DNA of 64,000 nucleotides from Athripsodes cinereus (Eukaryota > Arthropoda > Insecta > Trichoptera > Leptoceridae). Where the stretch lies: assembly GCA_947579605.1 (NCBI GenBank), contig OX388312.1, positions 7,130,001 through 7,194,000 of the forward strand, given 5' to 3'. Of the stretch, positions 1-64,000 are shown piece by piece; position 1 is the stretch's first letter, and every line of letters begins with the position of its first letter. Below the pieces are notes generated by a model. It saw nothing but the letters and a program-made list of their open reading frames with translations, ran no database searches and was not told the origin of the DNA. Position numbers and translations under genes: made by a program.

Positions 1-189
1 AGAGAATTCAAGTTCTCTTGAAAATGTCAATCGATATAAATATTGACGAAAGTACTCGAGGTTTCAAATAAATTGAAGTGAAAAATATCTGTGTTTTGTA
101 ATAATAGAAATAAAATATCAACAAAATAACGCTTTTATAAAAGTGTGTGTGTGTCTAAAAATATATATTTTTTCTAACATCAGATTAAA

Positions 190-312
190 GATATTTTACC
201 TCCTCAGTTCAACGATGAGGTATGCCGCGAAGCCTGAATGTTAAATTTTTATTTGTTACACGCAGTAAGTTTACTGCCTATCTACTCCATTTGTAGGGAA
301 TGTGGTGTTGGT
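190..312 (+). mobile_element. Family A retroposon, old 5'-truncated copy
   Basis: Diverged but alignable to the middle and tail of family A: TTCAACGATGAGG, then GCCTGAATGTTAA, then a tail-side match ending near GGTAAAATGATGAGGATG. Confidence 0.6.
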
Positions 313-2324
313 AAAATGATGAGGATGATGAGCATTTTCAATACAATTTTGTATACAGGTATTATATGGCAACTCTATTTGTGTGATAGTCTTTTTCATT
401 CCTTTCAACATAAATTTATATCAGGTCGATATAACAATCGAATATTTATTTGTCCTGAAAATTCATTCTGATCCCAGAATGCCACAATTTCAATTTGTAA
501 ACTATTGTTACAGTACAACCAAAGAGTAATCGGATTTCTTGGAAAATTTACCTAACCAATTCTTATCGACTCTCAAATAGTTTCATTTTAAGAATACAAA
601 GCGTTCCTAATTTTTCCGTGATCTATTTTATATTCTGGTAACATCGTTCGTATAACGGATTTGATCCTTGCTTTAACATAAGACCCTCAAATTCCTGAGG
701 GTTGCGGAGTTAGGCCGCGGACGATCATTTGACAGATTGCTTCATTCATGAATACCTAACATTTGATCATCTCATGAATACATGAGCACTTTGCATGATT
801 ATATACAAAATGTATTGTTGTAGATACATACAAGGAAAAGAACACCAAATTTTGAAATTTATAAGAATTGAAGATTCAAACATTATTCTTCAATGTTTGG
901 ACTTTTCGAATAAAAATAAAATGTGTTTTTGGAAACATGTTTTTATAGTAGGGTTATTTTCGTATTCAATTTTTTTACATTAATTCAAATAAGATTAAAC
1001 CATCGATTTAAAAAATCATCTCTTTTCATTCTCTTTTTTTGGGGGAGGGAGTGATGAAAGGAGTTGGACTGTAAAATTTTATATTACAATTTTTATAAAC
1101 TTTAAAGTTTTATACAACAATTTTTATAAACTGTAAGTACCTAGTTTGAATTAGAAACTCGTTTAGTTTCTCGTTTATTTAATTTTATTTTGTATTTATT
1201 CATAACATACAAATTAGGAAACTAAGGCAACGACGTCATGAAAAATAAATCACATATTTAATTTCTCTTTAGAATAGGGTTCTTTCTCTGGTAATATGCA
1301 ATTGTATGTATTGTATGTAATACGATGTATGCACAGAAAGATTATCTTCTCATATCATAATAGTCTCGTGTCATCAAAGAGAGGAAAAATATTGTAATAC
1401 ATATTGCATAATTTCATTGTTAAATAATATATGTATTTTTTGACATATGACATACGATTTTTATTATAATAATGTTCTTATACCTTACGCAAGGAAATCA
1501 AATCATTGATATCATTAAATTTGTACAATCTGACATATTGCCTTGTAGTCTGCTCAATTTGATTTGAAACCCTCTTTATTTCCAGTCACATCGGTACTAC
1601 ACACATACACATAATACCTTTAGACTTGTTTAAAAATACATGCGATATCCTTTTATTCATTCTCTTAGTTTATAGTAACATGCCCCCCTAATCTTATTCG
1701 GAAACGAGAGAATCAAGACATTTCACAATCATTTTGTCAAATAATAATAATAATAGGAATGAGTACATATTACTTACTCATGTACATTTTCTCAAATCGA
1801 GAAGTTATTTTTTTCTTTTTCGGGGGTTGAAATAAAGGTATGTGTAATGGGGTGGGTGTTGGTCATGCCCTCTTCTCATTTTATTGTAGAATTTTAACTG
1901 TGAGGGTTTAAATTTAACACTTTTACGTTTTGATAAATTTGATAAGAATACAAAAAAGCTAATTTCGAATTTGAATAATGAGATTCGGTCATTCGAAAAT
2001 CACGTTGTTTGATTATGTAAATAACTATTTTGAAACGGATGAATTTTGAGAAGAAGACATAGTCATTGGAGATAGAGTATAAAAAATGGTAATCAAAGTT
2101 CTACATCAACCACCTAAAAGTTTTATAGTATATTGCACAATTCTACACAGATGATATTTTGTTGTGCAAATAGATGACATATTGTTATTATGATATTGTC
2201 TTTAGATGATGCGTCATATATTTTTCCTGTGTTCCTTAAACAATCATCAATGGTTAAGGATGATGAAAATAAACTTTTGCTTGATAAAAATAAAATTTAA
2301 AAGTGTTTTCTAAAGTGTTGAAAA
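313..2324. other. AT-rich stretch without recognised genes
   Basis: Only AT-rich sequence and short chance frames were seen. A small GC-richer patch at 680-725 contains the near-palindrome CCCTCAAATTCCTGAGGG. A G-run (GGGGGAGGGAG) lies at 1039-1051. Confidence 0.5.
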
Positions 2325-2465
2325 GGTGACAGGTTTGACATCACGTTCCGGTCACGCTCTGAAGCGACTGCCCAACAATTCACCCCCATGGGGCGGCAAC
2401 CCTTAACCCGGTCGGAATGTCAAGTGGCCGCACATCCACCCCTGACTAAAGCATCATCATGTCTT
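2325..2465. other. GC-rich island, unrecognised
   Basis: About 140 bp (TCACGTTCCGGTCACGCTCT, CCCCATGGGGCGGCAACCC) in very AT-rich DNA, ending in CATCATCATG, which could be a LINE-type short-repeat tail. No convincing protein was found in any frame. Confidence 0.4.
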
Positions 2466-3004
2466 ATCGAATTTACATACATAACTCTCCTTACATCCTG
2501 TCAATGTTATATCATTCATTACATATGCCGAAGACGTCAATGGTGAAAAATGAAGAGGGTGCTTGTATATATGATTTCAACTGCGTAAATTGTCTGTCAA
2601 GTACTTTTAAGACTCAATAATATAACAATCTTAATATACAAATTTCATGATGATTCTCGTTTCAAGATTTTACTCTCCTTACATTTTATTTATTTATTAA
2701 AAGATATTACTTACTTATATACTTACTTTAAAACATTATTGATAGGCAATCCATTATGCCTAATACTTTTATATTTAGTAACAGTTATAATGTAAACAAA
2801 ATTGAAAAACTTTTTTTCAAATCTCTACAAAGAATCAAACCATAGGCTTTTTATGTTTAGTAAAACATCGTTTTACTATGGTTTAGTTGCTGTTTGACCA
2901 TTTTCATTTAAAAATCTTTTATTTTCTATTTGTTATTCTTAAAAAACAACAAGAGACGGTTTTTTTGATAACTTAATAATTTATTATTTTATCAGTATAA
3001 AGGT

Positions 3005-3055
3005 TTCTGCCCTGTGCTCCCGAGAGGAGTGTTGAGGGCGATGATGATGATGATG
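3005..3055 (+). mobile_element. 51-bp copy of the RTE-like LINE 3' end
   Basis: Only the last coding bases (TTCTGCCCTGTGCTCCCGAG) and the (GAT)n tail are present. It is bounded by ATAAAGGT (2997-3004 and 3056-3063). Confidence 0.88.
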
Positions 3056-3827
3056 ATAAAGGTAATATTCAAGTCAAAGTAGGTAAATAACTATGGATAA
3101 TGGAAATAAATACATGGGTATGAAAAAAATGTAACAGAGGGGATTTATTACTAATATCAAATAAATGATAATGACCCTCATAAAATTGGACATTTTTGAT
3201 ACACGGATTCATAAAATAATATTGACAAAAGATGTTAAAAGTTAAACTGAGAATGTTAAAAGAGTACCTACCTACTCATAAAAAGGATAGTAGGTACCTA
3301 CCGTGAATAATAAAGATTATCATAAAACATGTCTTGAATGTCTTCAAACTGTTATATGCATACAAATTTAATGGATTCATTGGACCAGACATTAACTACA
3401 GCTGATGTTTAACTTATGAGAAAAGTTTTGGCTCATTCCATAGCAATGTAGTAAAACTTATTTCAAATTAAAAAAAGAATATTTTTAGATACCAACTTAC
3501 AATTCTTTTTAGAAAAGGAATGTGAATATCTGTGGTACATGTTTGTGGATGACAGCTGAGTTATGAACGTCTTTTTTCTATTTTGTAAACCATATTTATA
3601 GTTGTTATCTGTTATGTACTTTTACTAATAAATAAAATAAAAATAAAAATAAATATAGTCAATCATAATGATGAGCAATACTCATTTTATCATGTTGGTC
3701 AGTAGCAGGAACTGAATACCATATCTCTCGATATTATCTTTAAAATTTAATATATCTTCTATTGTTAGGAAGGTACTTTCTTACTCAAATGGTTTTCATG
3801 GTTTATTTATTTTGTGTTTAGGCTAAG

Positions 3828-3960
3828 GGTTGACTGGAAAACGTTGCTCAGGAATAAGTCCGCCATTTGGTCTGAATTTGCTAATTCTCATATTTTGTAA
3901 TATTTTATATCATTTTATTATATTTTTGTTGATTTTTTGCGATAAAGATTTATTACATAT
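3828..3960 (+). mobile_element. Probable LINE 3' end
   Basis: GACTGGAAAACGTTGCTCAG and GGAATAAGTCCGCCATTTG resemble the conserved 3' UTR block of jockey-type insect LINEs (GACTGG...ATAAG.CCGCC), followed by a T-rich stretch and AAAGATTTATT. Confidence 0.45.
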
Positions 3961-5017
3961 ACTTTCTTTACTAAAATTATTTCACGAATAGATAATAATG
4001 ATAGATCTAAGTATAAAAATGTACCTATGTATAGTTATATTATAGTAATATTATAATGCATGTATATTTGTATGAGTGCGCAGGTTTTTTTTTTTTGATA
4101 TTTGTAAATGGCGTAAGCTGTATGTTTGGTTGAATGAATAAATACTTCAGCAGTTTGACATAATATTTCCATTCAATATTTTTCATAAATAAATAAAATT
4201 ATACCCCACAATACATTTCTGTGATAAAATTATGAAGTAAATTTTTCATCTGCTCAAGTCTTATTTGTATTTAGGTAAGTAATTGTAGTTTTATATAAAA
4301 TAAAACAATTTAATATTTTGCTACGTTGCACTGGAATGACTCAAACCTTTATTGCAGGTTAGAAATTGCTTTGCATGTCATATTCATAAAACTACTTTGC
4401 CGTTTGATTTTATGAATAAAATTGCTAAAACATTACGGCATTAGTTGTTCTAATACCGTAATGTAATACAATAGGTAGTTACCTACTCAATACTGTTTTG
4501 TTCAGCATTTAGAATAACAATTTGAACGTTCAAACAATGTTTGTTATGTGTTATTATCTACCTACATCGTGTCCACGTTGTTAGCACCGAATGTCATCTA
4601 AGTAGGTACATAGGAGCATTTAAATTAAATTGACAAAATCAAGTAACGGATGTGCATTGTAGAATATTTAAAAAAACATTCAAAATATGTCAAAATATTT
4701 TGTGGCATAATATACCTACTATGTTAGGTTGATGGCAAATAATATATAAACATTGAAATCTTTAAACGGTGTTAATGACTTGAATATCCTACCGTTGTTA
4801 ATTTTCTACAATTTTTAATGTAAATTCTTGTAGGAGCATACTAAAATATTACAGTAATAGTTTAAGAATAACACAAATCATTCGTTTCGAGTGGATTGCC
4901 AAAATAAATAAATATAATAGAATAAAAGAGGACGAGGATTTTAAAAATAAAGTACCTGAGTTTTACGGCAGGAAAAAAGGTGTAGGTACCTAAATGTATA
5001 TGTTTTCATTTATTCAT
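3961..5017. other. AT-rich stretch without recognised genes
   Basis: Nothing beyond short TAGGTAGGTACC-type words and A/T runs. Confidence 0.5.
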
Positions 5018-5263
5018 TCCATCACAGCATTTCCCATAAGAGGGGTAGCCAGCGGACTAATTGTAATAAATATGTAAGTCATCCTCACCGCGCCAATAAA
5101 AGTTAAAAAAAATCAGGATGGATGGAATACATTAGCGGTGAATTGAAGATGTTAATTATTGACTTATATGTGTGGTTTTACAAACACTTGCCTTTTACAG
5201 GACACTTAAAAATTTACAGAAAAAAGTGATAGACTTTTTTTTAACCGGAGACTCTACGGGATC
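5018..5263 (-). mobile_element. Family A retroposon, near full length
   Basis: Begins CCATCACAGCATTTCCCAT (tail side) and ends with ACTCTACGGGAT (5' side). It is diverged along its whole length. No target duplication is visible. Confidence 0.85.
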
Positions 5264-5374
5264 AATGTATTAAAATTATACTAATGTATGGATATGTATT
5301 AAGAATATTAACTAATTTCTATAATAAACTACTATTTGAATTGGAGAAAAAATATTATTTATCATTTTAAATCT

Positions 5375-6243
5375 CATCATCATCATCATCATCGCCCTCA
5401 ACGCTCCTCTCGGGAGCACAGGGCAGAAACCAGCCTCCTCCATTCAGAGCGTCTCTGTGCCAATTGCGTCACCTCTTCCCACGACATTCCTTGCGCTCTG
5501 ATATCGTTGTCATAGGAACGGTGTATTGTGAAAGAGGGACGCCCGGGCCGACGGAACCCCTGCGGACGGAAAAACAGTGCTCTTTTTGGCCAACTATCAT
5601 TGGGCATTCTCAAAACATGTCCCAGCCAGGACCATCGTCTCTCTTGTATTACGGAGATTACAGGTCTCTGCTGGGTGCGCCGGCGCACAGCATCATTTGT
5701 AACATGTTCATACCATCTGACATCCAAAATCCTTCTAAGACACTTGTTTTCAAAGCTTAGTATCTTCCGCTCTTGAGCCTTGGTTAAGTGCCAAGACTCG
5801 CAGCCATATAGAAGGATTGGGATGATGCACGCATTGAACAAGCGACATTTTGTCCTGATGCTGAGTCCAGACGCCTTCCAAACTTTGTTCATGTTGTTGA
5901 AAGCCCCGCTAGCTGCTCCTATGCGGATTGGTAATTCCGACCGGAGATCACCCTCTGGCGTTATGGTTGCTCCCAGGTACCTGAATTTACTAACCTGAGA
6001 TATTTGGGAATTGCCAACCATTAGTGGGGTGTGAGTACTCGTGCATGTACTATTACATATGTACTCCGTTTTACCAGCGTTGATACGAAGGCCAAGGCGC
6101 AAGGAATTTTCATAAAGAGCATTAGCGTTGCACTGTAATCCGTCCACAGATGTATCAAAAAGGGCTAGATCATCCGCATATTCAAGATCGTGCAGCACTC
6201 CCACAGACGTCTCACTGTTTTCACGCTGTGATAAAGGCACCTG
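5375..6243 (-). pseudogene. 5'-truncated RTE-like LINE reverse transcriptase
   Basis: 869 bp bounded by the 9-bp duplication TTTAAATCT (5366-5374 and 6244-6252), so both ends are exact. The minus-strand frame (about 280 codons, stop near 5398) has the catalytic YADD motif at residues 22-25, then 'FRYLGA', 'LLYGCESW' and a C-terminal part with RRWSWLGHVLRMP, GRRPGRPS-type and WRRLVSALCS motifs. This is the palm end, thumb and tail of a LINE reverse transcriptase. The endonuclease and the first RT blocks are missing through truncation, so the copy is dead, although the remaining frame has no stop. The 3' end carries GATGAT repeats; short-repeat tails fit the RTE clade. At least five shorter relatives occur in the window. 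Confidence 0.93.
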
Positions 6244-6252
6244 TTTAAATCT

Positions 6253-8603
6253 ACGATATTAGAAAAAAAACCTTTATGACGTATTAAACCAATTTTCTGA
6301 TGATATAATAATATTTTGGTATTCAATATAAACTGAGTAATGGAATCCTAATAAATTTCTAGATAAAGAAACAATTTTAATCAAATATTTCGGTGAAATT
6401 CATATTGTGGAATAGTTTCGACGGCAACTAGGTTCGTTGGTTTCGGTAAAACAAACATTCTTTGAATAAATTGGATATCTTTTGATTTACCTAATAGTAC
6501 AACTCGCATTATTCTCCGGCAACTCCTCAACTAATAATAATGTTACTGGTGTAAGTACGAGTATAGTTTCAACTTACTATGAAGATTTTGTATCTATTGT
6601 TGTATGTATGGTAAATACTGCATTGCGTATTCAGAATATGCACTGACCCTAAATGAATTTGTTACCGAAAGGAACTAACGAAACAAAGACGTTTTGTATG
6701 AAAGAAATGTTTGTTTGATTGAAAAATTCAATCGATTGATAAAGTCAGTGGGCAATATGAATTTTACGCATCAAAAAAAAATTACTTTTACCTACAATAT
6801 TTGATTCAATCTAATAGGTATAGAAAGATATGATATTTTTTGAGTTCGTCGGTAGCCTGGAGGTAGAGTCTCGGCCTCGTGATCATGGGGTCCGTGGTTC
6901 GATACCAGGTGCCGGCCCCTTTCACGACACAAGCTTTTAGTAGCTTACTTTGAAAGGTGTATAAGGTTGTATTTGGGTTTATAACAAAAACCCAGATATA
7001 TCTTTTTAAAAAAAAAATATGCCGGGTTGGCTGGAAGAAATCGCATAAACCCATCTATTGGTATTCTCTCTAAATATATTTATTTATTTATTAATACATA
7101 AAACGGCGTAAAAGTCCTTAAAAGGTTTAATATTAATTTCAAAAAATCCCAGAATTAATTATACCGAAGAAGGTGGATTCTATCCTGTAAATTTAAAAGG
7201 ATTTATTCTCTAAATTTAATAGGATTTATTTCAATCACCACCGTGACAAAGAAATAGGTAGGTATAGGTATGTATAAAGTAGGTATGTTGGTCATTTACA
7301 AAAAGACAAAAGAAAATCTAAAACCATTTTGTTCTATTTTTAGACATTCCAAAATGTTCACTTATTTTAGGAGGATTAACAGCTGTGTAACAATTGCGAG
7401 ATTTTCTGTCTCTTGATTTTACAGTAAGGCGATTTCAAAGTTCATTGCCTTGAATATATTTTTAATTTTAAAAAACATCCCAGAACTGACCGAAATAGCA
7501 CACAAAATACTTTAAGTATTTTTTGCATAGATTCATTAACCTTTTATAGTTTTATCCTCTTGCATAGATAGAATACATAGAGTTGGAAACAAAATGATAA
7601 TAATTTTACATGTGTATTTAGTGTAATCTAAGTACAACAATCGTCGTCTGCATGATAATAAAATCAAATTTATCTTTGAAACCATGTCCCATTGTTTTTG
7701 AAACAAAAGCCTCGACCATTACAATGTTCTATTATTTGAATTATTCTATTATTAACTTGTGTAATACCCTTTGAACTCAGAATGGAATTATAAATATTTG
7801 TTTAATTATTTATTATCCACTGTATTTTCCAAAATAAAATATCAAATCTTTCTTTCCTAAATGCTATTTTTATTCTTATAGAAATTTAAAGTTTCTCTGT
7901 GATCCGGAAATACGAGTAAATTATCATCGTTCAATAAAAAAAGGGAAAATTTGTTTTCTGAAAACAAAAAATCGTTGATAACGCGTTCAAATGATTTTTT
8001 TTCTGGAACTTAAGATCAAAGAAAATAATTTACCTACATTAACTACCTACGAGAATGTCAACTATTCAATTGCCAATATATTAGAAAGTGGTTACTCAAA
8101 AATTTATTATGCATTATGCGATAAAATATAATGCTATTAGGAATGTGAAAAACTTGTCGTTATTCAAAATCTGCATAGCTACTCCATATAAAATAATTGG
8201 TAAATAGAAAATAAAAAGATATTTTTCTTCGAATTGATTGCGTTTTGTTTACGGTTCGATTCTTTGTGTACCTGTACAGTGGTGTACACAGAATAAAAAA
8301 ACTAGGTACTGTAGTGATTCGGACACAGTAATGATGTAGGTAAGACTAGGAGTTTTTATCCTTTTTTGTTTGTAGCGACACTGTCTTCTGAATACGTAAT
8401 CGAACACTAGTCTTGTATTTTTGTTTTGTGTATTTGCACGATAGAGAATGAATAAACCTTAGAACGACAATCTGGTGAATTGTAAAAGAGGAACTTCAGT
8501 ATTTAAAAAAAATGTAAAATGTTTATTATATGCAGCTCGGACGTCTTTCTTTGACAATACATCTTTCTTTGACAACAACATCTGAGAACTATGAATATCA
8601 TGG
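6253..8603. other. AT-rich spacer around SINE copy 1
   Basis: Apart from the SINE at 6838-7018 no gene or repeat is recognised. Just after the SINE tail, GCCGGGTTGGCTGGAAGAAA (from 7021) looks like part of a LINE 3' UTR. Confidence 0.45.
6838..7018 (+). mobile_element. tRNA-derived SINE (family B), copy 1
   Basis: Head with a Pol III A box (GGTAGCCTGGAGGTAGAG) and an exact B box (GGTTCGATACC at 6896-6906), then a body ending TTTGGGTTTATAACAAAAAC and an A-rich tail. Spacing of the boxes is tRNA-like. The minus-strand open frame across it is incidental. Confidence 0.92.
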
Positions 8604-8711
8604 TTAAAGGTGACTAAATTGGCACGGAAATGCTCTGGATGGATGAAGCTAGTTTCTGCCCTTTGCTCCCGAGAGGGGCGTTTGAAAGGCAAGATGATTA
8701 TGACGATGATT
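8604..8711 (+). mobile_element. RTE-like LINE 3' end, diverged
   Basis: AAAGGTGACTAAATTGGCAC, GCTCTGGATGGATGAAGC and TTTCTGCCCTTTGCTCCCGA follow the reverse complement of 5398-5475. It ends in GATGAT-like repeats. Confidence 0.8.
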
Positions 8712-8838
8712 GTAAAATATGATTAATTTTTTTTAGTCAACAACAAACTACCTGTTTATTTGTAAAGATTGAAGAATTTTTTTAATTTAGAATATTTAAA
8801 TGTGTAAATTTTATTGAAGAATGTATGATCTTAGGTTT

Positions 8839-8965
8839 TCTCAGCCGGCGTCACTAGTCGAAAAGTTATCTTCCGGGCTGAGTGGCCGTGGTCTAAATGG
8901 CAATTTATATTCCAACGTTTCACTCAAAACTCACAACTATGGCGGGTTTCTTCAGGGATAGGTGT
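8839..8965 (-). repeat. Repeat fragment with hammerhead-like core
   Basis: On the minus strand CTGAAGA (8949-8955) and GAAACG (8916-8921) bracket a short stem region, followed by TTGGAATATAAATTGCC and CACGGCCACTCAGCCCGG. The order CTGANGA...GAAA is that of hammerhead ribozyme cores in Penelope-like retroelements, here with A instead of T at the fifth base. The element type is inferred. Confidence 0.35.
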
Positions 8966-9288
8966 ACACGAGCTATCTGTTTGTCTATCTTTATTGAAAA
9001 ACATTTTTTTTATAACATGTATTTAGTCTACTGGTTACCCCGATTGCGAGAGATGCTGTGCTAAAATGGATAGATACAATTGAGTTAAAATCATATTCGC
9101 AGAAACTATTGTGACGATCCAATCAGGTTTAAGTTTTTTACCATTCCATCTCCCTGCTTTGTTTGTCTCGGCTCTCTACTTCATAATATATTGTATAAGT
9201 ACGTTGAAAACATAGTCGATGAATATCACATAGGAGGGTCAATAACCGATCGACGTATTTTATTTTCTGCATCTTAATCAATAGGTGT

Positions 9289-9549
9289 TACTACTACTAC
9301 TACTACTATACCATCACGGCATATCCCACAAGTGGGGTAGCCAGCAGATCAGCTGCATGTAAGAAACATGCAAACTGTCCTCTTCGTGCCAATATAAAAA
9401 CAAGACATTCAGGATGGGTGGCAAACCTCATCGCTGAATTTAAGATGTATAATGTCTTAATTTTTTCGAACACCTGCCTTTTACAGGACACTCGAAAACT
9501 TACGGAGAAGAGTGGGAGACCAATTCTTTACCGGGTGCTCCACGGGATG
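9289..9549 (-). mobile_element. Family A short retroposon, full-length reference copy
   Basis: 261 bp flanked by the 13-bp target duplication AATCAATAGGTGT (9276-9288 and 9550-9562). Read on the minus strand it starts CATCCCGTGGAGCACCCGG and contains a block around GACATTCAGGATGGG (plus-strand sense). It ends with CCCACTTGTGGGATATGCC and a (TAG)n tail. There is no convincing protein; open frames through it are incidental. The simple-repeat tail and target duplication are those of an element copied by LINE machinery. The last 45 or so bases match the end of the LINE at 41541-41767. Confidence 0.93.
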
Positions 9550-9715
9550 AATCAATAGGTGTGCTTTTTGAAAATCATTTATGATGAATAAAACGTTTGT
9601 TTGAAATGTTCTGATTGAATATTTTTGTATTAAATCAGTCGAAATAAAACAAATACAAAAAAATACTCAGGTTAAAATACTTTATATTTTTCAGATTAAG
9701 TTATGACTGATATTC

Positions 9716-10053
9716 CATGGAATACCTACCCGGCAAAAAACTGGTTTCACACTCTTTTCCGTAAGCTTTTGCGTATACTTCTACAAGTTAATGTTCAATT
9801 TAAAAATAAATACATACATTTTGCATTTTAAATTAAGGCATGAAGTTTGCCGCCGTCCATCCGTAATGAGTCATTAATTGTAATTTTTTTTCATGTTGTT
9901 GTTCTCTATTTTGATTTGATTATTAACATGTTAAAGGCTAACGCTGTGAATATATGTAAACAAATAAATAAATAAAAAAAAATGTTGTCACGAAAAGAAA
10001 GGCTTGCAAGTTCATTACATGCGACTCATCTGCTGGCTACTCGTAGTAGACTG
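9716..10053 (+). mobile_element. Family A retroposon, old copy split by an insertion
   Basis: The 5' part (CCGGCAAAAAACTGG, CCGTAAGCTTTTGCG) and the tail part (GGCTTGCAAGTTCATTACATG, CTGCTGGCTACTCGTAG) both match family A. They are separated by foreign sequence at about 9875-9982 ending in (AAAT)n. Confidence 0.65.
9875..9982 (+). mobile_element. AAAT-tailed retroelement end nested in a family A copy
   Basis: Contains the GTTAAAGGCTAACGC motif shared with 12153-12200, 28886-28941 and 40481-40500. It ends in AAATAAATAAATAAA plus an A run. It looks like a very short 5'-truncated LINE or SINE insertion. Confidence 0.5.
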
Positions 10054-10731
10054 ATTTTTGAAATTAAACACCATTCAAAAATCAGTTCTGAATTGTTTAC
10101 TATCCTTTCTATAAAAAATATGAACAAAATTTTGTTCGAACAAAATTCGAAAATCAGTTCTAATGATTTTACTTTACGTCCTATAAAAAAATGCATCTAC
10201 ATACCCGAACATTACGTGCGCTTTAAAAATCATCGAAACATTTTCATCTTCTGTAAAAATAATGATTTACATCTCTAGAAATGTCTACTTATATACTTGT
10301 CTCCCTCATTTTTACATCTTTCTTGTTCAATCTTTTTTAGTTTGTTTTATTTTTTATTGAATTTTCTTTTGAGAGTTACAGCACGACTCAGGAATGTTTA
10401 AGAGGAGTTTGAGAGTTTGTTGATGATCCCGTACCATGGATTTTGATGCCATCAGTTTTTTTATGATCTATGCTTTTTCTTTTTTTCACTTTTTTATATG
10501 AACAAAGTTATCAGATTTAATATCAAACATCAAAATGTTTAAATCCACTCTAGACATTTTGAAATTTTGTTTTATTTTGTCTCATGCAGAAATGTATTTG
10601 AATTTTATAAAATTTGCAGGTAAGTTATTCAAAATAGAAATGAACTTATCAAAACGTTTCGATAATTTTTTTCTGCTTTTTTATATTATTATGTGCATGT
10701 ATTATGTATTTGAAACAATTACATAGTTTTT

Positions 10732-10815
10732 CGGTGTTCCGCGGACTCTTCAGCAAAGAATTGGTTTTCCAATCTTTTCTGTAAACATTTGAGTAGCCTG
10801 CTAAAAGCAGGTTTA
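10732..10815 (+). mobile_element. Family A retroposon, 5' part only
   Basis: Matches the consensus start (GTTCCGCGGACTCTTCAGCA, AGAATTGGTTTTCCA, TCTTTTCTGTAAACATTTGAG) and stops after the AAAAGCAGG block. Confidence 0.6.
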
Positions 10816-11055
10816 TTTAAAAAAAAAAAACACGTAAAAGACATTTAAAATATTCAATTGAGCAATGAGGTGTGATTACCAACCTAGATCACTAAAAGTT
10901 ATATCCTTATATCGTGAATGTAGAGTAACTCAGCAGCGGGTGGAGTAGCACACACGCCTCTCAATTGAAATTGCGGGACTTTGCCATCGGTCTGCCGATG
11001 ATCTCAAAGTATACCAATTATAAACTTCTAGTTAGAAAAAAAATAGTGGTCTTAC

Positions 11056-11160
11056 ACCGGTAAAACAACTGCACATCGTCCTAGTTTTTTTTTTAATTTT
11101 ATATTGTTTTGTTAACACTGTTGTATAATGTTGATGTGCAAAAAGAATAAATAAATAAAT
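11056..11160 (+). mobile_element. LINE 3' UTR tail (family C)
   Basis: CTGCACATCGTCCTAG, TTTTGTTAACACTGTTGT and GATGTGCAAAAAGAATAAAT also occur in inverse at 44611-44750. It ends in AAAT repeats. The layout resembles jockey/CR1-like LINE ends. Confidence 0.65.
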
Positions 11161-11486
11161 GATGCATTGTAATGTACCAAACTACTCATGAGAATATTAG
11201 TAGTTCGTGCATATGTAAGTACACTTACGTGTAGTCTGCAGTGACGTGAGGGCGTTTGGACTTTGTAAGATTTATGCCATTTGGAGTGCTACTGTACAGT
11301 GGAAAAGACAATAAATTATCGTAGAATACTCATGTCAAGTTAGACAATTGAAAACTTTAAATAAAGAGTGACACAAACCTTCTATATTCTAAATTTGTGA
11401 CATCCTAAACTATCTTCTTTCATATTTTTTCCTTCCAATAACTTCGATACAGAGTTTTAAGAATGTCTCGGAAAAAGTACAACTAA

Positions 11487-11621
11487 AACATTAGTACAAA
11501 ATCCTTCTATGTAGAAGACACTTGCTTCCAAACGTTAAAGGACAAAATTGTTGGTTTGAAAAACATATTGACCGACGGTTTTTGGAGAAATTTCATTCGT
11601 AAAAGTCAAGTTGAATGGTAA
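11487..11621 (+). CDS. Short open frame of unknown origin, possible exon or element remnant
   Basis: A 44-codon frame between stops at 11484-11486 and 11619-11621, with no ATG near the start. Its end, ILTDGFWRNF, resembles TDGSWWKF next to the fold-back element at 21959. The last codon overlaps a good donor site (GTAAGT at 11618-11623). It may be the end of a transposase-like frame from which the fold-back elements derive, or a host exon. I cannot tell which. Confidence 0.3.
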   Translation, partial: NISTKSFYVEDTCFQTLKDKIVGLKNILTDGFWRNFIRKSQVEW

Positions 11622-12152
11622 GTTTTTTTGTATGCACCTTACTTTTGATATATCATTTTATCTTTTTACTGTACCAAGTTAAATATAAATAATAAAATAA
11701 AATAAACGTTTTTATTTTGCTATCTTAATACATAAAATAAACAACGTTTACATGTACGTAGTATGTAACGTAATGGATGATAAGGGGAAATTGTTCCTTC
11801 ACCGGACACTGCGTCACTTTTGTCGTGGACATTTTTATCAGCGCTCACCTGTCACAATATGGGATATAAATAAAATTTCCTGCTTCAGATGAAAAGGGGA
11901 AATGACTGTACAGTTTTCACGATAATCTCGTTCCTACGAGAATAATAAATAACATAAAATACTCGATGTAATTTAATAAAAGATTTATGTTTGTAATGCA
12001 ATTATCAAACTGTAGAAAATATTCTTCAATAATAATAAAATTATAGCATTTGTACATTACTACGAAAAAAAAGTTTATTTTCTTTTGACCACTAAACTCT
12101 TAAAAATAATAATATTTTTTTTTTTTATTTACATCTTCGTTCAAAAATCAAT

Positions 12153-12200
12153 ATATTTATTTATTTATTTACATATTTATACGGCAGAGCCTTTTACATG
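12153..12200 (-). mobile_element. Retroelement 3' end with AAAGGCT hairpin and AAAT tail
   Basis: Minus strand reads ATGTAAAAGGCTCTGCCGT, then an (AAAT)n tail. The same arrangement is seen at 9928-9982, 28886-28941 and 40481-40500. Confidence 0.55.
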
Positions 12201-12339
12201 TTATACAAAAAAAACAACAATAACAATTTGACAGACAAAAATACAGCTATGAAATATATATCTAATCTTTGTGACATGGGGGAAACAAAATGTTTTTTTA
12301 TTATTTACTTAAAATTTTCTTAGCAAAGTTAAGAGATAA

Positions 12340-12395
12340 GTCTACTACACTTGTCCATAGGTTTTCGAGTGTCCTGCAAAATCTAGATGTTGATG
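12340..12395 (+). mobile_element. Family A retroposon fragment
   Basis: Short match centred on GGTTTTCGAGTGTCCTGCAAAA, the most conserved 5'-half block of family A. Confidence 0.55.
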
Positions 12396-13086
12396 TGTAT
12401 GAAGATACAGTATGTTTTGTAATTCTTCTTCCGCAAACATTTTTTCAGCTTTAAGGTTACCAATGGTTTAGGCAACCTTTTTCATAATACAGCATTCTAT
12501 TATACTATTGAATGAGACACACCATCTACCCTGATACTGCCGAAGAACTTCCATTCAGCTGAAATTCTACACAAGATTACTCTCACTTACTTTGTACATC
12601 ATTACAACTTTTGGCAAATGCGATTTTAGCGCAACTGAAAGTAACGTAGAAGCTCGTAGTAGCATCCAAAATATTATCAGATAATATGGTATTATTTGAA
12701 AATACCTACTCTGCCAAAATGGTCATGTTTTGGCGTTTCGTTTGTCATTAGCAGATGGCAATAAATAACTATTGAATATGCAATGTAAACGCGAAATGCA
12801 TGTACAATGTACTAGTATGGTGTGAGTACTGAGTAGTTTACTAATTCTAAGAGACACTATAGTCACTTGTGGATAACATATTATGTTGGGACTTACGAAT
12901 ATATACTCGTACATAATATTATGTTTTGAGTGCCTGTACAAAGGTGAATCCATTTATAATGGACTATCTATCCACAGTTATTTGTGGAATTCCATAATAA
13001 TTAAGTATTAGATATCATCATACATAATACAGTATTTCTAAATACCACTTGAATTTGTAATTGCAAACTAAATCAAGAATTTTCTA

Positions 13087-13206
13087 ATTGATTAACCGGA
13101 TTTGGGTGCAGATGACAAAACCAATCAGAAACCTCGATTGGAGAACCATGCCTACACAGAAATTCTGATTGGTTTTGTCATCTGCACCCAAATCCGGTTC
13201 ATCAAT
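13087..13206. repeat. 120-bp palindrome
   Basis: Arms of 36 bp (13087-13122 and 13171-13206), one mismatch, with core GGATTTGGGTGCAGATGACA. The loop holds CCTCGATTGGAGAACCATG, which recurs in inverse at 13523-13556. It is probably a miniature inverted-repeat element. Confidence 0.85.
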
Positions 13207-13521
13207 AAAAAAAATCAGTAAATTTTCTAAACATTTGTTGCTGACTGGTCGAACCTCGTAGCAGCCGATAAAGTATTGAACTTAATTGTTCCGGCGCCAT
13301 TTGAGATCTGAAAAATGAGATCCCAAAAAGATGGTTGCTTCTAAGGTTTGCATAAAGCGTCTCTCGATTGGTGGACCTTACATCGTGACAGTGAGAATGG
13401 TGGAATTGGTGAACGTTGTCCGTGGACACCGAAAGTGATCACTTAAGCCAGCCTAGAGCCAATTCGTAAGCGTTGGGACACCTTTCTCACTTCTTCCGAT
13501 TAGATTTTACACAATGTTACA

Positions 13522-13785
13522 TTGTGTAGACATGGTTCTCCAATCGAGGTTTCTGACAAGAATTTTCTGTTTATTCGTCAGGCAAGAGAAAACTTTAAAT
13601 ATCTTAAAAAAAGGGTCGTTCGGGTCATTGAGAACCTTGTGAATGAGCTCTATCTTCAGGAGTGTGAAGTGAAGATGGCGGCAGCACGTTTGCCGAAAGC
13701 TAGAGTTAAAAACTACCACAAGGAAATCCCGAAAACCACCAAACACGATTTTAAAGACCGTGAAAACCTAATGAGTTACTTGTGA
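13522..13785 (+). CDS. Open frame of 87 codons, uncertain
   Basis: Starts inside the inverted copy of the 13.1-kb loop and ends at TGA near 13783. The second half (from KMAAARLPKARVKNYHKEIP) has coding-like composition, many charged residues and higher GC than its surroundings. An ATG at 13674 in an AAGATGGCGG context could also be a start. I recognise no family. It has no signal peptide or membrane stretch. It may be an old element or an exon fragment. Confidence 0.3.
   Translation: MCRHGSPIEVSDKNFLFIRQARENFKYLKKRVVRVIENLVNELYLQECEVKMAAARLPKARVKNYHKEIPKTTKHDFKDRENLMSYL
13523..13556. repeat. Inverse copy of the 13.1-kb palindrome loop
   Basis: CATGGTTCTCCAATCGAGG and its neighbours reverse-complement 13118-13153 with one mismatch. 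Together the two pieces bracket about 440 bp. Confidence 0.8.
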
Positions 13786-14628
13786 ATGAAAACACAGCAT
13801 TTTGTTTGACATAATATCTTTGGGTTTCCTGAAAACATGAACCAAACATTGCTTAACTAAAACGTATCATTTGTGTTGCATATTTTTAATATTTGCTTAA
13901 CATCATAAACAAATAATATATAATTCAGTGAACAAGACCTATTTTATTAAATGATTTTAATTTGCATACTTTGAAAACAATATTAAGTACTTTTTAAATT
14001 AGTAGTAAATTTTCAATAAGTCCTAAAATTTCCATGATATTACAAGTGGTTAGAAAAAGGATAAATTAGCTAATTTATGGTTCTATTATTCATTACTCTA
14101 GCTCGTATCCAGAGTTCTCTGGATATAAGTAACTACATTATATTAATAATTGCACGTTGTGAACATCTGAACGACGATTTTCATTTTGAAAATATAAGGT
14201 TATAAACTTGAATAGTTTTTGTATGCTCGATATCTGTACATGACCTATTCCTATTAGTATGTTGTAAAATTTATACTACGCAGTTGGTTATGAATTTTGC
14301 AAATCTTTACATTTAATAATTATGAAAATATTTCATTAAGGATAGGACTAATATTATTTTGATAAATATCTTTGTTATAACTTACTATTTTTATAATTAT
14401 TTCTCACACACGTAGTCAAGAAATTCAGTGTTTTCTTCATAACTTGCGGTTTAAAAACTTTTCGAATACCTACCTACTATTTTTTGTAAGCAAAAAATAG
14501 CTCAAAACACTGATATATTTTCACTGCCTATTGTTTTTTTTTTAAATCTCTTTGAATTAATGGACTGTTAATACTTATTTGGTTCTCAGAAAATGAAGTG
14601 TTTATGTTCTTATGCTTGAATTTGATCA

Positions 14629-14860
14629 TTTTTAAAATGAAACTCAATATATAGTTATTCCACTATTGACTTTATTTATTTTTGCGAGCCGGCTTTCAAG
14701 AGATACCGCACTCGCCGGCTCGCAAAAATAAATAAAGTCAATAGTGGAATAACTATATATCGTGTTTCATTTTAAAAAATATTAATATGAACTTCCACCA
14801 AGAACCGTCGGTCGATAAATTAAATTTTATTATACTTAATTTGATAGCTATTTTTTAACA
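14629..14860 (-). mobile_element. Fold-back element (family E), copy 1
   Basis: A nearly perfect hairpin: arms of about 66 bp (14629-14694 and 14716-14781) containing ATTCCACTATTGACTTTATT and GCGAGCCGGC, around a loop of about 20 bp. A flank, GAACTTCCACCAAGAACCGT, follows at 14789. The same hairpin and flank occur in reverse order at 21925-22141. Confidence 0.82.
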
Positions 14861-15737
14861 ACAAGAGTTTAAAGTGTAATTTCTGAAGATTTTGTAAAGA
14901 TTGTATAAGATTGTATTACTCAAAAAGATTGTATATCCTAGGAATAATAGAACCAAACAGAACTCAGTGTTAAATAAATAGATATTATTTAAAATAAAGC
15001 TTATGCAGTTATATCCAAGTTCTTTTCGTTTGAACAAACATTGTAAGTTATGCGACCACTAATTGTTATTGAAATATAAACGTTTCATTCAAATGACATG
15101 TGTCAAAAAAGGGTTTAAACTACAATAGATTGCTTAGAAATAGTTTGTACATGCTCATAAAAGCATTCTGAAAGTAATACAGTCTGTCATAGATAATATA
15201 AGGTACAAAATTACAGACGTAGTATGCAGATACCTAATATACAAACACAATATATTTTTATTTGGTTTGTTTGTATGCAAAGCAGTAAAATGAACTAAGT
15301 GTACATAGGATATTTTATATCTTCAAACATCTGTTGATCGTGTCACATTTCCGAATAGAAGCAAAGAGTGTGTGATATTATAAAGTAGGTGCTATTAAAT
15401 TAAAATTAGCATTAAACCCTGCTTCTGACCATTAATGGTGAAAAAACATGAAAATAAACTTTGACATAATTACGATTATAATGTGATTTTTTTTTTTTTA
15501 CTTTTTTTTTGGCACCTAAATGAATCAAAAATGATGTTTTTGAATAAAATAGTACAGATAATGATTAATGGCACTTTCAATTCAATACAAATTTGTGATA
15601 CAGAATCATAAAAAAATTCTAACAATAGATATGTATTCTATTCTAACAATAGATGGGATCATGTAGGTACATGCGTACATACATACATGGGATTATGTAA
15701 AAAAAGTTAATAATTTCTCGCTGAGTGAAATTGTGAA

Positions 15738-15958
15738 AGACTTACCAAAGATCTTCCACTTTTTTCCGAAAGTTTTCGAGTGTCCTACAAAAGGCAAGTC
15801 TCGAAAAAATGAACACATTAGCGTCTCAAATTTAGCGATGGGCTTTGCTATCTACCCTGAGTGTGCTACTTTTTTGTTGGCACGTAGAGGAGAGTTTGCA
15901 TGTTTATTACACGTGGCTGGTCTGCCAGCCACCTCAGTTGTGGGATATACCGGGTAAA
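15738..15958 (+). mobile_element. Family A retroposon, near full length
   Basis: Contiguous match from CCAAAGATCTTCCACTTT through GTTTTCGAGTGTCCTAC to CTCAGTTGTGGGATATACCG. Open frames over it (for example 15733-15957) follow the repeat and are not taken as genes. Confidence 0.85.
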
Positions 15959-16695
15959 GTAGTGATTCTGGTGACAAGTGAGGACATATCAACACACATA
16001 TTAGAAAAGCAGACTTCAATATTTTATAGATTATGGTATTCAATGAGTGAATGAAAATGAGGATGAGAAGGGAGTAATGTGGATATATATCGAGTACTCC
16101 AGAACATCCCAGGGGAGAGATGTGGATGGAGCGTCAGGGAGACTACATAGACTATAGGTAAGTAGTAGTAAAACAGGGAGATTGTCATCCCTTTTAAGCA
16201 AAAATAAAAGGAATTGATGGAAAACCGAATTGGTAATGATATCTTTTAGGTAGGTGTCATCTATTCAACAAATAATAAATAAAGGTGCAGACTGTGACGC
16301 AGTATAGAAAATTAGTTCTTATGACATTTGTGAAGAAAAGCGTAAATGGAAGATAACCTTATTTTTTTAACAACTTATGTATTTTTTCGACGTTGTAATT
16401 TTTTTTTATTTATTTTTTGTTTTATATTAGCGTCACATTGTTTGGCTGATGTATTTTAATATTTATTTTCTATATTATTTTATACCTATACTACTTGAAG
16501 AATTGAAGAAACATAATATATTGTTTCTGCACTTCAATAGAGTGTAGAGTGTTTTAAAACATTTTAAACGCTTTCCAATAATTTTATTTTTCATTGCAGA
16601 CATTGTGAAACCCAAGAAAATGTGATGCACATTTATATATATATTTTTCTATTCGATCTTTTACATTTCTCTTAGACGCAAATGTTAGTAACAAT

Positions 16696-16735
16696 TACCC
16701 TCCATTCAGAGTAATTCTGTGCCAATATATTCATA
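16696..16735 (-). mobile_element. RTE-like LINE fragment
   Basis: CCTCCATTCAGAGTAATTCT and GTGCCAAT match 5433-5466. Nothing on either side aligns. Confidence 0.5.
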
Positions 16736-18579
16736 TATTCCAAAGATGTTTCTTACTGTGATGTCAAATCGAGTGATTTTATTTCGAGACATATTTTATA
16801 TCTTAATGCTAAAATATTTTAAATCTTTTTATAAAATAAATTAAAATGAAAGGCTTTTTATTTCCCTAAAATGTATAAATAGTATCATAAATTATTATAA
16901 GCATCGCGTATGGTATGATAACTTTTTCTTATTATCACAGTTTATCATGGGCTCTCAATAATGATCCTAGATGAGCGAGCCAAAAGTTTCCATACTTCAT
17001 TCAAAATCAAAATTTATATGACCAGAAATATATTTAAATCATAGAAACCTTAAAAATATCAAATAAAACATCTCCAATAAATGAAATAATATATATAAGG
17101 AGAAAACCGCGAAATTATTTTTACTTTTAAAATAAATATAAAAAATGAAAGCATACAGAAGAAAAAAAATAATATCCAACAACCAGGGCGGCATAAATTC
17201 GGAAGGTAAACAATAATCTTCTGCAATTACACTGACAACTTAGGGGATTTGAGAGCAACTGAAGTTTACTTATGGACCCCTGATAATATATCTGAACAGT
17301 TCATAGAAAAGATTGTATCTATCTACCTGTTACGCAGTTGTATGTAATGTTTGATGGTTATACATACAGACATGCCATGTAATGTTTGATTATTTTGACG
17401 TAATAATGTTTGAAGTGGGTACACTTACTTATATTAATCAAAGTAATACGAAATAAACATTTGATAAGTTAAATACATTATGATTGAATACAAAAACGAC
17501 CAAACAGTGTTGATGGTATGTTTGACTTGTCATCTTAAAAATAAAACTCTTACATAATTGCGTTTGTTTTGAATTCGTACCTATATCATAAACTTTTTGA
17601 CAATGGAATAGTTGTAAAGGATCAGAAATTTTGTATTTACTATTTTTAAAGTAATTTTTTGTGAGTTTTTATAATGAATAGGTGTGACAAGAGGTGAATT
17701 GATTAACGTCATCCAATAATAATATTCTAAATTTAATATAAAGCAGCCATTATTCAATTCTGAAGAAACGAGATGCTTGCATTCAAAATACAATGAAGTA
17801 TTATACTTTTCTTTATGTGTGTTAATTATTTCTTCAAATTACTATTGAAAACATATTCGATGCCATCTGCAGCATGTTCTTTAATTTATTAATGGCAAAA
17901 GATTCAAACATTTTAATTTCATTTATTTTGATAACTGCGCAATATGTTCCTATTTTACCTATTCTTTTATAGGTATACATAGTTTTTAGTTACTATCCAA
18001 ACCCAAATCATTCGCAATACCTCAAAACAAACAGTCAATAAAGTATTGTGTTATTTGGGGACTGAAAAACTAGCGGACGTTGTTAGCGATAAGTACAAAC
18101 AAATTAAATCAACAACTACTGATTTCTTCCTCTTTTTGGGTCGAATCATTATTGTGAATTATTATTACTTTCATTGAAGAGGTAGAATTGGAAATCCCCC
18201 CCCCCGTTTTTTCAATCACCAGATGTCCGCATTAAGTTACCAGGGGTATAATAATATGATTTGTTTTGTCGGACGGAGCCACAGGAAAACACCTACATAC
18301 AAATAATGTACATACATTTTCCTCTATCGTCCACTACATAATATATTTCTCTACAAATTATATTACAAACCTTTGAACTCGGTTTCTTTTCATTCTCGTA
18401 GAAGATACAAATTGGATTTACAAGTGTCAGTTTTTATCACCTGTTTCTACATTTTTCATTTCGCTACACATTTCTCCAAATTATTTAATACGAAAGTATC
18501 TTGTTTTGTATGGCGAATGATTTGAATTGCAAGTTGCATCCAGAGTTTTAAATTTTTTTTCAATTATTAAATTTTTTTA

Positions 18580-18796
18580 ACATCACGGCATATTCCGCAG
18601 CTGGAATAATCCGGGTAACCAATGGGTCAAAACAAACCTGCAGGCTGTCTTCTCCGTGCTTTATTACATTAAACATTCTGAATCGTTGAAGTTGTTTAAC
18701 GACCGTGTGTGATAATAAATGAATACCTGTTTTTACAGGGCTCTCAGAAATCTACAAAAAAGATCATTCACTTTATTCGCAGGACTCGACGGTAGG
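18580..18796 (-). mobile_element. Family A retroposon, diverged
   Basis: Starts CATCACGGCATATTCCGCAG and continues through AACATTCTGAATCG to CAGGACTCGACGG. Confidence 0.7.
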
Positions 18797-19776
18797 AAAT
18801 TTTAAGTATTTTTGTCAAATCGTAGGTACCTATTAAATGTGCTTCTTTACAGTTATAAGACCATGACTGGAAATAAAATCCAATGCATGCTATTTTTAAT
18901 ATCCACTATAATAAAAAATACTCTAGTGTCTATCTGTACAGGATGTAGGATTCTATATTCAAATTCAAGGAGTTAATAATAGAGTCATTTCAGTACAGAT
19001 ACATTTTGCATGGTTCACTGATATCACCAGTATAATAATATATACTTAGATTTGTGATTTGATCCAAGCAGCGAGATTTCACACTACTTGATAACGTTGG
19101 CGGTGCCTCCTTACGAGCGTTGATATAGCGCACTTCCTTTATAAATTTAATGAATCTTTATACTTTTTCTTTCATTTATACCAGCACATTTCCAAAAAAC
19201 GGGGTATTCAGCTTACTATGTAATTACACGTTGGATGGAAAAATCCACTTTGTGTCAATTCAAGATTGATGGCATACCTACCTCATATAAATATATTTTA
19301 TTATTGTCTATTAATTGTAAATTATTCTAATAAAAAACTTCTACAGTGAAAAAAATGATTTTTTTGCTCGCTATAGGTATTATGTAAGAATTAAGAACAG
19401 AATGCGATATTTTTTGCATCAGGGTGTTTTTTTCATATAACTCTACTGCACCCTATTATTCTAACCCAGTTCTTCTCAAACCTTTTTAAATCAACGTTTA
19501 TAAATCTTTCTGTGACCCGATTATGGAGCGGGACGTTAATTTTGGCGATGAAAAAGTTAAAGTGATGACCTGTTTTAAGTCTCAGATTCAAAATTCTACA
19601 ATTTCCTTCACACATTAAATTTGTATCCCCCGTCGCTAGATTTTCAGAATGGTATACAAATCTGAAATATTTAACATATTTAGCGATTTCGTTAAAATAT
19701 ATTTTCTCTGATTCTCGAATATGGAATTGTTAGTCAACTTTTCAAAGGTAAGAACTTTTTTAAGTCTAAGATCCCA

Positions 19777-19980
19777 GGATGATGATGATGATGATTATTC
19801 TGAATGATTTTGTTTTGACGCCGTTTAACAGTCCCTAGACCGTCTCAAGGGCGCCGTTGGAGAGTGCAGTTTTCAAGCTGCTTCTGAAGTTGTTGATAGT
19901 CTGATTGTCTCTCAAGGGCACCGATAGGATTTGATAATATCCCCTACCCTAGCCCACCAGCCGCTTCTGCTTGATAATGA
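19777..19980 (-). pseudogene. Probable LINE C-terminal fragment
   Basis: Minus-strand frame TINNFRSSLKTALSNGALET is followed by a stop and GLLNGVKT, resembling the 'FK..LK..L' ends of jockey/CR1-type reverse transcriptases. A (CAT)n tract lies at its 3' side. A second frame is also open for about 32 codons, so the reading is not certain. Confidence 0.45.
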
Positions 19981-21924
19981 TGTGATTTATCACTGAGTGC
20001 GCCTCGGATCATACAAAAGTACACAATTTATCTAATAATATCACATTTCACATATCGCGATGTTTCAATATTTCACACTTATCCTATATAGATGATGTTA
20101 GTAATACAATGTACCTACATATATCTCCTTCCTTCCCTAAACTTTTTGATGACAACTCATTTGATTTGAATACACAGCTTTACAGAAATAACGATCTGCT
20201 ATTTTATTTTAGACAAGTGATTTTTTCTTGAGATTGCACTCTATTATGATTTTTTGAATGGGATTTGTGAGATAAGTCTGAGATATAGAACACATATTGA
20301 AAGAAGTTTAATTCCTGGTTGGATCATCAAAAATTTGAAGAAAAAAATGTCAATGTCAACAAAAAATGATATGTTATTAGGTAAAATAAAACTTAATTAA
20401 CAAACAAAACTGTGATTTTAGATTATCTTATAAAGGTAATTATCTGTATATTTATGTCATTGCAGTTGTTTGTTATTGAATAAAATGTATTTTATAAATA
20501 ATCAATTTTTTCAATCAATTTTAAGCAGAAATTATATTTTTTTCAAATTGAATAAGTATAAAATGTAAATCCCATATTGAGAGAGATGCTGCGATGGTAG
20601 AAACTTGTATCCCAAACCTTAACAACCTACCCTGCATGGGAAATCCTTCATCTATGATAGGTTTGTAGCTAGGCATATTCTACGTCAATATTTAACAAGT
20701 GTCAACATAATCAGAAATAAAATTCATTCTCCAAAAATCTACACAAAAATACTAGATCTATAAAACACCAGATTTCTGTGATTAAGATAAAGAAGAATAA
20801 TGTTAAAAGCACTCAACGTAATAAAAACTTTAAACCGAATCATTTCCTAAAATTATTAAAGTCTCTGAATAAATCATTAGAGGGAGGCGCTAAATCTATA
20901 AAGTGTCTTTACAATTTTATTCAAGAGATCAATGTTCCCCTCTATGCTATTGTTGTAGGAATACTCAGGTTAGGTAGATGGGTACTTACCTATATAATGA
21001 ATGTTTTATATTATGTATTATTATCAAATATGTATGTAATGTTAGCTATCTGTTATGTAAATGAGAATAATAATACATATATAGCGTTTCAACTATAGGG
21101 ATGCGATAAACTAGTCATTTTGTCAACATAGATTTTAAATCGGTGTATGATTGATTTCCTTTTTAGGAAAATGTCTGTAATTTTTAGAAATTATATCCTC
21201 GGAGCTAATAAAACACAACCACTTTATGCGGACATTTCGTTGTAAGAGAGAGATCACAAAAAGATAAAATAATATTTGTAAAAAATATGACAAAGTTTTC
21301 TTTTGTTTCCTTCAATTCGACATGTTATAAACAGTATATGTTACATATTATTATATTGAATCCTGTACATATCCGATCTGATTAGTTTGGTTAAATGATT
21401 ATGAAACCATAAGTCCCTGTGAAAGTTATACCTACATAAATAATAATGTTTTATTTTTTTAACGTAATATTTCCTTATACAAATTCAACTGTCCACACAA
21501 AATTTTAATCTGCAGCAAAACAATAATATAATACTTCAAGGTTTCGAGCATAATTATATGATCACTTTTAAAGCTAGATACATAAGTTTAAAATACAAAG
21601 AATATCGATGATTTCAAATATAAATTATCGTATGCACCCCTCATTGTAGGTATGAAGAATGATGATATTATTCTATTCTAGACTGTTTATGCGAAAAAAT
21701 ACGAATCAAAAATGATAATCATATGCAAATCCTCCATACTTTAAATCAAAAAGCGTCTTTGTTACTTCATTTTATCTAGTACCTATTTTAGTTATTATTA
21801 TTAATGTCTGCTTCAGATGTTTCTCTTTTGAATTGACTTCTGATATAATATTATATCTATGGTACACAAAGTATCTATTCATTACATAAAATTATTCTTA
21901 TATTAATAACATATTTTAAGTATT
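19981..21924. other. AT-rich stretch without supported genes
   Basis: A 106-codon plus-strand frame at 20778-21098 is AT-driven (rich in K, N, I and Y) and has no recognised motif. Confidence 0.45.
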
Positions 21925-22141
21925 AAATATTATCAGTTAAACTTTTGATAAAGTTTGATTTATCGACCGACGGTTCTTGGTGGAAGTTCAGAGACATAAG
22001 TTGTTAATAAAAAAAGATAAATAGGTAGTTATTCCACTGTTGATTTTATTAATTTGCGAGCCGGTTTTCAAGAGCTTCATCGTCAGGAAAGTAAAGCCAG
22101 CTCGCAAATTTATAAAGTCAATAGTGGAATAAGTAGGTATA
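21925..22141 (+). mobile_element. Fold-back element (family E), copy 2
   Basis: The flank ACCGACGGTTCTTGGTGG (from 21965) is followed by the hairpin (arms about 22027-22064 and 22096-22137). In frame the flank reads TDGSWWKF and ends in a stop (TAA) before the hairpin. Confidence 0.8.
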
Positions 22142-22684
22142 TAATTATCTTGTTTCAATAACTTAACGTTTGATGTGGATATTTTATCAAAACTGGAAAC
22201 AATTAATAGTCAAATTATTTTCCATTATCAGGAAAACGATATTGTGTCTTAGATATGTTATAAACGCTGTATATATTTTGAATGGGTTTTTTTATTTTGT
22301 CGTAATAGAAACACTTGGTTTTGTTATCATTCTACCCATGTTTAAAAATGATGGTGAGCTATTCTTTTTGCATGACGAGCTTTTTGTCCACGTTCATTAA
22401 CTAATGTCAGTCGGCTTATTGAATACCCCATTGGTAAGAGATTTAGTAATATGATAACTCTCTCGTGCATGGCATTAACAGTATAAGTCAAATTTCAACA
22501 TTTTACAGGAGAGCATTTTAAAGTTTTTAAAATAAGCTTCTGAAGTCAAATATTGATATATAGACGTGAAATTTACAATTTCAATGTAAAATGTGTATTA
22601 TTTTGTTACAGTGTATACAAAAGTTTAAAAATAACTTAAATAAAAGATTAAATTGACTTGTACTCATAGATTCTGATATAAAAA

Positions 22685-22810
22685 TGACATATACTATTAG
22701 ATTCTTACATATACTGTTGATGTCAGTTGTGTTGGTATCTGGTTTCAGTGACATATACTGTTAGATTCTTACATATACTGTTGATGTCAGTTGTGTTGGT
22801 ATTTTGTTTG
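22685..22810. repeat. 64-bp tandem duplication
   Basis: Two near-identical units starting TGACATATACT at 22685 and 22749, with a third partial start at 22811 (TGACGTATACT). They sit just inside the left TIR and contain the recurrent TATACTGTT motif. Confidence 0.88.
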
Positions 22811-22933
22811 TGACGTATACTACTAAATGCAACTTTTTCATAAGCTAGCTCTAAAAATAATATTAAAAATCATCCAATTTCATAAAACAGACACTTCTTT
22901 GGAAGACTAAAAAACAAAGGTACTTCGCTTTGT

Positions 22934-23104
22934 GAAAAAATTAAGACATTTTACATCTTAAATTCAGCGATGAGGTTTGCCACCCATCCTGAATGTCTTG
23001 TTTTTATATTTGCACGGAGAGGACAGCTTGCATGTTTTATATGCAGCTGGTCTGCTGGCTACCCCACTTGTGGGATATGCCGTGATGGTATAGTAGTAGT
23101 AGTA
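22934..23104 (+). mobile_element. Family A retroposon, 5'-truncated, with target duplication
   Basis: 171 bp bounded by the 14-bp duplication GTACTTCGCTTTGT (22920-22933 and 23105-23118). It starts inside the consensus just before AAGACATTTTACATC and ends GTGATGGTATAGTAGTAG. Internal 5' truncation with an intact tail is the mark of target-primed reverse transcription. It lies inside the terminal-inverted-repeat element. Confidence 0.93.
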
Positions 23105-23189
23105 GTACTTCGCTTTGTAATGGTATAGATTGCAAGTTTCCATGGTGGTTTCTCATTATCCACTGTGACTGTTTAGGAAACTATTTTCA

Positions 23190-25770
23190 TATTTTGTCTC
23201 CCAACTGATGGTACCATCTTCGAGGGTTGCAGCTCTCCTAAACTTCATCCATCCTCAGACAAATGGATCCTTAAATTCGCAGACATACTTGCGTCAAATT
23301 TAGTGCCAAACCATAATGAAATATCTCAATCCTATTCCCACTTTGCTCTTGGAGAAATTGACAAAAAGTTTAATGACAAGGAACTAAAGCTGATCCTGAA
23401 CTGCGTTACAGATACATCCCCAGGAATCGATGGAATAACGTATAGCCTTATACAAAGATTACAAAGAGTTATCTAGAATATTTACTTAACATTATTAAAA
23501 ATATTTTCATCATAGGCAATATACCTTGCTCGAGGAAAACTCAGATCATTATTCCAACCTTGAAAGCAGAGACTGACCCAAACCAGGGCCAATCATATCG
23601 ACCAATTGCACTCTCCTCAGCAATAGCCAAAAATACAGAACACATGGTGAAAAATCGACTAGATTGATTCATAGAAGGTAACAGGAAGCAGCCATCTTGG
23701 TTATCCAATTTCAGGAAGAGAATGGAAGTCCTGGACAGCGTAGCTATTTTGGTCACAGATGTTCACGTATCGTTATCGAGGAGAAAGCTCTTGGGAGGTG
23801 TATGCTTGGACATCAATAGTGCTTTCGATAATGTTATTATTTTTATACTATGTGCAAAGCTTGATCAATTGGACATTCCTTCTACCCTATCCGGACGTGA
23901 ACCGAACCCGCAATAACCCTCCTATTAGAAAGACCATTCACAGGTGATTGCCGCAAGGCTCAGTGTTCTCACCCATTCTATTCAACTTGTACCTACACGC
24001 ATGATGTCTATCAGTCAGTATCTACGGATGTCCAAATTTTGAAATCTGCGGATGATTTGTTCGTATATTGCTCCGATAAATCCATTGACAACTTCCAGGT
24101 TTCCTTGCAATCAGAGTTGTTGTCGGAATATGGCCTTAATGCTTCCTTCCAGAAGTGCAAAATCATAGTATTCTCCAGAAAACTCCGTCTAGTCTACCTG
24201 AAATTTTGATTTGAACAACGGTTGATTAATTCTTTTAACAAAATAAGATTCCTAGAGGTCACATTGGTCACTGGTCTTTGATGGACCTCATTCATTGAAC
24301 TCATACACCACAAATGTCAGACCGGCCTCAAAATCATGAGAGAGTTGCCACCCCGCGACTCAGAAAATCTTTTATACAGCATTTATCTGCAGCCATTTGG
24401 ACTTTGGATCCTTTTTAATAACCCCAACCTCCAAGAAAACTTGTTGAGACCGGATCCGGTCTCAGTCTCTTCCGTTAATTACGGGTAATCCTCCCCTATC
24501 AACGCATTACAGGTGGAGGCTGCAGATCCCCCACTTGGACTGTGCAGACATCTTATGTGTAACAGGTTTTTAGTCAAAATCCTGCGTTTTATTGATTACC
24601 CTTCATTGATTACCCTCTGTCTCTCAAACTTCATCTCCTGTCATACTTGGTAACTCATTTACCGGTATGGAGGGGTAAAGATCCACCACCTCTTGTTACC
24701 AGCTATAGAAAAATTAAAACTCCCTTGTTGGAGAGCTACACAGTTCTTACTGTATACTCTTTGTCATTTCCCACACTAAGTTTTAAACCGAAAGTTGCTC
24801 TCAACCTGGGTGTCAGTAATGGCATATTCGCACCTCATATTTTCAAATCGATTTTTAATTCCGATTGGCACTACTGGCACCTATCTATACAGACAGTTCG
24901 AAAAGTGACAAAGAGCGTACAGGGGCTGGCTTCTTTTTTTAATATAACACTAATAAAATGTTCAGGCTCAGAGACGAGTCGTCAGTCTTCTCAGCGGAAT
25001 GTCTTGTTATTAGAGAGGCTATAAGGGCTCTGACCATACGCCATTACAGGGTTAAAACTCTCCTCAGCGACTCTCAAAACGCTCTCCAGTCCGTTCTTCC
25101 TCCAGTCCGTTCTCCCTCCAGGCCGTTCTCTCTCCAGCATTATCCCGACCAGATGATCTTTTATCTTTAGATATTAGATACCTCCTATATAAAATTCAGA
25201 TTTTGGGTGGAGAGGTGGTACTGGGTTGGATCCCGTGTGAACTCTGGAATCCCGGGCAATGAGGCGGTATATCTATTGGCCAAATTGGGAACGAACCTCC
25301 CTAACCCATCGGAAACTGTCTCAGCCTCCGATTACACTTTGATATTCGGCCGAAATCTCATCCAGTGCTGGCAGGCAGAGTGGACAGAGACCAGCCAACT
25401 CAAAGGAAGAAAGTATACCTCAATCCAACCCAATGTGTCCACGAAACTTTTATTTTTCGGAAATTTCAATGAGTAAGGCTGACACCTCCACGATCTGTAT
25501 AATGAAGTTAGCTCATTGCTTCCCAGATGCATCTCTACCGAATCCACGTTATTGGTTCTCCTCTATGCGACCGCCTGAAGGAGGAGGACCTTGATCATTT
25601 TTTTTTCGAATGCCCGATCAATAACTTCTACCCAACTTTGATTAACAACCTGGTACATTATAGGGTTCCGTTACCTACAAATACTTCCTTGCTCCTGGGT
25701 TCAAGAAACAAAAGTATTTTCAAACTCCTTGTCCTATTCCTTAAGCCCCATTTGATAAAGCTTTGAATGT
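23190..25770 (+). pseudogene. Decayed I/R1-group LINE (reverse transcriptase and RNase H)
   Basis: Motifs read in order on the plus strand, in shifting frames. SPGIDGITY (near 23415), SYRPIALSS (near 23595) and CLDINSAFDNV (near 23805) come from reverse transcriptase. SADDLFVY (near 24040) is the active-site box, with the usual first residue changed to S. SAECLVIREAI and LLSDSQNALQSV (near 24990-25090) and PGNEAVYLLAKLGT (near 25250) come from RNase H. IGSPLCDR followed by EDLDHFFFECP (near 25545-25610) is the C-terminal finger-like block. At least six frame changes and several stops make it inactive. An RNase H domain after RT fits the I/R1/LOA group. Endonuclease and ORF1 were not found. 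It lies wholly inside the TIR element. Confidence 0.9.
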
Positions 25771-26192
25771 TGTGTTTTTTGTCCTGAACTAATAATTTTT
25801 CTTGGTAGTTTCTGGCTAGGAAGAAAGCCAACAAAAGAATAAGAGAGACAGCACGTGATACCAACAGTATAAGTGAATTAGTAAGAAAAAAAAACATTCA
25901 CGCGGCTCATAGTACATGTTGACTTATACTGTTGATGCCACTCACAATGTTGAAAACTAACCATAATGATTGGTCACTAAGAGTATAGGTCGACATATAC
26001 TTTTAATGCTATACGAGTTTGAAAATAAATAAGATATACTATTAAATACAAATATTGTTTTTAAGGTCTTATAATTACAATTTGACATTTGTTATCGATT
26101 ACACATGTGTAGTTTGAGATATACTACAAGGTTCCATCAAAAAGTAAAAATCGATTTTTTTGACTTATACTGTTAATGCCATGCACGAGAGA

Positions 26193-27898
26193 ACTAGTAT
26201 CCAGAATGCAGTAATATGAGATGAAATTCAAAACGGCAGAAATGCTGGTGCAATTCCATCCAAAATATGAACAACACCAGAGTTCCAACTATTGTCGTAC
26301 ATAAATTCCAGATAGACGACACCCGTCATGAATACCTTCAAAGAGATAGAAAGAAGGGTTTCTTGTATGTAAGTTGTATCAGATTTTAGAGTCTAGAAGA
26401 AGTTTTTTGAAATTACTTATTAAGGATTAAATTATTTTAGAAGCAGCTAAAATAATATGTTCTTATTCCATTAATGAAATCTTTAAATCTTTCGTAAGAC
26501 ATTCTCAATTACTTATTTACAACATGAGACAGTAGAGAAAAGGTTGATTATATATTTGCATAACTGTTCATTTGTAATGTTGATCCTCTTAGAGCTTGGT
26601 AAGTATGAGAAGTAACTGGTATCTAATATCCAAAGTAGATGTATCTTAAATTCCAGACAATATTCATAAGGTTCTTTAAAGGAAGTCGTTCTACTGATGG
26701 TTTTAGCTTCAGACAGTGTGGGAGGGTTGAAATGTACCTTCATATAATTAATAATATGTCAGTTATAATAATAATACCTATGCAGACAACGAAATTTCCA
26801 ATCGTAATAAAGGAAATAAGTGTACAAAATCTTTGAAAGTAATATGTTTTATAACCTGTGACTGTTGTTAATTTTGCATTGGCGATTATGGGGCACTTTG
26901 TGCATAATTTTGAACATCAAAATATGGAAATATTTATTGCATAAGATACTTAAGATGTTTGCTGATATGAAGTTATTGCTTAGTAGGTAATAACAGGCAT
27001 TGGAAGACATCAAAGATATTTTGGAAGAGCAGAGAATTTCTCAAAAAAATCCAATGATTACGAAGATGCAACGCTTCCTTGATGAATAACATATCCACCA
27101 CTACAATTTATTTAGCACCTTATTCTATAGGTGATATATTTTTTTTAATTAATGCATTGAAATGACAAAATATAAAAATAATATCTCATAATAACACGTT
27201 ATAGACCAACAAAAATCGTACGCAATAATTGCGAGCTTATTGCTTGGAGGCAATATCTTTCAGCTAACCAAGTTGATAGTTTATTAGATGGATGATTGTG
27301 GGTACTTTTGCTTCTTTTTGTCTAGTTTCTGACGCTTCATTATTGTCTAGTAGCAGCAAATAAAATTAATTCTTTTAAATAATATTTCGTTGAATATTCA
27401 TTTTGCTGCACTTAGATCAGTATTCGTCACATCAGTTATCTACTTTCGCTACGCATATTTCTATTGGATAATATAATATATTAAAATAATATATACTTGC
27501 GCTATTGTGTATTCAACCAAAATAAAATATTATATTATCACTTGTCACTTTTATTATTAATAATATAACAAAAAATACTGTAGCAATTCAAAACATAAAC
27601 TAAAAGTAAAGAGAAAATGTAGGTATGGGGTTATAACTGCGGACGCCCCTAATGCCACTATCTATCGTCGAAATGTCTTTTGATGATCGTAAAAATATGC
27701 TTTTACGACTGAAAACGCCGTCGTACAAACTTCCACGCTTGTAATATAGAGATTACACGTGATATTTGATTATAGCCATCAATATTTTAAATTGATGAGC
27801 GAATGCATTCAAAAGAATTTTATTTCAATTTGTAAGAAAATATTGTAAAAGTTTCTTGACAAAATTAAGGTGAAGTAACCAGGATTCGATTTTATTAT
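26193..27898. other. AT-rich stretch without recognised features
   Basis: Right flank of the TIR element. Short frames only. Confidence 0.45.
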
Positions 27899-28380
27899 TC
27901 ATTTTTTTTTTTTTTTTTTTCTTTTAGATACAACAGCATTTTCAATAGGAATAAGTAATTTACAAGTTCAATATTTGATTTACATCGCCAATTATAGTAT
28001 CTTAAATATATTCATTATTATGTAGTACAAAAAAAACAATATAAGTAAGTACACAATAGGTGGGGAAGAGAAGGAAGAAAGAAAGAGAAGAAAAATAACA
28101 AATAAGTTAATAGGAGGTGAGAGAGAGAGAAGGAAGAAAGAATAAAGAATAATTATAAGGCATATTCAGTACAATAACAACACCACAATACTATTTATAT
28201 GTACCTACACTGTACTATATCATCGCATACCTATAGCTATATCTACACTATATCTACACTATTTCTTTCTCTCATTAGGTACGGCTTTAACCTTTTACAT
28301 CAATAAGGTTCATACATAATTTTTGCCACATATCATTTCATAAAAAAAAAACTCAAAAAAGAAAACCTTAATTAATCAAT
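27899..28380 (-). other. Probable antisense LINE 3' UTR or low-complexity region
   Basis: Begins with a run of 18 T (27903-27920), as an inverted poly(A) would. It continues through GAAGAGAAGGAAGAAAGAAA purine runs and ACACTATATCTACACTAT repeats. No coding part is seen. Confidence 0.35.
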
Positions 28381-28708
28381 CTTCTTCTTCTTCCTGGCAC
28401 TGTCCCAACTTATTACCGCTGAAGGCTGTTGGGATCGGCTCTTCTCGTTCTGATGTTATACATTTTTCTGTTTATTATATCATCTTCATCCAGGCCATTT
28501 AACAGAAAATTTTAAATCTGCGAGTTTGATGGATTGTGTTTAGTTGCTGGGTTTTGATGTGTTGTTTTTGCGACGAGATTGTATCTATTGGTGTATTCGG
28601 TTTGAGCGAGAGTGAAACAACCCGAAACTATGTATTGTATTGTTACCGACTTGGCCAGGCATTCCCTACATGAATAATTAATTGTATTTTGATTTTTTAT
28701 GATATATA

Positions 28709-28815
28709 TTAGGAAGTTTATAATCATTATTATTTTTAAGAGATTTATAATCATTATTATTTTTAAGAGATTTATAATCATTATTATTTTTAAGAGATTT
28801 ATAATCATTATTTGA
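28709..28815. repeat. 27-bp minisatellite, nearly four units
   Basis: The unit GAGATTTATAATCATTATTA plus TTTTTAA is repeated head to tail. The minus-strand open frame over it (MIINLLKII repeats) is a by-product of the array. Confidence 0.9.
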
Positions 28816-28885
28816 AATTATTTGCTAGTACTACATTACAGCTACATTGTTTTTATCACTTGACTGTTTTCTTTTGTTATATTAT

Positions 28886-28941
28886 GTTTGTAAAGGCTGG
28901 TTCAGCCGTTTATTATTATAAATAAATAAATAAATAAATAA
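28886..28941 (+). mobile_element. Retroelement 3' end with AAAGGCT hairpin and AAAT tail
   Basis: GTAAAGGCTGGTTCAGCCGT forms a small hairpin (GGCT/AGCC), followed by six or so AAAT units. Confidence 0.6.
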
Positions 28942-29307
28942 ATTTCTCCGCAGGATTCTATTGCATTGTGTCATCCAGAATTAATCCATGAAACATTAAA
29001 AAATATTGAAATATGGACTACATTATAATGTAGGTTATCGTGGTGAAACAAAATAAGCTCTAAATGATACCCAACTCGTCTTTAAATATTTTATGCTGTT
29101 GTCTGATACATGAAAGACTTATGCTACTGCCTTATTTTCCATCCAAATTTTTATCATATTATAAGATCGACAGGAGATGACATACCTACGATCATTGAGC
29201 TTGAATTTATTTTTGTGAGAATCAAACCAAGTAATTCATCTATGATGGCAGTGTGCTGATTACTGCCCTATTAAGAACGGTATTATTATTATATTCCTAC
29301 AACAATA

Positions 29308-29442
29308 TGAAAATGTGTTGCAGCACAGACCATGCTACACTTGTTGGAGTGTCCATTGTACCCTGTCACATGCACTATGGAGGATATTTTTGACGCATCT
29401 CCACCTGCTGTGCGTTTTGCACAGTACTGGAGATCAGTTTGA
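29308..29442 (+). pseudogene. LINE C-terminal fragment with zinc-finger-like end
   Basis: The frame ending at TGA 29440-29442 reads AAQTMLHLLECPLYP, then MEDIFDASPPAVRFAQYW. 'QTM.HLL.CP' followed by 'A..FA.YW' is the usual last segment of several LINE reverse transcriptases. The frame opens just after a stop at 29308-29310. Confidence 0.72.
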
Positions 29443-32400
29443 TTGGGTTTTTCTGGGTTACGACATGATAAAGAAAAATTAAAATATGTAATTCGAACAG
29501 ATGTTTATCGTGGGGCATAGTGTAGTATTTTATTTATATGTCTAGTGGCGAAAGGAATTCCGTGCCGATGATTTTATTTCCCTATTCGGTATCTCACAGT
29601 TGAAGCAATAGGACTAAAAGTAAAAGTGGGTAGGTACTATCTAGTAGCGGTAGTTATTATTATTATTACAATAAGTTCTAAACAGAAACAATATAATAGA
29701 ATACTTTATATTCTAGAGGTGCTATTTAATAGGTTCAGAAAGTAGGCAGTGATAAAATGTAGAATGTAAATATTGTTCAACACATTTTATCACTAGAAAC
29801 GTATTGCTTTCATACAAACCTGTATCTAAGTATGAAACTTTCTGATCATTTTTCTAAGAAATATTGTACGTATTAATATTAAATTGATTTTCTCCATATT
29901 TTTTTTCATTTTTTAACTTTGATGTAAAATTGTATAATATTATAATAAGACTTCAGCTTCTGGATTACGAACTTAACAGTTTACCTGTAACATTAAACAA
30001 TACCTGCACATCATTCGTAACTTTTTTGATGTCAAAGACATCGTAACATTAAATAACAGCAATTTTTTTTTTGACATATACAATAAATAATTAAGCTTTA
30101 AACTTGTTAAACACAGTTTGTGATTATTATATTTATATTATAAACATCTTTGTTGGTAGATGTTTGCGCAATTTTAATTCAAAGTCCAGATTTAACATAG
30201 AATTAAGCCTCTTAGTAAATAATTTACTTTCTGTCACTTCGTGCGTGAGAGCTTTCAGAGAAAATGTTTTATATTTTACGCGTCTTCAATTTAAATAAAG
30301 TAAGCGACTAAAATATTTTTATACTACGCAAAGTAAATTAATAAAATTTTCTATATTTATATACAAAAACTTAAATGAAAAATCTTTTTCATTTTTCCTC
30401 GTGCAAGTACAATTTCCGCCAATTGAGTTATAAAAAAAAAACAAAAATATTCTTTTTACGTTATGCATTCACATTATTTATTTGTTTTGCTATTTATTTT
30501 AATATTTTGCAGATCATCAGTTACGTAACAAAATCAACAATAATCAGTATTGTTATTTCAAGGGATAATATTTATAATAAAAAAATAAAGATTGTGTTTT
30601 GCTTCACGTTCAACAATAGAGCATCAAAGCAAAAAGTAAGAAAGCGAATATATAATTTTTCTATTTCAAATCGCAAGTAGCTACCTAAAATATGTACCTA
30701 TGAATGATCTATGTATGTAAGTTAGTACATTCATTCATAATGTACACTTAAATACTTTGAACATTCAGTACGATCCATCCCTCTTCGCTTTATGTATCCC
30801 TGTGACATTTGCATTATTAATTAATTACCGCATAAAACGAAAGGACCGCAGATCTGTCAACTAAGTACACCACACTTACTAGTACACAACCAAGTAATAA
30901 ATTAATATAATATAATATTCTCTTTGATGTCCTATTACTTATACTTACTTATACGTACTAAAATGACGAATGTGTTGCCTCGTTGGTAAACACTTTTAAT
31001 TATTTGCCTAGAACATTTTAAGATTTTTACTACTTAATAATGTGGTTAAACCTATATGGTGGAAAGTAATTTAACGCAATTGGCACAAAATATGAAAGAC
31101 ATAATGTACTTATTTGCACTGAGTTTTACTGTGAGAAATATTCAGAAATATATAGGTATTATTATTGGATCACTTATATTGCGCGGTTTTTGTAATGAAA
31201 TCACTTCAAGAGCGCATTTACAATATTATTTGTCACTTTAATTTATTTTTATTACTCTTAAAATACAAATCATGTAAACTATTTTTATTGTCACAAATTT
31301 TAGGTATTAGATTTCATTTTATTAAAATTTATCACTTAATTTTAAGAAACAAACACAAAAAACAAAACAATCAAATATAAAAACACTTTATTTAGGTCGG
31401 AAAATAAAAATATATAAAAACTCAATCGATAAACTATTATATTTAATTAAAAAATTGGAGAAGTTATGGGTTCAGTCAGCTACAAGAGCGCCATCTACCC
31501 AAAAACTAAAGGTATCTATCTATAAACTAAAAAAGAAGAAATTCACTTTATTTAACACCATTTTTCTGACTTTGTTATTTTATTTTTTACATTGATAACT
31601 AAACATTGAATTATTTAAGGCAGCAAAATCAATCCAGTTACATAATTTTAATCCCACAGAAGAAGCAAAAAAAAGTTCTTGGAAATTTTTTGGCCTTCTA
31701 TGAATTACATAGGTGACGAGGTTTGTCACTTATTCTAAAAAAAATACCAATATCTTAATGTTACGTCATTGAGTAAAAGTTTATTTCTTATATCTACCAA
31801 ATAAATTTATACGTGATAATGTTACTTACATTTTTATTTATAATTCACAGTAAATTGTGTACAAGCAATTTCACATAAAATTCAAATAAATATAATATTT
31901 TGTCACAAAGGCGCGATTTCATCCAACTAACTCAAGCATTTTGAGGAAGATATTCTACGATTGATTCTGTAAAGTTTCGAAACTCTGCGGAATGTTTGCT
32001 TATGTAAACTCTATGTGCCTATTTATTGTCTTGTTCATAGCAAAGAGAGAAGTAGTGAAGCCCCATTTAATATTATGAGTGATATTACACGATGTCAATA
32101 AAATCCCGAAATTAATATCAGGATTTGACACTTAGCCAAAATATTCTATTCAAGAGAGGATTAAAGCAATCATAATAATAATTGTATGGAGATAGAACGA
32201 ATAATACTAAGGTTCTAGTTTTATATCATATACATAAAATAATATGTATATTATCTCGTCATGTAAGTATTAGATATTATTATTAATACTATGATATCCC
32301 AATAATAAAATATCAGTTTCTTCTTTAATATTTGCTTATTGTTATTCCCCTAAATATTATGTCCAAAGTGTCCGAAATCCCTTCTTCAAAGAAACGCTCT

Positions 32401-32589
32401 CTTTTGAGTTGTTAATAATATTAAATGTGTGTTGTGTTCATTTGTACGTGTATTTGATTTCCAAACTGAAAATAAAATATAATCATGTAAATAAGTACTT
32501 ATAGGGTAATGGAATGGCAAAGTAAGTAGTAGAGTATAGTCTCTGAAATATAGATAATATTAATAAACTATTCATTTTATTCATAAAAT
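29443..32589. other. AT-rich stretch without supported genes
   Basis: A 101-codon plus-strand frame at 30375-30680 is of AT-rich composition (many K, I, F and N) with no motif. No repeats beyond short A/T runs were noticed. Confidence 0.45.
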
Positions 32590-32920
32590 TTATTTCTCAA
32601 CAAATTATAATTTACATAGATACTTTATTGATGCTGCCCAATTAGGTATAACCTGTACTAGGGCAAACATCTCACAAATATAGGTATCAATCATATACAA
32701 ACATAAACATAATTACAAAAAGCATTCATCTCCTACATACATACAATCATATTCATAACAAGAAAATACTAAAAAACAAGAAAAAACAACATATCCCTCA
32801 ACCATACACATCACAAATCTCACACCACATACTAACGCACGCACATTATCCCACACAAAACACAAAACAAATCACGGAACAAATCCCAAAATATCTTGTA
32901 ATCTCTCCATTTGAAGATCA
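32590..32920 (-). other. C/A-rich low-complexity stretch, probably antisense retroelement end
   Basis: The minus strand reads GGTTATACCTAATTGGGCAG and CATCAATAAAGTATC near the left end, which looks like a 3' UTR. The remainder is almost free of G on the plus strand (ACACATCACAAATCTCACAC). Confidence 0.3.
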
Positions 32921-33022
32921 GATACCCAACCATAACATGCTCTTTTAAATTCAACAAAAACAGTGATTTCTCTAATATTTATGGGCATTTTTTTATTTTA
33001 TTTTTTTATTTTTACATTCGTT

Positions 33023-33262
33023 CATGCCACCCCGGCATTTTCCATACGTGGTATAGCCAGCAGCCATGCGCTGCCATAACTGCACGCAACAAACATGCAA
33101 CTGGTCCTCTTCGTGCCAATAGAGGTTAAGACATTCAGAATGAGTGGCACAACTCCTTGCTAAACTGAAGATGTTAAATGTATTGAACCTGCCACTTACA
33201 GGGCACTCAAAAACTTTTAGAAAAGTTTGGGAGATCTATTCCTTACCGGATACTCCACGTGA
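33023..33262 (-). mobile_element. Family A retroposon, near full length
   Basis: Matches from CATGCCACCCCGGCATTTTCC to CGGATACTCCACGTG. A short stretch near 33065-33080 looks inserted. Confidence 0.8.
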
Positions 33263-33953
33263 CGCTGTCACTGTAAATTTGGTAAGAAAAATTTAAGAAA
33301 TGATTCGGATCAACGAGAAACTGAAACAAACGAAATGCAAGATTTCTATGTATACCTACGAGTATAATTTGAAAACTGTGTCCTCTTATACCAGCCGCGG
33401 ACGTGTTATACAACGGATTTTCTAACTGCTTGTGCAATACACTATCATTAAGATTCCAAACACAGTCATTTAGTATGGATCAAAATAATAATATTGTACT
33501 TGATATGTGAAAATTTAATTATTCTCCTGCGGTACCTAGCAGACACTTATCTAACATGTGTATGAGAAAGATAAATATTTTGTCTGTTGTTATTTTTCAG
33601 TACAAGTTTTTTCAAAAAGTAAGTGGGTAAATTTGGGTATGAAACTTGTTGACAGTAATAATAAAAAGAATGTTCTAGTTTTACGATTGTCATATAAAAT
33701 GAAAATGCATATTCATACAAAACCATTCATAACATCTTAGTAAGTGGGTACCTACTTTTCAATATATCCCACCCATCTCACACATACATACCATACATGT
33801 ACAATATACATACATCCAGAACAATGCTCATAATGGGCGACAAACATAAAAACCATACACGCTACTATTTAGTACTTCCTTATTATTTGGCATGATCTCC
33901 CTTTTTTCTGTTCTCCTGATACTTTTTCTTTTGTGCTCCATATAATATCGAAA

Positions 33954-34068
33954 GAAACAAATAATCATATAACCCCTCCCCCTCCCCCTTTTTGCAGGCA
34001 TATTATTATTATTGTTGTTATCCAGGATACTTAGCGACACATTATTGTATTGTCCTTCAAGGGTAAGA
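33954..34068 (+). other. Pyrimidine tract and possible 65-bp exon
   Basis: CCCCTCCCCCTCCCCCTTTT followed by GCAG is the strongest pyrimidine tract in the window. A donor-like GGGTAAGAGG follows 65 bases on. Two frames are open between them, but the content is an ATT repeat, so chance is likely. Confidence 0.15.
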
Positions 34069-34202
34069 GGTCCTTTGAGGGTAGTATAACTGTCGTAAAA
34101 TTATTAGAAGGGCCCACATACCAAAAATGCAGATTTTGGAACGAAAAGATTTCTAGATAAGTCAACCTCAGGAAGACAAATAAATTTTAAACTATACTGT
34201 AC

Positions 34203-34412
34203 TTTACCATCACGGCGTATCCCACAAGTGGGGTGGCCAGCAGACCAGCTGCATAAAATTAACATGCAAGCTTTTCTCTCCGTGCCAATATACAATCAAG
34301 ACATTCAGGATGGGTGGAATACCTTTTTGCCGGTGGGAAATGGGAAAGAGAGTTCCTAGGCTTACTTGCGAAAAAGAATGGGAGAAATTCTTTGTCGGAT
34401 GTTCCATGCAAA
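34203..34412 (-). mobile_element. Family A retroposon with internal deletion
   Basis: Tail half is very close to consensus (CCATCACGGCGTATCCCACA, AAGACATTCAGGATGGGTGG). The 5' half is scrambled but ends with GGATGTTCCATGC. Confidence 0.85.
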
Positions 34413-35491
34413 CGATACTTACTTTTAACTGCTAGATATCTCTCAACCAGCTCTCAAAATTTGATTTTTACAATAATTATCTTATAGGTACATTACGTTT
34501 TTGAGTTTCACAAACTCCCTTCTTTACCATTGTTTGAAAAATGACAAACCTACACTTATAATTGTATACCAATATGTAATATGGAGACAAAATGGACTAC
34601 AAACAGACACATTCAAAAGAAGAATATTGATATTTATCCTCAGAGTTACAATGTTCGTCCCCAAAGCCCAACATGTGTCCATTTCTCCTTATAGTTTAGT
34701 ACTACGGGCAGGCAGGACACCGTGCATTATAATATTACATCCACACGAATGATATCTTTACGACCCATGGATGCTGATACAATACTACATACAAAGATAT
34801 TACATAATAACGCATCTATAAAAATCATTCACATGTTTTTATTATATCACGATATTGAAACATCTATATCTCGTGTAATAACATAAGTGAAAATACGTAA
34901 TAATCCATTGTGCTTCTAGAACTGTATAAGCAATATTTAAGCCCCTTAAAAAATAAAAGCTTTTTTTTCAAATACTCATGAAAAAACTAATTTTTGTTTA
35001 ATATTGCACAATATATTGCAAAGTATTTGTGCAATATGTGTTGTGTGATGTTCTTATTATTGCTTATTAATGCACTTTATACAAGAATGATAAATTTATT
35101 TGTGATTATTATTATTATTATTGGACAATATTAAAGTGTCGTTTACGTGCAGATGCACCTCAAGGACACTGTACAATTCATAAATTCTAGGACATTACAT
35201 CCACGTCATATTATAAATACAGATAAATACATAGATAAATGAGAAATCTTGGATACATAAAGGTATCCACGTCAGAAGTTCCATACTACATTAAGTTACA
35301 AATATTTTAGATACAATATGTATCCACGACAATTATGTAAAACAGAATACAATATTTAAAGTCAAGAATGTAAAACAGAATGCAATATTTAAAAGTAATT
35401 GGTAAAATAAAAAGTTTTTAGGTCCCTTCTGAATGTCTTAAGATCTGAAGATGATGGTTTCAAACCTATAATTATGAGTGTGGTCATTTAA

Positions 35492-35681
35492 ATTTTTTTT
35501 TTTTTTAAAAAGATATATCTGGGTTTTGTTATAAATCTAAATACAACCTTATACACCTTTCACAGTAAGCTACTAAAAGCTTGTGTCGTGAAAGGGGAGT
35601 TTGCCGCCACCTGGGATCGAACCCCGGACCCCTTGTTCATGAGGCCGAGACTCTACCTCCAGGCTACCGACGAACTCGTCG
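35492..35681 (-). mobile_element. tRNA-derived SINE (family B), copy 2
   Basis: Reverse complement of the same element. The B box reads GGTTCGATCCC on the minus strand, the A box region is GGTAGCCTGGAGGTAGAG, and a poly(T) run at 35493-35506 is its tail. Confidence 0.92.
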
Positions 35682-35851
35682 ATAAGAAAGAATAAAATAT
35701 TGTTATTAACCTTATTATTATAAGATGCTCTTTTTTGCTGGGAGTTTCGGATGATGGACGCGGCAGTATACGGCGCCTTTGAGGTCATGTTATGAGTCAA
35801 CGGCACTATACAAATTGTCGATATATATTTTAGCAATTTTTCGACGATAAT

Positions 35852-35990
35852 AAAGACATTGTGCAACTTAAATTCAGCGATGATGTTTGCCACTTATCCT
35901 GAATGTCTTAAAATTAGTTGGCACAGATATGGCAACTTGCATGTGTTTTATTTGCAGCTGGTCTGCCGGCTACTAATAGTGTGATAAAAA
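35852..35990 (+). mobile_element. Family A retroposon, 5'-truncated
   Basis: Starts at AAATTCAGCGATGATGTTTG and runs to the tail block CTGGTCTGCCGGCTACTAATAG. Confidence 0.75.
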
Positions 35991-36095
35991 GAAGAGGTAG
36001 AGTGAATATATATTGTGATATTGCGTATTCTTTGAGCTAATACATAATACTAAGGTATGAATGTATCTTTAAAAAAAACGAAATTGAAAAATACT

Positions 36096-36172
36096 ACTAC
36101 TATACCATCACGGCATATCCCACAAGTGGGGTAGCCAGCAGACCAGCTGCATGTAAGAAACATGCAAGCTGC
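36096..36172 (-). mobile_element. Family A retroposon, 77-bp 5'-truncated copy with target duplication
   Basis: Flanked by TTGAAAAATACT (36084-36095 and 36173-36184). It consists of the (TAC)n tail and the last 60 or so bases of the element, at near-consensus sequence, so it is a young insertion. Confidence 0.93.
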
Positions 36173-36296
36173 TTGAAAAATACTCTCTAAAACAAAAATC
36201 ACGGAATCGTCGCTCGTATTTAAAAAAAAGTTATTACAAAATTTATTTACACAAAATTACAATTTTATTACAAAATTTTTATTCTTTTTTTACTTA

Positions 36297-36503
36297 TTAT
36301 AACTCAATAAACATTATTACCGCCCAGAGGGGACATTGAAGAGAGAAGTAGTATAAAAGATTCCCACGACGGTGGTTTTGGCCGGCCGGCCCTTCAGGCC
36401 TCCCTAATGGCCCGCCCGTGAGGACAATTTTGGTTTGAATGTGCGGATAAGTAGGAGTTAAAGACTCCTGAGGTATCCGGGTGTGTGGTGGATCCTTCTT
36501 CAA
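36297..36503 (-). other. GC-rich block of unknown origin
   Basis: Markedly GC-rich for this window (GGCCGGCCGGCCCTTCAGG). The 68-codon minus-strand frame is proline- and glycine-rich with no recognised domain. It is probably a fragment of a mobile element that arrived with different base composition. Confidence 0.4.
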
Positions 36504-36689
36504 TTACAAAATATAATGACATACTTATTATCTTAGAAATGGAATACCATTAAATAAAATTAGTATGATAATCTTTCACGAAAAATAGGTAGGTATAAAG
36601 AAACTTTTCAAGATATTTGGCGCTATTGTTTTTTTTTATTCTCTATATTATTAATGATGACCTTCATATTAGATGACTTATATTGGTCT

Positions 36690-36815
36690 CAACACAGGAT
36701 CAAAGATCCTAGTGAGACTGATAAGTGTTCATGAGGTTATAATTGAAATATCTTGATTGTTTATATGTTTTAATTTGTAATATTGTAATAAAATAAATAA
36801 ATAAAAAAAAAAAAT
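36690..36815 (+). mobile_element. Probable retroelement 3' end with AAAT/A tail
   Basis: Ends TTGTAATATTGTAATAAAAT, then AAATAAATAAA and an A run at 36803-36814. Upstream it holds a hairpin-like GATCAAAGATCCTAGTGAG. No coding part is recognised. Confidence 0.35.
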
Positions 36816-37379
36816 TGGTGCCGTTTGCCAGTTCAGACTTATTTTGCACCCATGGTCCGACCTAGTAGATACCTATGTGAATTGATTTGATTTGGTGAAT
36901 TTTCTTACCTACACAATATGTATTTTTAATACGTACGTGACTTCGTCAATACGCTCCAAAGTGATAATATGGATTGCAAAATTGTATTTTTTACTGTATC
37001 AAAATATACAGTGATATTCATAGTTGTAGAGGCGACAGACGCGAGGTGATGGTTACAGGAAATATTAAGAATAATAAAATCTGCCATCTAGGGGGAGTTT
37101 TTATAACCTAAGGGAGGATTTGCATATTGAAAGTTTAACGATTATCCTATACAATGAAAATAATATATATTATGTAGGTATTATATTATACAATACGGTA
37201 AAGGTACGTGTCTTACTATATTGACATAATCAGAGTTGAATTTGGATATAAATACAGATGGGATAATACAAAATGATACTTAAATATAAAAATTAGTACC
37301 AATTTACCTTATATTCGGATCCATGAAATCTCACATGTGTATTTTTTGAAAAAAAAGAAGTGATATTGTTATTAGAAAA

Positions 37380-37545
37380 TGAGTTTGTCGGTAGCTTGGA
37401 GGTAGAGTCTCGGCCTCGTGGTCCGTGGTTCGATCCCAGGTGCCGGCAAACTCCCCTTTCACGACACAAGCTTTTAGCTTACTGTGAAAGGTGTATAAGG
37501 TTGTATTTGGGTTTATGACAAAACTCATGTATATCTTTTTATTAA
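37380..37545 (+). mobile_element. tRNA-derived SINE (family B), copy 3
   Basis: GGTAGCTTGGAGGTAGAG and GGTTCGATCCC are intact. The bases between them are shorter than in the other copies by about ten. Confidence 0.92.
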
Positions 37546-37610
37546 ATATTACAACTCTTTCATTTGACTTAAAACTAGAAGATCACATAGATATATTTTT
37601 TTAAAGATTT

Positions 37611-37852
37611 CGCCCGGGCCCACGGAATCCTTGCGGATGAAAGAGCAGGGCTCTTTCTGGCCATCTATGATTGGGCATTCTCAGAACATGACCCAGCCAA
37701 GACCATCGTCTCTCCTGTATCATGGAGATTACAGATCTCTGCAGGGTGCGTCAGAGTACAGCATCATTCGTGACATATTCATACCATTTTACATCCAAAA
37801 TCCTCCTAAGATACTTGTTTTCAAAGCTTAGCATCTTTCGCTCTTGAGCCTT
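37611..37852 (-). pseudogene. RTE-like LINE internal fragment
   Basis: Aligns to 5541-5783 over its length (for example GCCCGGGCCCACGGAATCC, TGATTGGGCATTCTCAGAAC, TTGTTTTCAAAGCTTAGCAT). Both ends are broken, with no tail and no target duplication, so it is a remnant of an older copy. Confidence 0.88.
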
Positions 37853-38284
37853 GGGATATAAATACTTAAAAATGTGATATTCTTGATGCGTCCCTGTTGT
37901 TGTTATATTTGGTTATGAAATATCGTATTTTAGTTTTACGATTACATTAAAATCAATTTATTACGAGATGGCTTTACAGAATGGTATTATGATCGTACAT
38001 ATTTTCATCACGGAAATTTTCACCGCAGTTGTTGGTAATAGATTATTAAAATGAAATCATTAATAGAATAATGTCATTTGGCTAATAAAATTGTATATTA
38101 AAAATACTAACTATTATTTTTTTATTATTGTCATAAAATATAAATTTTAATTTATGTGTTGACAAGATATGAATTTTTAATTAATTCAAATTTTATGTAG
38201 AAATGTCAAATTATAAAACTACACATTAATTTAAAATTACATGGTACATGTGTACTTATAATGTTTTCAATTTATTTTTCATGA

Positions 38285-38355
38285 ATTCGTTACATGCAGT
38301 TAGTCCACCGACTACCCCTCTTGTGGTAGATGCCGTGATGGTGCAGTGGTGATGA
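38285..38355 (+). mobile_element. Family A retroposon, tail fragment
   Basis: TTACATGCAGTTAGTCCACC, CTCTTGTGGTAGATGCCGTG and GATGGTGCAGTGG match the tail end. Confidence 0.7.
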
Positions 38356-38792
38356 CATTTATAGCAGTTAAATAATAACTTTTTAATAACGAATTTAATC
38401 TGTTGTCTTTTGTAAAGTATTATAAACTTGATAAATAATAATTAACGGTTTGCTGTGCGAAACCTTTGTTATGTTAACCTTAAACCTTAAAATGTTAAAT
38501 AAATTGTTAAAAAAGAAACAAACAAATTGAATCTAAATGAAATTTGACACAATAGTATTTAATCAATTTTATTGTAAAAGCAGTAAAATATAAATAATAA
38601 TGTGTAATAAAAGTAAAAATGCGCCCTTGAGATGATTTGAATCATGAAAATGACGCAGTATAAATGATCCAATAATAAAAACTAATATTTTTTTGACGAA
38701 ACTTCAAAATATCTTAAAATATTATATTGTGCCACATAAAAAATGATATGTAATGGGTGTTACTAATTTTTTTTCTTCTCGTTTATTCATTT

Positions 38793-38850
38793 GCCCTTTA
38801 GCGCTCTTCTATAGGAGCACTAGGTTGAAACCAGCCTCGTTTTGTTCTAC
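38793..38850 (-). mobile_element. RTE-like LINE 3' end, diverged
   Basis: AGCGCTCTTCTATAGGAGCA and GTTGAAACCAGCCTCG correspond to 5400-5440. Confidence 0.6.
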
Positions 38851-39429
38851 CTTAACCGTCTACCTAAATACTTTAAAATTCAAATCAATAGATAAACCGG
38901 TAAACTATTTTATTATAATTATTATTAATTCTCAAAAAATTGACACCTCTCACCTTGACAGTCTTCATCATTGCGGCGAGTGATGTACACAAAATAATTA
39001 TAACACTTACAATATTAATCATAATATTATTCACATCAGATTAAATAAAACAAACTTATTTGCAACAATAATAAAAAAAATAACTTAAAGACTAAACAAA
39101 ACATATTCCACCAAAAAATATCATTGACATTACAATCACCATACTGACAGTGTCACACCATTGACCGACAAAACTATGCCCCCGACTCAAAAAGCGCAGT
39201 GAGTGTACACCACCGCTTCTATTCATCTATTTCAAACCATGTATAAAGTGGATGATAGGTATGTCGTTTTTAGTTCAACTCAATAAAAACAATATAATCC
39301 AGTTTAATCATAACTAAATCTTATATTAATATACTCGTATGTATGTATGTACCAAGATACTTTAGGAATTGATAATATGTACAATATTGTACATATACCT
39401 ATTATGAATAGGTAAATCGGTAATCTATT

Positions 39430-39640
39430 TTTAAATGTTTCTTCCTCTTCTGTAGGTGCCCTGTCAGGTCCCCCGACGTTGGCGATCACTCTAGCATAGG
39501 CTTCTCGGTCCTGCGCTGTCTGAAACAACTCCTGCACACTCTCATTGAAGTCCAATCTCGTATATTGCGCAGCCACGATGTCTGCCTTCTGTCAGCCCCC
39601 CGACATCCATCTATTTTGCCTGTCATAATCAACCGCAAAA
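39430..39640 (-). pseudogene. LINE reverse transcriptase C-terminus, frameshifted
   Basis: On the minus strand one frame gives GKIDGCRG followed by RRQTSWLRNIR. The next frame continues with ELFQTAQDREAYARVIANV. Together they match the usual C-terminal run (GK.. G.RR.SWL.NI.., then .L...A.DR...VIANV) of endonuclease/reverse transcriptase LINEs, split by a frameshift near 39576. The rest of the element is absent. Confidence 0.8.
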
Positions 39641-40431
39641 TGCGGTAATTTTATTTAAGCATTATAATAATATTATGACCCAGATACGAGATTTTACTCA
39701 CTTTGACATGCAACAAGATTTCTCTGTCCATTCCAGCTCTTTTTTTACACCTGTACATTATAATTATGTTAAGCCACGTAAAAAAATAACTTGATTTGAA
39801 TGATATGTCGTATTTTGTTCATCTCAGTAAGAAATTTATTGCTCAGTTTCTTCTTAAATAGATGTAATATAAATGCTCTGCTTCACTGTTTCTTTACAAT
39901 ATCATACTCGGTTTCTTCATAATGTCATAATAGAATACAGCATTTGTTGTTATTACTTGAAATATATGACAAATTGAATTTATTCAGTAAAATAATATAA
40001 TACGAGTTTCATCTATTGTATGTAGACATGTGAAATATTTTCTTTTACTTTCTATAATATAAATATAATAGCATCACTCATCCTTCTTCCAAATTAATAA
40101 CATTGCAATGTAAATAGTAAACAGACGTATAAAAATAATTCAATACTTCAAGTATAATAAGATCTTAAGAAGAATACATGAAGTGGATGAATGAGAGAGA
40201 CAATATTATATTTGTAGACAGAAAGAATGCAATAATAGCGATGAATCATTAACCGGGCATCGATTGAAAAAGTCAAGCCGGTTATCCGGATTTCGGTAAT
40301 ACAATTTCTTTGCAAGTGATTTTTTTTTATGTTTAATCTAAGGTTGAATATTTAAATACGCCTATATTTTAAATGTTTTATTGATTAATTAAGGTTTTTT
40401 TTTATTTTTTGTTCGTTCGTATAATATATTG

Positions 40432-40506
40432 TTTGATTATTGTATATTGTTTGATTATTGTATAAATAGTTTATTTCCTGATGTAAAAGGCTAAAAGCCG
40501 TTGATG
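40432..40506 (+). mobile_element. Retroelement 3' end with AAAGGCT hairpin
   Basis: GTAAAAGGCTAAAAGCCGTT (from 40483) follows a twofold repeat of TTGTTTGATTATTGTATA (about 40426-40462). The tail is not AAAT here. Confidence 0.5.
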
Positions 40507-40663
40507 ATGGGAAAAAATGCACCGTAGAGTAATTTTATTCACATAATCAGAAGCACCAACCATATATGGGAGATATTTCGTAACGAAGTATTTGAGGATT
40601 ATGTAAGTTAAGACCTAAATAACGTTTTAATCTATAAGGATTATGTGACGGTAGTATGTAAGA

Positions 40664-40728
40664 AAAGAATCTGGCATTTCGTTCTCTCTGCCCACCACAC
40701 TTGGGATAATATGGCATAAGGGTAAAGA
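40664..40728 (+). mobile_element. Second copy of the tail-donor LINE end
   Basis: TTCGTTCTCTCTGCCCACCA, CACTTGGGATAATATGGCAT and AAGGGTAAAG parallel the coding end and tail of the LINE at 41541-41767. This copy is more diverged. Confidence 0.65.
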
Positions 40729-41540
40729 TTGATAGATAGATATTCCTTAATAGAAGACGGATTTTAATAATTTACAATAAACAATTTTCCGGTTAATCGA
40801 CTCGTTTTTCCAGTTCTTCTAGGAATATTTCAAATTTTAATTAAAATTGTATGTAAACAAAACAGTTAAGATCATTTTCTTAGGAATAATAATTTCTTAA
40901 TACTTTCATTTTGAGATAAATTATATCAGTTCTAGTAAAATAAAATAAAAAAAAAATTAACCGTAATATTGAATTACTCAGTTCGGATAATCAACTCCCT
41001 CTCAGAGTGTATGTATGTTCTATTATAATTTGATACATATAAATAAAAATATTTGGTATTATTATTATTATATTGTGAAAGAAGTCCATTATTCTGGGGA
41101 CTTATCCACATCACTCCACGGTGCTTTGTGGTATATGTCTTTAATTATTAGAATCGATAGACGTCAAGAAGAAAAATACTGATCCCGCAATAACGCAGGG
41201 ATATCAAACTGTTGGACTCAAATTACAAAAATAAAATACCTTTTATTTTCAATTATATTTGATGGAGATACTGAAAATTAGACAGTAGATACAAAACGGT
41301 TTTTTTTTATTGCTGCATAGTTGTACAGATATACGAGTAAAAAGGTTCAATTTTCAATTGGATAATAAAAAATTTCAGAGTAAAGAACTTAGTAAAATAG
41401 TAAAGACTACGTTCATTCATAAAATATTAATCTATTAAAATTTGTAGGTGCCATAAATTAATTTTTCATAAGATGTATAATGTAGGTTAGGTAGTATATA
41501 AACATAAAAAAAACATAAATTTATAACTACCTTTAGATAC

Positions 41541-41767
41541 TACTACTATACTATACTATACCCTCACGCCGTGTCCCAAGTGGGGTAGGCAGAGAGAACG
41601 GAACGCCAAACAGATCTATCTTTACACACTTCCTTCGCTTCCTCCACGTTCATACAGTTTCTCATACACGCACGTCGGTTCCTCTTACTCAACACGCGGC
41701 CGTCCTTGAAAATTTGATCCACGTGATCAAGCCACGTGGTTCTCGGACGCCCGCGTTTCCTCACACC
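41541..41767 (-). mobile_element. 5'-truncated LINE end (tail donor for family A)
   Basis: Minus-strand frame to a stop near 41564 reads GRPRTTWLDHVDQIF, then DRSVWRSVLSAYPTWDTA. This GRP..W / W R pattern is usual at the C-terminus of LINE reverse transcriptases. The copy ends in TAC/TATAC repeats and is bounded by the 11-bp duplication CCTTTAGATAC (41530-41540 and 41768-41778). The last 45 or so bases match the end of family A. The LINE clade is not settled from this fragment. Confidence 0.88.
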
Positions 41768-43917
41768 CCTTTAGATACCGACTTTAGATACCTTTAGATA
41801 CCGACTGATATTTTATGTACAATATCTATGTTTTTTGAAATTAAATGCTAATGTTATCAAAGCCTTCATATACTTCACAAAGAAGTTCTTATGTATCATG
41901 AATATTAAGCTTAACTAAAGATCTTTCAAAATGTATACCTACAAAATAAATGCTAATAAAAAAAATGCAAATTAATTATTTTTTCATTGTATAGTACCTA
42001 GTTCCACAGTTCTTCTCCCCTGCCACAAATAAACGTTGGAAATAATATTTAGAGTGAAATACATAATATGGACTTCTTATGTTCTGACAAAACGTCTGCC
42101 CAGGGGAGATCCTAGACGGGAGAATTAACAGACCAGAAAAATCAAAATGTCTTCCCATTCAAAGATGACAGGATAACAACTGATCGCAGTTATACAAACT
42201 GCAACCACCTTACAATAAACATATTTAGAAACATGACCCCTAATGCTAAATATAATAGAAGTTATACCTCCATGCACTATTCAGCTGTGGGTTGGTTGTT
42301 TAATTCTAGAATCCATTGTGGTTCATCTCTTCTTGTACCTATCTTCGTCAAAATCGTTTCTTTTTTTATTACTTTATTAATCGACACGTTCAATCAATTT
42401 CATTTGTGGCGGAAGAACTCGGTAATAGAATTAAGTGGATTTATAAGTCACAACATGTATTTGCTTTTTTATTAATGGTAGAAATATACTTATCAAGGTT
42501 TCAAATAATAAGTTAAGAGGCACTATTGCAATAGTTAATCAATAATCACCCCATGATTTGGTAAAGACCATCTTAAAGGCGCCATGGCTTTTCTTGAAAA
42601 GCAGTGTTTTCAACTTACCGCTAGAAATCAGTTCCAGGCAGATGGCCCCGCAACGCTAAAGCTCCTCTCTGCGAATTTGGAAGTGTTTGCCCTGTTGGGT
42701 AACCTGCAGACACTAAATATGTATATTAAAACAAAAAAAAAATACATTTTAATTCGGCTTGTTAGGTATTTAGAGAAAGTTTTTGTTTAATATTGTAAAT
42801 TTTTGTTGTTTTATTTTCTGATCAATAAAGATTTATTTATTTCATTTTGTTTTTTTTAAATGTCATGTTTAATTACGGTGTTCTACAAAACAGTGAAAAA
42901 AATGGCTGAATTCATTTTCCCTGAAAGATTTTCAAGATTTTCTTAAATATCGTAAACATTTATCATTTCCAATTCAGTATAACGAGAAGTCCATAAAAAG
43001 ATGAAGAAGGAGCGATGAGTAACCTCCCAAGTCAAATGTATCAATTTTTGTAGCACTTTGAAATAGGATTAATATATAGTCATAACATGCAGAGAGTCCT
43101 GGCTACTACATTAACTTGTAATGGTGTAGAGTTAAAAACGCAATACTTTAACCCTTTCTCGTTTTTACTTTCAAAATTTGTAAAATACTACTCGTCTTAA
43201 TTATGTAATTTCATTATTATGACTTGATTCCCATTATAACCCTTTCACGCCCAGTCGTGCTCAACTTATCACTCCTTTAAATAATACCCATGTAAGTACC
43301 TACATACCTTATATTATTATTTCTTTAGAAATCTCATCAGATATCTTCTATAATAATAATTATGATAATAATATAACCAAACGTTTAGTGATGCCAAAGT
43401 GCTGAAGATTATTTTATTTATTTTGTTGAATTTCTTCGATTCTAAGTTCTTTTCACCACCTTCGCAGTAATTACGTAGCACGTAATTATTTTTTTACATA
43501 ATTTTGGAGATAATCCATACTTTAAGTATATATGTGCTTATAACTATATTATAATGATTTCATATGCATTCAAATTATAGTTTTATCATACTTTATTTTG
43601 CCTAAAAATCAGAGTATTTTTTTTAAATTTTTCTTTTCTTTTTCTTCAAAAAAAAGTCTTTTTCATTTTTTTATTCATTTGTCTTGTGCACTCCTCTCGA
43701 CAAAACAGGATAGAAAAAAACTTAATTTATTCAGCGAAATTATGTATCCAACATTTTTTTGTTGCCAGTAACCATATATGCAATGCGAATCGAAAGTATA
43801 TATTTTATTTATTCATTCTTTACTGTACATTTTTATTACTTCACTGGCTTAAAAAAATACCAAAAATAATTCAGCTGCATTGATATTTTTATCTATTTGT
43901 GATATTAATTTGGCTGG

Positions 43918-44091
43918 ATTGGATAAATTTGAGCAAGGGTTTCATTCTACTTTAAATCAAACGAACGTCTTTAGACTTCTAAGGTCATTATAAAAGAGAA
44001 ATTAAATAAAACTTAAGAAGTCGAAAGACGTCTCTCTCTCGTGTTTGAGTAATCTACAGTGGAGCGAAACGCTTGTTTCAATTTATCCAAT
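43918..44091. mobile_element. Palindromic element, 174 bp
   Basis: Outer arms ATTGGATAAATTTGAGCAAG and the inverse at 44066-44091. An inner pair, ACGTCTTTAGACTTCTAAG and the inverse near 44010-44030, extends the palindrome to about 75 bp per arm with mismatches. Confidence 0.7.
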
Positions 44092-44251
44092 TGTGGAATT
44101 TTTCTATTTGTGCATCAATCCAAAAAATATTTAAAAAAAACTTGTATAATATTATCATGTGATTGAACTCACTAAAATATGAGACCAAAACCTACCCCTA
44201 GCACCAAAGCCTCGGGAAAGAATATAATCATCATTATTACCTTCACTTCAG

Positions 44252-44540
44252 GAGCTGCATGTAGATGGAAAAAAGGAGAAGGAATAGTAGAAGGAACCAG
44301 AAACGTGAGGAGAATAATATTCTTCACAGCTGAGGAGCTCAGGAGATACCAGAGTACCTCCTCCTGAATACAGAGAGGAGTCTGACAGTCGATTCTGGAT
44401 AAATAGTGTAATTCATTTAAAAGAAAATTACTTCCACCTCAGATGGTCACCACAGAATATTATATTATTTTTTGATATAAGTACTTAATATTCTACTGAA
44501 TGAAAGAATTATGTATTTCGTTTTACTTTTGAATAAATTT
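44252..44540 (+). other. Exon-like segment with poly(A) signal
   Basis: Follows TTACCTTCACTTCAG (3' splice site-like). One frame is open for 39 codons (CRWKKGEGIVEGTRNVRR..) to a stop at about 44365. Another, from 44330, gives GDTRVPPPEYREESDSRFW. AATAAA lies at 44532-44537. It is richer in GC than its flanks. It could be a terminal exon or the end of an unknown retroelement; the frames disagree, so no product is called. Confidence 0.28.
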
Positions 44541-44610
44541 CTTTCTCTGAAAAGAAAATTTTAGTGTATCCACTACGTAAAATAGGATTGATCTATTTTT
44601 TGTGTTTTGC

Positions 44611-44750
44611 TTTATTTATTTATTTATTCTTCTTGCACATCATCATTACATAACAGTGTTAACAAAATAACATGAAATTTTAAAAACTAGGACGATGTGC
44701 AGTGGCGAGATTATCACTATAAAGTGATTTCTTCCATCTAACCACGATTT
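44611..44750 (-). mobile_element. LINE 3' UTR tail (family C), second copy
   Basis: Minus strand contains AGAAATCACTTTATAGTGAT (a hairpin), then CTGCACATCGTCCTAG and an AAAT tail matching 11056-11160. Confidence 0.65.
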
Positions 44751-44879
44751 TGTAAAAATGCTCATTTTGTAAAAACAGGAATAAAATTAATGCGACTAAC
44801 CCAATTAAAGAATACACATATACATGTACATATTTACAAAGAATCTAAACCAAAAAATGTAAGAAATTTACTATTATTA

Positions 44880-45122
44880 TACTTTTACGACAAACGCCCC
44901 TTGTGAGGTAACTAGCGGATTAACTGCATGCAATAAACATTCAGGTTCTCTTTTCCGTGCCGATAAAAAAATAAGACATTCAGGATGGGTGGCATGCCTC
45001 ATCATTGAGTTTTAGATATTTAATGACTTTAACGTGAGGTTTTATGAGCACCTGTTTTTACAGGGTACTCAAAAACTAACAGAAAGGAGTGGAAGACCTG
45101 TTTTTTTTCGGGGTATTCCATG
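44880..45122 (-). mobile_element. Family A retroposon, near full length
   Basis: Matches from the tail side (GCCCCTTGTGAGGTAACTAG) through AAGACATTCAGGATGGGTGG to GGGGTATTCCATGC. Confidence 0.85.
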
Positions 45123-45531
45123 CTTTTCCAATACTATTTTATAAAATAACATTGTACAAGTTTATGTTTGTGCAGTAGGTCCAATAAATGATAAATCTTG
45201 TTAATAAAATATAACGTTACATACTTACATAACATAATCTTGAAGTACGGATGGTGTAGGTACCTACCTATATGAATTATGATCTCATCGAATTTCTTGA
45301 TAGATTTTGTACGTGATTCGAATCAACCAACGTGGACCAACACTATAGTGGTCAGTGTGGTCTTTTGTGCGGAACTATTGACGGTACATGCCTGAGCTGA
45401 ATTTCAAAAATGTATTACCTATCAATAATCATAATATTATACTCGTGATAGATTTATATTATAAAGCTTACAAGTATGGAGAAATGATGAAAAAAATTAA
45501 AGTATTTTCAAATGCCTAATTGTAAACTGTA

Positions 45532-45688
45532 GGCCTGGTCAAAACACATTTAAGCATTACGTTTTCGTTCGAATGTTGGCAATTTTCGTAGCTAAAATTC
45601 ACAAGTAGCTACGAAGATTGACACGTTCTCGCAACGTCGTCTACATTTGAACGAAAACGTAACGCTAAAATGTGTTTTGACTAGGCCC
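45532..45688. mobile_element. Miniature inverted-repeat element (MITE)
   Basis: 157 bp with termini GGCCTGGTCAAAACACATTT and the inverse of GGGCCTAGTCAAAACAC. Arms of about 48 bp include TTACGTTTTCGTTC. It is flanked by ACTGTA (45526-45531 and 45689-45694), a likely 6-bp target duplication. Confidence 0.82.
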
Positions 45689-45780
45689 ACTGTAGTGTAA
45701 TATTTTCTAATAATTCAACTTAATTTTTCCTTGCTAAAAATTATATTTTGATTGACTAAATAACGAAGTAATTAAAAAAT

Positions 45781-45906
45781 TATACTATACTATACCATCA
45801 CGGCATATCCCACAAGTGGGGTAGCCAGCAGATCAGCTGCATGTAAGAAACATGCAAATTGTCCTCTTCGTGCCAATATAAAATCAAGACATTCAGGATG
45901 GGTGGC
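45781..45906 (-). mobile_element. Family A retroposon, 126-bp copy with target duplication
   Basis: Flanked by ATTAAAAAAT (45771-45780 and 45907-45916). The tail reads TATACTATACTATACC on the plus strand and the body is close to consensus. It inserted next to the palindrome at 45923-46049. Confidence 0.92.
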
Positions 45907-45922
45907 ATTAAAAAATCAAGAC

Positions 45923-46049
45923 ATTAAAAAATTTATAAGTAAAAAATACTTAAGAGTTTTAAATTTCTTTATTTATCAGTTACACGTGTTTCGGGTTGCA
46001 AGCCCATATTCATAACTCTTAAGTATTTTTTACTTATAAATTTTTTAAT
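45923..46049. repeat. 127-bp palindrome with 36-bp perfect arms
   Basis: The left arm starts ATTAAAAAATTTATAAG; the right arm is its exact inverse and ends at 46049. On the minus strand the centre holds GGGCTTGCAACCCGAAAC, a small stem-loop followed by GAAAC. It resembles sequences at the ends of Penelope-like elements, which carry hammerhead ribozymes. Confidence 0.8.
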
Positions 46050-46440
46050 ATAAAAATGGAGTTTTACTCATTTAGTGAAAACAAAATCAACGAAGTAATT
46101 AATTTAAAAATCATTATAACAATTAATGAGGTTATAAATTTATTTATATTTTTTTATAGTCAAGTGTTTTAACAATATTTTTACATGACAACTTAATAAT
46201 ATCGAGTTTAATAAGCAACTCGTCCTTTCAAAAAATGGATTAAAATACGAAATTACTAAAAAATAATTGTATCAATGATTTCATTCATTTTCTAATTAGG
46301 AATATATTATTTCATAGTAATGCAAAACATTACATAAAATCAATACTTAGTTCTATAACCGTTTCACTTTTGGTGAATAGACATACCGAAGAAATTTAGA
46401 AGATTTATAGTTAACATAAAAAAAATGTGAAATACCACTC

Positions 46441-46685
46441 ACTTTTCTGGAGAAACGGTCTTCCATTCTTGACCATAGGTTTTCGGGCGTTCTGTAAAAT
46501 GCAGGAGTACGTAAAAATATACTCATTTTTATCTTAAATTCAGTGATGAAGTTTGACATTTATCCTTAATCTCTTATTTATTTATTGGCACGGAGAGAAC
46601 AGCTTGCATGTTCAAAACATGCAGCTGGTCTGCTGGCTATCTCACTTGTGAGATATACCGTGATGTATAATAGTTGTAGTAGTAG
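46441..46685 (+). mobile_element. Family A retroposon, near full length
   Basis: Matches from GGAGAAACGGTCTTCCATTC through GGTTTTCGGGCGTTCTG to TGTGAGATATACCGTGATG and a TAG-rich tail. Confidence 0.82.
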
Positions 46686-46739
46686 AACATTGTTTCCAAT
46701 AAATTGAGAACGAAATAAATAAATAAAAAACGTTTTCAT

Positions 46740-47000
46740 TTTCAATTATGTGCGCCGGGGTTAGCAATCGCTTGAGATATAATAATTGGGGTGACCAGTG
46801 AAGTGCGGCCTCCCATACATTGTTAAATCAGTTAGCGTCCATGGCGGAGGTAATTGTATTAAAAGGAAAAGACTGCCCGAGGCTCTTCATAAGATGTGTC
46901 AGTAGTGAAAAACATTTATAAAGTGCAATTTAAGTTGTTGATTAAATATTTTCTTTTATACCTAAGAATTGTAGAAGTGATTATTTATTGTGATAATAAA
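46740..47000 (+). other. GC-richer patch with a possible first exon
   Basis: TGCGCCGGGGTTAGCAATCG, then a start codon in a good context (GCGTCCATGGCGGAG at 46836-46850) followed directly by GTAATT, a possible donor. If unspliced the frame gives only 26 codons. There is no TATA box. This is suggestive only. Confidence 0.2.
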
Positions 47001-48639
47001 TGAGCTCCACTGTAAGTTATGATGGCTTAGATTGTTGATAGAAATGTATAATATCAAACGAAGCTTTTCCTATATGCATTTAAAGTAAAAAAGACTTTTG
47101 AATACAATCAGTCATTGTGGCAAGTTTTTATCTTTTTGCATTATTCCATGTTGTAGGTACCTATTCTGTGATAATACTTATTATACACTTTAAATACATA
47201 CCTATATACATCAAATACAAAACACAATAAAAAAAATATGTCCAATATACGGTAAGCTGAAAAAAAAACAGTTCTTCCTCGACTCTTAATATTCTCTTTA
47301 CTTTATGAAATAAAAAAAATCCTACATAGCTTTTGATAAAAGAGCTTTCTTCCACAAACGAAGAAATAGAAAAAATGTGATTCTTTACAACCCGTTACCA
47401 TTTTTTAAGTATTACAAACATTCTTCTTTTAGCAGGACAAAAATAAACAGAAAAAAGTGGCATAGCTATTTTTTGGGTTATTTTATGGATATAATTTGTT
47501 TGCAACATCTGTAAGTATGATCAGGGATGGTCAAATAATTCCTTTAACAGTCATGCGAAGATAGTTTTTGACCAAACGGGTGTTCTGGTACATATGTATA
47601 ATATACCCACCGTATAGTAGATCTTAACATCAGGGGAGACAACCGTGTGACCACTGTTGTACGTATGTATGTATATGGGGTGGACATGAAGTAGTAAGAC
47701 ATTGTCAAGTATTTAGGGGGTGGAGGGATGATTTCGCTGACGTTTTCCATTTGGATGGTTTTTACGCTGTCTTAATCGAAATAAGCGATGGTATTATGAC
47801 AGCCATAACTTTGTATTATTATATTATAATCCTTGTGCCTCGATACATTTTAATCAAATAATAAGTAAAACTACCTACGTATGTTTATATATTGAATGAA
47901 ACATAATAAAATGTGTGTATAACAAGCACACATGTAAGTGCGTACCTTAACAGTAAAAATAAATTATGAATAATGAAGCCATACCACTTAATCTTCAGCA
48001 TACTTTTTTTGTTCAGTGTATCTATCGTAAATGGAAATGGAAAATACTTAAGTGCAAGTCTCTGTCATAGTATTTCAATTTTAATAAGAAAAATAACACA
48101 AATATATGAAAAGTTATATTATAAATACTCGTATTATTTTATATCTTCCAATTAAGAAGAATAAGTCGGAACACAATCTTTAAACAAAAAGATATAATTA
48201 AATAAAAAATATTAACCCATGAATACCAAACAAAATTTAATAAGCAGTTCAATTATTGTGGGTACTATAAACAATTTTTTCAAACTCAATAATTATTAGA
48301 TCCTTTCTTGTTTTATTAATTTTATGAATGCAGCTAAAGGTACGATAATAAATTCTGATTATTCTCCTTGATAAAGTCAAATCAATGCATAAATAACAAT
48401 TATACCTAAATCATTGGGAAATATTGGATATATCTTATTTCCTTTTATATTTCTCTTTAATAATAAATTCACAAATGAAAATTATAGAAAGTATACGAAG
48501 CTGGTGATTATTCTGGTCAGTAGTCTTTCCTTCATCATCCTCATCATCACGCATCAGAGGATCCGAAGCTATCTTCTCCCCCAGAGGACTAATTGAATTA
48601 TTAGTATTTCTGTCATTTCCTTATACTTCCTACACACAG

Positions 48640-48775
48640 AATCGCTTTGACGGACCACTGAACAATGCTGCCTTCGGCTGGACACGTGTTCCAGAACTAC
48701 TGGGTACTGTCCAAACGATAATAATTGAAACATGTGATTTTCTGTTCTATATGTTATGAATGTTTATGAAATAAA
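48640..48775 (+). CDS. Candidate 39-codon terminal exon
   Basis: A long pyrimidine tract ending CCTACACACAG gives a strong 3' splice site. Only one frame is open after it: NRFDGPLNNAAFGWTRVPEL, continuing to TGA at 48757-48759. AATAAA follows at 48770-48775. The first half is coding-like in composition; the last part is AT-rich. It could be the end of a host gene, an alternative last exon of the gene at 55.4 kb, or the tail of a LINE. Confidence 0.3.
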
Positions 48776-48888
48776 TTATGGTATGAAATTTGGAGTTCAA
48801 AACTACTTAATACGTACATAGTTCTAAAAGGCAAGTTATAGATACTAAGTACTATGTGAGTACGTAAAAAGAAATGCGTACGTTTGTT

Positions 48889-48962
48889 TGGCACAAATGT
48901 TTATTATACGCAGCTGGTATGCTGGCTACCCCACTTGTGGGATATGCAGTAGTAGTAGTAGG
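48889..48962 (+). mobile_element. Family A retroposon, tail fragment
   Basis: GGCAC, then CAGCTGGTATGCTGGCTACC and CCACTTGTGGGATATGCAG with a (TAG)n tail. Bases inside the first part are deleted. Confidence 0.8.
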
Positions 48963-49838
48963 TTTGTTCTGTAGTTTTGTACTTTTGCGCAAATTCCATC
49001 AAATAACATAATAAAATTAAAGAATTAATTAGAATTGGTTTGTTTAAATTATCATAGTTATAAAAGATTCCTTGGGTGAATCTTAGTTATTACAGAAAAG
49101 ATATTAATAATAAAAAAAATCGTTGATAAAATCTATAAAACATATAAAATAGTTTTGATAACTCTTAAACATTAATTTAATTTTGAAATAACATAACGAA
49201 ATGTCTTTTTTATTTAAAATGAATTTTTAAAAAAATGTACTATCAAAGGAAAACTAAAGTTATTGTTATTGTAATACAAAAGTGTTCTAGCATTCAATTG
49301 TAATTATTGAATCAACTCTATCCATTGGTAAAGCCACAAATGAGTAAATTTCTTCACACCCCACATTTCAGCTGTAAACCAAATGAATAAAAAAAAATAC
49401 GTATGTACCTACACCAATTTTATTTAATGCAGTCCAAAACGGACTTAATGAGAAATTCTCGAAAAAATTCCTTTCAAATTTCATACGATGTAAATTCCGA
49501 TACAACTATAGAAAGAATATATACCTACCATACCCTTATACCATTTACCCAAGTATGTAATACCATATTATTATTACATACAAAACATACGTATTATTCT
49601 ACTAATGTAATTTCACCCGACTTCTTTCAGAAAAAAAAATCAAATTGTCAAATAAACATTTTTTTTATTTTAATAGATAGGTACAATATTTTATTTTAAT
49701 TGCCAGAAAACGAATATAAGCGCTTTCCTGAGAATTGATAAAAATTTAAATATTTGTGAAAATAATTTCGAAACTCACAACAACAATATGATTCAGATAT
49801 TTCATCCTCATTCCGTCGTGATGTAATGATCAATTTTG

Positions 49839-49990
49839 TTTTTTTTTTTTATTATTTTTGCATAATAATAACAATAATGAAACTTTATTTACAGAACATA
49901 ATAACATAATTATGTACAAATACACATAATAAATAAAAACAATGTTCTGTCAAATGGCATACTTATTATTAGCAAATAAGATCTTTTAAT
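49839..49990 (-). other. Probable antisense retroelement tail
   Basis: A T run at 49840-49851, then ATAATAATAACAATAATGAA and ACTTTATTTACAGAACATAA. Read in reverse this is an AATAAAGT-containing tail. No protein is seen. Confidence 0.3.
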
Positions 49991-52900
49991 GCTTACAAAT
50001 TTTGTAAAAATACATGAAGATAGTCAAATTACAATAATTTATATATTTTACCGCTACTTTTACGTAATATTGTGGGCTCAATACTATAAATAGATATCTC
50101 AAAGTCAATAGTTTTCTATCTATAACGAATAAATCATAACATTACACTCAGAAAGATAGCAATAAATATGGTTTATATTATTGAAACACTTTTATTTAAA
50201 TACAAAAAACCTATAAATTCTTAATTATTACTAGAAATTACTCAAACAAAGCAAATAACAGGAACACAACTCAAAACCAACATAATGTTCGAGACGTCTA
50301 GTACTAAATTTAAGCCCGCAATATTACGTGATCAATAAATTGAAATAAAATGTTATGTTTTTACAGAAGATGTAGTAAAATATATTCAATTCAATCCAAT
50401 ACAAATTTGATAACACAAATATACCTATCTGTCAATATATAAGATGAAATATACAATAACTTTAGCCCAAAGCCAACCCCCAAAAAACAGTGACTCGTGT
50501 AAAGTGTATTTCTATAATCATGTCTTAACGATGTCTGTAAAGTACAAATAAACATACAAACGCACACAAATATTTTTAAGATTTATTAAGTCCAAAACCA
50601 CTTGGATCATGTTCGTAGATATTAGATATATTATTTCAGTTGTATGTTTAAGTAGATAGGTATATTTTGAAACCCAAATTTGTGCATATTATAATATATC
50701 TTGTTTATTATCCCTTTCCATTCCATTAGGCAAAATAAAAAAGGTTTAACCCTAAATAAAATTGTACGATGAGCTGGTATGTAAGATGAAAATGTATTTT
50801 TCAGTTAATACAAATATACTCATAATAGGCATTGGTGTTTCAATAATATTGTAGTAGGGCAGTGCTAAATGAAATAATATCCACATAGTTGAATAGAAAG
50901 AATATTAAATCATAGATACCTCATGTGCATAACCAACAGATTGTGTAAACTCTCTTTTGGTAGGCAAAAGAAAAAGTGTTGTGTTCCGATGCTTACCAAA
51001 AAGGAATTTCCTTTCCGGTTTCATTATGTGTCTGTTGAATTATAATTCTGAATATCTCCCCTCACATAGGTCAGTGCAACGTTGTAAATTAAAGAAATTA
51101 TTTATTTTTCTCTGTCAATAATCGACAGCCTCTAAAACAATGATAAAGATGGTTGCTGTTAGTCTTACCAAGCTTATCCTATTTTCAAACTCCGTAATTA
51201 ATGTAAAGTACATTATGTAAGGTAATGTACATGGACTCGAATGAGAGTTAATTATAAACCGAGATTCATCTATAAAATATAAAACATGGCATTATCATAT
51301 TTTCAATTGATTTTATATAACGAAAAACAAAAGTTTTTCAAGGTTTGCTTCAGGTATAAAGTTTCGTCTTTAAAAAATCGTCGAGAAGAATGGTTCTTAG
51401 ACATATTATTTAAATTTTGAAAACCTGATAAAGAATCTACAAAAATTAAAACACATAATTTTTTTAATAATAGAACTTACCATTGCAAAACTCTTTTATG
51501 TGTTTTGAATAATAAAGGGATCCTATCTTTTCTCCCCCTGGCTCCTCACTACGTTGAGACATCACTGCACATATTCATATCCCATAAAAGAGAAAAACAA
51601 CATCATTTGTCCAAGGTAATTGCTATGTTTATTGAGGTTCGGGATGATTATGTGTCCACCTTAGAATATCATTTTATATATTATTATTACAATTACCAAT
51701 ATAATAAAATGACAATATTCCCAAAGAGTATCACTTTCCAGATAAAGGTACCTATACCTATTGATACATTAACATTTATTATGCAAACCTACATCAAGTA
51801 CTATAGCATGCGGATTTATAACTTTTAAACATAAAATCTACTAGCTGTTTTTAATTTAAAGGATCATTTCCCACTCAATTCTTAAAAAAGTGGAATATAC
51901 ATTTGAAATGTTTATAAAAAGTATCCGAAATATTATATCCTATAGACAGAAAAAAAATACAAAATAATAGCTGAACAAATAATTTTGTTCAATGGACGAA
52001 TTTGTCGCAGAAGGGTGATGTCTTCCAACTAATCCAGTATTCGAGTGTTCTCTGAATTACTAGCGGAATTCTGTATCGGATGATGCAGAGCGCGCTTGCT
52101 GTTACTGTCAACTACGAATATCACAGACATATAACTAGTATCAACCGTTTGCATAATTACTCATGGACTTAGGTTTACTGGAAGACATTTTGCCTCAAGG
52201 TAATATGTAGGTACGCCTTTTGTTTGAATTATTTTTTGCACTTTACTTCAATTTACTCGAACGGTAATTTTTGTATGACACTCAAGTCAATTAAAAGATA
52301 CAAGTCTAGATTCAAAACAAGCGTATAAACATTGAAATCCTACGTCTCAAAAAGTAAAAGCTAAGAAAAAGGTAGGATACATAAGTAAAGAAATTCTAGG
52401 AATAAATTTTTCGCAGTCTAAAAGCTTTTCATACTCTCCTTAACATCCTACTAATGTACATCATTGCAAATAGGTAATAATGATACTCAATACTTTGTAT
52501 CTCCAGGACCATACAGAACTCAATGAACCTGAATAAATTGGTGAATGTTTATTATGTAATTCTGTGTCTCTATGTATGGAACCCTTTGTAACAAAATGAA
52601 TGTATTAGTATCTGTTGAAATGTATTACAGATAATATTGAGCTATTCTCTTCCTGTGTTCAGCTTTTTTTTCTGTCCGTATTTTCTAAACTATGCGATAA
52701 ATTTGATCTCGCTTTGACTATAATGTTTCCGTACCATTATTGTGGATCCTTCTTGGAAGGCCTAACAACACAAATAATAATGATACTTGAGTATGAAGTA
52801 TGTACGTGGGTTCAAAAAATAAGTTCAATATAAGAAAATATCATTAGAAGAGTATGTACCTACTCAAAGATCATCTTTACGAAAAGTTAATGTGCAGTAG

Positions 52901-54541
52901 ACTTAAGAAAAAGGTAAGATACTTATTACTAATTTAAGGTTAGTAGTCATAGACTTATGAAACTGGAAGCGTACTATAAATTTATTGTAAAATTACCTAT
53001 GTTACCAAATTAATAGTGATAATATGTTGTTTCATCTCATAATATTAAGATGGTACTGGTCTCTTTCCTACTAATGCTGAAGAATGAGACATCCTATATC
53101 CATAAAAAGACTTTTACAGTATAAATACAATGAATGCCCTTCAAGCCTGAAACATAATATATATTATGTACTTTCTATGAACAAAATATAAACAAACTGT
53201 GGTTGTTGTTGTAAAAAGGTGCACTTTTAATAGATGGACCGTTAATAAATTATTTCGAATCAATAGTACCTAACATACTTTCTGAAGGACTTTTGATTTG
53301 GATTGCAAAACATAAAGATATTGATAATGGCAGCATCGCTCATGTATTGGGCGCAATGCCAGAAAAAGGGAGAGAGAAACATATTATCTACTTTTATAAA
53401 TGCATCTACAACGAGAAAATCGATGGAGATACGAACGTACCTTTTTAAACCAACGTTCGTACAAGACTGATTAATATGAAATTACGTATATTGGCTGCAA
53501 AATTTGATTGGTCGCATTACCAATTTATCGTTTAAATTTCCAGTTAATATTATAAGTCAATGTTGGTAGTCCGAGTATTTGGGGGAATAATGAGTCCTCT
53601 TACAAAATATGAACGCCTGATACAGATGTTAAGTGTTTTCGGTACTGACTCAAGGTATGGGCGGTTTTTCTTGAAACATAAGATATTCTGGATGAGAATG
53701 AAAACAATCTTAGTTCTCCTATTCTAAATGAATTGGAGGTACAATTTTCCAAGAACTTCTAAAATATTTTTGTGTTTCTTTATTCCCTAAAACTTTCGAC
53801 ACAATCAAACCAGATCTTTATTAGTAGACGTGGTAGGTATATGATACTTTTTCTTCTCTCGGACGACTATGAATGGAACTATAAAAAAAATAAAAATCCC
53901 CTTACCTACCTATTATTGTCCAGGAGAAAAAATAAGACAAAGTTAACGAAAGTATTATAAGAGTAATGTCCACTATTCATAAATCTTCCATATGTATACA
54001 ATCAAGACAATTACAGTCCGTAAGCCTCTTGACTTATTGTCCTTGTCATCGGTGATATATTGTTCACTGTGGGCGGTGTACGTACTTCTCTGTAACAATA
54101 ATAAAATCATTCAAATGCTTTTCATATAATGGAAAAGATTGGTAGGCGATTACTTAAATGTAACAAGTTAACAAAATTAATGATTGCCTCAACTTGGATT
54201 ATTAATCATTTGCGTATTCACTTTTGCTGTCGCTTTTCAACTAACGAATTTGTAAATCTCATATCTCACTTATTGTCAACAAACTACATACATACTGCTA
54301 TTGCTGATCATTAACAAAACATGTACACAAAATTTGTTACTACTGTATAACAAAACTTATTATTTATCTCTTTCTCTTTTGAGTTTTTCTAGTATCCTTT
54401 GTCCTTTTCGTTTGATAAAATTGTGTTTGAATATTGATTAACAGTTTCTCATTTGGAATTAAAGTTTTTTTTCTCTTTCTAAACGTTTGTTTAATGTATA
54501 TAATGTTCTCTTTTACACACAAAATTCCCTTCCTGTGACAG
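49991..54541. other. AT-rich stretch, possibly intron of the candidate host gene
   Basis: No repeat family was recognised over more than 4 kb, unlike the DNA before it. The 107-codon plus-strand frame at 51505-51828 lacks any motif. If the exons at 48.6 kb or 54.5-55.4 kb are real, this would be intron. Confidence 0.4.
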
Positions 54542-54576
54542 GGGACGTTTACGTGATTGTCTTACCCTTGAGAATT
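54542..54576 (+). CDS. Candidate 35-bp micro-exon
   Basis: A pyrimidine-rich tract ending TTCCTGTGACAG is followed by 35 bases and then by a strong donor, GTAAGTACT (GT at 54577-54578). Read as GRLRDCLTLEN it leaves one spare base. That phase matches the candidate last exon if the second AG (55447-55448) is used there, giving an open reading across the junction. The splice sites are visible; joining the two exons is inference. Confidence 0.3.
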
Positions 54577-54906
54577 GTAAGTACTATAATGTAGGTACAA
54601 ATTATTTGGACAAACTGACTGGGTTGTTGCTAATCATTAATTTTGCTCACCCTACCGCAAACTCCTCTAATGCTTCTGATTTCCTGGTAATAGCTTTTTT
54701 TCCTTAATTGTTGTTGGTCATTTGGACCCTCGCTGGGGACGATAATGGTCCAGTTTAAGTAAATGAGCAGGTAAAGGCATTTTTCCATTTATTCATATAT
54801 ACTATAATGCTCGCCTTTAGGATTTATCATTGGTGTTATCAGCTACATAATTATGTATATAGTTACTTTCAAATAAATCTACTATAACTTCTACTTTGTA
54901 TATCTT

Positions 54907-55130
54907 GCACCGCATATCACACATGTGGGGTATCCAGCAGAGCAACTTTATGTAAAAACATGTATGTAATATATCCTTTTCGTGTCAACAATAAAATTAA
55001 GACATTTAGGATGGGTTGCAAACATCATCGCTGAATTTAAAATGTAAGATTTCCTTGTTTTTTTTTTTTAACATCTGCCTATTACTTGACTTTCAAAAAT
55101 TTAAAGAAAAGAGTAGGAGATTATAGAAAA
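54907..55130 (-). mobile_element. Family A short retroposon, diverged, near full length
   Basis: Matches the family A consensus from the tail side (CCGCATATCACACATGTGGGGT) through the GACATTTAGGATGGG block to the 5' portion. Its 5' end runs into the 45-bp tandem array. Confidence 0.85.
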
Positions 55131-55265
55131 CCTATAATCTTCCACTCTTTTCAGATAATAAAATACACAACATCACCTATAATCTTCCACTCTTATCAGA
55201 TAATAAAATACACAACATCACCTATAATCTTCCACTCTTTTCAGACAATAAAATACACAACATCA
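55131..55265. repeat. 45-bp tandem repeat, three units
   Basis: Three head-to-tail units starting CCTATAATCTTCC at 55131, 55176 and 55221, differing at a few positions. The start of the unit is the reverse complement of the end of the adjacent family A copy (GAGTAGGAGATTATAG), so the array seems to have grown from a fold-back of that element. Confidence 0.85.
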
Positions 55266-55446
55266 TTGTATCTACCACAAGTAGAGATGTTGGAAGACAA
55301 ACTGCTCTGCTATGAATTCGTTAATTTTCGTTATAAACTCATTATTTCGTTATAAAATAATGGCAGTCAAATCTATTTTTTTTTATTGGAAACTGTACGG
55401 AGCTACTCAAACTAAGCTTATATTTATTTTATACAATATTCCACAG

Positions 55447-55633
55447 AGACATCTTTCAATGCATGGACGTATCCAGCATGCGGTACCCATACAAGGTATC
55501 CCAGAGCAATACCTACGAAGAGGATATCGAAGCCATCGACATGCCACACGGTAGCTTAATTGGACAAAGCACACTTCACGAAGAGGATGGGTTGCATGTT
55601 CAAGTCACGTCCGAGGCACTACCAAATATGTAG
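55447..55633 (+). CDS. Candidate last coding exon of an unidentified host gene
   Basis: A frame open from the splice site to TAG at 55631-55633, about 62 codons, of which 56 follow the first Met (55463). Codons mostly end in C or G, unlike the AT-rich surroundings. The peptide is acidic ('NTYEEDIEAIDMPHG', then a C-terminus ending 'TSEALPNM'). A T-rich stretch and CCACAG (AG at 55445-55446) form a good 3' splice site; a second AG at 55447-55448 is also possible. AATAAA at 55749-55754 can serve as poly(A) signal. It has no transmembrane stretch and I do not recognise the protein. A second frame is open from the same splice site to a stop near 55554, but its composition is less convincing. The Gypsy element begins 148 bp after the stop codon. 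Earlier exons would lie upstream. Confidence 0.55.
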
Positions 55634-55748
55634 ACTTTGTCTTGCCAAAGTCTTATGTGGTAATTTTGTGTGTTAAATTTACATAAAAAATAACCTCATT
55701 CAATTGTTTATTGTAAAAATAACGTCGATAAATATTTCACAGTAATTT

Positions 55749-55754
55749 AAATAA
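55749..55754 (+). terminator. Poly(A) signal of the candidate host gene
   Basis: AATAAA 116 bp after the stop codon of the candidate last exon. The LTR starts 28 bp further on, about where cleavage would be expected. Confidence 0.45.
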
Positions 55755-55781
55755 ATTCATATTGTTCTTTTATATACATAT

Positions 55782-56153
55782 TGTTACGTAATCACCATTA
55801 GGAGGGTACTTAAGTTTGGAAGTTTAATGAATTTGAATTTTTATATTATTTTTGGTTATGGAATGTTTGGAAAATAATGACAGGTGGTTGTTTTGGTTTT
55901 GATAAAAAGAAAGATCTAGATAGGCTGGAAGAAAGATGTTATATAATGTGTATATAAGAAATCTGTGTGAACTGTAATAATATGTGACGTATATATAAAT
56001 AATAGATGTTGTAATATGTATTTTAAATAAATAATAATTGTAAATAAATAAAAACGTTTAAATAAATTGTTAATTTTCAAGATGTCATCCTTTTAATTGA
56101 ATTCAGACTTTATTTTCCCTGACACAAGTTATAGAAAAACGATTTACGTTACA
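55782..56153 (+). repeat. 5' LTR
   Basis: 372 bp, same in sequence as the 3' LTR as far as can be read by eye. It contains a TATATAA box at about 55951-55957, a plausible promoter, with several AATAAA words further downstream (about 56026-56060) that could serve as poly(A) signals. The LTR starts 28 bp after the poly(A) signal of the upstream candidate host exon. Confidence 0.97.
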
Positions 56154-56154
56154 T

Positions 56155-56172
56155 TGGTGTCAGGTGTGGGGT
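56155..56172 (+). promoter_or_regulatory. Primer binding site, probably tRNA-Leu
   Basis: One base after the 5' LTR the sequence reads TGGTGTCAGGTGTGGGG. It starts with TGG, the complement of a tRNA CCA end. TGGTGTCAG is the start usually seen in insect elements primed by tRNA-Leu. The exact tRNA is inferred. Confidence 0.75.
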
Positions 56173-56221
56173 TGTGAATCAGATATTTAAGTGCTTAGTG
56201 GAAATAAAGACTGTGTAAAAT

Positions 56222-59200
56222 ATGTCATCAAAAAAATTAACTCTACTTGACTTGAAAGTGGTGGATCTGAAGCGCGAACTAGAAGAAAGAGACGCGGATA
56301 CATCTGGAACGAAGGGTGTGCTCCAACTTCGACTAAGAAAGGTGATGGAAGAAGCAGGTGAAGATCCGGAAACATATATCTTCGAGTTGCCTATAACCAC
56401 CAGTGAGCTTTATAAAGAAATCGAAAAGAAGCTTCAAGAAAATGCTACAGCTATGAAAGAAGAAATAGAAAGGCTTCGAGAAGATTCTAGAGGAACGAAA
56501 GAAGAAATTGAAAGGAAGTTTCAAGAATATTCTGTGTCCTTTGATGAAAGGATTAGCGAGTTAACAAAGCAGGTGAAAGTTTTGGAGAATCAGGCGCTTT
56601 CTTCAACAGCAAGAACGGATTTTGAGCAGAACACAACGGTGGACACAGAGTTCAAGTGTGTAGAGAGTGGTGCAACTTCAATGGTGGAGCATGTGCGTAG
56701 TGATATGCCAACTTTTGATGGAAAGAACTCTTGGGAAGAGTACTTAACTTTGTTCGAAACAGTAGCTATGATAAATGGCTGGTCGATGACAAGAAAAGCA
56801 TCAGTATTGAGTATATCTTTACGAGGAGATGCTTTAAGAGTCCTTCAGATGATTCCGCTTGCGGACAGACAAAACTTTAAATCTTTGGTTGAGAGACTGG
56901 AGATGCGATTTGGACAAAAGCATATGGAACAAGTTTATAGGTCACAGTTGAAGAATCGTGTGCAGAGGCCCAATGAAACTCTACAGGAATTCGAGGCGGA
57001 TGTAGCGCGTCTAGTGAGATGTGCATACCCTACAGTTTCTGATGATGTATGTGAAAGTCTTGCAGTAGACAAGTTTTTGGATGGACTACGAGCAAGTGAG
57101 ACACAACAAGCTATAAAACTGGCTAGACCACAAACTCTTAGGGATGCTTTAACCCAAGCACTCGAATTTGAAGCTGTAAGACAATCCGTACGAGGTCACG
57201 CTCAATCCTGTGTGATGGAAGCTGTACAAGAAAATCAACCACTTTCAATAGAAGACGTAGTTAAGAAGGTTTTGGAGGCCTTGAAAGGAAAGAAGAGACA
57301 ACTACGTTGCTGGGACTGTGGACAAATTGGACACCTGCGTAATCGGTGTCCAGGAAAACTAAAAAGGGTTGATGGAAAGGTGCAACTGTCGACCCGCATT
57401 GCCAATGCCTCGAAGAGATATGCAGATGTTGCGTCGTTCAGCGGACAAGTCAGCAGCATGTTTATAAATGGCAAAGTAAATGGAAAGAATTTGAAACTTT
57501 TGTTGGACACTGGAGCAACAAAGACAATCATGAGACCTGATTTAGTTTGCGAAAAAAAACAAATAAAATCAACTAAATGGACATTACGGACGGCAACTGG
57601 AGTGTCGGCGTCTGTATGCGGTGAGACAGTTGCCAACTTTCACATTGGAAGCACCATCTTCGATCATCAGGTGTTGGTGGCTGAGATAGAGGAGGAAGTT
57701 ATTCTTGGAATGGATGTAATGGCGAAGTATGGATTCAAACTGGATCTGAAGAGGCGAACTCTGAAAATTGGGGATGAAGATATTCTTATACAAGAGCATG
57801 AAGAATTCGCTACACGTGTGCTTGCGGCAGAAGTTGTTACTATTCCAAAACAAAGTGAAATGTTAGTACGAGCCTACTTAGATTGTGACATTCCAAATGG
57901 ACATGTTTTAGTAGTGGAGTCCAACGCTAATACTGAAGCTGGAAAAGGAGTGTTGATTGCGAGAGTCCTGATTCAAGCTAAAAAGGATATTTTGGTCAGG
58001 CTAATGAATATCAATGACTATCCAGTGACTATCAAAGAAGGAGTTTATTTAAGTATGTGTTCATCGGTTTCGTCAGTAACATGTAGAGTGAGCGGTGGCC
58101 AAGTTTCTTCAGAGGAGGTACCAAAACACCTTGACGACTTAGTGAAGGAGGCTTGTAAGGAACTTACCAAGGAACAGAGCAAACAGATTAGATCCTTCAT
58201 CGCTAGAAATCAGGATGTCTTCGAGAACCCAAGTCAACCCAAAGGAAGAACAAGTGTTGTTAGTCATCGAATTGACACAGGTGATGCAAGACCCATTCGT
58301 CAAGTACCCAGAAGATTACCTTTAGCAAAACGGGCGGAAGCAGATCAAATTATTCAAGATATGGAACGGGACAAGGTAATAGAACCGTCAAGCAGTCCAT
58401 GGTGTTCACCTGTAGTGCTGGTTAGGAAGAAGGATGGCTCAACTCGGTTCTGTGTTGATTTTCGCCAACTTAATAATGTTACTAAGAAGGACAGTTACCC
58501 TTTGCCTCGTATTGATGATACGTTGGACACATTGGCTGGCTGTAAAATCTTTTCAACGTTGGATTTGAAGAGTGGATATTGGCAGGTTGGACTGGAACCT
58601 AAGGATAGAGAGAAAACAGCATTCTCTATTGGAAGTGGATTATGGCAGTTCATTGTTATGCCGTTTGGACTTTGTAACGCTCCGGCTACTTTTGAGCGTT
58701 TAATGGAAAGCGTGCTGAGAGGATTGTCGTGGGAGACCTGTTTAGTGTACCTGGATGACATCATCGTGCTTGGAAAATGTTTTGAGGAGCACTTACGAAA
58801 TTTGGAACAAGTGTTTTCACGATTGAGAGCGGCCAACTTGAAACTCAATTTTAAGAAATGTACATTGTTCCGAAGACAAGTCAACTATCTGGGTCATGTT
58901 GTCTCTGAGGAAGGAGTGGCGGTGGATCCTGAGAAGATTAGAGCTGTTCAAGACTGGCCTACACCTAAAGACAAGCATGAAGTAAGAAGCTTTTTAGGCT
59001 TAAGCACTTACTATCGGCGATTTGTTTTGGGCTTCGCTGATATCGCTAAACCATTGACAAAACTCACAGAAGAAAGTAATGAATTTATATGGGATTCAAA
59101 ATGCCAATGCGCGTTTGAAGAATTGAAGAAGGTATTGATTAATTCCCCGATTCTAAGTTATCCTCGAGCCGAAGGGAATTTTATTCTGGATACGGATGCA

Positions 59201-61558
59201 AGCAACGTCGGCATTGGAAGTGTACTATCTCAGGTTCAGGATGGTCAAGAACGCGTAATTGCGTACTTCAGTAAAGTTTTGTCAAGGCCGGAACGCAACT
59301 ATTGTGTAACGCGAAGAGAGTTACTTGCTGTAATCAAATCAGTTGAGCACTTCCGCAAATACCTATATGGACGGAAATTTCTTTTAAGGACAGATCATTC
59401 GGCGCTTGTATGGCTGTTACGATTCAAGAATCCTGAAGGTCAGGTTGCAAGATGGATAGAAAGATTGCAAGAATATGACTATGATTCTGAGCATCGAGCT
59501 GGACTTCGTCATAAAAATGCTGATGCACTGTCAAGGCGTCCATGTCCAGAGGATTGCCAGCATTGTAATAAAGCGGAGGAAAGGTTCGTCATGATTCGTA
59601 GAACTACAGTCATCGATAATTTTTGGCAAGATGATGAAATTCGAGCGCACCAGTTGGAAGATCCTGACCTTGGACTTTTGATGCAGTGGAAAGAAAATGA
59701 TCGAAAACCTTCATGGGAAGAAATAGCTTCATGTTCACCAAATGTTAAATCATATTGGGCACAATGGCAATCCATAGTTGTGGAAAACGGGTTGTTGAAA
59801 CGTATTCTGGAAAGTGAAGATGGAACACAGCAGAAACAACAGCTATTGGTTCCAAGGAAGAGAGTTCCTGATGTCCTTAAGCTGCTTCACGATGATGTGT
59901 CTGGTGGACACTTGGGAGTTAAAAAGACTACAGAAAAGATTCGTCAGAGATTTTATTGGGTCCGTTACACTGAAGATGTAAAAGATTGGTGTAGAAGATG
60001 TGTGACTTGTGCTACTTCGAACGGACCTCAAAAACAGAGGCGTGCGCCAATGAGACAGTACAATGTAGGTAGTCCATTTGAAAGAATAGCCATCGACATA
60101 GCAGGACCGTTTCCCACAACTGAAAGAGGGAACAAGTATATTTTAGTAGCAATGGACTATTTTAGTAAATGGACAGAAGCCTATGCATTACCAAATCAAG
60201 AGGCTACCACTGTTGCTGAAATCTTGGTAAGAGAGCTGATAAGTCGTTTTGGAGTACCGTTGGAGCTTCATTCGGATCAAGGAAGAAATTTTGAGTCAGC
60301 CGTATTTCAGCAAGTATGTGAGATATTGGGAATTCGAAAAACGAGAACAACTGCTTTGCATCCACAGTCGGATGGAATGGTGGAGCGAATGAATCGAACA
60401 TGTGGAAAATATCTGTCGAAGGCGGTGTCTGATCATCAGAAGGATTGGGACGAATACATCCACTTGTTCTTATTGGCCTATCGTTCGGCAATTCATGAGA
60501 CAACGGGACAAACACCAGCGAGTGTGATTTTTGGCCGTGAACTACGGTTACCTTGCGACTTGCAGTATGGATCTAAGCCTGGAGAGGATCTTGTTGGAGA
60601 AGATTATGTATCGGAACTTCGAAGAAAGATGAACGACATCCATGAACGTGTGCGGGCTAATATTCAAGTCGCTAGTGACAGGATGAAGGAAAGATATGAT
60701 GTCAAAGCTGTGGAAGGAGGGTATCAAGCTGGAGATTTAGTTTGGTTGTTCAATCCTCAACGGAGACGAGGCTATTCACCGATGCTTCAAAAATCCTGGG
60801 AAGGACCGTACGAGGTGATTAAAAGAATAAATGACGTTATTTATCGAATACGACGAAAATCAAATGGCAAGCCGAGGGTGGTACATTTCAATCGCTTAGC
60901 ACCGTTTTTAGGAGACAATAAAAGTGAAGGAAACAACCCGATTGTTCAAGTCTGTAAAGTCCTAAGTGAAGAGAAGAGTTTTGAAGAATTTATGAAGACG
61001 CCTCAACGAAGAATTCATCATGGTGTCACTATCGAAGTTGAGCAAGATCTTTTTGACACTCCAGAGGATTATGTTTTGGCTCATTGCTTGGCTCAGAATG
61101 CAAAATTTACTAATGGCATAGCCAAAGTTTTCAAGAAGAAGTACGGGATATTGGAAGAGATTAAGGCCAAGAGTTTGAAAATTGGAGAAGCGGTCCATCT
61201 ACAGCATGGGGAACGACATATATTTTACATGGTAAATAAAGCAATCCCTGAAGAACAAACAGAGTATGTTCAGATGTGGCACTGTTTACAAAGTTTGCGG
61301 GATCAAATGTTACAAATGAATCTTACGAAGCTCGGCATACCAAGGATAAGTGGCAATATGGATTGGAAAGTTGTTCGAAATATGATAGAAGAGATCTTCT
61401 GTAATACTGGAATTAATGTTTTAGTTTGTTGTTTTAATCCAGGGTATAGTGAGAACATCAAGAAGTCTGTACCTTGTTATTTCTTCAAGACTTCACATTG
61501 CAGAGAGGATTCAGGATGCTCCTATCTTCATCCAGAGAATTCGTTCGGGACGAACTAA
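56222..61558 (+). CDS. Gag-Pol polyprotein with SAP, macro and CCCH domains
   Basis: A single 1,778-residue frame encoding all functions for reverse transcription and integration. Domains in order: SAP-like motif (6-42); coiled coil rich in E/K (about 62-125); Gag core (about 160-305); CCHC zinc knuckle C363-C366-H371-C376; aspartic protease with DTGA at 429-432; reverse transcriptase (about 690-905) with YLDD at 843-846; RNase H (about 960-1090) with D990/D992 and D1058; integrase with an H1223/H1230/C1260/C1263 zinc site, catalytic D1292-D1352-E1388 (D,D-35-E) and a GPY module near 1528-1530. After the integrase comes a macro domain (about 1601-1738) close to the OARD1/TARG1 group, with 'NGIAKVFKKKYG' at 1631-1642. 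K1673 and D1714 align with the two catalytic residues of human TARG1 (Lys84 and Asp125, recalled from the literature). A CCCH finger C1752-C1760-C1766-H1770 ends the protein. The macro domain should bind ADP-ribose and may remove it from proteins; this is inferred from the residues. No stops or frameshifts are present. The start is the first ATG after the primer site. Confidence 0.95.
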   Translation: MSSKKLTLLDLKVVDLKRELEERDADTSGTKGVLQLRLRKVMEEAGEDPETYIFELPITTSELYKEIEKKLQENATAMKEEIERLREDSRGTKEEIERKFQEYSVSFDERISELTKQVKVLENQALSSTARTDFEQNTTVDTEFKCVESGATSMVEHVRSDMPTFDGKNSWEEYLTLFETVAMINGWSMTRKASVLSISLRGDALRVLQMIPLADRQNFKSLVERLEMRFGQKHMEQVYRSQLKNRVQRPNETLQEFEADVARLVRCAYPTVSDDVCESLAVDKFLDGLRASETQQAIKLARPQTLRDALTQALEFEAVRQSVRGHAQSCVMEAVQENQPLSIEDVVKKVLEALKGKKRQLRCWDCGQIGHLRNRCPGKLKRVDGKVQLSTRIANASKRYADVASFSGQVSSMFINGKVNGKNLKLLLDTGATKTIMRPDLVCEKKQIKSTKWTLRTATGVSASVCGETVANFHIGSTIFDHQVLVAEIEEEVILGMDVMAKYGFKLDLKRRTLKIGDEDILIQEHEEFATRVLAAEVVTIPKQSEMLVRAYLDCDIPNGHVLVVESNANTEAGKGVLIARVLIQAKKDILVRLMNINDYPVTIKEGVYLSMCSSVSSVTCRVSGGQVSSEEVPKHLDDLVKEACKELTKEQSKQIRSFIARNQDVFENPSQPKGRTSVVSHRIDTGDARPIRQVPRRLPLAKRAEADQIIQDMERDKVIEPSSSPWCSPVVLVRKKDGSTRFCVDFRQLNNVTKKDSYPLPRIDDTLDTLAGCKIFSTLDLKSGYWQVGLEPKDREKTAFSIGSGLWQFIVMPFGLCNAPATFERLMESVLRGLSWETCLVYLDDIIVLGKCFEEHLRNLEQVFSRLRAANLKLNFKKCTLFRRQVNYLGHVVSEEGVAVDPEKIRAVQDWPTPKDKHEVRSFLGLSTYYRRFVLGFADIAKPLTKLTEESNEFIWDSKCQCAFEELKKVLINSPILSYPRAEGNFILDTDASNVGIGSVLSQVQDGQERVIAYFSKVLSRPERNYCVTRRELLAVIKSVEHFRKYLYGRKFLLRTDHSALVWLLRFKNPEGQVARWIERLQEYDYDSEHRAGLRHKNADALSRRPCPEDCQHCNKAEERFVMIRRTTVIDNFWQDDEIRAHQLEDPDLGLLMQWKENDRKPSWEEIASCSPNVKSYWAQWQSIVVENGLLKRILESEDGTQQKQQLLVPRKRVPDVLKLLHDDVSGGHLGVKKTTEKIRQRFYWVRYTEDVKDWCRRCVTCATSNGPQKQRRAPMRQYNVGSPFERIAIDIAGPFPTTERGNKYILVAMDYFSKWTEAYALPNQEATTVAEILVRELISRFGVPLELHSDQGRNFESAVFQQVCEILGIRKTRTTALHPQSDGMVERMNRTCGKYLSKAVSDHQKDWDEYIHLFLLAYRSAIHETTGQTPASVIFGRELRLPCDLQYGSKPGEDLVGEDYVSELRRKMNDIHERVRANIQVASDRMKERYDVKAVEGGYQAGDLVWLFNPQRRRGYSPMLQKSWEGPYEVIKRINDVIYRIRRKSNGKPRVVHFNRLAPFLGDNKSEGNNPIVQVCKVLSEEKSFEEFMKTPQRRIHHGVTIEVEQDLFDTPEDYVLAHCLAQNAKFTNGIAKVFKKKYGILEEIKAKSLKIGEAVHLQHGERHIFYMVNKAIPEEQTEYVQMWHCLQSLRDQMLQMNLTKLGIPRISGNMDWKVVRNMIEEIFCNTGINVLVCCFNPGYSENIKKSVPCYFFKTSHCREDSGCSYLHPENSFGTN
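61022..61435 (+). other. Region encoding the macro (ADP-ribose-binding) domain
   Basis: Codes for residues 1601-1738 of the polyprotein. Visible signatures of the OARD1/TARG1 macro family are a beta strand followed by 'DLF' (D1609, the usual adenine-contacting aspartate), 'AHC', the loop and helix 'NGIAKVFKKKYG', a strand ending in 'MVNK' with K1673, and 'PRISGNMD' with D1714, then a helix 'MIEEIF'. In TARG1 the lysine attacks ADP-ribose and the aspartate completes de-ADP-ribosylation; both are kept. The first glycine of the usual G-x-G-I/V loop is Asn1631 here, the main departure. The domain is in frame with integrase and has no separate start. Confidence 0.85.
61475..61531 (+). other. Region encoding a terminal CCCH zinc finger
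   Basis: Residues C1752, C1760, C1766 and H1770 give the spacing C-X7-C-X5-C-X3-H, within the range of CCCH fingers that bind RNA. It sits eight residues before the stop codon. Its role is not known; nucleic-acid binding is inferred from the spacing alone. Confidence 0.65.
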
Positions 61559-61560
61559 AT

Positions 61561-61574
61561 TAAGAGGGAGGCAA
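61561..61574 (+). promoter_or_regulatory. Polypurine tract
   Basis: TAAGAGGGAGGCAA lies directly before the 3' LTR and directly after the Gag-Pol stop codon. This is the expected place for the primer of plus-strand DNA synthesis. Confidence 0.75.
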
Positions 61575-61946
61575 TGTTACGTAATCACCATTAGGAGGGT
61601 ACTTAAGTTTGGAAGTTTAATGAATTTGAATTTTTATATTATTTTTGGTTATGGAATGTTTGGAAAATAATGACAGGTGGTTGTTTTGGTTTTGATAAAA
61701 AGAAAGATCTAGATAGGCTGGAAGAAAGATGTTATATAATGTGTATATAAGAAATCTGTGTGAACTGTAATAATATGTGACGTATATATAAATAATAGAT
61801 GTTGTAATATGTATTTTAAATAAATAATAATTGTAAATAAATAAAAACGTTTAAATAAATTGTTAATTTTCAAGATGTCATCCTTTTAATTGAATTCAGA
61901 CTTTATTTTCCCTGACACAAGTTATAGAAAAACGATTTACGTTACA
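61575..61946 (+). repeat. 3' LTR
   Basis: 372 bp, matching the 5' LTR throughout on reading. It is followed by the second copy of the ATAT duplication. Confidence 0.97.
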
Positions 61947-61950
61947 ATAT

Positions 61951-63833
61951 TAAACACTATGTAACACTAACATGATAATACGAAGTAAATTGATCCATTC
62001 AAATATCATTTCATTTTACATTACAACCTAGACAAAAAGGTATTACTTGCATGAAATATATTATTTTTATATCAAAAGTAGATAGGTACATACTTTTATT
62101 ATTGTCCCATTCATAGTAAGCATTGACTAAATAACTTCATATTAGATATCCATTTTGAATGTCACATGGGAAAGGTGTTTTGATTTCCCTTGCGGCTGCA
62201 AAATAGTATCATTTTAGTATCGTACATTTCCATTGATATTTTATACCTGTGTTTCGATATTACGTTATATAGATTCATGCACATTGTCAAATTCATGGAA
62301 CATTTCTTCAAGATATTATTATGTCTTATTTGGTGGAGATGGTTGATTCACAGAAACATTGAAACTAGATACTCTGAATAAAATTAATTCTTGTATATTT
62401 TAATAATTCATTATTGTTATCTTATTCTTAAACGTGTATTGTAAAAGAGAATCTTCCAGGCTTTAAAAGAACAATAATTAACGAAGAAAGTCTTTATTAG
62501 TTGTTTTCAAATATGAGTGTATTTAGTTGCGTGAAAGATATTGAGCGTATCTATTTCAGAACACCCCTAGCCGTTTTTCTTTACAGGAAGTTGAGAAAGT
62601 TTTTCAAACGCGTCATTCCATCAAATAACAGAATCCTTAAAGAGACTAGAAGAAAGTAGCTGTGTAAAAATGCAAAAGAAAAACAAAAATGTTGAAATGA
62701 GCTTCAAATATATTTTGTACACAACCATTTTTCACACATTTTTTTTTTATTTTTTTGCCCTACAACGATTCAATAGGTTGCACAATGTGAAGGCTTCATA
62801 ATATATTCAGAGACGTGGTGACAATCGACTAATTTTTTGTCCAGCGTATTCTCTATAAAAATATATCTATTAACCATAAAATCAATCGAACACAGAGTAT
62901 TTGAAAACGTGAGTTTACCACTTGTATGATACTCGTATGCAATAGGCCAATTGAAATAAACTGTCTCCACTGTGATATCATCACCCCCACATTTATCTGA
63001 AAATTCAAGGTTTTTCTTATTTATAACATAATTGCGTGATGTCTAATACTCGTTATTTTTAAATATCTTATTTTACATAATGTTATGTACTTTAACCATT
63101 ATGATATCATTGCCATACATTTATTAGGTGCTATAGTCCTAGAACTCCTAGACAGAATAATATAAACATTATTCGCGTAATGTGAGATATACCACGGTCC
63201 ATGAAGAACGTCCTTTCAAGGATAATGGATTTTGTTATTGGTTTTGTTTCCTCTTAATATCTATAAAGGAATGTTAAGATACACATGCTATGAAACAAAT
63301 ATATTAAGGCATACAAATGTATGTCGAATTATGTATTGTAGCAAACACATCTTTAAGTATTTTTTAAAGATTAAAAAGCAAAAAGATTATAATATTATCT
63401 TTATAAAAATTTAGTCTTTAGTTTCGATTATGTAGGTACAAATTCAGTTTTTTGAGGAGCTTCACCTCACAAAAACATTTTAAATATTGCATTTTTTATC
63501 TGTAGGTAATAATTTCACATAATTATTTTTCGACAATATTAAAAATCTTCAGTTATATTCGTTAGTATTTGCCATTGCAATATCTTGCCATGTAATCCAC
63601 GTGTTACATCCATTTTGAATTATTCAAAAAATATCAAACGACAATTTAAAGAATCTTAATATTCCTTACTCAATTTCCATTATGAAAGGCTTCGTGTTCA
63701 GCTTTTCGAACTCAGAAGGAATAAAAACATCGAGAATTCAATAAATAAGAAGTATTTTCTATGTTATCCGTTACTTTTTGTGTATCCATATTAAATGAAT
63801 TAAAAAACACTAAAATTTTTATACACACTATTT
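61951..63833. other. Right flank of the Gypsy element
   Basis: AT-rich, with only the small frame at 62513-62659. Confidence 0.45.
62513..62659 (+). CDS. Small open frame, 48 codons, basic
   Basis: ATG to TAG without interruption, rich in Arg and Lys (RKLRKFFKRVIP) and less AT-rich than its surroundings. A pyrimidine run before CAG occurs inside it twice, so it could instead be parts of exons. No family is recognised and no promoter is visible. Confidence 0.22.
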   Translation: MSVFSCVKDIERIYFRTPLAVFLYRKLRKFFKRVIPSNNRILKETRRK

Positions 63834-64000
63834 AATCCCGTGGAGAACCCGGTAAAGAATTGGTCTCCCACTCTTCTCCATAAGTTTTCGAGTGTCCTGT
63901 AAAAGGCAGGTGTTCGAAAAAATAAGACATTTTACATCTTAAATTCAGCGATGAGGTTTGCCACCCATCCTGAATGTCTTGATTTTATATTGGCACGGAG
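63834..64000 (+). mobile_element. Family A retroposon, 5' end, cut by the window edge
   Basis: Starts AATCCCGTGGAGAACCCGG, the same 5' end as the full-length copy at 9289-9549, and is close to consensus up to the last base of the window. Confidence 0.9.

What the first reader, a model, noticed from the sequence alone, without database searches (positions are those of the whole stretch)
61022..61435. A TARG1/OARD1-type macro domain fused to the integrase end of a Ty3/Gypsy retrotransposon
Residues about 1601-1738 of the Gag-Pol frame carry the DLF, AHC, NGIAKVFKKKYG and PRI...MD blocks of the OARD1/TARG1 macro family. The two catalytic positions (K1673 and D1714) are kept. It is in frame with integrase, with no stop, and sits where infectious relatives encode an envelope. 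Established: macro domains bind ADP-ribose and TARG1 removes it from Glu/Asp; some RNA viruses use macro domains to undo host ADP-ribosylation. Inference: this element carries a counter-defence or self-regulatory ADP-ribosyl hydrolase. I know of no characterised Gypsy family described this way, but I could not search.
Basis: partly seen in the sequence, partly recalled or inferred. Interest (0 to 1): 0.93.

Follow-up and report, generated by a model that had tools for sequence, protein, structure and literature searches.

The report
ADP-ribose eraser domain in jumping gene
A young, abundant virus-like jumping gene in this genome carries, fused to the enzyme that inserts it into chromosomes, a relative of the cell's TARG1 domain (which removes ADP-ribose tags) plus a small zinc finger, and some envelope-bearing relatives in the same genome carry a similar domain elsewhere in their polymerase protein.

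Summary
Confirmed and extended. An AlphaFold2 model on a macrodomain alignment has 97 of 186 residues at pLDDT 90 or more. It is a family trait: 127 of 129 near-identical integrase cores here are followed by it, whole or in part, and a 73%-identical database protein has the same integrase-macro-CCCH order. Unexpectedly, envelope-bearing errantivirus-like families here carry a TARG1-like domain elsewhere in Pol, between RNase H and integrase (24 places, 23 with a Baculo_F envelope match downstream). Catalytic K and D survive in the window family and P0008, not in several errantivirus families. Best reading: an ADP-ribose eraser or binder that travels with integrase, perhaps clearing host ADP-ribosylation from the element's nucleic-acid ends or proteins. 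Activity is untested and signature glycines are altered. Ten literature searches showed no Gypsy precedent; fish retroviruses with macro ORFs are nearest.

The parts
55782..56153 (+). 5' LTR, 372 nt, identical to the 3' LTR; preceded by ATAT (55778-55781)
56222..61558 (+). single gag-pol-macro-CCCH frame, 1778 aa, no stop
   Evidence: searched only in pieces
56252..56341 (+). SAP domain at the Gag N-terminus
   Evidence: Pfam PF02037, 27.4 bits (cut-off 23.9)
56807..57091 (+). Gag (Retrotrans_gag)
   Evidence: Pfam PF03732, E 8.9e-8
57467..57718 (+). aspartic protease
   Evidence: Pfam PF13650, E 2.9e-10
58421..58900 (+). reverse transcriptase
   Evidence: Pfam PF00078, E 2.5e-36
59090..59476 (+). 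RNase H
   Evidence: Pfam PF17919/PF17917
59849..60355 (+). integrase zinc-binding domain and catalytic core
   Evidence: Pfam PF17921 E 4.6e-20 and PF00665 E 3.3e-16
60803..60904 (+). integrase C-terminal domain (Integrase_p58_C)
   Evidence: Pfam PF22938, E 8.6e-14
61034..61426 (+). TARG1/OARD1-type macrodomain
   Evidence: PDB 4j5r E 1.5e-19; model mean pLDDT 79.1 over the 186-residue tail
61238..61240 (+). codon of K1673, aligned with TARG1 K84
   Evidence: TARG1 numbering recalled
61361..61363 (+). codon of D1714, aligned with TARG1 D125
   Evidence: TARG1 numbering recalled
61475..61531 (+). CCCH zinc-finger motif, C-x7-C-x5-C-x3-H
   Evidence: sequence; below Pfam cut-off here, just above it in relative P0002 with the same spacing (PF00642 20.9 bits, cut-off 20.5); no PDB match below E 0.19
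61559..61574 (+). 16 nt between the stop and the 3' LTR (purine-rich); no room for an envelope gene
61575..61946 (+). 3' LTR, 372 nt; followed by ATAT (61947-61950)

Best explanation
The window holds a young, envelope-less Ty3/Gypsy retrotransposon with an unbroken frame, whose Pol ends in a TARG1-type macrodomain followed by a CCCH motif (shown). Inferred: the tail travels with integrase, as a fusion or cleaved from it, into the particle and pre-integration complex. There the macrodomain binds and probably removes ADP-ribose that host PARP or TRPT1 enzymes put on phosphorylated DNA or RNA ends, or on acidic residues of the element's proteins, while the CCCH finger holds it near RNA. In effect an integrase-tethered eraser that keeps cDNA ends, RNA or Pol usable. 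Shown: homology, position, kept K and D, presence in nearly all copies. Inferred: activity, substrate, benefit.
For: Homology to TARG1/OARD1 over the whole domain, E 1.5e-19, and for the 73%-identical relative P0002 on its own, E 1.8e-17. K and D kept in both, with no indel between the two in the macro alignment. 127 of 129 integrase cores are followed by the tail, 122 at the window's spacing. The CCCH spacing is conserved in P0002. Confident model on a macrodomain alignment. A separate set of elements also carries a TARG1-like domain in Pol, and between two of these families the domain evolves under some constraint (dN/dS 0.22 at dS 1.09). Established: TARG1 removes ADP-ribose from Glu/Asp, from phosphates at DNA breaks and from phosphorylated RNA ends (PMC6582358, abstract and passages; PMC7237415, abstract and passages).
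Against: No activity was measured. TARG1 G41 reads T; G121 and G123 read S and N, and three residues after D are missing. Errantivirus families L034, L037 and L043 lack the catalytic D and L042 has E, so binding without hydrolysis, or no function, may be the case there. In the L042-L043 pair the macrodomain changes faster than integrase (dN 0.241 against 0.116). Within family L043, two pairs show 0 and 1 synonymous against 5 nonsynonymous changes each. The window family's copies are too young to measure selection on its own domain: 26 of 30 loci examined, picked for protein identity, are DNA-identical over the macro region. The CCCH motif is below Pfam's cut-off in the window and modelled with low confidence. 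No expression or particle data.
Confidence: 0.5

Rival explanations
1. Reader, not eraser: the macrodomain at the integrase C-terminus works like the chromodomain of chromoviruses, tethering the integration complex to ADP-ribosylated chromatin or to break-repair sites.
For: Same place as chromodomains (end of integrase; recalled). Glycine positions altered in a way that may favour binding over turnover (residues; the inference is mine). Several errantivirus domains have lost D.
Against: K and D are both kept in the window family, P0002 and P0008. Of 29 insertion flanks read (of 30 loci), 28 have TA at positions 2-3 and 12 begin ATAT, a weak site preference; mean flank GC is 0.32 against 0.317 for the window, and the 12 short pairwise matches among flanks show no repeat common to all. 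No test of chromatin state was possible.
Confidence: 0.22
2. Passenger or structural spacer: the captured domain folds but has no ADP-ribose function, and is kept by hitch-hiking in a young burst.
For: Very young burst with almost no variation in the loci read, so its presence in nearly all copies shows little by itself. Glycines lost. Pfam Macro not matched. Faster change than integrase in one errantivirus pair.
Against: The relative P0002 keeps an uninterrupted domain, K, D and the CCCH ligands at 72% identity of the macrodomain. A TARG1-like domain also sits in several other Pol families, in one comparison under constraint.
Confidence: 0.18
3. Evolutionary rival: not two captures but one. 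A TARG1 domain entered a common ancestor, and was moved from the RNase H-integrase linker to the end of Pol (or the reverse) in this family.
For: The macro tree groups window family and errantivirus domains, 93/88, with human OARD1 just outside. After its own family, the remaining 21 rows of the integrase list (150 scored of 1748 candidates) are those errantivirus families.
Against: The grouping is not starred, and the AU test does not reject window family + OARD1 (p 0.11). The window domain matches OARD1 better (87.8 bits) than any errantivirus domain (67.8 or less). An errantivirus-like family with close RT (L101) shows no such domain. Only one animal OARD1 was in the tree.
Confidence: 0.4
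4. Artefact: chance read-through into host sequence or assembly error.
For: None found.
Against: 127 of 129 copies share it; an independent sequence source has it; OARD1 match E 1.5e-19.
Confidence: 0.01

Closest known systems
Human TARG1/OARD1 (C6orf130), PDB 4j5r and others
   Same: Macrodomain of the same clade; whole-domain alignment, K84 and D125 equivalents kept.
   Different: Fused behind a retrotransposon integrase and followed by a CCCH motif; G41, G121, G123 changed; three residues missing after D.
Errantivirus-like Ty3/Gypsy elements of the same genome (L034, L037, L042, L043, L099)
   Same: Pol polyproteins with a TARG1-like domain (L099: only its C-terminal part seen).
   Different: There the domain lies between RNase H and integrase, a Baculo_F envelope match follows pol, and D or K is often lost; the window element has the domain after integrase, a CCCH motif and no envelope.
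Fish epsilon-like endogenous retroviruses with macro-domain ORFs (Basta et al. 2009, as cited in PMC4977317; passage seen, original not held)
   Same: A retroelement that carries a macrodomain ORF.
   Different: Vertebrate retroviruses, described there as additional ORFs; macro subfamily and position not seen by me.
Chromoviruses (chromodomain at the integrase C-terminus; recalled)
   Same: Host-derived module fused at the end of integrase.
   Different: Reads methylated histones; here an ADP-ribose domain.
Macrodomains of VEEV and SARS viruses (PMC6582358, abstract and passages)
   Same: Viral use of a macrodomain ADP-ribosylhydrolase.
   Different: Described there as MACROD-like, in RNA viruses; not TARG1 type and not beside an integrase.
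DarG antitoxin macrodomain (NCBIfam NF048014)
   Same: The only NCBIfam match of the window tail, P0002 and P0003 at E 1 or less; named there a DNA ADP-ribosyl glycohydrolase.
   Different: Window tail E 0.0011 and 18.4 bits, far below the cut-off of 250.

Membership tests
TARG1/OARD1 macrodomains | Significant full-domain match to OARD1, better than to other macro types | tested here: met
   PDB search: OARD1 entries E 1.5e-19 to 2.8e-19, next hit 0.089; tree places it with OARD1, 100/100 against 8 phage/bacterial macrodomains
TARG1/OARD1 macrodomains | Catalytic Lys84 and Asp125 (numbers and role recalled) | tested here: met
   K1673 and D1714 align
TARG1/OARD1 macrodomains | Glycines around ADP-ribose (G41, G43, G121, G123; role recalled) | tested here: not met
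   T, G, S, N in the window: one of four kept. So filed as a TARG1-clade domain by descent, not as a proven TARG1 enzyme
TARG1/OARD1 macrodomains | Macro fold | tested here: met
   AlphaFold2 with a 22-row alignment of macrodomains, pLDDT 79.1, strand/helix order as I recall it for macrodomains; the alignment favours this fold, and no fold search could be run
TARG1/OARD1 macrodomains | Hydrolysis of Glu/Asp-ADP-ribose | not testable with these tools
   needs assay
Macro, Pfam PF01661 | Score over the curated cut-off (22 bits) | tested here: not met
   not listed for the window at E 10; P0002 14.1, P0008 25.1, human OARD1 27.8 bits
Ty3/Gypsy LTR retrotransposon | LTRs, Gag, PR-RT-RH-IN order | tested here: met
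Errantivirus | env gene after pol | tested here: not met
   16 nt between stop and LTR
Errantivirus | Close Pol relationship | tested here: inconclusive
   RT/RH piece 45% identical to L034 and at most 49% (to L101), while the six errantivirus-like rows compared are 61-71% identical to L034
CCCH zinc finger | C-x7/8-C-x5-C-x3-H with family profile score | tested here: inconclusive
   spacing C-x7-C-x5-C-x3-H; below cut-off in the window, just above it in P0002

The most novel reading that the evidence does not exclude
TARG1-type ADP-ribose erasers are a recurrent, possibly ancestral, component of errantivirus-kind Ty3/Gypsy retroelements, carried at two places in Pol (RNase H-integrase linker, and integrase C-terminus with an RNA-binding CCCH finger). 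They would mark an arms race in which hosts ADP-ribosylate retroelement cDNA/RNA ends or integration complexes and the elements erase it.
Probability: 0.3. Interest if true: 0.9.

Novelty: new variant of a known kind. Interest (0 to 1): 0.76.

Why it matters
Retroelements are known to pick up host modules in Pol (chromodomains, dUTPases; recalled), but an ADP-ribose-handling domain attached to integrase would link PARP/TARG1 biology with retrotransposition. TARG1 is known to clean ADP-ribose from DNA-break phosphates and RNA ends, which are just the ends that a retroelement must keep usable, so the idea is directly testable. TARG1-like domains in envelope-bearing families suggest that the RNase H-integrase linker of some such elements hides an enzyme-derived domain. 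The family is abundant and young: 48 of the 141 matching places of the window family have frames of 1775-1788 aa.

Tried and rejected
Single-sequence AlphaFold2 model: pLDDT 39, discarded; the aligned run replaced it. Profile search of the large protein set with the mixed alignment A2: none of 478 candidates. Scans of viral contigs with the window tail, P0008's domain, human OARD1 and a bacterial domain: no relatives. Genome contigs with A3: none; a pattern scan there gave two loci, one without a macro frame at the match (L058, dropped) and one macro ORF (L057). Host OARD1 gene: no exon recognised; the rows that I could place lie in retroelement frames, but both lists are capped near 150 and a diverged gene could be missed. 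PF01661 in the genome gave three other places over the cut-off, two of them near each other on C18 in a locus with no frame above 333 aa; not pursued. Selection inside the window family: not measurable, copies too alike; the first version of that count left eight minus-strand loci unturned and is disregarded. Family L101 has a long RNase H-integrase linker with no detectable macrodomain. Family L100 could not be resolved because no long frame lay in the stretch fetched. The host was not identified in any call. Literature: 10 searches; judged by listings, no paper on a Gypsy element with a macrodomain. Of one search's 31 papers 15 were listed and one of those was opened. Opened by passages: PMC4977317, PMC12992720 (no mention of macro or ADP-ribose), PMC8003356, PMC2797524 (its ADP-ribose mention is a reference on Drosophila PARP), PMC11642819 (a macro-like domain in a polyprotein of an aphid virus, not a retroelement), PMC7139919. 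No preprints are held; Chary and Hayashi 2024 (preprint on errantivirus origins, seen only as a citation) could not be read.
Full report
What is there. Between two identical 372-nt LTRs (55782-56153 and 61575-61946) flanked by ATAT on both sides lies one open frame, 56222-61558, 1778 aa. Searched piece by piece it holds SAP, Gag, a zinc knuckle below cut-off, aspartic protease, RT, RNase H and integrase, then the integrase C-terminal domain (PF22938) and a tail of about 200 residues. The stop is 16 nt before the 3' LTR, so there is no envelope gene. The host was not identified here.

The tail. Residues 93-223 of the last piece (61034-61426) match human OARD1/TARG1 in the PDB, E 1.5e-19, ungapped except for three residues missing after the catalytic D. 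K1673 and D1714 sit at the TARG1 catalytic positions (TARG1 numbering and roles recalled). Pfam's Macro profile does not list it at E 10; the same profile gives human OARD1 27.8 bits (cut-off 22), P0002 14.1 and P0008's domain 25.1. NCBIfam gives only DarG, far below its cut-off. Behind the macrodomain is a C-x7-C-x5-C-x3-H motif (61475-61531), below Pfam's cut-off here but just above it in relative P0002.

Structure. AlphaFold2 without an alignment failed (pLDDT 39). With 22 rows it gave pLDDT 79.1, 97 of 186 residues at 90 or more, and a strand/helix order that fits a macrodomain; the CCCH part is low. The rows were the window, P0002, one bacterial ORF (L057) and 19 of the 40 macro-pattern ORFs of viral contigs, picked from their ranking against OARD1 with near-duplicates and some others left out. 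Since the alignment was made of macrodomains, this shows that the sequence suits the fold rather than being independent proof.

A trait of a young, abundant family. In the host genome (716 Mb, 160 contigs) the tail has 145 matches (150 of 165 candidates scored): 141 at 89% identity or more and 4 at 23-25%. Of 129 integrase cores at 97% identity or more (150 of 1748 candidates scored), 127 are followed by a macro match, whole or partial, within 3 kb, 122 at the window's spacing. Of the two exceptions, C140 has integrase to about its C-terminal domain and then a 984-aa frame on the other strand 200 nt on; C1:7886227 is itself an incomplete core match. Of the 141 places 48 have frames of 1775-1788 aa and 18 a frame of 1412 aa. 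Of 30 loci fetched (the best-scoring ones, so biased towards identity) 26 are DNA-identical over the macro region. No match lies between 89% and 25%, which points to a recent burst or arrival.

A relative from another source. P0002, a database protein of unnamed origin, is 73% identical over 98% of the query and has the same order: integrase C-terminus, macrodomain with K and D, CCCH. It matches OARD1 at E 1.8e-17 on its own. It was the only hit of that search, in which 11 candidates were scored.

An unexpected second setting. The four distant matches lie in Pol frames of errantivirus-like elements, between RNase H and integrase (L035 and L036 are broken or rearranged copies of L034's family). 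L034 has a gag frame, a 1295-aa pol frame and an env frame that matches Baculo_F, E 1.2e-51. Its domain matches OARD1 at E 2.7e-9, that of L043 at 1.8e-8, that of L037 at 3.8e-7; none of the L034, L037, L042 and L043 pieces matches Pfam's Macro. P0008, a partial Pol of unnamed origin, has the domain at the same place with K and D and PRIGTGFDRLSW, E 2e-18 to OARD1. With P0008's domain as query, the genome shows 24 places of this type ahead of the window family (150 of 165 candidates scored); 23 of 24 have a Baculo_F match on the same strand within 6 kb downstream. A further family (C24, L099) shows the C-terminal part with D kept and a Baculo_F match nearby. One envelope family (L101) has a long linker without a detectable macrodomain, and one (L100) was not resolved. 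So the trait is patchy.

Residues. At the TARG1 positions 84 and 125: window K, D; P0002 K, D; P0008 K, D; L034 K, gap; L037 Q, N; L042 K, E; L043 K, R; P0007, by eye, K, N. At G41, G43, G121, G123 the window has T, G, S, N. So the window family may be a working hydrolase but with altered loops, and several errantivirus domains are more likely binders or relics. Between families L042 and L043 the domain has dN/dS 0.22 (dS 1.09), but its dN (0.241) is twice that of the integrase piece (0.116, whose dS is saturated); L034, L035 and L036 give 0.23-0.43 on 3 to 15 changes; L043-L044 and L043-L045 show 0 and 1 synonymous against 5 nonsynonymous changes each.

One capture or two. In a tree of 17 domains all 8 retroelement domains and OARD1 separate from 8 phage and bacterial macrodomains (100/100); the errantivirus set is one group (99/97); the window family joins it at 93/88, not starred. 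Grouping the window family with OARD1 instead is not rejected (p 0.11). By RT/RNase H piece the window is a long branch beside the errantivirus-like set (45% to L034, at most 49%), and L101 without the domain lies among that set. Open; only one animal OARD1 was available and no host OARD1 exon was recognised.

Mechanism. TARG1 removes terminal ADP-ribose from Glu/Asp, from phosphates at DNA breaks and from phosphorylated RNA ends (PMC6582358, abstract and passages). A retroelement's cDNA ends and RNA are such ends. An eraser attached to integrase, with a CCCH finger for RNA, would keep them free. This is inference. The rival reader model (chromatin tether, like chromodomains) is not excluded; of the 29 insertion flanks that I could read, 28 have TA at positions 2-3, and base composition is ordinary, which does not speak for strong targeting but does not test it.

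Known or new. Ten searches of the held literature showed no Gypsy element with a macrodomain (listings, with five of the listed papers opened by passages). The nearest precedent is a sentence that fish epsilon-like endogenous retroviruses sometimes include macro-domain ORFs (PMC4977317, passage). I rate this a new variant of a known kind: a retroelement with a captured host module, but a module and positions that I found undescribed in that library.

Noticed in passing
window 56252-56341: SAP (DNA-binding) domain at the very N-terminus of Gag, above Pfam's cut-off; unusual for a Gypsy Gag as far as I recall.
   Followed up: no
G000, 18 of 141 places, e.g. C10:9914526, C3:8434425: A recurrent class of copies whose frame is 1412 aa instead of 1779, which suggests a shared change upstream in the Gag part: a second subfamily.
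   Followed up: no
window 54991-55062 and 63917-63988: 72-nt inverted repeat arms, 86% complementary, about 8.9 kb apart, enclosing the retroelement; perhaps an older DNA transposon into which it inserted.
   Followed up: no
window 55130-55265: Three tandem copies of a 45-bp unit, 98-100% alike, upstream of the 5' LTR.
   Followed up: no
window 5398-6240 (-): 280-aa ORF with a DUF6451 match and an RT match below Pfam's cut-off: perhaps a LINE-like fragment.
   Followed up: partly
L101 (G000 C18:5875900-5878000): Family with a linker of about 260 residues between RNase H and integrase, without a recognisable macrodomain and no PDB match below E 0.3; nature of the linker unknown.
   Followed up: partly
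G000, whole genome: Baculo_F gave 71 matches in several families of different envelope length: this genome is rich in envelope-bearing Gypsy-type elements.
   Followed up: partly
G000 C18:3940654-3943629 and C11:28622968: Three matches to Pfam Macro over the cut-off outside the retroelement families, probably host macrodomain genes.
   Followed up: no
window 56154-56178: Primer-binding site region begins TTGGTGTCAGGTGTGGGG; resembles, from recall, a tRNA-Leu type site.
   Followed up: no
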